A stretch of DNA of 38,034 nucleotides from an uncultured Actinomycetes bacterium (lineage in GTDB: Bacteria > Actinomycetota > Acidimicrobiia > Acidimicrobiales > Ilumatobacteraceae): contig CALEHE010000146.1 in assembly GCA_937876415.1 (NCBI GenBank), positions 1 to 38,034 of the forward strand. The letters are read 5' to 3'. Both the position numbers and the translations under genes were made by a program. This document shows, one piece after another, positions 1-38,034 of this stretch (position 1 is the first letter of the stretch; each line of letters begins with the position of its first letter). The notes beneath the pieces are model-generated. The model made no database searches. It had not been told where the DNA came from and worked only from the letters and a program-made list of their open reading frames with translations.

Positions 1-55
1 AACCCGTGCCGCCACCTTGAAAGGGTGGTGTCCTAGGCCACTAGACGATGGGGGC
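1..55 (-). tRNA. tRNA-Glu (anticodon UUC), 3' end beyond the window
   Basis: Read on the minus strand, the gene starts with GCCCCCA at 55, followed by a D-arm and an anticodon stem CCACC/GGTGG closing the loop CTTTCAA, which puts UUC in the anticodon position. The T-arm begins at the window edge (GGGTT), so the 3' T-arm and acceptor strand are missing. The fold up to the anticodon arm is unambiguous. No protein gene overlaps it. Confidence 0.9.
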
Positions 56-149
56 TTGGGCACTCGTCTCGATGAGAGCGTGGCAACTCTAACAGGACTG
101 CCTGCGGTCTCCACCCGAAGATTGGTCGGTCATCTTTCGGTCCCTCGAT

Positions 150-641
150 TCAGGAGGCACCGTGGTTGTGAGAAATGGCGGTGATAGCTGCATCAAGGAG
201 CCACGACAAGAAGTTGTATAGAGCGAGTTCATCATGACGCGGGTCGTCAGCATCGAGATAATCGTCAATGTCACCGACGTCGAGAAGGGTACCGAGCACA
301 AGCCGCACACTGTTGAGAGCGGCACAAAAGGCGTCTAATTGGGCAAAAGTGACAGTTTTCAACTGATCATCGGCCAAGAATTCGTCGACCGTGGCGATGG
401 AACTCAGTCGGCTTGCGATCAATTCATCGCGCATCAGCCGTTGGTATTCGGTTTCGGCTTCGTCATTGTTGAAATAGGCCGGTGGGAAAAGCCGGGCCAA
501 CTTCGGGTCACCGATTGACGCCGACGTGAGTAACTCTTCTACTTCGCCAAACAATCGACGTAACAAATCGCGTTCATCGGATCCGAGATTGACGACGATT
601 CCTTTTTTGGTGACGGCGAATGGTGGTTTGACGCGAGCCAT
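150..641 (-). CDS. DUF2017 family protein
   Basis: A 163-residue acidic soluble protein beginning MARVKPPF. It resembles the actinobacterial DUF2017 family, whose members usually sit directly downstream of clpS. The biochemical role is unknown; the pairing suggests a link to ClpS-dependent proteolysis, but that is guilt by association. The ATG at 641 lies one base after the clpS stop codon, so the two are almost certainly translationally coupled. An upstream extension of this frame would run into clpS and is not credible. No membrane segment or signal peptide is seen. Confidence 0.75.
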   Translation of the reverse strand: MARVKPPFAVTKKGIVVNLGSDERDLLRRLFGEVEELLTSASIGDPKLARLFPPAYFNNDEAETEYQRLMRDELIASRLSSIATVDEFLADDQLKTVTFAQLDAFCAALNSVRLVLGTLLDVGDIDDYLDADDPRHDELALYNFLSWLLDAAITAISHNHGAS

Positions 642-642
642 G

Positions 643-993
643 TCAGACCCCGTCCTGCTGCATGGTCGCCCACAGTCCATGTTCGTGTAGCCGGTACACG
701 TCCATTTCGGCCTTTTCTTTCGTTCCACTCGATACGACGGCTTTGCCCTTTTCGTGGACATCAAGCATGAGTTCAGTGGCTTTTTCGAGGCTGTAGCCAA
801 ATAATTTTTGGAACACAAAAGTGACGTAACTCATCAGATTGATGGGGTCGTTCCAAACCAAAACAACCCACGGATGTTCAAGAGATATTGACTCATCGAC
901 CGCTGGCCGCTCAATTGTGGCGGGTGCGGCGGCGACGAGAGTCACGCCTGGTGTGTTCACTCCTTCATTGTCTCGGTTGGTTGAGGTATTCAC
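643..993 (-). CDS. clpS: ATP-dependent Clp protease adaptor ClpS
   Basis: ClpS binds the N-domain of a Clp ATPase and delivers N-degron substrates. The conserved core is present: the [14 protein letters not shown] motif near residue 44, the FGYS...A..LM..VH segment, and the KAEMD..RLHEHGL C-terminus. The family core is about 80-100 residues, so the 116-residue form from GTG 993 carries a long, poorly conserved N-terminus. GTG codons at 960 and 945 are alternative starts. The gene is divergent from ctaB with only about 20 bases between the outermost starts, and it precedes the DUF2017 gene. Confidence 0.88.
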
Positions 994-1014
994 ACCCCCA
1001 TACGATCAAGATTG

Positions 1015-1965
1015 ATGTCTGTTGGTTCTCGCCCCTTGGTTCCGTCTCGCCTGTCTCCAGGTGGAGTCGCCGCTCACGGCGCCCGCAAAGAACCCAAGTC
1101 GGTTCTTGGTGGCTACATCGTTTTAATGAAGTTGCGGGTTGTGGAGCTGTTGCTCATCACCACGGTCCCCACCATGGTTTTGGCCGAACAAGGTTGGCCC
1201 AGTTGGGGTCTCGTCGCTATCACCCTCATCGGTGGCACTTTGGCCGCGGGCGGGGCCAACGCCATCAACATGGTGATAGACCGCGACATCGATGCCCTCA
1301 TGGATCGCACCAAAACTCGTCCGCTCGTGACTGGTCTGATCACTCCTCGGGCCGCCATGATCTTTGCGCTGGCCTTAGAAGCGCTCGCTTTTGCGATCTT
1401 GTGGGTCGGGGCCAACCTGCTGGCGGCCTGCTTGGCGCTGGCAGCAACCTTGTTTTACGTCTTCGTCTATTCGTTATGGCTCAAGCGAACGAGCCGGCAA
1501 AACATCGTGATCGGGGGCGCAGCCGGTGCAGTCCCAGTCTTAGTGGGTTGGGCAGCGGTACAAAATTCTCTGGCCTGGGAGCCATTTATCCTGTTCATAG
1601 CCATATTTTTGTGGACCCCACCCCATTTTTGGGCGCTGGCGATCCGTCATGCCGACGAGTACAAAGCGGCCGGAGTGCCCATGATGCCATCGGTCGTGTC
1701 CATGAAGCAGACGGTCCGCCAAATGTTCGTGTACACCGTGCTATTGACAGCAACCACCCTCGTTCTGGGTCCAGTTGCCAATCTTGGGCTGACGTATATG
1801 ATTTCAGCGGTGGTGTTAGGGCTCGGATTCATTGCGAGCACCATTGATTTGGGTCGTAACCCGTCAGCCAGCCGCGCCATGCGAGTTTTTGGCTTCTCCA
1901 TCACCTATGTGACGGTGCTGTTCACTGCGATGGCAGTCGACGTGTTCATCAAAAACGGAATTTGA
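1015..1965 (+). CDS. ctaB: Protoheme IX farnesyltransferase (heme O synthase)
   Basis: Integral membrane UbiA-family prenyltransferase that attaches a farnesyl group to heme B, giving heme O, the precursor of heme A for the oxidase encoded downstream. The first Asp-rich motif (NMVIDRDIDALMDRT), the second loop (RTSRQN) and the HADEYKAAGVPMMP segment are all present, with about eight or nine hydrophobic helices. ATG 1015 is preferred; TTG 1012 adds one residue. No good ribosome binding site is seen. A candidate promoter (TTGGTT at 977, 18 bases, TACGAT at 1001-1006) lies so close that the mRNA may be nearly leaderless. Its position beside the cta operon fits its role. Confidence 0.93.
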   Translation: MSVGSRPLVPSRLSPGGVAAHGARKEPKSVLGGYIVLMKLRVVELLLITTVPTMVLAEQGWPSWGLVAITLIGGTLAAGGANAINMVIDRDIDALMDRTKTRPLVTGLITPRAAMIFALALEALAFAILWVGANLLAACLALAATLFYVFVYSLWLKRTSRQNIVIGGAAGAVPVLVGWAAVQNSLAWEPFILFIAIFLWTPPHFWALAIRHADEYKAAGVPMMPSVVSMKQTVRQMFVYTVLLTATTLVLGPVANLGLTYMISAVVLGLGFIASTIDLGRNPSASRAMRVFGFSITYVTVLFTAMAVDVFIKNGI

Positions 1966-2167
1966 CCCGATTCAGCGACCGCGACGAACACTCACTCGCC
2001 CCAGCCATGGCTCTTATCAAGCACCTCTGTCGGAATTCACGAACGAACTTGCTCAGGGATTTCGGTTCCCGCAGGTTGTAGGGGGTAATGTCGTTGGTTG
2101 GAAATAGTTTTGAGACCCCCGAGGAACCCCGAACTCCTCTCGTTGCGCGTGAAGCGAGCCATCTCGA
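1966..2167 (+). other. Intergenic region upstream of the cta operon
   Basis: About 200 bases without a credible reading frame. It should hold the promoter of the oxidase operon, but no convincing -35/-10 pair or terminator stands out. A TAGGGGGTA word at 2079-2087 matches half of the CsoR/CstR-type operators found at 29.7 and 33.7 kb, without the second half. Confidence 0.4.
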
Positions 2168-3787
2168 ATGACATCAATTGAAACCCACCTGCCTACTGAT
2201 GTGTCTGCATCAAATTCCGCCATTGCAACCTGGCTGACTTCTGCTGATCACAAAAAAGTTGGGCGACTCTTTATCGGCTCTGGACTGGTCGGTCTTGTGG
2301 CTGGACTTGTTCTCGCGATTGTGGTGACCTTTGAGCGCATCAACGCCGATAGTTATCAGATTCTGAGTGTGGATTCAGTTCCACAAGTGCTAGCCGCAGT
2401 TCGTTTGCTGCTCACCTTCGGTGCAGTAGTGCCATTGCTTCTCGGCTTATCAATTGCCGTGGTGCCGTTGCAGTTGGGCGCACGTTCAAATGCGTTTCCG
2501 CGTTTAGCCGCGGCTGGTTTCTGGATGTGGCTGACTGGTCTCGGTATTGCAGTGGCGTCAATCATTGGCAACGGAGGACCCAACGGTGGTAACTCCGATC
2601 TCGTTGATTTGTACCTTGCCGGCTCCATTGTTCTCGGTCTTGGTGTGCTAATGGCAGCCACATCCATCGCAGTCAGCGTGCTCACAACTCGAGCACCGGG
2701 TATGGGCATCTTGCGGGCACCACTTTTTACATGGTCATCACTCGTTGGTTCGTTGGCTGTGATTCTTACGATGCCAGTTTTGATTGGTACGACGCTTTAC
2801 GTTTATGTCGATCATCGTTATGCCCGCGCTGGTTTCGGTGGCAACATCGGAGTCAACCAGTGGGTTGGTTGGGCGTTGTCACAACCATTTAGTTTTCTTT
2901 TGGCAATCCCAGCACTCGGCATCGTCCTTGATGTAGTGCCGACGATCGCACGTACCCGCTTGGCCCAACGCTCGGTGGCGTTCGGTGCAATTGGTGTGGT
3001 TTGCGTATTTGCGCTTGCTGTGGTCACTCAGACCAGTATCACTCTTCCTTGGGAAGGAGAGAAGTTTTTTGATAACGCTGGTTCGAAGATCGCCGACCTG
3101 CTTCCGTTCTTGTTGCTGAACGTGGTCCCTGTTCTCGGATTGCTCGGAGTTCTTGGTTTGTCGCTTCTGACACTCAAGTCGGCAAAGCCTGTGATCAGTG
3201 CACCGTTGACTTTCGTCTTGATCGGTCTTCTCGGAATTCTTCTTGGTGCTGCAGCACATATCGTTGGGCTCGTAGAAGATGCTGGTTTGATCGGCTCGGT
3301 CTACGAAGCCGGCGTTTATGTGCCGATTACCTTTGGTGCGATTGCCATTGCCTTCGGCGGTATTTGTTTCTGGGGTCCCAAGTTGTGGGGACGGTCAATC
3401 TCCGATAAGGCGGCGACACCTTTGGCATTGTTGACATTGCTTGCTATCGGTCTTGATTCAGTTCCGTACTTTGTCGCTGGATTTGCTGATCAGCCGGCCG
3501 GTTTGGTGAATGGCTTTTCGTACAGCGGTCCACAAGATTTATGGAACGCGTTGACGTGCGCAGGATTCGTCGTCATGTTGTTGGCTTCGATTGCATTCAT
3601 CGGATTGGCGTTGAAGAGTTTCACGAGTGGTGCGGTCGCCGGTAACGATCCGTGGGATGGTTCAACTCTTGAATGGGCGACGTCGTCACCACCACCCGAA
3701 GATAATTTCGCTGGGGTCATCGTCGTAAATTCGGCAACTCCGTTGACCGACTCGAAGTCCGCTTCATCAACAGGGAAGGTTGCCTGA
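2168..3787 (+). CDS. COX1-like membrane protein lacking all heme and copper ligands
   Basis: A 539-residue, about 12-helix paralogue of cytochrome oxidase subunit I. It aligns with the active CtaD at 6801-8816 over TxDHKKxG, VPLQxGARxxAFPRL, RAPGMxxxRxPxFTW and the C-terminal DPWDGxTLEW. Every metal ligand is replaced: heme a His (97 in CtaD) is Val78; the CuB His and cross-linked Tyr (275, 279) are Gln239 and Phe243; the His pair 324/325 is Gln288/Thr289; and His410/His412 are Val383/Val385. It cannot bind hemes or CuB in the usual way. As the first gene of the oxidase operon with an intact frame, it is probably a structural or regulatory subunit; its function is unknown. Confidence 0.85.
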   Translation: MTSIETHLPTDVSASNSAIATWLTSADHKKVGRLFIGSGLVGLVAGLVLAIVVTFERINADSYQILSVDSVPQVLAAVRLLLTFGAVVPLLLGLSIAVVPLQLGARSNAFPRLAAAGFWMWLTGLGIAVASIIGNGGPNGGNSDLVDLYLAGSIVLGLGVLMAATSIAVSVLTTRAPGMGILRAPLFTWSSLVGSLAVILTMPVLIGTTLYVYVDHRYARAGFGGNIGVNQWVGWALSQPFSFLLAIPALGIVLDVVPTIARTRLAQRSVAFGAIGVVCVFALAVVTQTSITLPWEGEKFFDNAGSKIADLLPFLLLNVVPVLGLLGVLGLSLLTLKSAKPVISAPLTFVLIGLLGILLGAAAHIVGLVEDAGLIGSVYEAGVYVPITFGAIAIAFGGICFWGPKLWGRSISDKAATPLALLTLLAIGLDSVPYFVAGFADQPAGLVNGFSYSGPQDLWNALTCAGFVVMLLASIAFIGLALKSFTSGAVAGNDPWDGSTLEWATSSPPPEDNFAGVIVVNSATPLTDSKSASSTGKVA

Positions 3788-4386
3788 TGCTTGCACTACC
3801 CCCCGCCTCGCAACCCGTACCGCGCCGCCAAGTATTTGTTGGCACTGCGGTGGCAGGTGCTGCTGGCCTCATGCTCGTCGGCGGAATGATGGCCACTTGG
3901 CTGCAGTTCCGCGCCGATGCACCAGTGCGTGAATCTGCGAAGCGTGGCTTCATTAAAGACTGGATGCCCGAAAGGATCATTGTTCCAGAAGTTGCTGCAA
4001 ACATCATGTTGCTTGGACTTTTGGTTGTTTGTGTCATGGCGCAGTGGGCTGTGTACTCAGCAAAGCGCAATGACCGCACGCATACTGGTCTGGCCCTCGG
4101 AGTCACTGCGCTCATGGCTCTGGCAGTCATTAACGCCCAGATCTTCATCTGGACACAAATGGGCGTCGGAGCCAGGGATGGAGCCTTCCATTCAATGTTC
4201 TACGCCTCAACCGGAGCGATGACCGCATTGTTGCTTTCTGGATTGGTGTTCACCGCAGTTGCCTCGTTTAGGTATCTCGGAGGACGCACGAAAGAAGTTG
4301 AACTCGTTTCGGCTCATGCTCTTTATTGGTACTTCCTCGCTGCAGCGTTCTGCGCAGTGTGGTTCGTCATCTACGTGCAGAAGTGA
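3787..4386 (+). CDS. Degenerate COX3-like membrane protein
   Basis: 199 residues with about five transmembrane helices. It aligns with the true COX3 at 8809-9420, including a shared C-terminal pattern (ALYWYFLAAAF here, GLYWHFVDVVW there) and FYxxTG. The conserved polar residues of COX3 are lost: His to Tyr and Asp to Ala in the last motif, the Glu of VYEF to Ile, and the His pair of the GFHGVH segment. The ATG at 3787 overlaps the previous stop by one base (TGATG), so the two degenerate subunits are coupled. It probably forms a ligand-free COX1/COX3 pair. No cofactor role can be assigned. Confidence 0.75.
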   Translation: MLALPPASQPVPRRQVFVGTAVAGAAGLMLVGGMMATWLQFRADAPVRESAKRGFIKDWMPERIIVPEVAANIMLLGLLVVCVMAQWAVYSAKRNDRTHTGLALGVTALMALAVINAQIFIWTQMGVGARDGAFHSMFYASTGAMTALLLSGLVFTAVASFRYLGGRTKEVELVSAHALYWYFLAAAFCAVWFVIYVQK

Positions 4387-4399
4387 CGAGGCAGCACTC

Positions 4400-5539
4400 A
4401 TGATTACAACAAGCTCAAAACTCTTTTACGGAATAGGCGGGGTGGCGTTTGCCGCGGCCATTGTTTGGATGATCGCGAACAATGGCGGATCTGGTGCAGT
4501 TGCACTGGTATTCGTCGCGACGGCCTCAATATTCCTCGGCGCTATTGCCTCATATGTTCGTGATGGGCACGTGTTGTCAACCGACACCGAACAGCATGAT
4601 TCGGCGCCAGCCGCACAACGGGGATCTGGTCGTAGTTGGTTCCCACTCGGAACTGCTCTATCGCTCGGAACTGTGATTGTTGGTCTCGTCACTTCACCAG
4701 GCATTTTCAAAGTCGGCGTTGCTCTGTTGTTGGCAATGCTCGGCGAATGGCTGATTCAGAACTGGAGTGATCGTGCTTCGTCTGACCCGAGTTATAACGA
4801 GCGAGTTCGTGGCCGGGTTGTTCACCCACTCGAAATTCCGATCGCTGGAGCATTATTGCTCGCCATCATCGTGTTGTCTTCCTCAAGAATTTTCTTGGCG
4901 TTGTCGAAAAATGCTGGGGCCATTGTTTTCAGCATCATCGGAATCTTGGTTTTGTTCTTTGGCTCGGTGCTATCAATCCGACGCGGCACGAGTGTTCGTT
5001 TTGTCGGTGCGGTCTGCGGAGTGGTGCTTTTGTCCTTATCAGTTGTCGGTGTCGTGCTCGCTCTCGATGGAGAGCGTGAGCAATTGACAGAGGCCGCTGA
5101 AGAAGATCATTTCGCCCACCGTGCCTGTGGCGTGGAAGCCGAGTATTCCGATAAGCATGCGGTTCGTGCCGTGTCGGCAAAGAGCAGCGTGGCTGCCACC
5201 GTGACCCTGAAAGATGGTGCCCTGTACGCCGAGATGGATGGCTACTCGGGCCCGTTGACCTCAATCACTTTGCAGCGTTCACTGAACTCAAGCATCATCT
5301 TCCAAAACGAAGATGAAGGCGAACATCGGATGGTAGTGACATACGGCAAGGTCGTCGAATCTTTAGGTGGCGGGGTTGAGCGCGAGACTTTACTTCAAGC
5401 GTGCACTTCGTTGGTGACAAAAGGTGGTCAGCAAGGTGTAGTCGTGAACATTCCAAAGCCATCGTTTTCAAGCACTGAGGGATTCAGCATTACCGTTCCT
5501 GGTCTTGAGGGAGCATCGGTTGAGGTGTTGGTGCCATGA
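4400..5539 (+). CDS. Multi-pass membrane protein with COX4 (CtaF)-like start and cupredoxin-like C-terminal domain
   Basis: 379 residues from ATG 4400, chosen because a GAGG motif lies nine bases upstream; a longer frame would run back through the COX3-like gene. The first 55 residues resemble the two-helix actinobacterial CtaF pattern. About five further helices follow to residue 225, then an extracytoplasmic beta-rich domain of about 145 residues. That domain has a cupredoxin-like layout (IIFQNEDEGEH, then LQAC, then a terminal VEVLVP strand), but the second His and the Met of a type-1 copper site are absent. It overlaps ctaC by four bases (ATGA). The family is not recognised; its place suggests an oxidase accessory subunit. 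Confidence 0.65.
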   Translation: MITTSSKLFYGIGGVAFAAAIVWMIANNGGSGAVALVFVATASIFLGAIASYVRDGHVLSTDTEQHDSAPAAQRGSGRSWFPLGTALSLGTVIVGLVTSPGIFKVGVALLLAMLGEWLIQNWSDRASSDPSYNERVRGRVVHPLEIPIAGALLLAIIVLSSSRIFLALSKNAGAIVFSIIGILVLFFGSVLSIRRGTSVRFVGAVCGVVLLSLSVVGVVLALDGEREQLTEAAEEDHFAHRACGVEAEYSDKHAVRAVSAKSSVAATVTLKDGALYAEMDGYSGPLTSITLQRSLNSSIIFQNEDEGEHRMVVTYGKVVESLGGGVERETLLQACTSLVTKGGQQGVVVNIPKPSFSSTEGFSITVPGLEGASVEVLVP

Positions 5540-6786
5540 AAAAAATGTTTAATCAAGTTGGAGAGTCGATGAAGTCTGCACGTCGTTGGCATGGTGCCGC
5601 AAAGGCCGCGATTGCCGTTTCAGCATTGAGTTTCTTGGCCAGTTGTGCCAAGGACGCACCGCAAGATACCTGGCAACCAGCCGGACCAAACGCTGAGAAA
5701 ATTGACAACTTGCAACGGCCAGTGTTTTACGTCGCTGGCATTGTTGGTGTCATTGTTTTTGCCGCAGTGGCATGGACAATGTACCGCTACCGCGATCGTG
5801 GACAGGCGATTCCTGAGCAGACCCACGGTAAGCCTGCTCTGGAAATTGTATTGACAGTTATCCCCGTTCTGATTCTATTGGGTGTCGCCGTTCCGACCGC
5901 CGGAACAATTTTTGAGTTGGCCAAAACCAGCGATACCGAAATGACCATCAACGTCACTGGTCAACAGTGGTGGTGGGAATACGACTATCCGGCTTCTGGT
6001 TCGAATATCGAAGAATTTGGAATTACTGCTCCGATTGTGACCTCGGGACAACTCGTCATTCCCGAGAACACCAAGGTCTTGCTGCGAGTTACAAGTCGCG
6101 ACGTGATCCATTCATACTGGATTCCTAAGTTGAACGGTAAGAAAGACAGCGTTCCTGGTCGAGTTCATTTGTTGCGCATGGAAGGTTCTCAGCCTGGTAT
6201 TTACGCCGGACAGTGCACTGAGTTCTGCGGGTTGTCACATTCGTACATGCGTATGGAGGCAGTCGTGTTGTCACGTGCTGATTACGACAAGTGGGTTGCG
6301 AACGAACTTGAGGAATATACCGCTCCCGCGGCTGGCACCGAAGCGGCAGTTGGTGAGTCTTTGTTCATTCAACAGTGCAGTCGTTGCCACCAAGTCAACG
6401 GGCTTGCGAACTCCGATGGAAGTCTGATTATTTCGGCTCCTGATCAGTACCTCGTTTCGGGTGCTGCACCTAATTTGACCAATCTCATGACGCGCAACAC
6501 CTTTGCCGGCGCATCGTGGGATTTGCTCACACCTGAATGTCGCAACAACGTCTGGAATGCCGACTCAGCGGATTTCGGTGAGCGTTACCTTGCGGGTGTG
6601 TCCTCTGATTGTCTCAATCAGAAAGATCTTCGTGAGTGGTTGCGTAATTCACCAGCCAAGAAGCCGATGTATGCCGACCCAACTAAGTTGGAAGCCTCCG
6701 ATGGCAAGTACCGCGGTATGCCGGCACTTGGTCTCACCGAGGACCAAATCAATTCCATCATTGCCTATCTGCTCGAGCGGAAATAA
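5536..6786 (+). CDS. ctaC: Cytochrome c oxidase subunit II with fused cytochrome c domain (caa3 type)
   Basis: 416 residues. A signal peptide ends in the lipobox LASC, two membrane helices follow, and then the CuA domain. That domain has the aromatic QQWWWEYDY stretch, His in DVIHSYW, and the CTEFCGLSHSYM cluster providing Cys, Glu, Cys, His and Met. A C-terminal c-type cytochrome follows with CSRCH and a likely axial Met in RGMPAL. The roughly 120 residues between heme site and Met are long and contain two further cysteines. It accepts electrons from a cytochrome bc complex or cytochrome c and passes them to CtaD. An internal ATG at 5569 has a better ribosome site (GGAGAG) and may be the true start. 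Confidence 0.93.
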   Translation: MKKMFNQVGESMKSARRWHGAAKAAIAVSALSFLASCAKDAPQDTWQPAGPNAEKIDNLQRPVFYVAGIVGVIVFAAVAWTMYRYRDRGQAIPEQTHGKPALEIVLTVIPVLILLGVAVPTAGTIFELAKTSDTEMTINVTGQQWWWEYDYPASGSNIEEFGITAPIVTSGQLVIPENTKVLLRVTSRDVIHSYWIPKLNGKKDSVPGRVHLLRMEGSQPGIYAGQCTEFCGLSHSYMRMEAVVLSRADYDKWVANELEEYTAPAAGTEAAVGESLFIQQCSRCHQVNGLANSDGSLIISAPDQYLVSGAAPNLTNLMTRNTFAGASWDLLTPECRNNVWNADSADFGERYLAGVSSDCLNQKDLREWLRNSPAKKPMYADPTKLEASDGKYRGMPALGLTEDQINSIIAYLLERK

Positions 6787-6800
6787 CGGGAGAAAATTAG

Positions 6801-8816
6801 ATGACCATCATTGATCGTCCCTCCACTGACGTGGCTGTTGTCGGCGGTGCACCAACGGGTGTCAAGCCGAGTGAAGCACTTGGTGTTTTTAAACGTCCTA
6901 CTGCTTCAACAAGTTGGCGAGATTGGGTAGTAACAGTCGACCATAAGAAGCTCGGCATTATGTACGGCGTTACCGCTTTCTTCTTCTTCATCGTGGGTGG
7001 TGTTGAAGCGTTGCTTATTCGTTTGCAATTGATTGCTCCTGATGGAACAGTTCTGAACGCCGATCAGTACAACCAGATGTTCACGATGCATGCCACCACC
7101 ATGGTGTTCTTGTTCGTGATGCCGATGGCCGCCGCATTTGCGAATTACTTCGTGCCATTGCAAATTGGTGCACGCGACGTGGCTTTCCCACGCTTGAACG
7201 CGTTTGGTTTCTGGTGCTTCTTGTTTGGTGGTTTGTTCTTGAACTCGTCATGGTTTTTGGGTGGCGGAGCCGACGGTGGTTGGTTCATGTACGCACCTAA
7301 CAGCAGCACTTTGTTCTCGCCAAGTCACGGAATTGACTTCTGGACACTCGGTTTGCAGATCACTGGTATTGCCTCACTGACCGGTGCCATCAACTTGATT
7401 GTCACCATCCTCAACATGCGGGCGCCCGGAATGAAGATGATGCGTATGCCCATCTTCACGTGGATGATTCTCGTGACCCAGTTCTTGCTGTTGTTCGCGA
7501 TTCCCGTCATTACTGTCGCCTTGTTCTTGTTGTCATTCCAGCGTTCATTTGATGCGACATTCTTTGATGTCGCTTCGGGCGCCGACCCACTTCTATGGCA
7601 ACACTTGTTCTGGATCTTCGGTCACCCTGAGGTGTACATCATGATCCTGCCGTCCTTTGGCATTATCAGCGAAGTCCTTCCGGTCTTCTCGAAGAAGCCG
7701 TTGTTTGGTTATCCCATCGTTGCGATGTCGGGTGCGGCAATTGGTTTTGTTGGTTGGGGCGTATGGGCCCACCACATGTTTGCTTCGGGCCTTGGTCCAG
7801 TATCGGTCACTGTGTTCTCAATGGCCACGATGGCGATTGCAGTTCCGACCGGTGTCAAGATCGTGAACTGGGTCATGACAATGTGGGGCGGCAAACTCAC
7901 CTTTACAGTGCCGATGTTGTTCGCCATTGCTTTGGTCGTTCAGTTCACCATTGGTGGTCTGTCGGGCGTTACTCACGCAGTTGCCCCTTCAGATACCCAG
8001 CAAACTGACACGTATTACATTGTTGCCCACTTCCACTACGTTCTGTTCGGTGGCGCAGTATTCGGCTTGTTCTCTGGCTTCTATTACTGGTGGCCCAAGA
8101 TGTTCCGTCGCCAGTTGAGTGAAGGGCTCGGAAAGTGGAACTTCTGGTTGATGGTGATCGGGATGAACCTCACATTCGGACCCATGCACATTCTTGGATT
8201 GCAAGGTCAGCCTCGTCGTATGGGCGTCTGGACCGAAGCTCGCGCTGGTGAAGGATTCTTTAACCTCGGATTCTGGAACCAAGTTGCATCAATTGGCTCG
8301 TTCGTTTTGGGCATTGGCGTGCTGATGTTCTTGGTGAACATCGTCTACACCCACAAATCAAAGAAGATTGCAATTGCACCGCTCGATCCTTGGGATGGTC
8401 GCACCCTTGAGTGGATGACTCACAACCCGCCGCAAGAACACAACTTTGACACCATTCCGACAGTTAGTCACCTAGATGAGTTCTTCCATCGAAAGTACGA
8501 GACGGACGCGACGACGCATGCAGTCACGCAAGTGCATAGTGCTGAGGAAGTGATGGCCGAACTCAACGCCCATCCCGATGAGCACATTCACATGCCATCA
8601 CGTTCGTACTGGCCAATCTTGTTGGCATTGTCCTTGCCGGTCATTACATACGGTTTGATTTACAACCGCATGTTGATGGCAGTCGGCGCTGCCATGACAA
8701 TGTTGACAATGTTTGGTTGGTCCATGGAACCATCGACGTCACCTGACGAAGATTTCGATCCCCCGGCACCTGGTGAAGGTGGCGGCCACACGAAGGAGCT
8801 GTCGCCCCTTGGCTGA
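6801..8816 (+). CDS. ctaD: Cytochrome c oxidase subunit I, catalytic
   Basis: 671 residues, 12 core helices. It reduces O2 to water and pumps protons. The full ligand set is visible: His97 and His412 for heme a, His410 for heme a3, and His275, His324 and His325 for CuB, with Tyr279 in HPEVY for the His-Tyr cross-link. After the DPWDGRTLEW motif there is an extension of about 120 residues ending in two extra hydrophobic helices (SYWPILLALSLP and the segment after it), longer than the usual 530-560 residues. GGGAGA lies upstream of ATG 6801. The gene follows ctaC by 14 bases and overlaps ctaE by eight. Confidence 0.96.
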   Translation: MTIIDRPSTDVAVVGGAPTGVKPSEALGVFKRPTASTSWRDWVVTVDHKKLGIMYGVTAFFFFIVGGVEALLIRLQLIAPDGTVLNADQYNQMFTMHATTMVFLFVMPMAAAFANYFVPLQIGARDVAFPRLNAFGFWCFLFGGLFLNSSWFLGGGADGGWFMYAPNSSTLFSPSHGIDFWTLGLQITGIASLTGAINLIVTILNMRAPGMKMMRMPIFTWMILVTQFLLLFAIPVITVALFLLSFQRSFDATFFDVASGADPLLWQHLFWIFGHPEVYIMILPSFGIISEVLPVFSKKPLFGYPIVAMSGAAIGFVGWGVWAHHMFASGLGPVSVTVFSMATMAIAVPTGVKIVNWVMTMWGGKLTFTVPMLFAIALVVQFTIGGLSGVTHAVAPSDTQQTDTYYIVAHFHYVLFGGAVFGLFSGFYYWWPKMFRRQLSEGLGKWNFWLMVIGMNLTFGPMHILGLQGQPRRMGVWTEARAGEGFFNLGFWNQVASIGSFVLGIGVLMFLVNIVYTHKSKKIAIAPLDPWDGRTLEWMTHNPPQEHNFDTIPTVSHLDEFFHRKYETDATTHAVTQVHSAEEVMAELNAHPDEHIHMPSRSYWPILLALSLPVITYGLIYNRMLMAVGAAMTMLTMFGWSMEPSTSPDEDFDPPAPGEGGGHTKELSPLG

Positions 8817-9420
8817 AACAGCAATCTCCCACGGTCATGATGTAGGTCATGGTGCACATTCCTCAACGGGAATGTCTAACAACAAGCTCGGAATGTGGAT
8901 GTTCCTCGGTTCAGAATGTCTACTTTTTGGTGGATTGATCTCGACCTACATGTTGTACAAAGGTCGCGTCAACGAAGGGCCACAGCCCGATCAGATCTTT
9001 GATATTCCGTTTACGTCGGTCAGCTCATTCATCTTGTTGATGAGTTCGTTGACCATGGTGCTCGCTGTTTCGGCAGCACAGCGAAAAGATGAGCGCAATA
9101 TGAATTTGTGGCTCGTCATTACTGCATTACTCGGAGCCACTTTCGTCGGTGGTCAGGTGTATGAGTTCACCGCGTTTTACCGAGAGGGCTTGGGCTTTAC
9201 GACCAGCCTCTTCGGTTCAAGTTTTTACACGTTGACCGGATTCCACGGAGTTCACGTATCAGTCGGAATCATCATGTTGATGGCTCTTGTTGGTATGAAC
9301 CGCAACAAGCGCATTCCTGGCGACCGAGCTGAAGTTGTCGAATTGGTCGGGTTGTACTGGCACTTCGTCGACGTTGTCTGGATTATCATCTTCACCCTCG
9401 TCTACCTGATTCCGTCCTGA
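8809..9420 (+). CDS. ctaE: Cytochrome c oxidase subunit III
   Basis: 203 residues, about five helices. Typical COX3 motifs are present: MWMFLGSECLLFGGLI near the start, VGGQVYEF, FYTLTGFHGVHV and GLYWHFVDVVWI. The start is taken as TTG 8809 because AAGGAG (8793-8798) sits ten bases upstream; the next in-frame ATG would remove part of a His-rich N-terminus. It overlaps the end of ctaD by eight bases. It stabilises the catalytic subunit and helps maintain proton uptake. Confidence 0.93.
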   Translation: MAETAISHGHDVGHGAHSSTGMSNNKLGMWMFLGSECLLFGGLISTYMLYKGRVNEGPQPDQIFDIPFTSVSSFILLMSSLTMVLAVSAAQRKDERNMNLWLVITALLGATFVGGQVYEFTAFYREGLGFTTSLFGSSFYTLTGFHGVHVSVGIIMLMALVGMNRNKRIPGDRAEVVELVGLYWHFVDVVWIIIFTLVYLIPS

Positions 9421-9430
9421 GGAGCGACCA

Positions 9431-9763
9431 ATGAGCACCGCTACCGAACACACCGAACACACCGACGGCCACGAAGCCGAACATCACGGTTTGTCTGACA
9501 TGCAATACATCAAGATCGCCTTGATTTTGGCGGCCTTGACGGCGATTGAAGTATCAACGTATTACGTTGACTTTGGTCCGTTCTTCATGCCAACACTGTT
9601 CATCTTGATGATTATCAAGTTTGTGATCGTGGCGTCGTACTTCATGCACCTCAAGTTTGACAACAAGATGTTTTCTTACCTGTTTTACTCAGGCTTGTTG
9701 TTAGCCATCGCCGTGTATTGCGGATTTTTAGCAACATTTAAATTCTTCATTCAGAAGGGTTGA
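9431..9763 (+). CDS. ctaF: Cytochrome c oxidase subunit IV (small, three-helix)
   Basis: 110 residues. A His/Glu-rich soluble start is followed by three hydrophobic helices in the arrangement of the prokaryotic COX4 family, with the recognisable KFVIVASYFMHLKFD segment. GAGG is placed before ATG 9431. It lies ten bases after ctaE and just before ctaG, in the usual caa3 order. It is non-catalytic and probably assists assembly or stability. Confidence 0.85.
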   Translation: MSTATEHTEHTDGHEAEHHGLSDMQYIKIALILAALTAIEVSTYYVDFGPFFMPTLFILMIIKFVIVASYFMHLKFDNKMFSYLFYSGLLLAIAVYCGFLATFKFFIQKG

Positions 9764-9768
9764 TCTTC

Positions 9769-10671
9769 ATGCTTGGTGAAATTGCCATTGATCCTTGGCG
9801 ATTTCAACTGCACCTTGAGGTGTGGCTACTTGTCATTTTCTTGGTTGCGTCCTACGTCTATGTTGTCCGGGTTCTAGGACCCAAGGCCGTTCCGGCTGGT
9901 GAACCAGTTGTTACTCGGCGAGAATTGTCATGCTTTATCGCCGGCATTTTGATGTTGTGGTTAGCCACTGACTGGCCGATGCATGACATCGCCGAAGAGT
10001 ATTTGTACTCGGTGCACATGTTTCAGCACATGGCACTCACATACTTCATGCCACCGCTGGTAGTTCTGGCAACTCCCGAGTGGTTCGTGCGCATTCTGGT
10101 TGGTAAAGGTCGGGCCTACCGGGCTTTGCGTTTCATGGCCTTTCCCGTACGGGCTGGACTTCTATTCAATATCGGAGTGATGGTAAGTCACATTCCGGGT
10201 GTCGTCAATGCATCGGTGTCGAACGGACCATTGCACTATTTCGTACACATGCTTTTGGTGATGACCTCGATCTTGATGTGGCTACCTGTCATTGGACCCT
10301 TTAAAGAATTTCAGATGAAGCCCATGGGAAAAATGATTTATCTCTTTCTAAACAGCGTTGTCGCAACAATTCCTGCCGGCTGGCTCACCTTCGCTGAAGG
10401 GGTTGTCTATAAGAGTTACAACATTCCGGAGCGTGTTTGGGGAATGTCGGTGAGTAACGATCAGCAGATTGCTGGAGCCATGATGAAATTAGGTGGATCA
10501 ATTTTCCTATGGACCATCATTGTTGCCATGTTCTTTAGGCATTTTGTGAAAACCTTCAGAGACGAAAACAAAGATGGCTATGTGCGTAAAGAGTCAGTTC
10601 TGACAACTGCCGATGTTGAACGCGCCTTTGAGGCGACGCCACCAGTAGAAGAGCCTCGAACACACAAATAG
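9769..10671 (+). CDS. ctaG: Cytochrome c oxidase assembly protein CtaG (caa3 type)
   Basis: 300 residues, about seven helices, of the caa3_CtaG membrane family, which is linked to copper insertion or assembly of caa3 oxidases. Features are WLATDWPMHDIAEEYLYSVHMFQHM with several His/Met residues on helix ends, LFNIGVMVSHIPG, and a C-terminal cytosolic tail. ATG 9769 is chosen over TTG 9760 because AGAAGG lies ten bases upstream of the ATG. It is the last gene of the operon and converges on arsJ with 17 bases between stops and no clear terminator. Confidence 0.88.
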   Translation: MLGEIAIDPWRFQLHLEVWLLVIFLVASYVYVVRVLGPKAVPAGEPVVTRRELSCFIAGILMLWLATDWPMHDIAEEYLYSVHMFQHMALTYFMPPLVVLATPEWFVRILVGKGRAYRALRFMAFPVRAGLLFNIGVMVSHIPGVVNASVSNGPLHYFVHMLLVMTSILMWLPVIGPFKEFQMKPMGKMIYLFLNSVVATIPAGWLTFAEGVVYKSYNIPERVWGMSVSNDQQIAGAMMKLGGSIFLWTIIVAMFFRHFVKTFRDENKDGYVRKESVLTTADVERAFEATPPVEEPRTHK

Positions 10672-10688
10672 GTCTGATCAATTTGCTG

Positions 10689-11921
10689 TTAGTCGCTACC
10701 TTCAACATCAGCGATTGAAATCGAAACCGTATCTGGCACGGAAGGTAATCGTCGTGCACAGATCCAGGTGATGAGCACAAAAATCGTGGAGCCCCATAGG
10801 GCCGCGGCGAGATCGCCCCAGAGATACAACAGACCCGAAAGCAAGGTGCCGACAAATCGACCTGCCGCGTTCGCGGAATAGTAGAAACCAACGTCAAGGG
10901 CGACCGAGTCATCATCAGAGAAGGCCAGCACGAGATAGGAGTGCAACGATGAGTTCATCGCAAATGCAATTCCGAAGACTACGAGACCACCGACAATCGC
11001 CCATTCAATAGCGATATCAAAAGCGACCAGAGATGCGATGGCTCCTGAGACGAGACCGAGTATGAGAGCCCATTGGCGAGTGGCATTCACCTCATCAACA
11101 TGTCGACCGCCACGGGCAAGCATTTTTGGCGCTGTTGACTGAACAATTCCGTACCCGATAACCCATAGTGCGAGAAATCCGCCGACTCCCCGTTCGGACC
11201 AACCAAGTTCATCAGAGAGAAAAACCGGCAAGGCAACAACAAACCAAATGTCTCGCGAGCCAAACAGAAAGAACCGGGCTATTGAAAGTCGATTAATGGC
11301 TGAAGACTTTGACAGAACCGAACGCAGCGGAGCCTTCTTTTTTGACTTTCCGATGTCTTCGTTGAGAAAAACAAGAAGGGCTATAACGGTGACAGCGAGT
11401 GCTCCTGACATTGACCATAAAGCCCCGTCGTAACCGATTCCCGAAAGAAGAGCAGCTCCGACAAAGAATCCAACTCCCTTGAGGGCATTCTTAGAACCTG
11501 TCAAGATTGCGACCATTCGGAAAAGTGAGCCATCACCAGCAACAGTTTTCACCGCGCTCTTTGAACTCATTTTGGTGAGATCCTTGGCGACGCCAGAGAG
11601 TGCTTGCATAGCCATCACAAAACTCACTGATAGCCATTTTTGCCAGGATGGTGATTCAAACGTCAGCGCAATGAGCGCGATGATTTGCAGCCCTAGTCCA
11701 GCAATGAGAGTGCGATTCAGTCCCCGACGAGATCCGACCCAACCACCCAGCAAGTTCGTCAGAATTCCCATGAATTCATAGGCGAGAAAGAGGAAGGCAA
11801 TTGAAACGGGGGAGTAACCAAGTTCATTGAAATGCAAAAGTACGAGCATTCGAAGTGCTCCATCAGTAATGGTGAACACCCAATATCCGGCCGTCACCAA
11901 AATGTAGTTTCGGAGATTCAT
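10689..11921 (-). CDS. arsJ: Organoarsenical efflux transporter ArsJ (MFS)
   Basis: 410 residues, about twelve hydrophobic segments, major facilitator fold, with the ArsJ-like start ([23 protein letters not shown]) and a [16 protein letters not shown] segment. ArsJ exports 1-arseno-3-phosphoglycerate, the unstable product made when a GAPDH uses arsenate instead of phosphate. The assignment rests on both sequence and context: ATG 11921 overlaps the stop of a GAPDH-like gene by four bases, and an ArsR-ArsC fusion lies upstream in the same operon. Confidence 0.9.
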
Positions 11922-12940
11922 GTGCTTGATCCGATTGACCGCGCAACCTTGGCGGCTAATTCACCCATTCGAAATGCGTATCCGTATTCATTGTCGTACC
12001 AAATCAAAACCTTGACCATCCGCGAGTCAATCACCATGGTTGAGAGCGCATCAACGATTCCAGAACGCGGATCATTGACAAAGTCCGCTGAAACAAGGGG
12101 TCTCGTTTCATAGCCAAGAATTCCTTGTAAGGCACCAACTGCAGCGGCCTCAAAGAGTCCGTTGATTTGCTCAACGGTTACATCTTCTTTGACGGTGAAT
12201 ACTGCATCGGTGAGCGATGCATTCAAAAGTGGAACTCGAACTGCAAGACCATTCAACTTGCCAGCTAACTCGGGATAGATCAAAGTGATCGCTGTTGCCG
12301 ATCCAGTTGAGGTAGGAATGAGTGATTGGAGTGCTGATCGGGCACGACGCAAGTCGTTATGCGGAGCATCGACTAAAACTTGAGTGTTGGTGACATCATG
12401 GATAGTTGTGATTGATCCGCGCTCAATACCAACTGACTCATGCAGAACCTTTACGACTGGCGCTAGGGAATTCGTCGTGCACGAGGCTGCTGTGATGAGG
12501 TGATGAATGGCGGGATCATAGAGATGATCATTGCAACCCATCACGATGTTGAGAATTCCAGAACTCTTGACTGGACAGGCAACAACAACTTTCTGTGCGC
12601 CGCGGTCAAAGTGGGGTTGAATTGTTTCTGTCGTCTTGAATTTCCCTGAACACTCAAGAACGAGATCCACCCCGTACTTGTTCCAATCAATTGCCTCTGG
12701 CTGATCATGTTCACTGAATGAGACCCGCTGATTATCAATAACTAGCGTGTCTCCGTCGAGATGTACAGAGCCGGGATAGCGCCCGTGAACACTGTCAAAT
12801 TCAAGAAGATGCGCCGCAGTGATCGGTCCACCTTTGACCTCGTTAATGTGCACAAGTTGTAGTGAAGGATGGTCGCGTACAGCGCGAACAACAAGACGCC
12901 CAATGCGACCAAAGCCGTTGATTCCGATACGAGTTGTCAT
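11918..12940 (-). CDS. ArsJ-associated glyceraldehyde-3-phosphate dehydrogenase
   Basis: 340 residues, type I GAPDH. The NAD-binding motif [10 protein letters not shown] is at residues 5-15, the catalytic Cys154 lies in [11 protein letters not shown], and His181 in [10 protein letters not shown]. In ars operons with arsJ this enzyme makes 1-arseno-3-phosphoglycerate from glyceraldehyde-3-phosphate and arsenate. It is translationally coupled on both sides by four-base overlaps. A housekeeping glycolytic GAPDH would normally sit with pgk and tpi, which are absent here. Confidence 0.92.
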
Positions 12941-13623
12941 GACTTGACTCCATTTTCTGTCATCGTTGAGTTGACGACTTGCTTCACTCGAGCTTCAAGT
13001 TCGGCGACCACTGCATCAAATGCTGTCGCATTGCCACTAGGAACTGGGTCGGGGATTGACCAGTGCCACCAATCAAGCGGCGCGCGAAGTTCTTCATGAA
13101 CGAGGTCGCAGACCGTGACGACTTGCACATTGCGGGGAATTTTCTTCAAGGATGTCGGCGCGATGTCATGAATTTCAATCTTGTTTCGCTTGGCGGCCGA
13201 AATAGTTTGTCGATGAATACGCAACGCTGGTTGAGTGCCCGCCGATTTTGCTGGCTGCCCAGTTCGTGCCTGCCAAATCGCGGCAGCCAATTGAGAGCGT
13301 GCCGAGTTATGCGTACACAGGAAAAGCATTGGTCGCTGCTGAGAAATGTGCCGTGGGGTGCTTGTGTGCAAGCCAGTGGGAGTCAGTCGTATATAACGAC
13401 GGCGAGCATCGCCAGACGAAGTAGAGCGAATGATCAATCCAACGTTCTCAAGAGTGTCGAGATGGTGGGCCAGTAAATTTGACGGAATTTGTAATCGCGA
13501 TCCGAGATCACGGGGCGAGCGATCACTGACTGACAGTTCGTCAATGATGGCAAGGCGGGCGGGCTCACCTAAGGCTGAGTGGATCGCTGCTCGCTGCAAG
13601 AGTTCACTGGTGTATCCGGTCAC
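12937..13623 (-). CDS. ArsR-type HTH fused to LMW-phosphatase-type arsenate reductase
   Basis: 228 residues. Residues 5-90 are a winged helix of ArsR type ([14 protein letters not shown], then [17 protein letters not shown]). Residues 98-218 are a low-molecular-weight phosphatase/ArsC domain with the CX5R loop CTHNSAR (Cys103 to Arg109), a further Cys172, and a [10 protein letters not shown] motif. It may both repress the operon and reduce arsenate. No cysteine occurs before residue 103, so the usual ArsR metalloid site is missing. The start is GTG 13623 with no ribosome site. A TCAA-N6-TTGA site lies ten bases upstream. It is the first gene of the ars operon. Confidence 0.88.
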
Positions 13624-13632
13624 GGAGATTAG

Positions 13633-13646
13633 TCAATCACGGTTGA
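13633..13646 (-). promoter_or_regulatory. Candidate ArsR operator
   Basis: An imperfect inverted repeat, TCAA-N6-TTGA, lies 10-23 bases upstream of the ArsR-ArsC start. ArsR-family operators often have this form. Its position in the 88-base gap ahead of the operon supports autoregulation. No matched -35/-10 pair is clear. Confidence 0.4.
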
Positions 13647-13711
13647 GTGAATTTTGTGAGCCTCTGTTTTTGAACTTTAGGTGAATTAATGCCTGCTGAA
13701 AATGGTGGTAC

Positions 13712-14449
13712 TTATTCCCAACGGAAAGTCGCGGCCGCGATCACTGGGGTCAATACTGCCCAAATACCCAGAACAATCCATGATGTTCCTGGACGATCGG
13801 CTTGCCCTACCAACGCATCACGCAGAACATCGGCGAGCGCCCCTGACGGAAGAACTTTCGCAACAGCAGCAACTGGAGCTGGTAACTCATCAAATGGAAT
13901 GACCATTCCGCCCAGCAAAAGAAGTAACAGATACAACCCGTTTTGTGCAGCAAGATTTATCTCTGCGCGCAGTCGTCCGGCGATGAAGAGACCAAGCCCA
14001 GCAAAGGCAACACTGCCAACAGCAACGGCAGCGACAGCGAGAAGCCACTGCGCATCGTCTGACTGCCAATCCAGTAATAGGGCCACCGGAATCAGAATGA
14101 TGAGTTGGACAATCTGCATCAAAAGAACCGTGACGATCTTGGCCGCTAGCCATCGGGGCCGTCCAAGTGGTGTGACACCTAGGCGTTTCAAAACTTTGTA
14201 ACTGCGTTCAAAGCCAGTCGCGATTCCGAGGCTGACCATCGAACTGCTCATAATCGCCAATGCAATAATGCCTGGCGTTAAGAAATCCATGTGATCATCG
14301 AAACCAGTCGGCAAAACATCGGTAGTTCCGAAGAACACCAGCAATATGACAGGGATGATGAGAGTCAAAAGAAGTTGTTCACCGTTGCGGGCCAAGATTT
14401 GTAGCTCGGCTCGCAGTTGGGCGCGAAATGGACTCGAGGAAACCTTCAT
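13712..14449 (-). CDS. ABC-2 type transporter permease
   Basis: 245 residues with about six hydrophobic helices. It shows an ABC-2 permease pattern: an N-terminal cytosolic helix, a long extracytoplasmic loop (FFGTTDVLPTGFDDHMDFLTP region), and the RSYKVLKRLGVTPLGR coupling segment. It pairs with the ATPase gene upstream through a four-base overlap, forming a two-component exporter. The substrate is unknown; lipids, drugs or peptides are all typical. It is read in the same direction as the downstream ars operon but is separated from it by 88 bases with a likely promoter. Confidence 0.85.
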   Translation of the reverse strand: MKVSSSPFRAQLRAELQILARNGEQLLLTLIIPVILLVFFGTTDVLPTGFDDHMDFLTPGIIALAIMSSSMVSLGIATGFERSYKVLKRLGVTPLGRPRWLAAKIVTVLLMQIVQLIILIPVALLLDWQSDDAQWLLAVAAVAVGSVAFAGLGLFIAGRLRAEINLAAQNGLYLLLLLLGGMVIPFDELPAPVAAVAKVLPSGALADVLRDALVGQADRPGTSWIVLGIWAVLTPVIAAATFRWE

Positions 14450-15396
14450 GATTCTCCCCCGGTCAATTTCTTGAAAACATCTTCCAGGCTGGCCATGCCG
14501 GTGCGGAGTTCGACCACATCAATTCCACGCTCAGACAACCACACTGCAAGTGCCGCGATGAGTCCTTGTGGGGCGTCTTCAATGCTGTAGTCACAGGGAG
14601 CATCTTCAATGAGCCACCCTGCGAGATTCTCGGGCATGTCATCAAGCATGAGCGGTCGTACGGTGCGGAGTCGCACTGTCCGGCGGGCCTTACGGACATC
14701 GTCGAGGGTGCCTTCGACAAGCACTTTGCCCTTGTCGAAGATGACGACTCGATCGCAGATTTTCTCGGCTTCATCGAGTTCATGGGTTGCCAAAATGACA
14801 GTGACTCCATCGTCGGCTAGGCGACGAATGATGTCTCGAATGGTTGCACGACCGTTGACATCAACACCACTGGTTGGCTCATCGAGAAAGATGATTCGGG
14901 GCTGTGAAGCGAGGGCCAAAGCAAGGGACAGGCGTTGCTTTTCGCCGCCTGATAGGCGACGCCATGATGTCTTTTGGCGTTCGGTCAACCCGACAAGATC
15001 GATGAGCTCTTGGGGATTGGCAAATTGGGTTTTGCCACTTCCGTACAAACCGCAAAACTGCCGCACAACGTCGATGGGGCGAGCACTGGGGTAGATGCCA
15101 CCTTCTTGGAGCATGACCCCCATTTCGTTGGCCAAAGCTCGGTGGTCTTTGGTGGGGTCGAGCCCGAGAACTCGGACATGACCCGACGAGGCTCGCCGAA
15201 GGCCTTCGCAGACTTCAATCGTGCTGGTTTTCCCGGCGCCGTTTGGTCCGAGGACTGCGGTGACCTGTCCGGCATAGGCAGAAAATGACACGGCATCAAC
15301 AGCGACCAGGTCGCCGTACCGCACCGAGAGATGATCAACCACCAAAGACGGTTCGTCGCGGTTGATTCGAGAGAACGACGGGACGTCTACAGACAC
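14446..15396 (-). CDS. ABC transporter ATP-binding protein
   Basis: A single nucleotide-binding domain. The Walker A motif GPNGAGKTS, signature RLSGGEKQRLSLA, Walker B IIFLDEPTSG and switch His in ATHELDEA are all present, followed by a C-terminal extension of about 90 residues as in DrrA/CcmA-like drug or lipid exporters. Start: GTG 15396 has a -10-like TAAAGT seven bases upstream; GTG 15429 is the outermost possibility but leaves only 24 bases to the divergent serS start. It probably energises the membrane protein encoded next. The substrate is unknown. Confidence 0.87.
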   Translation of the reverse strand: MSVDVPSFSRINRDEPSLVVDHLSVRYGDLVAVDAVSFSAYAGQVTAVLGPNGAGKTSTIEVCEGLRRASSGHVRVLGLDPTKDHRALANEMGVMLQEGGIYPSARPIDVVRQFCGLYGSGKTQFANPQELIDLVGLTERQKTSWRRLSGGEKQRLSLALALASQPRIIFLDEPTSGVDVNGRATIRDIIRRLADDGVTVILATHELDEAEKICDRVVIFDKGKVLVEGTLDDVRKARRTVRLRTVRPLMLDDMPENLAGWLIEDAPCDYSIEDAPQGLIAALAVWLSERGIDVVELRTGMASLEDVFKKLTGGES

Positions 15397-15453
15397 GCCT
15401 CTGACTTTAGTCGTAGGGGCGGGCAACACTCGTCGGGATAACCTGAGGAGTCT

Positions 15454-16749
15454 GTGATTGATGTCCGTTTACTCCGTAATGAACCTCATGTGGTTAAGGC
15501 TGCTCTCGCTCGACGTGGCAAGCCCGAATTGCTGGTCCAACTCGATACCGCTATCAGCCTTGATGAGCAAGTTCGAGATATCACGGCCCGTCGTGACACG
15601 ATTCGTGCTCGGGTGAATGAACTATCCAAGTTGGTCGGCACCGCTCGTCGCACTGGCGACAACGACGAGGCTGAGAAATTGCAAGCCGAAAGTCGCTCAC
15701 TTGGTGACGACGAAAAGTCCTTGGCAGAATCCTTTGAAACAGCCCAAGGTCAATTGCGTGATGTCATGTTGCGTCTACCAAACTTGCCGCACCCAGACGC
15801 CCCAGATGGTGCAAGCGACCACGACAATCCATTAGTGATTGGGCCGAATCTAATGCCGGCAAGTTTCACAGAGCATCAGCGCATGCCTCATTGGGAAATC
15901 GCTGATGAACTTGGGATTCTTGATAACGAACGAGCAGTGAAGTTAAGTGGTGCAATGTTCACCATGCAACGAGGCGCGGGTGCCATGTTGTCGCGTGCGC
16001 TGTGTCAGTACGCATTAGATATGAATGCCGATGCCTTCGAAGAGATTCGTCCACCATCTTTGGTTACAACTGCGACCCTTACAGCAACGGGACAACTTCC
16101 AAAGTTTGCTGAAGATGCATATGCCATTGAACGCGATGACTTGTGGTGCATTCCAACTGCTGAGGCCCCTTTAACTTCCATGTACGCCGGCGAAGTGTTG
16201 GATGAGGCACAGTTGCCTCTTCGACTGATGGCGTATTCTTCCTGCTACCGCCGTGAAGCCGGTTCGGCTGGACGTGACACTCGCGGAATGTTGCGAGCAC
16301 ACGAGTTTGACAAAGTAGAAATCTTTGCGTTGAGCACACCCGAAACTGCTGATGAGTTGTTGATTGAACTGCGCGATCGTGCCGAGCGGTTGATCGCTGG
16401 TTTGGGCTTGCCCTACCGCATCATCGAAATTTGCACTGGTGATATGGGCCAAAGTCATCACCGTAGTTTTGACATTGAGGTGTACGCGCCTGGTTGTGAC
16501 AACTGGCTTGAAGTTTCGTCGGTGTCGTGGTTCAGTGATTACCAAGGTCGTCGCGCCGATATTCGCTATCGCAAAGTGGGTGAAAAAGGTACACATATTG
16601 CCAACACACTCAACGGTTCGGCGCTTGCAGTTCCTCGGGTGTGGGCCGCAATCATGGAGAACTTCCGCCAAGCCGATGGAAGTGTGATCATTCCAGAAGT
16701 ATTGCGTCCGTATATGCGTGGCATGGACCGCATCAGTCCTCAGGGCTAA
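15454..16749 (+). CDS. serS: Seryl-tRNA synthetase
   Basis: 431 residues, the usual length. An N-terminal coiled-coil arm (residues about 28-110) binds tRNA-Ser, and the class II catalytic core follows: motif 2 SSCYRREAGSAGRDTRGMLRAHEF, DIEVYAPG, and motif 3 LNGSALAVPRVWAAIMEN. It charges tRNA-Ser. The start is GTG 15454 with GAGGAG upstream. It is followed five bases later by pdxH and diverges from the ABC transporter genes. Confidence 0.96.
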   Translation: MIDVRLLRNEPHVVKAALARRGKPELLVQLDTAISLDEQVRDITARRDTIRARVNELSKLVGTARRTGDNDEAEKLQAESRSLGDDEKSLAESFETAQGQLRDVMLRLPNLPHPDAPDGASDHDNPLVIGPNLMPASFTEHQRMPHWEIADELGILDNERAVKLSGAMFTMQRGAGAMLSRALCQYALDMNADAFEEIRPPSLVTTATLTATGQLPKFAEDAYAIERDDLWCIPTAEAPLTSMYAGEVLDEAQLPLRLMAYSSCYRREAGSAGRDTRGMLRAHEFDKVEIFALSTPETADELLIELRDRAERLIAGLGLPYRIIEICTGDMGQSHHRSFDIEVYAPGCDNWLEVSSVSWFSDYQGRRADIRYRKVGEKGTHIANTLNGSALAVPRVWAAIMENFRQADGSVIIPEVLRPYMRGMDRISPQG

Positions 16750-16754
16750 TCAAT

Positions 16755-17396
16755 ATGAATCTGCGTGATCGTCGTATCCAGTATGAAACAGCGGGATTGA
16801 ATTTTGAGGACCTTGATGAATCGCCGATTCAACAATGGCATGCGTGGTACATCGAGGCTGTCGAAGCAGAATTACCTGAACCAAATGCGATGGCTGTTGG
16901 CTCAATTGATTCTGATGGCATGCCCGACTCGCGCATCGTATTGGTTCGTGGGTTTGATGATGATGGACTAACTTTCTTTGGAAACTACAACAGTGCTAAA
17001 GGTCAACAACTCGACGCGAATCCAGTAGCGAGCGCAGTATTCCCTTGGATTGGTTTGCATCGACAAGTGCGGGTACGTGGCACTGTTGAAATGCTGCCAG
17101 GTCATGAAAGTGATGCATATTTTGCTTCACGACCACGTGATAGCCAATTGGGTGCTTGGGCTTCACCACAAAGCGAAGTGATTAGTGGTCGCGACATTCT
17201 GAACGAGCGTCACGCCGAGTTTGCCGAAAAATTCGCTGGAGTGGAAGTGCTGCGCCCGCCACATTGGGGTGGATGGCTACTGATTCCTGACGTCTTTGAA
17301 TTCTGGCAGGGACGTCCCAATCGTTTGCACGATCGTTTTCGATATCGCCGTGATGATGTCACCCAAGAATGGATGATTGAACGCTTAGCCCCGTAA
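16755..17396 (+). CDS. pdxH: Pyridoxamine 5'-phosphate oxidase
   Basis: 213 residues, FMN-dependent split-barrel enzyme of vitamin B6 metabolism that oxidises PNP/PMP to pyridoxal phosphate. Signature motifs are DSRIVLVRGFDDDGLTFFGNY, ASAVFPW, RQVRVRGTVE, SRPRDSQLGAWASPQS and the C-terminal EFWQGRPNRLHDRFRY...W...RLAP. ATG 16755 gives the family's typical start (MNLRDRRIQYE). It directly follows serS, and its 3' end overlaps the convergent gene by 12 bases. Confidence 0.95.
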   Translation: MNLRDRRIQYETAGLNFEDLDESPIQQWHAWYIEAVEAELPEPNAMAVGSIDSDGMPDSRIVLVRGFDDDGLTFFGNYNSAKGQQLDANPVASAVFPWIGLHRQVRVRGTVEMLPGHESDAYFASRPRDSQLGAWASPQSEVISGRDILNERHAEFAEKFAGVEVLRPPHWGGWLLIPDVFEFWQGRPNRLHDRFRYRRDDVTQEWMIERLAP

Positions 17397-18017
17397 CTGA
17401 ATTGTTTGCCAAGAATCGACTGCACTCACTAATCCGTTGATGAGTGATTCGGTATGGGGTGGCAATGACGGACCTTCCCAATCCCAAAACAGGGGAGTCG
17501 TACCACGCACGCGTGGGGGTAATTCAATCTGAACGCCAGTACCTGCTGGCAGGTTGACCGGGTTACGCGGATGCAATCCACGAAGTTCTTTGGGGATGTC
17601 GTCAATCTCAGTGATGACTTTGTAGGCCGGCAAGTGTGTACGCAAGTGCGAACCAACGTGTTGAGCGAAGGTTCGATGTTGTCCACCCAATAACAATGAT
17701 GAATAGAAGCCCTGTCGACCGAAACCGTGAATCGTGATGACAGTGTGAACATGATCAATGAAATTCTTGAGATGAGTTGAGGACTCGGGGGACACTTCAA
17801 TTGAGGGAATGTGTCGTTCCATTCCCTTGGGCTGGTGGACTCCGTAATAACTCGTTCCGCTACGTTCAGCGGCTCGCATGGCGATGACTTCAGTCATTTC
17901 TTCGAGGCCACCACCGTGATAGGCCATGAATCCGATGCGTTGGTCGGGGGGAAGATCTTGCCCGCGTAGAGTAATGACCTCTTCAACATCAGGATGATCT
18001 AGAAGTTCACGAAACAT
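17385..18017 (-). CDS. Poly-gamma-glutamate hydrolase-like protein
   Basis: 210 residues resembling the PF05908 family of zinc-dependent poly-gamma-glutamate hydrolases, which share the carboxypeptidase fold. Visible elements are AYHGGGLEEMTEVIA, with His and Glu as likely zinc ligands, SYYGVHQPKG, and ITIHGFG with a third His. There is no signal peptide, which is unusual if the target is an extracellular polymer. It starts six bases after ccdA ends and is therefore probably in the CcdA/TlpA operon. The natural substrate is unknown. Confidence 0.75.
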   Translation of the reverse strand: MFRELLDHPDVEEVITLRGQDLPPDQRIGFMAYHGGGLEEMTEVIAMRAAERSGTSYYGVHQPKGMERHIPSIEVSPESSTHLKNFIDHVHTVITIHGFGRQGFYSSLLLGGQHRTFAQHVGSHLRTHLPAYKVITEIDDIPKELRGLHPRNPVNLPAGTGVQIELPPRVRGTTPLFWDWEGPSLPPHTESLINGLVSAVDSWQTIQLRG

Positions 18018-18023
18018 TGGTGA

Positions 18024-18875
18024 TTACGAACCTTGATGAATCTCTCGTCGTCGCGAGACGAGGGTGTACGTGAGCGCGACTCCAACGATGACAGTGAAGA
18101 CGATTGCCAGAATGAGTCGGTTGTCGTCAATGATTTGAACGATTCGTTCTTGCCAGTTCAATACCTGGCCAGTGAAATCGTCATCGTATTTATCGCGAAT
18201 GTCGTTGAACCAATACCAGGTGAGATACAAACCCGAGAGAATCATGATGACTGCTGAAGCGATTTCAACGTAAGTCATGCCGACTCGGAGCGACTTCAAC
18301 AAGCCACCTTGGGCCAACGCAAGCGTGACGGTCAATGTGGTGATGAGCAATGACATCGCAACGCCATAGAGAACGACGGCAATGATTCCTTGAAAGAAAC
18401 CATCAGTATCAATGGTGCCAAGAACGATTGCCGAAAATGGCCCAATGGTGCAGCCAATTGAAGCGATGGCATAAGCCAAGCCGAAAACATACATTGAGGC
18501 AACGGTTTGGTCGCGTTTTCCAGTTTCAAGTTTGGGGGTTGAAAATGGCAGACGATAACCAAATAACATTGCGATACCCAAGATGACCAAGGCGACACCG
18601 ATTAACAGCGAAACATATTTCGCATTCTGATTGAGCCAATCGGTGAATAGTCGACTGACACCACCAACAATGATGAAGATGGTCATGAAACCAGCGGACA
18701 GCGCGGCACTGACCAAGAGTGCTCGACGGACTGTAGACCGTTGTGTCCCGGGTCGGCCACTAACGCCGAGGAAGTACATGAGGTACGTCGGCAACAAGAC
18801 AAAGCCGCATGGATTTACGGCAGCAAGTAACCCGGCTCCAAAACTCAACCACAGGCGATCAGAGTTGGCGATCAT
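18024..18875 (-). CDS. ccdA: CcdA/DsbD-type membrane thiol transporter
   Basis: 283 residues with about six core helices plus one C-terminal helix. The two conserved cysteines lie in AAVNPCGFVLLPTY (helix 1) and IASIGCTIGPF (helix 4), the hallmark of CcdA. It carries reducing equivalents across the membrane to extracytoplasmic thioredoxins. It overlaps the TlpA-like gene by four bases, the expected partner. The extra C-terminal loop and helix (residues about 225-283) are longer than in minimal CcdA. Likely roles are cytochrome c maturation or copper-site thiol maintenance. Confidence 0.88.
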   Translation of the reverse strand: MIANSDRLWLSFGAGLLAAVNPCGFVLLPTYLMYFLGVSGRPGTQRSTVRRALLVSAALSAGFMTIFIIVGGVSRLFTDWLNQNAKYVSLLIGVALVILGIAMLFGYRLPFSTPKLETGKRDQTVASMYVFGLAYAIASIGCTIGPFSAIVLGTIDTDGFFQGIIAVVLYGVAMSLLITTLTVTLALAQGGLLKSLRVGMTYVEIASAVIMILSGLYLTWYWFNDIRDKYDDDFTGQVLNWQERIVQIIDDNRLILAIVFTVIVGVALTYTLVSRRREIHQGS

Positions 18876-19477
18876 GAGACACCTAACTCTTTCAATGCTG
18901 ATGAAATGTCATCGGCGGTGAGTTCTCCGGCTATCTGCTTGATGATCGTGCCAGCGGCATTGACGAAGAACGTATTTGGAAAAGTTGAGACACCGTTCGC
19001 GACGACGGATTCTCCATTCGGGTCGCGCAAAATTTCGTAATCAATCCCGAGATCTTCAATGAACGAAGTTGCGACCTCGGAAGAGTCTTGAGTATTGATA
19101 CCGATGAAATTGACTTGCGCACCATATTTTGTAAAGGCATCTTGCAATGCGGGCATTTCTCGTTTGCACGGTTGACAGTTTGAGAACCAATAGTTGATGA
19201 GTGCTGGTTTTCCGTCGGTAAAGAAGCTTGCCGTATTGACAACTTGGTTGTTGAGATCACGAACGTCGGCGGGTTTCATTTGCTTGCCGACAACTGGGGC
19301 ATTGGTACCGATACCAGGCTCTTGATAAACGCCGGGTTGGTCAAGTATTACATCAGACTCGTTCGAGTCAGATTGGTTTGAAGCAACAACAATGATGGCG
19401 ATTGCTGAAGCAGAAACACCAGCGAGCACGGCAATGAAAAACGGGCTCAACCGCCGTAGTGAAAACTTCATTGCCAC
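18872..19477 (-). CDS. TlpA/ResA-like membrane-anchored thioredoxin
   Basis: 201 residues. One N-terminal membrane anchor, a linker, and a thioredoxin fold with the active-site motif CQPC in NYWFSNCQPCKREMP and the cis-Pro segment STFPNTFFV. It probably takes electrons from CcdA and reduces apocytochrome c or copper-site thiols outside the membrane. GTG 19477 is chosen because TAACCT, a plausible -10, lies exactly six bases upstream (leaderless); ATG 19471 is the alternative and loses two residues. It is the first gene of a three-gene operon. Confidence 0.88.
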   Translation of the reverse strand: MAMKFSLRRLSPFFIAVLAGVSASAIAIIVVASNQSDSNESDVILDQPGVYQEPGIGTNAPVVGKQMKPADVRDLNNQVVNTASFFTDGKPALINYWFSNCQPCKREMPALQDAFTKYGAQVNFIGINTQDSSEVATSFIEDLGIDYEILRDPNGESVVANGVSTFPNTFFVNAAGTIIKQIAGELTADDISSALKELGVS

Positions 19478-19552
19478 AGGCTCAGGTTAGTTGCCAGCCA
19501 TCTGATCGGGGCTCAGGTGAATCGTGACAGAGATTGCTTCGGGTCAGGGATG

Positions 19553-19586
19553 CCCGGCCGCAGTTTGGGGGGATACTGCGGCCGGG
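19553..19586. other. Strong inverted repeat between whiB and the tlpA operon
   Basis: Perfect 11-base arms (CCCGGCCGCAG and its complement) flank a 12-base loop rich in G on the plus strand. It lies about 75 bases downstream of the whiB stop and 76 bases upstream of the tlpA-like start. There is no T-run, so it is not a canonical intrinsic terminator, though such GC hairpins can terminate in actinomycetes. It could instead act as a cis element for the downstream operon. Confidence 0.5.
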
Positions 19587-19660
19587 ACCTCCCGGTGCAG
19601 TGATGGGGTCGTCAAGCGTTGCCCACCACCGAGATGAATGTGGATGATTACGTGATGTGA

Positions 19661-20047
19661 CTAGGCGACTCGAATGGCCACCTCGTAACTCTTCTGATCA
19701 CTAACGCTCAAGATGCTGCGAATTGTGCGATCTTCGTCAATCACCAAAATGGGCTTGGGTAAAACCGAAGGTCTCCCGCGGGGTCGGCGGTCAACCACGA
19801 TGCGTCCATTTTCTATGAGTTCACCTCCCCAGACGCCCCAGGGCTCCTCGCGTTCAAGAGCACCATCAAGGCACGAGGCAGATAAGGCACATCGGGTACA
19901 GATTGCTTTGGCGCGAGCGATATCAATGTTTTCGTCGCTGAAGAACAGAGGCGTCAGCGTGCCATTGCCATCGGCGCAACGGGCAGTTTGCTTGATGAAA
20001 AGGGGAGCAACGATTTCTTCAATTGGGGCTTCAAGGATCATGGTCAT
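19661..20047 (-). CDS. WhiB-family Fe-S transcriptional regulator
   Basis: 128 residues. Four cluster-binding cysteines, Cys24, Cys50, Cys53 and Cys59, have the Wbl spacing (C-x25-C-x2-C-x5-C), followed by the GVWGGE turn and a basic RRPRGRP DNA-binding tail. An extra 35 residues follow the tail. Wbl proteins bind a [4Fe-4S] cluster and act with sigma factor to regulate transcription; they are confined essentially to actinobacteria and their phages. ATG 20047 has AGAAAGAG upstream. The exact Wbl class cannot be fixed. Confidence 0.93.
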   Translation of the reverse strand: MTMILEAPIEEIVAPLFIKQTARCADGNGTLTPLFFSDENIDIARAKAICTRCALSASCLDGALEREEPWGVWGGELIENGRIVVDRRPRGRPSVLPKPILVIDEDRTIRSILSVSDQKSYEVAIRVA

Positions 20048-20104
20048 GGTGGTTCTCTTTCTTAGTGGTGTTGTTGTGGATAACTGGTTTGGTGTCGGGA
20101 AAAC

Positions 20105-20134
20105 GAAAAAGGCCGCTGGGATTTCCCAGCGGCC
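20105..20134 (-). terminator. Rho-independent terminator
   Basis: Perfect 10-base arms GGCCGCTGGG/CCCAGCGGCC enclose a four-base loop (20111-20134) and are followed on the minus strand by TTTTTCGTTT. It ends minus-strand transcription from the small genes at 20166-20719 and insulates whiB. Confidence 0.85.
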
Positions 20135-20165
20135 TCAGTGAGGATTCTCGACGTTGGTGTGTGAC

Positions 20166-20387
20166 CTACGTGAGTGACTCCCTGAGCCGCTGGGGTGAAC
20201 GCTTGGTATTCACCGCTGCAAAGCCGGCTGCCATATAGGCAGTCTTGGCGGCTGCATGCTTCATGCCTGCGTGCTTAACGGCGAACGTGTTTGCAGACGC
20301 GAAGGAGAACACTGACCATGAGATCACTGGAGATGAGATCACTGGAGATGAGATCATGGAGATCAACGGGGTGTTCTGGAGAGACAT
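20166..20387 (-). CDS. Short uncharacterised frame containing a tandem repeat
   Basis: A 73-residue frame from ATG 20387, closed 31 bases before a strong terminator. The N-terminal part carries the repeated ISSPV peptide from a 15-base tandem duplication. The C-terminal part is Ala/His/Lys rich (FAVKHAGMKHAAAKTAYMAAGFAAV), and the overall charge is basic. No family is recognised. It may be a real small protein or only the transcribed tail of the upstream gene. A ribosome site is not evident. Confidence 0.3.
   Translation of the reverse strand: MSLQNTPLISMISSPVISSPVISWSVFSFASANTFAVKHAGMKHAAAKTAYMAAGFAAVNTKRSPQRLRESLT
20321..20364. repeat. 15-bp tandem repeat, about three copies
   Basis: The unit AGATCACTGGAGATG occurs twice exactly (20321-20335, 20336-20350), followed by a third copy with one base missing (20351-20364). 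It lies within the short minus-strand frame at 20166-20387. Confidence 0.9.
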
Positions 20388-20449
20388 AACGCTTAATAGG
20401 CAACCACCTTGAAATGACAAAGTCAACTGAATTAGCAAAGACCACTTCT

Positions 20450-20719
20450 TTAGGCGGTACTGAGGGACCGCGACGAGCGCCAAAATGTGATGGCCAGAAG
20501 GAGAATCCCCCCTGCTAGAAGGGTAATTCCACTGGCCCCGAGGATGATGTTTTGGCGATGTTGAGCCTTTTCAGAAATACTTTCACCGCCGCGAAAGATG
20601 AGAAAAAATCCGAGGCCAATCAACCCAAAAATGGCGACCGATAGCGAACTCATGACTCGCAGACGTCTCAACGTGGTTTCATCAATTTCAGACAGATCGG
20701 GGTTGGCAGTTGCGGTCAT
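20450..20719 (-). CDS. Small two-helix membrane protein
   Basis: 89 residues from ATG 20719. A charged start (DLSEIDETTLRRLRV) is followed by two hydrophobic helices (SVAIFGLIGLGFFLIF and ILGASGITLLAGGILLLAI) joined by a polar loop. No family is recognised. AGAGG lies just before the start. It ends 62 bases ahead of the repeat-bearing short frame and is probably transcribed with it to the terminator at 20105-20134. Confidence 0.6.
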   Translation of the reverse strand: MTATANPDLSEIDETTLRRLRVMSSLSVAIFGLIGLGFFLIFRGGESISEKAQHRQNIILGASGITLLAGGILLLAITFWRSSRSLSTA

Positions 20720-20865
20720 ACCTCTGAGAGGGCGCAATCGCTGAAATCTCACACTTTTCTCATCGATACTTCATACCAACTAGCGCAGTTTGTTCAGAAT
20801 TTGTTTGCCAGTTAGAGCGTTGAACTTTGCTCTCCCGAAAGTTGTGCTTGCGAGACTTTTGCTAC

Positions 20866-21345
20866 GTGAACACGACATTGATCAAGAAGTTTGATCGCAC
20901 GGCTCTACCAATCATGGCGATGTCTGGTGTTTCGTTTATCGGCACTGCGTGTACACCCTTGTTGTTGGGAAATCCTTTGGCCTTGATGTTGCTCAGTCCC
21001 CGAATCATCTTCATGGGTCTGGCGGCGGGGCAAATGTCGCTCATTCCATTTGTCTTACTTGCTTCTTTACGTTTGTCCGTGACGGATCCTTTTCACTTTT
21101 TACTTGGTCGCCGTCATGGCCCCAAGCAGATGATGAAGTTGGGCCGAATCGGTCGTTGGATGGCTAAACCAGGAACTCATCACAAGACTGTGGCGATCGG
21201 ACTCTTGGCGTTCCGTCCTATTGGTCGACATTTGATGTGGGCGGGTGCACAGAATGTGCGCGATCGATGGGTTGTGGCGATTGATGTGGTGAGCACAATC
21301 GTGTATTGCGTCATCGTGCATAAAACAGCGAAGAGAATCTTGTGA
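20866..21345 (+). CDS. Putative DedA-like membrane protein
   Basis: 159 residues from GTG 20866, with about four hydrophobic segments. Weak resemblance to the DedA/SNARE-associated family lies in the order of a helix, a YxLGRxxG-like stretch (FHFLLGRRHGPKQ), then RPIGRH...AGAQN, comparable to the RFxPxxR...AG segment of DedA. It is shorter than typical DedA (about 200 residues) and acidic catalytic-like residues are not obvious, so the call is tentative. The stretch AGACTTTTGCTA upstream of the start also occurs exactly before the gene at 22794. Confidence 0.5.
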   Translation: MNTTLIKKFDRTALPIMAMSGVSFIGTACTPLLLGNPLALMLLSPRIIFMGLAAGQMSLIPFVLLASLRLSVTDPFHFLLGRRHGPKQMMKLGRIGRWMAKPGTHHKTVAIGLLAFRPIGRHLMWAGAQNVRDRWVVAIDVVSTIVYCVIVHKTAKRIL

Positions 21346-21403
21346 GACTGAAGAGAATATTGCGCATCTTCGGCGAGACTCAAAAACCCGAGTGGTTCTG
21401 GTT

Positions 21404-22126
21404 CTATTTTTGAAGAACGACGTACTGACTGCGCTGTAGGGCAATCGGAGTTGACCGAGTGACTAATCGTTGAAGCAGTTTCACGACCGTTTTCCAGCGC
21501 GGCATTATTTGATGTGAAAGTTCAATGGGTTGAACGGGACGCTCAAAAATTTGGACCGCCGTAAATCCAGCTTTTACGCCACCTTTAATAATTCGTTTTG
21601 GTGGCATGTCACGTTCGGTGACGCCGAGATCTTTCATTGCCTGAACTGAAACCGCACTCTTCGCGTGACCAGAACCTGGTTCAAGAGTGATGCAAATCCC
21701 ACCCTTTTTTAATGCTCGATAAGCACTCCGCAACGCCAGCACTTCATCTTCGGCGTGGTGAAGACAATCATAGAAAATGACCGCGTCAAACTGATTTTCA
21801 AAGAGAAGCGATTCGAAATCGCTGACTACTGCATCAAGGACAACGTTGTAGCGGGCGGCGTTGATTTTGGCGAGCTCCACCATCTCGGGTGCGATATCTG
21901 TGGCCGTCACTTCGTAGCCACTCAAGGCATAGAAACAACTTGTCCAACCACTGCCCGCGCCAATATCAAGAATCTTGGCAGGAGGTGCCGGCAGCAGCGA
22001 GATCAACGCCCCCATCTCTTGTAAATAGAGACCCCGCAATTCGTCTGACCACGGCTTGTCAAGTGCATGCTTTTTGCCGATGTCTCCAAGGCGACCGATG
22101 TAATCAATTTCATCTTGTTTGGCCAC
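21404..22126 (-). CDS. Class I SAM-dependent methyltransferase
   Basis: 240 residues. Motif I is ILDIGAGSGW near residue 52, an acidic end of beta-2 follows (EVTATDIAPEM), then motif II-like DAVIFYDCLHHAED and post-motif LKKGGICITLEPG. The C-terminal 60 residues may bind substrate. The substrate is unknown. The start is GTG 22126 with no ribosome site but a TAGAAT box exactly six bases upstream, suggesting a leaderless transcript. It is divergent from the next gene with only 20 bases between the starts. Confidence 0.85.
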   Translation of the reverse strand: MAKQDEIDYIGRLGDIGKKHALDKPWSDELRGLYLQEMGALISLLPAPPAKILDIGAGSGWTSCFYALSGYEVTATDIAPEMVELAKINAARYNVVLDAVVSDFESLLFENQFDAVIFYDCLHHAEDEVLALRSAYRALKKGGICITLEPGSGHAKSAVSVQAMKDLGVTERDMPPKRIIKGGVKAGFTAVQIFERPVQPIELSHQIMPRWKTVVKLLQRLVTRSTPIALQRSQYVVLQK

Positions 22127-22131
22127 GGCAT

Positions 22132-22138
22132 TATTCTA
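22132..22138. promoter_or_regulatory. Symmetric -10 element shared by divergent genes
   Basis: TATTCTA reads as TATTCT on the plus strand, nine bases before ATG 22147, and as TAGAAT on the minus strand, six bases before GTG 22126. Overlapping -10 boxes of this kind are known to drive divergent transcription. No good -35 is seen on either side. Confidence 0.45.
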
Positions 22139-22146
22139 AACGAGGA

Positions 22147-22638
22147 ATGTTCTCGGGGCTGAGCATCGCGACAATGGTCAACTACGGATACGGTTTGTCA
22201 ATGAGCGAAATCGCGCTGTTGGCGAATACCGCAGGCACATTGTTTATGGTGGGCCTTATATGGTTTGTGCAACGGGTCCACTATCCATTACTTGCTCAAG
22301 TTGATGTTAAAGATCAGAAATCTGTGGGTCATGAACACCAGCGTCGAACCTCGCAAGTAGTCGGACTCCCGATGGGCGTTGAAGGTGTGAGTACCTTAGT
22401 GCTTCTCGTTTCTCGACCCGATCAAGTGACGTGGTTTTTGCCGTGGGTTGGCGCTTTTTTTCTAGCGATTTCGTTGGGCTCAACCGTTTTTCTCTCGGTC
22501 CCGTTGCATGAGAGGATGATTAGTAAACCGTCAAGCCAGATTGGCAAAAAACTAGTGGCGACCAATTGGCCCCGAACTATCTCGTGGACGTTTCGTGGTG
22601 TTATCTGCTTAGTGATGTGCGCTCAAACAATAAGTTAA
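22147..22638 (+). CDS. Four-helix membrane protein of a conserved hypothetical family
   Basis: 163 residues from ATG 22147 with about four hydrophobic helices. The signature FMVGLIWFVQRVHYPLL, followed by HEHQRRT and the VVGLPMGVEG turn, is recognisable from a widespread uncharacterised bacterial membrane family whose conserved Gln, His and Glu suggest a buried polar site. No function is known to me. It shares a 20-base divergent promoter region with the methyltransferase gene. Confidence 0.7.
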   Translation: MFSGLSIATMVNYGYGLSMSEIALLANTAGTLFMVGLIWFVQRVHYPLLAQVDVKDQKSVGHEHQRRTSQVVGLPMGVEGVSTLVLLVSRPDQVTWFLPWVGAFFLAISLGSTVFLSVPLHERMISKPSSQIGKKLVATNWPRTISWTFRGVICLVMCAQTIS

Positions 22639-22793
22639 TTACTAAGTTAAGAGTGACGGTTGGCGCTAGATCATTTTGCTTTGTGACGACTTAGTTAACG
22701 TCTCGCCTATGTCCAGTGCAACTGCTCTGCACGACGGGACTAATTCGTGGCCACGCCAACAAGTCAATTCAATGACGGGGGTAGACTTTTGCT

Positions 22794-23828
22794 ATGAGCA
22801 CGCGACTTTTGATCCTTGGTGGTCTTTTAGTTGTATCTGCGTGCGGAAATATCTCGTCGACTGGTGAAGTAACGACTACTACTGTGCTCGCAACCACATC
22901 GACCTCGACTTCGACAACGACATCAAGCACTACGTCAACGACGACGACAACTTTGGCGCCGATTCAAATATCGGGTGAGTTTGCCGATGTAGCAGAAGCG
23001 GCCGCACTGGGTCCGTTGCCCGAGAATTTTGCCCTTGGCGCAAAGGCCGCGAGCAAATCACCTTTATATGACAATGGTTGTCATGCCTCAACAGCAGCGA
23101 TTGATCCAGTCATTTGTGAATTCGGCGATCTTGAAAGTGATGTCGTCATTGTTTTTACAGGCGATAGTCATGCGGCTCAGTGGTTTGGCGCACTGGAAGT
23201 TGCCGCTCGAACCAACCATTGGAAATTGATTTCAATGACGAAGTCTTCGTGTCCGGTCGCTGATGTGCCGACTTATCGACGACGAGACGCACTACCTGAT
23301 GGAGAAGAGTTGCTGTATCCCGAATGCGATGAGTTTCACAAACGGGCTCATGCGGCTATGCGAGAGATGCAACCTGATTTAGTGATCTTTGCTGTTTTGT
23401 CACGCTTTCGTTTGGTGAACAGCGGTGGGATTGCTGCTTTCAGTGCTGGACTAGGCAAGTCAATTTCAGCAGTAGCCGGCGTAGGAACAAAGGTTTTGGT
23501 TTTGGGAGAGACCCCCAAGACAAATGGTGAAGACATCCCCAGTTGTTTATCTAAACACAAAAGCGATATTTCAAAATGCGCGAACCCGCGGAGTAAAGCC
23601 GAGTTTCCTGAGCGCGTCAAATACATTTCAGATGTGGTATCGGAACATTCGGCGACGTATGTGAACCCAGTCGACTGGTTCTGCACCGCAGACCTATGCC
23701 CAGGAGCGATTGCGGGTCGGATCGTTTACCGCGACTACAACCACATTTCTGATCAGTTTGCGCGCTACCGTGCTCCACAGATTGCTGAAGCAATCAAAAT
23801 TGCTTTAGCCGGACCAGATGCAACTTAA
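22794..23828 (+). CDS. SGNH-fold lipoprotein, acyl-esterase or acyltransferase-like
   Basis: 344 residues. A lipoprotein signal (LLVVSAC, Cys17) is followed by a Thr/Ser-rich linker (residues 22-55) and an SGNH domain like the C-terminal domain of OafB/OatA-type O-acyltransferases. Ser124 lies in FTGDSHAAQW and the catalytic Asp/His in DYNHISDQF near the C-terminus. Several cysteines suggest disulfides. The membrane acyltransferase domain usually fused to it is absent, so it may be a free esterase acting on acetylated glycans. TAGACT lies exactly six bases upstream of ATG 22794 (leaderless). It overlaps the next lipoprotein gene by 11 bases. Confidence 0.8.
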   Translation: MSTRLLILGGLLVVSACGNISSTGEVTTTTVLATTSTSTSTTTSSTTSTTTTTLAPIQISGEFADVAEAAALGPLPENFALGAKAASKSPLYDNGCHASTAAIDPVICEFGDLESDVVIVFTGDSHAAQWFGALEVAARTNHWKLISMTKSSCPVADVPTYRRRDALPDGEELLYPECDEFHKRAHAAMREMQPDLVIFAVLSRFRLVNSGGIAAFSAGLGKSISAVAGVGTKVLVLGETPKTNGEDIPSCLSKHKSDISKCANPRSKAEFPERVKYISDVVSEHSATYVNPVDWFCTADLCPGAIAGRIVYRDYNHISDQFARYRAPQIAEAIKIALAGPDAT

Positions 23829-24753
23829 ATTCCGTCTTTGTGTCTTCTTGATGTGTGCAGTATCCCTAAGTTGTGCATCAGAAATGTCTCAAGTGAATGA
23901 AGAAACGACTGTTGTCTCGTCTGTCGCGACTTTAATTTCCATTCCCTCAACTTCTGAAAATCCGACTTCTGTGCCGTCGCCGATGGTGTCAAGCACGACG
24001 CAAGTGAATGATGACAAATTAGTAGTTCCTATTGGAATGTGCGATTTCATGACTGAGGGTTCAATGGGATTCGGCAACCGCTCGCCGAACAAGCCTGAAT
24101 CAGTTGTGGTCATTGGAAAGTCTGATGGCGATCTTCCCATCATTGCGGAGCACTGGGGTCAAACCTCGGGTCCGCAGGTCTTGGTGGTCGGTCAGATTCA
24201 TGGTGATGAATGTGCTCCAGCTTTTGTTGTGAATGAATTGCGCCAGCGACCGCCCGAAAATTATGGATTGTGGCTCATTCCGACTTTGAATCCCGAGGGG
24301 CACTTCCTTGGTAGGCGAACCAACGGGAGTGGGGTAGATCTCAATCGAGACGGACTCGCCCGGAGTGCTCCTGAAACTAAGGCATTGATGGCGTTTACTC
24401 GATTAGTGGCTCCTGACCTCACCGTATATCTGCATTCTCCACTCAATTGGATTGGGTATTTCAATGGTTCGCTAGCCAAAGATGTTGGTTCGCAACTTGT
24501 GAAAGCGTTGGGAATGGACGTGTTGTATACATCTGGCGTCAACCCGCCCGAAAGTGCATTTCTTTGGCAAGGGCAGAACGCAGTCATGCCAGGGCAACAA
24601 TCAATATTGATTGAAATGCCCTCAATATCTACAAAAGAGGCATCAGCGGCACCGAATCGAAGTCCAGAGAGTTTTAGCACGGTTGAGAAGGTTGCAGTAT
24701 TCGCCTCAATAGTCAGAGATACGCTTGACGAGGCAATGAAAGAACTTGAATAG
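23818..24753 (+). CDS. M14-like zinc carboxypeptidase lipoprotein
   Basis: 311 residues. A lipobox-like SLSC (Cys19) precedes a Ser/Thr/Val linker, then an M14-type peptidase core of about 220 residues: GQIHGDE with His and Glu zinc ligands, PTLNPEGH, the NGSGVDLNRD motif, a third His in YLHSP, and a probable catalytic Glu in LIEMPS. It probably trims peptidoglycan stem peptides or similar wall peptides. ATG 23818 lies inside the end of the SGNH gene, so the two lipoproteins are made together. Confidence 0.82.
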   Translation: MQLKFRLCVFLMCAVSLSCASEMSQVNEETTVVSSVATLISIPSTSENPTSVPSPMVSSTTQVNDDKLVVPIGMCDFMTEGSMGFGNRSPNKPESVVVIGKSDGDLPIIAEHWGQTSGPQVLVVGQIHGDECAPAFVVNELRQRPPENYGLWLIPTLNPEGHFLGRRTNGSGVDLNRDGLARSAPETKALMAFTRLVAPDLTVYLHSPLNWIGYFNGSLAKDVGSQLVKALGMDVLYTSGVNPPESAFLWQGQNAVMPGQQSILIEMPSISTKEASAAPNRSPESFSTVEKVAVFASIVRDTLDEAMKELE

Positions 24754-24763
24754 AGGAATCAGT

Positions 24764-25000
24764 ATGAATTTCACGGTGTACTCAACAAAATGGTGCGGTC
24801 CTTGTCAGAGACTCAAGCGCGACTTGCGTGATGCAGGAATTGATTTTGAAGAAGTTGATATTGAACTAGTTCCTGACGCGGCCAAGCTTGTTGAAAAAGT
24901 CAATAACGGAAATCAAACCGTTCCGACGTTGATCTTCAGCGATGGCACCGCGATGACCAATCCATCACTCGCGAGTATCCGCGAACATCTCGGGAGATAA
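24764..25000 (+). CDS. Mycoredoxin / glutaredoxin-like protein
   Basis: 78 residues, glutaredoxin fold. The active site is WCGPC (Cys11, Cys14), the cis-Pro segment is QTVPTLIF, and the GTAMTNPSL region is near the end. In actinobacteria this family uses mycothiol to reduce mixed disulfides; the usual motif is CGYC or CPYC, here CGPC as in thioredoxins. ATG 24764 has GAGGA six bases upstream. It follows the lipoprotein pair by ten bases and may be co-transcribed. Confidence 0.88.
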   Translation: MNFTVYSTKWCGPCQRLKRDLRDAGIDFEEVDIELVPDAAKLVEKVNNGNQTVPTLIFSDGTAMTNPSLASIREHLGR

Positions 25001-25069
25001 ATACTTACAAAATTGACCCGAAAATGGCGTTTCTCATCGGTATCGAACTAAATGTTTCGTCTTTAGATC

Positions 25070-25717
25070 ATGAGTAGGCTTCCAAACGTGGTGACGAAAA
25101 GTGACAAAACTCGATCCGCTCGGGTGAGCAGAGCCCAAGCGATTGAGCGCTTTTTGGAGGCGACAATCTCGTTGCTTTCAACAAAACCAATCTCAGATAT
25201 TTCAGTCCAAGAGATCGCCGATACGACTGGCCTCAATCATGGCTATGTGTTCCGGTACTTCGGAACTCGTCTCGATCTCTTTGAAGCAGTGACCGTTGAA
25301 CTTGCAAAGCGAGCTCGTGCACAAATTGAGGCGGAGACTGAGAAGCGGAAGACGAGATCAGATGATTTTGTCTCCATGGACATGTCGCTGGTAGCTGTTG
25401 GGCAAGAACTCACAAAACTACGTATGCGCCTAGTGATGTATCTCATTTCCTGCGGTGTAGACGCCAGCAAGTTCGGGTACGAATCAAAACAGAACATTTT
25501 GCTTTTTGCTGATTACTGCGAATCACTTGGAATGTCACGGCGCATGGCCGAAGCAGTGGCAGTTCGATCTAGCGCATTGATTTTCACCAATAACTTCATG
25601 TCAGCAGCTTTTGGGCTGACTGAACAAGACGTGCAAGATGGATTCACACTGAGTTTTAACGAGTTAGCCAGGGCAAAGGACACTCAAAAAGCCCTTGGCT
25701 GGGACGAATTGTCCTAA
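25070..25717 (+). CDS. TetR-family transcriptional regulator
   Basis: 215 residues. The N-terminal helix-turn-helix (residues about 20-65) has the TetR pattern ISVQEIADTTGLNHGYVFRYFGTRLDLFEAV. The C-terminal ligand domain is unremarkable. The ligand and target are unknown; neighbours that might be controlled are the convergent flavin monooxygenase and esterase genes, with which its 3' end overlaps by four bases. Confidence 0.88.
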   Translation: MSRLPNVVTKSDKTRSARVSRAQAIERFLEATISLLSTKPISDISVQEIADTTGLNHGYVFRYFGTRLDLFEAVTVELAKRARAQIEAETEKRKTRSDDFVSMDMSLVAVGQELTKLRMRLVMYLISCGVDASKFGYESKQNILLFADYCESLGMSRRMAEAVAVRSSALIFTNNFMSAAFGLTEQDVQDGFTLSFNELARAKDTQKALGWDELS

Positions 25718-26853
25718 CGACCAGCGGTATTCGGGTAGGTCCTTCGTTGACCGGTGTTGCGCGACATCAATGTTGGATTCTCGGCAAGTAATCCACGTTT
25801 GCGTAATTCGGGCATGACACCTTCACCGACCCAGTAAGCCTCTTCGACGTGTGGATGGCCTGACAGGATGAACTCGTCGATACCAAGCGAGTGGTATTCC
25901 TCAATGCGATCAGCCACTTCGGAGTGATTACCGACAAGGGCAGTCGCTGCTCCGCTGCGCACCAGCCCGTAACCAGCCCACAAGTTTGGTGCAATCAGTA
26001 GGTTTTCTTTCGAGCCTTTATGCAGTGACGCCATACGTTGTTGACCAACAGAAGTCGTGCGGGCGAATTGATCTTGCGACTCGGCCATGCGATTGTCATC
26101 AACGAGATCAAGAAATCGTTGCGTTTCTTTCCAGGCATCATCGGCATGATCACGGGTGATGGTGTGTAAACGAATGCCGAACGTAAGCGTTCGACCTTGA
26201 TCGGCTGCCAATTGACGCATGCGTGCAATGCGTGGAGCAATCATCGAAGGTGGTTCGCCCCACATCAAATAGACATCAACATGCTTTGCTGCGATTTCTT
26301 CAGCGGCTGTTGAGGCCCCGCCGAAATACAACTTTGGTTGTGGGTTGGGGGCTTGACTCACCGTTGCCCCGGCAACGTTGAAATGATCACCTACAAAATC
26401 AAATGGTTGACCCGTTAGTGCGCCTCGCAGAACTGTCATGAATTCATCTGTGCGGGCGTAGCGCTGATCGTGATCGAGCCAATCACCAAAACGTTGTTGC
26501 TCGTCATCGTCTCCGCCCGTCACAACATTGAGAAGTAAGCGTCCGTCAGAGATTCGCTGAAATGTTGCCGCCTTTTGTGCAGCGAGTGTTGGGGTTAATG
26601 CATTGGGTCGAAATGCAACTAAGAATTTGAGTCGTTCGGTTTCACGAATGAGTGCTGCGGTCATCAGCCACGCATCTTCACAAGGGGTTCCAGTGGGCGT
26701 CAGTACGCCGTCAAACCCAAGTTGGTCTGCGGCTTGCGCGACTTGAGCGATGTACTCAAGTGTGGGAGGACGAAAATGACCTTCGGGGCCAAAAGGTGTC
26801 ACGGTCCGACTGTCGCCAGATGTGGGAAGAAACCAATGCAGTTTGAGACTCAT
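25714..26853 (-). CDS. SsuD-like FMNH2-dependent alkanesulfonate monooxygenase (LLM class)
   Basis: 379 residues, the size of SsuD (about 380). The luciferase-like barrel is clear: HWFLPTSGDSRTV start, PTGTPCEDAW with the SsuD-type Cys, LKFLVAFRPNALTPTLAAQKAATFQRISDGRLLLNVVTGGD, and LYFGGASTAAEEIAAKHVDVYLMWGEPP. It would cleave alkanesulfonates to aldehyde and sulfite using reduced FMN. No ssuABC transporter or flavin reductase is adjacent, so the substrate is inferred only from family likeness. Confidence 0.87.
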   Translation of the reverse strand: MSLKLHWFLPTSGDSRTVTPFGPEGHFRPPTLEYIAQVAQAADQLGFDGVLTPTGTPCEDAWLMTAALIRETERLKFLVAFRPNALTPTLAAQKAATFQRISDGRLLLNVVTGGDDDEQQRFGDWLDHDQRYARTDEFMTVLRGALTGQPFDFVGDHFNVAGATVSQAPNPQPKLYFGGASTAAEEIAAKHVDVYLMWGEPPSMIAPRIARMRQLAADQGRTLTFGIRLHTITRDHADDAWKETQRFLDLVDDNRMAESQDQFARTTSVGQQRMASLHKGSKENLLIAPNLWAGYGLVRSGAATALVGNHSEVADRIEEYHSLGIDEFILSGHPHVEEAYWVGEGVMPELRKRGLLAENPTLMSRNTGQRRTYPNTAGR

Positions 26854-26874
26854 GACATTCCGTTCATGAACTGA

Positions 26875-27831
26875 CTACTGAATATGGCGCTCAAGCCATT
26901 CATCCATGTCACGATTGGCTTGGCGAGATACTGCAGTAAAATCGCCAAACGTGTCAAAGGCGTGAGGAGCACCTGGGTAAACATGTAATTCGGTTACGAC
27001 TCCGGCGTGGCGAAGTCGAACGGCGTAATCAATGTCTTCATCAGAGAACCCATCAAGTGCACCGACTGCAATCAAAGTAGGCGGAAGTCCAACGAGGTTG
27101 GTGGCTCGCGAAGCTGCTGCATATGGTTCAACATCGGCAGTTCCTTTTTTCGTACCAAGGTATGCGGTCCAACCAAAGGTGTTTGCCGAAGGAGACCAAA
27201 TAGGGTCCGACCATGTGCTGGAAACAGTGATTTGACGATCATCAATCATGGGGTAGATCAAGAGTTGAAAGGCGATTGAATATTCGCCACGGTCGCGGGC
27301 AAGTAGTGCGAGTCCGGCTGCTAAGCCAGCACCGGCGCTTGCTCCGCCAATACCGAGACGGTTTGTATCAATGCCAAGTTCACCTGCTTGTGCAATCACC
27401 CAAGCTAAACCGGCGTAACAATCTTCGAGCGGCGTTGGGTATGGATGCTCGGGAGCTAGTCGATAATCGACGGAGACGCCAACAATGCCGTACTTGTTGC
27501 ACCAAGCATCAAAGCGGGCATCGTCCATTTTGTTGTCACCGATGACCAGGCCGCCACCATGCATCCAGTACACGCACGGGCGACTGCCAGTGATGTTCTT
27601 GGGTCGATGGACTCGAACCGTTACTCCATCACGGCCAGGTACCAGGTAATCAGTTCGCTCAACTGAGTCAGACAATGGTGGCGGGGGAGTCGCTCCAAAC
27701 ATGGCTCGAATCTCGACAACCGATTCATTAGTGAGAGAACCGAGAGCTGCGCCAATGTCGACGGGTGACGCTGCCAAGAGCGCGGAGATCTCAGGGTCAA
27801 GAAGTGGGCGAATGTCTAGTGGTTGAGCCAT
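26875..27831 (-). CDS. Alpha/beta hydrolase, HSL-type esterase
   Basis: 318 residues from ATG 27831 (GTG 27867 is an alternative). Hormone-sensitive-lipase family marks are the oxyanion motif YWMHGGGLVIGD, the nucleophile Ser in GGASAGAG, Asp in ALDGFSDED and His in GAPHAFD. It probably hydrolyses short-chain acyl esters. It is 21 bases downstream of... the SsuD-like gene on the same strand, that is, it is transcribed first and the monooxygenase second. There is no signal peptide. Confidence 0.85.
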   Translation of the reverse strand: MAQPLDIRPLLDPEISALLAASPVDIGAALGSLTNESVVEIRAMFGATPPPPLSDSVERTDYLVPGRDGVTVRVHRPKNITGSRPCVYWMHGGGLVIGDNKMDDARFDAWCNKYGIVGVSVDYRLAPEHPYPTPLEDCYAGLAWVIAQAGELGIDTNRLGIGGASAGAGLAAGLALLARDRGEYSIAFQLLIYPMIDDRQITVSSTWSDPIWSPSANTFGWTAYLGTKKGTADVEPYAAASRATNLVGLPPTLIAVGALDGFSDEDIDYAVRLRHAGVVTELHVYPGAPHAFDTFGDFTAVSRQANRDMDEWLERHIQ

Positions 27832-27958
27832 GCTTGATATTGGCACATTTGGCAGTGAGAATTTCACACGAAGATGGGGATGCCCCCAAGTTCTGATGCC
27901 TCAGACCAAGTTGTAGGTTCTGGAAACAAGTTGCAGACAGTGAATCAACAACAACTGG

Positions 27959-29710
27959 TCAGATCACGACACCGGCGTTACCGACGTGATTGACAAGAGG
28001 GTGACCAGAACTCAACCATTGTTGAGCACCACCGGTGAGATTGACACAGTCATAGCCTTGTTGACGTAGGTATGAGGTAACACGACCCGAACGATTTCCA
28101 GATCGACAGATGCACACAATTTGACGATCACTTGGCAACTCGGTGATTCGCGAAACTACGTCTCCCATTGGCACGTGTACTGAGTTTTCAACATGACCAG
28201 CTTGCCATTCGTGGAGTTCACGAACATCAAAGATAAATGCATTTTTGTTTGCTGCGACAGAGTCGGCATCAATTGCTGGCTCGGCTGTAGGAGATGCCGA
28301 CTGCATGTGTAAGTGAGCATTCCATGCGGTGAATCCTCCGACCATGTCGCTGACATCTAGAAAGCCATGTGAACGTAAAAGGCTTCGTGCAATTGATGAG
28401 CGATATCCGCCCGCACAAAAAACCACGGTGGGCTTCGTCGGATCTAATTCGGGAATACGGTTCAAAAGTGAAGGTAGCGAAATAGCTAACGAACCTTTGA
28501 TTGTTCCGAGAGATACTTCGCCTGGATTGCGAACATCTATTAACACCAGATCTTTGACCGTGCCCGTGCGTGTCATCAGTTCTGCGGCACTTAGTCGTGA
28601 TGCAGTTTCTACGTGCTGTGGATTTTCAACAAACGCACGGGTTGGGTCATCGAGAACTCCGACAACGTTGTCAAAACCAATTCGCGCAAGACGGATTTTC
28701 GCCTCTGATTCATGGCCCGCTGGGACAACAAGAACGATGGGCGTGCCAGCCACCATGACCTCGCCGGCGTATTCGGCGAAACGCCCACCCAAGCCGATAT
28801 TGACCGATCGTGCGAGATGACCTTGAGCAAATTCGGTATCAGTACGGGCATCAATCACAACTGCGCCAGATGACTGATGAGCAAGTGCCTCGTTCATCGT
28901 GAGTTTCGTGACATGGGTGTCCTCGTCAAGTAACTCACGCGACTTTTGATTCATGGTCGCTGCGTATAAGAAGTAGAGCGGGGCTACCGACTGTCCTTCG
29001 GTCACAGTTTCTACAAATTCGTTTTCGCTCATGGGTGCAAGTGCGTAATTGGAAACACGTTGCTCACCGATAGTGGAAGAAGTTTCGGTACTGAGATTTT
29101 TTCCACAGGCCGAACCAGCTCCGTGTGCGGGAAAGACTTTGGTGGTGTCGGGAAGCGTCAGCAGTTTTTCGTGGAGTGAGTGATATAAGTGACGAGCAAG
29201 TTCATCGGCGGTGACACCGACTGAAGCCAAGAGGTCGGGTCGACCGACGTCTCCGATAAAGAGGGTGTCACCAGTGAGTACTCCGAAGGGTGAACTATCC
29301 ATTCCATTTGGACGCACGACGATGCTGATCGATTCAGGAGTGTGGCCCGGAGTTTCAAGGATCTCAAGAACTACTTCTCCGAGTTGGATGGTGTCACCTT
29401 GGGCGTATGTTGTGATCGGAAACTCAGGTCGTCCTTCGGCGGCTCGGCCGTAACCGATAGTTGCGCCCGTTGCTGCGGCGAGTTCAAGGTGGCCAGACAA
29501 GAAGTCGGCGTGGAAATGGGTCTCGAGAACATGACCGATGGTGAGTCCATGGGCTTCGGCCTCGGCGAGATATTCAGAGATATCGCGTTGAGGATCAACG
29601 ACCACGGCTTTTCCAGTAGAGGTATCGCCAATGAGGTAGCTGGCATGCGAGAGACATTCCAAATAGAACTGTTGGAAGTACAAAGTGGTGGGCGAGAGAG
29701 TTGAACTCAT
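27959..29710 (-). CDS. Metallo-beta-lactamase/triple-rhodanese fusion, persulfide dioxygenase-like
   Basis: 583 residues. Residues 10-245 form an ETHE1/CstB-like MBL domain: THFHADFLSGH (His65, His67, Asp69), His123, GDTLFIGDVGRPDL with Asp148, and His196. Three rhodanese domains follow. The first (about 272-365) lacks the catalytic Cys. The second has Cys432 in CAGGYRS. The third has Cys535 in CRSGNRS. It probably oxidises glutathione- or mycothiol-like persulfides to sulfite and transfers sulfane sulfur. The start at ATG 29710 is set by a strong promoter whose -10 ends six bases upstream. The frame stays open 51 codons further back, but that would bury the promoter. Confidence 0.88.
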   Translation of the reverse strand: MSSTLSPTTLYFQQFYLECLSHASYLIGDTSTGKAVVVDPQRDISEYLAEAEAHGLTIGHVLETHFHADFLSGHLELAAATGATIGYGRAAEGRPEFPITTYAQGDTIQLGEVVLEILETPGHTPESISIVVRPNGMDSSPFGVLTGDTLFIGDVGRPDLLASVGVTADELARHLYHSLHEKLLTLPDTTKVFPAHGAGSACGKNLSTETSSTIGEQRVSNYALAPMSENEFVETVTEGQSVAPLYFLYAATMNQKSRELLDEDTHVTKLTMNEALAHQSSGAVVIDARTDTEFAQGHLARSVNIGLGGRFAEYAGEVMVAGTPIVLVVPAGHESEAKIRLARIGFDNVVGVLDDPTRAFVENPQHVETASRLSAAELMTRTGTVKDLVLIDVRNPGEVSLGTIKGSLAISLPSLLNRIPELDPTKPTVVFCAGGYRSSIARSLLRSHGFLDVSDMVGGFTAWNAHLHMQSASPTAEPAIDADSVAANKNAFIFDVRELHEWQAGHVENSVHVPMGDVVSRITELPSDRQIVCICRSGNRSGRVTSYLRQQGYDCVNLTGGAQQWLSSGHPLVNHVGNAGVVI

Positions 29711-29716
29711 GGCTGA

Positions 29717-29745
29717 ACTATACCCCCTAGGGTATCTTTCGTCAA
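29717..29745 (-). promoter_or_regulatory. Promoter with CsoR/CstR-type operator in its spacer (MBL-rhodanese gene)
   Basis: On the minus strand TTGACG (29745-29740), a 17-base spacer, and TATAGT (29722-29717). The spacer and -10 contain TACCC-CTAG-GGGGTA, a near-palindrome of the CsoR/CstR type. ATG begins six bases after the -10, predicting leaderless mRNA. The design matches the promoter of the repressor gene at 33637. Confidence 0.75.
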
Positions 29746-29895
29746 CCTGATCATTCTTGCACAGAGGGCATTCGCGTGCATCGGAGTCGGTACGCAGATA
29801 TCGGTTCTCATGCGTTCCCTGCCGAATTGGTCGGTAACCTGCAAAGACACATATCGCCGCCATGAGTTCGGGTCATCGATCTCTCAGCAGCAATT

Positions 29896-29971
29896 GCGCC
29901 TTTAGCTCAGTCGGTAGAGCATCGGACTTTTAATCCGTTGGTCGAGGGTTCGAGCCCCTCAGGGCGCACCA
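29896..29971 (+). tRNA. tRNA-Lys (anticodon UUU)
   Basis: 76 bases with complete cloverleaf: acceptor GCGCCTT/AGGGCGC, D-arm GCTC...GAGC, anticodon loop CTTTTAA (UUU), T-arm GAGGGTTCGAGCCCCTC and encoded CCA. A glyoxalase remnant lies six bases downstream on the other strand. Confidence 0.97.
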
Positions 29972-29976
29972 ATCTG

Positions 29977-30114
29977 TCAGGTCAGATCGGTATAGGGGTT
30001 GGACACAACCTCCCACAGATGGCCATCGGGGTCGGCGAAGTAGCCGGAGTAGAAAAGGCGCGACTTTTCGAGGTCACTGACCCCAAGACAGATAAACCTG
30101 ATTTTGGGCTTCAT
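29977..30114 (-). pseudogene. Collapsed VOC/glyoxalase-family gene, internal deletion
   Basis: A 45-codon frame whose first half matches the VOC start (FICLGVSDLEKSRLFY) and whose second half matches the very end of the same family (YSGYFADPDGHLWEVVSNP). Full-length members have about 120 residues, so roughly 80 codons of the middle are gone and the ends are joined in frame at the Phe-Tyr/Tyr-Ser position. The metal-binding centre is lost. It lies between tRNA-Lys and an enoyl-CoA hydratase gene. It is most likely a remnant; a functional micro-protein is less likely. Confidence 0.8.
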
Positions 30115-30169
30115 TGAAGTCACGGTGGTCAAGGTGGTGGAGCATTGTTGGGAGTGCGAGACTAGAACT

Positions 30170-30958
30170 ATGAGCGATTTTCAAAATATCGTTGTCACAC
30201 GTGATGGTACGATCGCCACTCTTACGCTGAATCGTCCCGACAAGCGCAATTCGCTATCGCTGGAAACGATGAGTGAGATCACTCGTGCGTTGCAAGACAT
30301 CGGAATCAGCGATGCCGATGGAGTCATCATCGCGGCCAATGGTCCGGTCTTTTCTGCTGGCCACAATTTTGCTGATATGGCTGGGGCCGACAGCGATGAG
30401 ACCCGGCACATTTTCGAAATTTGTACCGACATGATGGATACGTTGCAAGCAATCCCACAGCCAGTCATTGCCAAAGTGCACGCACTGGCAACCGCAGCCG
30501 GTTGCCAATTGGTTGCAACTTGTGATCTAGCGATTGCTGCAGAGTCAGCTTCGTTTGCGATACCCGGTGGCAAGGGCGGCTTGTTTTGTCACACGCCTTT
30601 GGTGGCAGTGGCCCGTAACTTGAGTCGTAAGCGTGCCTTAGAAATGGCGATGACTGGCGATGCCATTGATGCAAAGACTGCCGCCGATTGGGGACTCATC
30701 AATCGAGCCGTTCCGGATGATCAACTGGATGTTGCAGTTCTCGATCTGATCACTCGTGCGACCCGCGGATCAGTTTTGTCTAAAGCGATCGGCAAGCAAA
30801 CTTTCTACGACCAAATCAATATGGCCCAAGATCAGGCATACGACTTTGCAATTGATGTCATGGCTGATGCGGCGGCTGCTCCAGATGCGCAAGAGGGAAT
30901 TGATGCCTTTTTAAATAAGCGTTCTGCGGTATTCACACAACGACTAAAGCGAGACTGA
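30170..30958 (+). CDS. Enoyl-CoA hydratase/isomerase family protein
   Basis: 262 residues, crotonase fold. The CoA/oxyanion-hole stretches are GPVFSAGHNFADM and KVHALATAAGCQLVATCDLAIAAESASFAIPG, followed by ALEMAMTGDAIDAKTAADWGLINRAVP. It most resembles ECHDC3-type hydratases. The reaction is uncertain because the crotonase superfamily varies. ATG 30170 gives the family start MSDFQNIVVTRDG. Its stop is one base before copZ, so it is read with the copper genes, which is an unexpected pairing. Confidence 0.87.
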   Translation: MSDFQNIVVTRDGTIATLTLNRPDKRNSLSLETMSEITRALQDIGISDADGVIIAANGPVFSAGHNFADMAGADSDETRHIFEICTDMMDTLQAIPQPVIAKVHALATAAGCQLVATCDLAIAAESASFAIPGGKGGLFCHTPLVAVARNLSRKRALEMAMTGDAIDAKTAADWGLINRAVPDDQLDVAVLDLITRATRGSVLSKAIGKQTFYDQINMAQDQAYDFAIDVMADAAAAPDAQEGIDAFLNKRSAVFTQRLKRD

Positions 30959-30959
30959 T

Positions 30960-31169
30960 ATGACAACGACAACCTTCCTAGTACCTGGCATGACTTGTGG
31001 GCACTGTAAAGGTGCAGTCACTGATGAACTAAGCAAGATCAACGGAGTAACAAATGTTGATGTCGATCTTGATTCCAAAAAGGTGACAATTGAATCGGAA
31101 GCTGTTGTTGAGTGGCTGGTCATTGTGGGCGCCGTTGACGAAGCAGGATTTGAAGCCGTTGCCAGTTAA
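30960..31169 (+). CDS. copZ: Copper chaperone CopZ-like HMA protein
   Basis: 69 residues, a single heavy-metal-associated domain with the Cu(I) site MTCGHC (Cys13, Cys16). It would shuttle Cu(I) to CopA in the cytosol. The stretch after beta-2 (IESEAVVEWLVIVGAVDEAGFEA) is a typical ferredoxin-like fold end. It starts one base after the enoyl-CoA hydratase stop and overlaps the copA start by 11 bases. Confidence 0.9.
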   Translation: MTTTTFLVPGMTCGHCKGAVTDELSKINGVTNVDVDLDSKKVTIESEAVVEWLVIVGAVDEAGFEAVAS

Positions 31170-33360
31170 CGAGCCTGTCGTCCTCGCGGTTACTGGCATG
31201 ACGTGTGCTGCTTGTGCAGCACGCATTGAAAAGAAACTCAACAAGCTTGATGGTGTGAGTGCGACTGTCAATTACGCCACTTCAAAGGCGACTGTTCTGC
31301 ATGAAAATGGATCAACTGAAGTTGACAGTTTCATCAAGACCATTGAAGACCTCGGTTACGGTGCGGTCGCTCCGAAAATCGAAGACGGCGAATCGACTGC
31401 AGAGATTGCAACTGAAGCCCATCTCATTGATATCCGAAGGCGCTTAGTGGTGAGCGCAATATGCGCTGTGCCCGTGATGTTGATGTCAATGATTCGGCCA
31501 CTGCAATTTGATGGTTGGCAATGGGTTTCATTGGTGCTTGCCTTGCCAGTCGCATTATGGGGTGCTGCGCCGTTCCATCGATCGGCGTGGCGAAATGCTC
31601 GACACCGAGCAACGACGATGGACACTTTGGTTTCACTTGGCGTGATAGCGGCGATGTCGTGGAGCCTGTGGGCATTGATTTTCGGCAACGCTGGCGAAAT
31701 TGGCATGAAGATGAACATGAGTTTGTTTCCCCGTTCGCTCTCGGGTGATTCATTGATGAGCGGTATGGAAATGAATCATGTGGTGCATGATGAGATCTAT
31801 TTAGAAGTTGCCACAACACTCGTGGCATTTTTGTTGGCGGGACGTTATTTCGAAGTTCGTTCGCGCCGGCGCGCCGGCGCAGCCTTACGGTCATTGCTTA
31901 ATATCGGGGCAAAAGAAGCGATGTTGTGGCGTGATGGAGTTGAAACATCAATTCCTATCGGGGCCTTAGGTGTTGGCGAAGTTTTTGTGGTTCGTCCCGG
32001 TGAGACGATTGCAACTGACGGTGTAGTGATTGAAGGTCAGAGTGCTGTTGATCGCAGCATGGTTACCGGTGAAAGCATTCCGGTTGAAGTAGCAATCGGC
32101 GATTCGGTGACCGGAGGAACCTTAAATTCCAGTGGACGTTTACTTGTGCGTGCTACTCGTATTGGTCGCGACACAGTTTTGTCGCAGATGGCTCGACTCG
32201 TTGATAAAGCGCAAGATGGAAAAGCGCCGATTCAACGCCTTGCTGATCGAGTGAGTTCGGTATTTGTTCCGATTGTGATGGGTCTGTCGCTGGCGACACT
32301 GGTTGGTTGGTTAGTCATATCTGGAGATGCCCAAAAGTCGTTTCAGGCTGCTGTTTCGGTACTCGTGATCGCCTGCCCATGTGCATTAGGACTCGCGACA
32401 CCGGTTGCACTTTTGGTCGGAACCAGTCGGGCCGCACGCGAAGGCATCATCATTAAGGGTGCCCATGTTCTAGAAGCAACACAAGCGATTGACACCATCG
32501 TGTTTGATAAGACCGGCACTTTAACCACAGGTGTCATGACACTTCAAAGCATTGACGAAATCGAACCAGGCTTCCGATCTGCGGTTTTGGCTGTCGAGAA
32601 CCAGAGTGAACATCCCATTGCGCGGGCCATTGTTAACGGTTTACGCGACCGTGGAGTTGTGGCCACTTCAAGGGTTGATGAGTTTGTCAACATTCCTGGT
32701 GTTGGTGTGTCGGCATTAGTTGACGGAAGGCGCATTGCTGTAGGTCGCTCAACAAACATGAATGAATCAGGTTTAACAGTGGTTGAGGCAAGTGTTGACG
32801 GTCAAGTCGTTGCCCGCTTTACAGTGAGCGATCACATCAAGCAAACAGCGGCAGCAATCGTGGCCGAACTGCGGGCGTTGGGTGTGCGCCCCATGATCGT
32901 GTCAGGTGATTCAGTTGGTCCGGTGGAACACGTGGCCAAACAAGTCGGCATTGATACGAGTGAAACTCGAAGTGGTGTGTTGCCTGCAGACAAGTTGCGC
33001 ATTGTCAGCGAATTGCAAGCAAGTGGTGCCAGTGTGGCCATGGTTGGTGATGGAGTCAATGACGCGGCGGCTTTGGTCGCTGCTGATCTTGGAATTGCGA
33101 TGGGTACAGGAACGGACGCCGCGATGGAAGCCGGTGATCTAACGATTGTGAGTGGTGATTTATCGGTTGTTCCACAAGCCCTCGCATTGAGTCGCCGAAC
33201 GTTACGAATCATTCGGGCGAACTTGTTTTGGGCTTTCGCTTATAACGTTGCCGCGTTACCGCTGGCGGTTGTCGGGCTTATGAATCCAGTTATTGCCGGA
33301 TTAGCGATGGCGTTGTCAAGTGTCTTTGTGGTGGCGAACAGTTTGCGCCTTCGCCGATAG
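31159..33360 (+). CDS. copA: P1B-type copper-exporting ATPase
   Basis: 733 residues from TTG 31159. One N-terminal HMA domain (MTCAAC, Cys16 and Cys19), then eight helices with the P-type motifs TGES, the transmembrane CPC (IACPCALGLA), DKTGTLT, SEHPIA and GDGVNDAAAL; the final helix carries the MxxSS element of Cu(I) pumps. A Met/His-rich loop between early helices (MKMNMS...GMEMNHVVHDE) is unusually long. It exports Cu(I). TTG is chosen since earlier codons would only re-read copZ; AGGA lies ten bases upstream. It is coupled to copZ. Confidence 0.9.
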   Translation: MPVNEPVVLAVTGMTCAACAARIEKKLNKLDGVSATVNYATSKATVLHENGSTEVDSFIKTIEDLGYGAVAPKIEDGESTAEIATEAHLIDIRRRLVVSAICAVPVMLMSMIRPLQFDGWQWVSLVLALPVALWGAAPFHRSAWRNARHRATTMDTLVSLGVIAAMSWSLWALIFGNAGEIGMKMNMSLFPRSLSGDSLMSGMEMNHVVHDEIYLEVATTLVAFLLAGRYFEVRSRRRAGAALRSLLNIGAKEAMLWRDGVETSIPIGALGVGEVFVVRPGETIATDGVVIEGQSAVDRSMVTGESIPVEVAIGDSVTGGTLNSSGRLLVRATRIGRDTVLSQMARLVDKAQDGKAPIQRLADRVSSVFVPIVMGLSLATLVGWLVISGDAQKSFQAAVSVLVIACPCALGLATPVALLVGTSRAAREGIIIKGAHVLEATQAIDTIVFDKTGTLTTGVMTLQSIDEIEPGFRSAVLAVENQSEHPIARAIVNGLRDRGVVATSRVDEFVNIPGVGVSALVDGRRIAVGRSTNMNESGLTVVEASVDGQVVARFTVSDHIKQTAAAIVAELRALGVRPMIVSGDSVGPVEHVAKQVGIDTSETRSGVLPADKLRIVSELQASGASVAMVGDGVNDAAALVAADLGIAMGTGTDAAMEAGDLTIVSGDLSVVPQALALSRRTLRIIRANLFWAFAYNVAALPLAVVGLMNPVIAGLAMALSSVFVVANSLRLRR

Positions 33361-33367
33361 AAGTTAC

Positions 33368-33637
33368 TTACGCAAGTTTCATAAAGAGTTTTTCAACCTC
33401 GTCAAGGTTGAAGCCGTTTGCTGCGGCCTCTTTAGGATTTGCTAGGCAGTGACTGAGACCAGTTGCAAGCAATTTGAATCCAACTTGGTCAAGTGCTTTG
33501 CTGGCGGCGGACACTTGGGCCACGACATCGCGACACTCACGGCTCTCGGCAAGCATCTGTTGTATTCCACGTACTTGGCCTTCAATTCGGCGGAGACGTT
33601 TTGTGAGATCGATGGTGACATCTTCGGGAAGTTGCAT
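33368..33637 (-). CDS. CsoR/CstR-family (DUF156) repressor lacking the copper His
   Basis: 89 residues, all-helical. The two conserved cysteines are Cys35 (RECRD) and Cys64 (LSHC), with the CstR/CsoR spacing of 29. Cu(I) sensors carry a His four residues before the second Cys; here that place is Gly60, so the protein looks more like the persulfide sensor CstR. It is convergent with copA with seven bases between stops. AAAGGA lies before ATG 33637. Its promoter and that of the MBL-rhodanese gene share an operator, indicating autoregulation and control of sulfur oxidation. Confidence 0.88.
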   Translation of the reverse strand: MQLPEDVTIDLTKRLRRIEGQVRGIQQMLAESRECRDVVAQVSAASKALDQVGFKLLATGLSHCLANPKEAAANGFNLDEVEKLFMKLA

Positions 33638-33658
33638 GACAATCCTTTCGCTAAAATG

Positions 33659-33687
33659 ACTGTACCCCTAGGGGTATAAATTAGCAA
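33659..33687 (-). promoter_or_regulatory. Promoter with palindromic CsoR/CstR operator (repressor gene)
   Basis: On the minus strand TTGCTA (33687-33682), a 17-base spacer and TACAGT (33664-33659). The perfect 14-base palindrome TACCCCTAGGGGTA (33663-33676) fills the spacer and touches the -10, so bound repressor would block polymerase. Confidence 0.75.
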
Positions 33688-33697
33688 CGATCGCTGA

Positions 33698-34885
33698 CTA
33701 TTTGTCGCGCGGTCGAAGTGAGACTTCTGACTCGCTAAAAGTGCGAGCTGAACAATCAGCCATCTGCACGGGCGGAACAGTTTCGGTGACGATCAACGTC
33801 GCTATGGCGCGGAACGCATCGGCTGCCGCACCAACACCTACAAGCGAAACTGGTTCACCAATATCTCCGCCTTCGGCTACTGACGATTCGATAGGGACCT
33901 GTCCTAAAAGTGGCGCACCAATTTCATCGGCAAGCGCTTGACCGCCACCAGTTCCGAATAATGGATACGAGGTTCCGTGGTCGCACACAAACGCGCTCAT
34001 GTTTTCGATGACGCCGGCGATGCGTAGATATGAACGACGGGCCATGTCGGCAGCGCGGATGGCGACTTTTTGTGCGCTCACGGCCGGAGTCGTGACGATG
34101 ATCAAGTCGGTACGAGGCAACATGCGCGACAGACCCATTTGAACATCGCCAGTTCCGGGCGGCATATCGATCAGCAAGTAGTCAAGCTCGCCCCAGGCCA
34201 CATCATTGAGGAACTGTTCGACGGCCTTGGTGAGCATGAGTCCGCGCCACATCAGCGCAGTGCTCTCATTTTCGACAAGGAAGCCGGTCGACACAACTTT
34301 GAGGAGGCCCTTGCCCACGACGCGCTTATTGGGCTGAATCTTTGGTCGGTCTGACACGGGGTCATGTTCGGCCTCAAGACGCTGATCAAGCCCGAGCATG
34401 CGCGGCACCGAGAAACCCCAGATGTCGGCATCAAGCACACCAACGGTGAAGCCCTTGGCGGCAATGGAGGCAGCAAGGTTGACGGTGACTGAACTTTTGC
34501 CGACGCCACCTTTTCCTGAGGCAATCGCCAAGATCCGAGTTGTGGCGGGAATGGCCGTTTCCTTGGCATTTTCTTTGGCGTTCCACCGAGCCTTTGCCAT
34601 GGTGGCCGAGCGCTCTTCGGCGTTCATCTCGCCCCACTCAATCTTGACGTGCGAGACGCCTGGGTGAGTTGCGACTCGAGACTCGATGTCTTTCTTGATT
34701 TGGCCCCGTAGAGGACATCCACCGATCGTGAGCTTGACAGCGACGATGACCTCGCCTCGGTCGGAGACCTCGGCGCAGTACGCCATACCAAGTTCAACAA
34801 TGTCACTACCAAGTTCGGGGTCAATGACGGCGCGGAGCAGATTTGTGACCTCTTCAATGGAGGGAGGGACCCGCATGGTCGACAT
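33698..34885 (-). CDS. mrp: Mrp/NBP35-family Fe-S carrier ATPase
   Basis: 395 residues. Residues 8-90 form a DUF59/MIP18 domain with Cys57 in IGGCPL. The ATPase domain has the deviant P-loop GKGGVGKSS (from 124), DADIWGFSVPRMLG and LIDMPPGTGD. The C-terminal CxxC that many Mrp proteins use to bridge a cluster is reduced to a single Cys (AFVCDHGTSY). It transfers Fe-S clusters to apoproteins. A promoter TTGTCA-N16-TACCAT ends six bases before ATG 34885, suggesting a leaderless mRNA. It is divergent from erpA. Confidence 0.92.
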   Translation of the reverse strand: MSTMRVPPSIEEVTNLLRAVIDPELGSDIVELGMAYCAEVSDRGEVIVAVKLTIGGCPLRGQIKKDIESRVATHPGVSHVKIEWGEMNAEERSATMAKARWNAKENAKETAIPATTRILAIASGKGGVGKSSVTVNLAASIAAKGFTVGVLDADIWGFSVPRMLGLDQRLEAEHDPVSDRPKIQPNKRVVGKGLLKVVSTGFLVENESTALMWRGLMLTKAVEQFLNDVAWGELDYLLIDMPPGTGDVQMGLSRMLPRTDLIIVTTPAVSAQKVAIRAADMARRSYLRIAGVIENMSAFVCDHGTSYPLFGTGGGQALADEIGAPLLGQVPIESSVAEGGDIGEPVSLVGVGAAADAFRAIATLIVTETVPPVQMADCSARTFSESEVSLRPRDK

Positions 34886-34891
34886 GTGGTC

Positions 34892-34941
34892 ATGGTATCG
34901 GTCAGGTACGGTATGACAAGTCTCAAGAACGCAGGTATTGT
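34892..34941. promoter_or_regulatory. Divergent promoters of mrp and erpA sharing a -35 region
   Basis: Minus strand: TTGTCA (34919-34914), 16 bases, TACCAT (34897-34892), then six bases to the mrp ATG. Plus strand: ATGACA (34913-34918), 17 bases, TATTGT (34936-34941), toward erpA. The two -35 boxes are the same DNA read on opposite strands. Confidence 0.5.
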
Positions 34942-35016
34942 GTGACTACCGAAGGGTGACCATCGGTCGGGAAGACCAGCAGTACCCGCCCCCGCCAACA
35001 TTTCAGGAGAACCATC

Positions 35017-35340
35017 GTGATTACTCTCACCGACACCGCAGCAGTCAAGGTTAAGGAACTTCTTCAGGCCGAAGGCGCTGACGATATGGCATTGCGCGTT
35101 GCAGTTCGCCCCGGTGGATGCAGCGGCTTTTCATACGAAATGTTTTTCGATAGCGACATCGCTGAAGATGACGAGCAGGCCACCTATGGCGAATCAGTCA
35201 AGGTTGTTGTTGATCAAGCATCAGCGCAACTGTTGCTCGGCGCGACTCTTGATTACAAAGATGGTTTGAACCAAGCTGGCTTCAACATCATCAACCCCAA
35301 CGCAACTCGCTCATGTGGTTGCGGCCAGTCGTTCAGCTGA
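35017..35340 (+). CDS. erpA: A-type Fe-S cluster insertion protein (ErpA/IscA)
   Basis: 107 residues. The three conserved cysteines of A-type carriers are Cys35 (GGCSGF), Cys100 and Cys102 (SCGCGQSF). It receives and delivers [2Fe-2S]/[4Fe-4S] clusters. GTG 35017 has AGGAG eight bases upstream, and the promoter predicted at 34913-34941 leaves a leader of about 70 bases. Its opposite number, mrp, works in the same pathway. Confidence 0.93.
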   Translation: MITLTDTAAVKVKELLQAEGADDMALRVAVRPGGCSGFSYEMFFDSDIAEDDEQATYGESVKVVVDQASAQLLLGATLDYKDGLNQAGFNIINPNATRSCGCGQSFS

Positions 35341-35352
35341 ACTAGTCGGTAA

Positions 35353-36249
35353 TTACGCCAGAACTTGGCGAACTTCACTGGCATGCCACACGCCTTCAAA
35401 GCGATGAGTGATCACGCCTGAAGTGTCGGTCACCCAGAGCACTGGCTCAAAAGTCAGGTTGAGGGCCTCAACTGCAGGGGCTGTTGTTGTTGCTGTTTCG
35501 TCGGCATAGACGTCGGCGTGCACAAAAATGACATTCCTAAATTCTTTGGCGACTTCAATCAGTCCATCTAGTACTGGTGCACATACTCCGGTTCGACAAT
35601 GTGCGGGCGTGCCAACTATCAAGACCACACGCTGGCCGGTGGCCAATGCATCAGCAAGAGTGAGTTCGTGGAACGGGCAAGGTGCTGGGACCCGGGTGCA
35701 GTACGGTTCAACTCCGCGGTGATCACTGGTGGTGGGAGTTTCAAGCGCAGGTAGCGAATCTCCGGCGTGAACAACATCTAGATCTTTCGGATCACGAATC
35801 TGAAAGGCTGCGCCGTCTGTCGGTCCGCCCTCGACAATGAGCGCGTACATCGCAACATCTTCTACTTCGGTGTAGAAGGCCCAAAAGGGAGCGGTGCCTT
35901 CACCAAGCCAGAGACGTTCGGCAATAAGACCTTCCTCAACAACGGTGTTGTCGAGGTAATTCAAAACCTTGGCGTTGAGAGTTGCTGGGCCTTTCATCAG
36001 TAGGCCGGCATTATCTGCCAAAGATACGGGTAGACGCACCTTGCCTGGTCCGAGTTGATCCGGGACCCAACGTTGCACAATGGCCATATCTTTTGCAATT
36101 GGACCATCAAGCGAATTACTTGATGAGGATCCACCGCATGCACTGATCAGACGCGAAAGTCCGATCGCCGAAACACCAACAGTGCCGACCTTCAATAAGT
36201 TACGGCGATTTCCAGTCCAAGTGTTTTTGCTCCAGTGAGGCACAGTCAT
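35353..36249 (-). CDS. Tat-exported lipoprotein with thioredoxin-like C-terminal domain
   Basis: 298 residues from ATG 36249. The signal has twin arginines (NRRNLLK), a hydrophobic stretch and a lipobox (LISAC, Cys38), so it is probably exported folded and lipidated. A middle domain of about 140 residues has no clear family. The C-terminal part looks like a thioredoxin fold (VVLIVGTPAHCRTGVCAPVLDGL, VIFVHADVY, EPVLWVTDTSGVITHRFEG) with a CRTGVC pair, four residues between cysteines instead of two. Another Cys pair lies in PYCTRVPAPC. The role is unknown; perhaps redox or metal delivery. It is divergent from the Fe-S fusion gene. Confidence 0.7.
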   Translation of the reverse strand: MTVPHWSKNTWTGNRRNLLKVGTVGVSAIGLSRLISACGGSSSSNSLDGPIAKDMAIVQRWVPDQLGPGKVRLPVSLADNAGLLMKGPATLNAKVLNYLDNTVVEEGLIAERLWLGEGTAPFWAFYTEVEDVAMYALIVEGGPTDGAAFQIRDPKDLDVVHAGDSLPALETPTTSDHRGVEPYCTRVPAPCPFHELTLADALATGQRVVLIVGTPAHCRTGVCAPVLDGLIEVAKEFRNVIFVHADVYADETATTTAPAVEALNLTFEPVLWVTDTSGVITHRFEGVWHASEVRQVLA

Positions 36250-36309
36250 AGTTAGACCGTAGTTGTTGCAATGTTGGGTTTTGACATCAAGTAAATGTGA
36301 CAATGGGAT

Positions 36310-37845
36310 ATGGCCAAAGTTTCTTTCGTGCTCAACGGGACTGAAGTTTCAGTTGACGCACAAGGAACATTGTTGACCGCATTGCGTGATCACCTGCGAA
36401 TTCCGTCGGTCAAAGATGGATGTGCGCCACAAGGTCAATGTGGATGCTGCACAGTCTGGGTTGATGGGGAACCACGAGTTTCGTGTGTGACTCCTGTGCA
36501 GCGAGTTGATGGGCGCGTCGTGACGACAGTCGAAGGACTTGATGTTGATGTACGTCAAGCATGGGGCGAAGCGATGTGCGCTACCGGCGGAAGCCAATGT
36601 GGTTTTTGTACGCCGGGCATCATCATGCGATTAGAAGCCGGAAAAGATTTGTTGGCCCACATGTGTCGATGCACTGGGTGGCAAACAATTCATGAGGCAG
36701 TGCGGGTACGGCGAGGTGAAGTGGTGTGGCCAACCTCGCTTGAACGCGATCTCGGTAATGCACAACGGCGAGCCGAGATTGAAGGCCATGCGCCACAAGT
36801 TGTTGGACCACTAGTCGCATTGGGAGCAGGTGGATTTGCCGACGATATTGCGCCTCATGATGCACTTGTTGCGGTGCCTTCAACTTCGGGTGAATGGTTT
36901 ATCGGAGAAACAACTGCCGATGCGCGCCGCGCCGCCGGAACTGTTCAGGGTCGGAAATCAAGTCTCGGACTTTTATATCCTGTTGATTTTTCCGTTGATT
37001 TCTCGTCTCCTTCGTTCGTACACGCTTTGCAAACAACATGGGTTGAGCCGGCCTACCTTGAGCCTGATGCAGTGTGGTGCGAACCTGGTGGCAAACCAGT
37101 GGGACCGTTGTTAAATGGCGGGGCCTTTGGTGCTAAGTCCATCACGAGTGAGCTAGCGCTTGAACTTCAAGAAGTTGCTCGACGTTTAGCGAATGAACAT
37201 CAACGTCCCGTGCGAGTGGTGTTGTCGCGAGAAGATGTTGTTCGTCGCTCACCCAAGCGGCCACCGATGGCGCTCGGCGTTCGCTCTGACGGTAGCGGTG
37301 AAGTTTGGGTGGCGCGCACTTCGGGAATCGCTCACTTGATCAGTAGTTACGCACCTGATTGGACGTTGCATGAAGTTGATGTCGATGGCCCAGCAACTGC
37401 AGTCGAAGTTCGGGCAGCGGGATGGGCTGAAATTGCGGTGATGAAATCTTCAGTCAGTGCTGTGACTGAATGGGGTGATTACGTAGTTTCGCCCGAAGGT
37501 GCTCAAGCTTGGGCGCGCGTTGACAAAGACGGGATTCAGGTACGTGTTCAGTGTGGGCGTATTCTTGATGAGACTGTGCTGCGCTCGTATTGCATTGGTG
37601 CTGCGCATATGGCGCTCGGATGGGTTCGTAGTGAAGGAATTGCTGTCAATGAAAATGGCGAGCCAGTTGATCTCACGATTCGATCCTTTGGTGTGATTCG
37701 CGCAGTGGACACTCCAGCGATTGAGATTGAGTTGGTTGAGAGCGATGACCTTGCGGTGAACGGAAGTGATGCAGTGTTTGCCGCAGTTGCCGCAGCTACT
37801 TGGCGGGCTGCTGGATTTCCAGCGCAGTGGCCATGTCAGCGTTGA
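36310..37845 (+). CDS. [2Fe-2S] protein fused to a truncated molybdopterin dehydrogenase-like domain
   Basis: 511 residues. Residues 1-135 are the complete small subunit of a xanthine dehydrogenase-type enzyme: plant-type cluster Cys38, Cys44, Cys47, Cys59, and second cluster Cys97, Cys100, Cys119, Cys121. Residues 160-511 carry pieces of the molybdopterin large subunit: a hammerhead-like start (GAGGFADDIAPHDALVAV), WVEPAYLEPDAVW, GGAFGAK, RPVRVVLSREDVVRRSPKRP and the C-terminal VRAVDTP-like block. That part is about half the usual 750 residues, and the catalytic Glu of the GVGE motif reads Gly-Ser-Asp. Whether it binds molybdenum cofactor is doubtful. Confidence 0.78.
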   Translation: MAKVSFVLNGTEVSVDAQGTLLTALRDHLRIPSVKDGCAPQGQCGCCTVWVDGEPRVSCVTPVQRVDGRVVTTVEGLDVDVRQAWGEAMCATGGSQCGFCTPGIIMRLEAGKDLLAHMCRCTGWQTIHEAVRVRRGEVVWPTSLERDLGNAQRRAEIEGHAPQVVGPLVALGAGGFADDIAPHDALVAVPSTSGEWFIGETTADARRAAGTVQGRKSSLGLLYPVDFSVDFSSPSFVHALQTTWVEPAYLEPDAVWCEPGGKPVGPLLNGGAFGAKSITSELALELQEVARRLANEHQRPVRVVLSREDVVRRSPKRPPMALGVRSDGSGEVWVARTSGIAHLISSYAPDWTLHEVDVDGPATAVEVRAAGWAEIAVMKSSVSAVTEWGDYVVSPEGAQAWARVDKDGIQVRVQCGRILDETVLRSYCIGAAHMALGWVRSEGIAVNENGEPVDLTIRSFGVIRAVDTPAIEIELVESDDLAVNGSDAVFAAVAAATWRAAGFPAQWPCQR

Positions 37846-37846
37846 C

Positions 37847-38034
37847 CTAACCCCAAAATTTGGTAGCCGCAAAGAAGAGACTGTTGATGGTAAAAATCGC
37901 TGAAATCATCACCATGTAGTTCTTGCGGAACATTTGATGCATCTCAGTTCTTAGTTCGGCGATTTCAAGTCGAACGTCGGCGATGTCGCCTTTGAGTTCG
38001 GCGCGGAGGTCGGCGATGTCGCCTTTGAGTTCGG
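37847..38034 (-). CDS. Coiled-coil protein with C-terminal membrane anchor, 5' end beyond the window
   Basis: The visible 62 codons end at a TAG at 37847. They encode 11-residue repeats (ELKGDIADLRA, ELKGDIADVRL, EIAELRTEMHQ), an amphipathic hendecad coiled coil, then one hydrophobic helix (MVMISAIFTINSLFFAA) and a short tail. Proteins of this shape form membrane-tethered coiled-coil oligomers; no specific function is known. Its stop is one base from the end of the convergent Fe-S fusion gene. Confidence 0.75.
   Translation of the reverse strand, partial: ELKGDIADLRAELKGDIADVRLEIAELRTEMHQMFRKNYMVMISAIFTINSLFFAATKFWG
37976..38034. repeat. 33-bp tandem repeat within the coiled-coil gene
   Basis: A 33-base unit at 37976-38008 is followed by an identical 26-base start of a second copy running off the window edge. 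It encodes the 11-residue coiled-coil repeat; identity at the DNA level implies recent duplication or gene conversion. Confidence 0.9.

Follow-up and report, generated by a model that had tools for sequence, protein, structure and literature searches.

What does a protein with the fold of oxidase subunit I do for its host once the residues that bind its metals have been replaced? Few known proteins are as constrained as haem-copper oxidase subunit I, and an old lineage that has shed its cofactor ligands but is maintained by purifying selection beside the working enzyme would be a natural dissection of the fold without its chemistry. The window analyzed in this study (the whole stretch of 38,034 nucleotides from an uncultured member of the Ilumatobacteraceae) carries such a gene, COX1p, within an oxidase gene cluster. 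The initial annotation, made from the sequence alone, had proposed that COX1p encodes a pseudo-oxidase subunit retained for a structural, regulatory, or proton- or quinone-related role.

COX1p has the subunit I fold and lacks the metal ligands

The COX1p frame (2168..3787, + strand) is open and encodes 539 aa, as initially described. The protein matched Pfam COX1 (PF00115) at 6.4e-32 (111.4 bits; gathering score 34.8) and shared 30% identity with the CtaD encoded at 6801-8816. The structure predicted for COX1p alone was a COX1 fold with 12 transmembrane helices (pLDDT 88, pTM 0.91); the Foldseek match of this model had an E value of 2.7e-23, and its VIA alignment with subunit I of the bo3 oxidase covered 503 residues at Z 41.7. 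COX1p thus shares with A-type subunit I (CtaD/COX1, PF00115, TIGR02891) the fold, the 12 helices, the company of subunits III and IV, and the cytoplasmic motifs DHKK, VPLQxGAR, RAPGM, and DPWxGxTLEW. Unlike A-type subunit I, it has no metal ligands and no K or D channel, and its score against the NCBIfam CtaD_CoxA equivalog TIGR02891 (183.6 bits) was below the cut-off of 670.75. The NO reductase branch binds haem b3/FeB through His (and Glu) ligands, and these His positions are likewise empty in COX1p.

The family alignments confirmed, at exactly the positions first proposed, that the six metal-ligand histidines of CtaD are replaced by V, Q, Q, T, V, and V. His97, His275, and Tyr279 of CtaD correspond to Val78, Gln239, and Phe243 of COX1p, and His324, His325, His410, and His412 correspond to Gln288, Thr289, Val383, and Val385; single letters of such ligand strings depend on the alignment, and these were read from the family alignments, the 324/325 pair of CtaD falling opposite a gap in the two-sequence alignment. 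The ligand string of the window CtaD is complete (HHYHHHH). The cross-linked Tyr had also been described as replaced, which holds for the window (Phe243) but not for its close relatives. On these alignments the change from Tyr to Phe is a recent one, because a 96%-identical relative (L002) has Tyr at this position and Tyr is the commonest state there in the non-haem rows (64/103).

The proton pathways are affected as well. The D-channel Asp and Asn are replaced by S and A, the Glu equivalent to E286 by F, and the K-channel Lys and Thr by V and L; the proton role suggested for the gene is disfavored by these replacements. Judged by its residues, the window COX1p can have kept none of the known redox or proton chemistry of COX1; the metal content of all proteins in this study was inferred from ligand residues. 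We also looked for ligands displaced to other positions. COX1p contains four histidines (7, 28, 216, and 364); H28 is also present in CtaD, H216 occurs in 20/28 and H364 in 9/28 rows of the COX1p family, and no membrane pair is conserved family-wide. Displacement was ruled out on these grounds.

Across 98 full-ligand rows, 90 positions are >97% invariant; 36 of these are retained by the window COX1p, roughly half lying in cytoplasmic motifs. With the cytoplasmic and periplasmic sides set from the model helices and the known COX1 topology, positions below 1 bit in COX1p clustered in cytoplasmic loops (29/92) compared with the membrane (33/348) and the periplasmic loops (4/58); in CtaD they amounted to 55/92, 236/350, and 34/59, respectively. 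Folding constraints rather than docking may account for the conservation of the cytoplasmic face.

COX1p belongs to a three-gene module in front of a caa3 oxidase

The cluster comprises, in order, ctaB, COX1p, COX3p, IVp, ctaC, ctaD, ctaE, a COX4_pro gene, and ctaG, all on the + strand. COX1p had been called the first gene of the oxidase operon. It is the first gene of a coupled block, but ctaB (1012..1965; haem o synthase, Pfam UbiA 2.2e-65) precedes it by 202 bp in the same orientation and was directly upstream of COX1p in 102/106 loci with room for it. Similarly, the single-gene description fits COX1p itself, but the feature extends to 5539 and includes three genes; the two neighbors, and the intermediate relatives described below, were absent from the initial annotation.

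The COX1p stop codon overlaps the ATG of COX3p (TGATG). COX3p (3787..4386) encodes a divergent COX3 paralogue of 199 aa, which matched Pfam COX3 at 3.5e-6, above the gathering score, and NF050119 at 6.2e-11, below the cut-off. IVp (4400..5539, the start at 4400 being chosen rather than given) encodes a CtaF (Cyt_c_ox_IV)-like membrane part with extra helices and a C-terminal cupredoxin fold; its match to Pfam Cyt_c_ox_IV (9.5e-5) was below the gathering score. The IVp stop codon overlaps the ctaC start (ATGA). The remaining genes encode subunit II of the caa3 type, with a periplasmic COX2 domain and a fused cytochrome c (ctaC, 5536..6786; Pfam COX2 6e-24, Cytochrom_C 9.5e-8), the active subunit I with all ligands and a C-terminal subunit IV-like part (ctaD, 6801..8816; Pfam COX1 1.2e-156, Cyt_c_ox_IV 3.1e-6), the active subunit III (ctaE, 8872..9420, the start being uncertain in a frame open from 8713; Pfam COX3 6.2e-22), a COX4_pro subunit (9431..9763; Pfam 1.5e-11), and the caa3_CtaG assembly factor (9760..10671; Pfam 3.2e-41). 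A promoter scan yielded nothing useful. The 2.44-Mb window genome contained two COX1 matches, COX1p and ctaD, and encodes cytochrome b and haem A synthase elsewhere.

The cupredoxin-fold domain of the IVp model spans approximately residues 261-379 (~120 residues), with a pLDDT of about 80 in this domain and 67.5 overall; the alignment used for the model had 31 rows, including three copper-binding relatives in which that domain was largely gapped. The top Foldseek matches of the domain were amicyanin and Cupredoxin_1 structures, and VIA alignments with cupredoxin structures covered 85-98 residues at Z 10.0-10.3. The domain therefore shares its fold with type-1 copper cupredoxins (Cupredoxin_1; amicyanin, 4hcf). 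Unlike them, the window IVp has no copper loop, which is present in basal relatives, and neither the alignment nor the intact-domain profile located the type-1 copper ligands H, C, H, and M in it. As judged by ligand residues, the module duplicates subunits I, III, and IV, includes a cupredoxin domain, and is devoid of metal ligands. In the window family, the cupredoxin domain that has lost its copper ligands has two almost invariant cysteines, C243 and C335 of IVp, which are missing from the three aligned relatives that bind copper; a disulphide may replace the copper site.

COX1p is an old lineage under purifying selection

A tree of 94 rows placed all 56 COX1p rows on one side of a branch with an SH-aLRT of 100, grouped the 22 CtaD rows with the same support, and put none of the 38 full-ligand rows among the 56 rows without the full set. 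The rows had been sorted by ligand string, so that their number proves nothing and the tree is the test. COX1p forms a clade separate from CtaD and, by this topology, is therefore old and not a recent CtaD copy. When CtaD was used as the outgroup, the HYWSEQH type branched first within COX1p, followed by the HR...HH type, and the window family was nested deep within the clade; the 94-row tree leaves the fork between these two types open, and both trees are quick ones without bootstrap. These two earliest-branching types comprise few genomes (L095, L098, L162, and L163; L028, L029, L031, L032, L037, L164, L165, and L179).

The dN/dS comparison proposed in the initial annotation, carried out with NG86, gave medians among close relatives of 0.055 for COX1p, 0.076 for COX3p, and 0.122 for IVp (7 genomes, 21 pairs each) and of 0.052 for CtaD and 0.051 for CtaC (5 genomes, 10 pairs each); the median for ctaB among 5-7 close relatives was 0.037. 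IVp was thus the most weakly constrained of the module proteins. In a more distant set, COX1p reached 0.204 vs 0.094 for CtaD, and in the 94-row tree the COX1p branches were longer than those of CtaD. The dN/dS values of both sets indicate that the module is constrained, yet less so than CtaD over longer times. A pseudogene was rejected by dN/dS and the age of the clade.

The replacements also follow a pattern. Gln occupied the H275 position in 92/103 and the H324 position in 87/103 non-haem rows, many of which are near-duplicates; in the non-haem rows of a thinned set, counted from row names, it occupied these positions in 33/45 and 34/45. By these counts the Gln-Gln pair is an ordered replacement of the CuB site.

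COX1p co-occurs with caa3-type CtaD across the order

A COX1p match was present in 21/24 same-genus genomes, the window's own included (a 64-residue fragment in G005 and a partial match in G018); the other three genomes, 68-86% complete, had no COX1 match whatever. The listed COX1p matches of the genus were free of in-frame stops. We then surveyed 65 genomes of the order, starting from CtaD rather than from COX1p and setting aside matches of 36-40% identity. Caa3-type CtaD was present in 47/65 genomes, as full rows in 43 and in split pieces in four (one of which, in G418, is a 53%-identical fragment). COX1p was present in 46 of these 47 genomes vs 1 of the 18 without caa3-type CtaD; its ligands were read in 42 of the 46, and G113, G165, G420, and G426 were counted by place and low identity. 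In the sole exception (G119), caa3-type ctaD lies 2.9 kb from a contig end. The proposal of a retained pseudo-oxidase subunit is supported by the open frames in relatives, by this co-occurrence, and by a dN/dS that, between closely related genomes, nearly equals that of CtaD.

At the level of loci, which were partly chosen by COX1p, 70/73 caa3-type ctaD genes had COX1p upstream, the other three being too near a contig end, and COX1p was upstream of 0/25 COX1 genes of other types. One genome (G403) had an open COX1p and no caa3 CtaD that could be found; at its locus (L167), IVp is 144 residues long and no ctaC-ctaD follows in the stretch. This shortened cluster would be either a real deletion or an assembly join. 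Outside the class, 16/16 loci (14 genomes, the best of 101 matching genomes) were full-ligand; among the matches listed for other orders of the same class, the three loci examined, all of one family (L133-L135), carried ordinary COX1. COX1p outside Actinomycetota was covered through a pattern scan only.

Among genomes of the same family, G155 (96% complete) had no COX1 match at E 0.001 in a first look that scored 9/20 candidates. The matches in G062 and G148 were flagged with one in-frame TGA, and open 530-residue frames were present in both (L112 and L115).

Metal sites are lost in graded steps among relatives

The ligand comparisons were extended to 116 rows, which are redundant and leave out one CtaD fragment (L063). 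Of the three CuB His, at most one remained in any of these rows. Nine rows kept H97 and H412, the two low-spin haem ligands, and five of the nine also kept the haem a3 ligand H410. The type-1 copper site of IVp was intact in 7/9 haem-pair rows vs 0/107 others, the latter including L001-L020, where the stretch ended before the IVp end (these genomes are mostly whole again in L041-L057), and L066 and L089, where no IVp was seen. The copper-site profile had been built from those seven rows, so 20 fresh loci were fetched as a test. The haem pair was kept in 7 of these, 4 with copper, and was lost in 13, none with copper (the IVp gene of one, L172, lies beyond the contig end). After thinning to 61 COX1p rows, haem and copper ligands occurred together in 11, haem ligands only in 5, neither in 45, and copper ligands only in none. 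The window has neither set, and basal relatives keep the H..C..H..M copper ligands of IVp.

These nested states suggest that, in the line leading to the window, CuB was lost first, the blue copper second, and the low-spin haem last. The loss of haem a3 was not cleanly ordered; the basal HYWSEQH type is without its ligand and HRYAGHH has it. The tree required five haem changes and three copper changes, and after phylogenetic correction at most two informative independent pairs were available for the haem-copper association, too few to give power, and a sign test was not significant. As far as the ligand residues tell, the association rests on nested states and not on many independent events. 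The idea that the module substitutes for complex III in haem-keeping relatives was not supported; cytochrome b (PF13631) was encoded in 20/20 genomes searched, whatever their haem state.

In one clade, a gene of the thioredoxin fold (AhpC/TSA, Redoxin) adjoins the module (L031:7055-7600, L032:7591-8229, L037:7226-7795, and L029 near 7686-8134; also L164, L165, and L179). In the most basal type, a gene for a ZnuA-type metal-binding protein lies downstream of the module (L095:12444-14257 and L098:12805-13815); in L095, this gene is located between the module and ctaD, and an ABC ATPase gene is present as well.

Discussion

A ligand-less COX1 is, by the available description, a known kind, because a COX1-like protein without any metal-binding residue and clustered with ctaB is on record for Acetobacter (Matsutani et al. 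2014, as cited in PMC10715153). According to the latter source, this protein occurs in acetous bacteria using a bo3 ubiquinol oxidase, and a structural role in stabilizing CtaB was suggested for it. COX1p can be likened to this protein by description: it is COX1-like, has no metal ligands, and lies near ctaB. As far as that description goes, the Acidimicrobiales form differs in several respects: its clade spans the order, it shares an operon with an active caa3 oxidase, its partners are a COX3 and a cupredoxin-bearing protein, and intermediate states exist. A partnership with CtaB is weakened here; ctaB also adjoins ordinary COX genes, and the module overlaps ctaC in the window. In the open-access literature searched, which lacks most subscription papers, neither the Acidimicrobiales module nor its cupredoxin partner nor the intermediates were described, and we met no case of an inactive subunit I paralogue kept beside the active one in a haem-copper oxidase complex. 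Non-catalytic paralogous subunits exist elsewhere, such as F1 alpha beside beta and the core proteins of complex III, and in these, too, an inactive paralogue is kept beside an active subunit.

The interpretation we favor, with slightly less than even confidence, is that COX1p, COX3p, and IVp constitute a duplicate oxidase core, demetallated and non-catalytic, which serves the adjacent caa3 oxidase as a structural partner. We favor it because the fold is kept and the ligands and channels are gone, in an old clade under purifying selection whose genes stay together and occur with caa3 CtaD. The three proteins would associate in the way subunits I, III, and IV of a genuine oxidase do, and together they would dock on CtaC-CtaD-CtaE, perhaps through its conserved cytoplasmic face, as the permanent structural half of a hetero-oligomeric complex IV. 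This physical interaction is inferred, the models here being of single chains. The blue copper and haem ligands kept by basal relatives suggest an ancestral role in electron transfer, and the ancestor was probably an electron carrier in which electrons passed from the type-1 copper on IVp to the low-spin haem in COX1p; on the line to the window, the wiring would have been lost stepwise and the scaffold would have stayed. The faster evolution of COX1p than of CtaD over longer distances, the G403 genome, and the weakly constrained IVp count against this interpretation, and it is possible that the module functions apart from the oxidase complex. A stronger version, which we offer with more reserve, is that complex IV of these Acidimicrobiales is an obligate hetero-oligomer of a catalytic core and a demetallated pseudo-oxidase core (I+III+IV/cupredoxin), the latter a former blue-copper/haem electron-transfer complex that lost CuB, blue copper, and low-spin haem in turn (haem a3 varying) and whose scaffold became indispensable.

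The module may alternatively act transiently in assembly, as a mould or chaperone that folds or metallates CtaD/CtaC/CtaE, passing on haem from CtaB and copper to CuA/CuB, and would then be absent from the mature enzyme. Its position, flanked by ctaB and ctaC in a cluster that ends with ctaG, would suit this role, as would the co-occurrence of COX1p with caa3 CtaD and the thioredoxin-fold gene beside the module in the clade described above, this fold being typical of copper chaperones for oxidases. However, rows of the window family showed no thioredoxin gene of this kind next to the module, ctaB also lies near ordinary COX genes without COX1p (L133-L135), and the window module overlaps ctaC and not ctaB, which is separated from COX1p by the 202-bp gap. 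We consider an assembly role less likely than a structural one, though it is the leading alternative.

It appears improbable that the module is a membrane complex in its own right, sharing no more than the operon and having a new function (sensing, or the handling of lipids, quinones, or ions). The Gln-Gln pair at the CuB site and the frequent Tyr/Phe suggest a maintained pocket, the module has three subunits of its own, and G403 has COX1p without caa3 CtaD; by contrast, the co-occurrence counts (46/47 vs 1/18) tie the module to one oxidase type, and its genes overlap ctaC. A redox role through non-canonical ligands, with haem or metal bound elsewhere, recalls the bis-His haem ligands and blue copper of basal relatives but is very hard to reconcile with the four histidines, which include no conserved membrane pair, and with an IVp without the copper ligand set. 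A decaying relic of a second oxidase, to which the graded ligand loss across lineages and the shortened IVp of G403 might point, is scarcely credible given a dN/dS near that of CtaD, the absence of in-frame stops from the matches listed for the genus (21/24 genomes with a match), and the age of the clade.

Living intermediates among the relatives (haem and blue-copper ligands, haem ligands alone, and none) make the order of loss directly testable. The locus also matters for databases, in which homology annotation will count proteins of the COX1p type as terminal oxidases in freshwater actinobacteria. Several public MAGs have titles that seem at odds with their content (L041, L042, L043, and L074, titled Bifidobacterium breve; L059, Ferrithrix thermotolerans; and L065, Acidobacteria), and each of them carries an Ilumatobacteraceae-type module.
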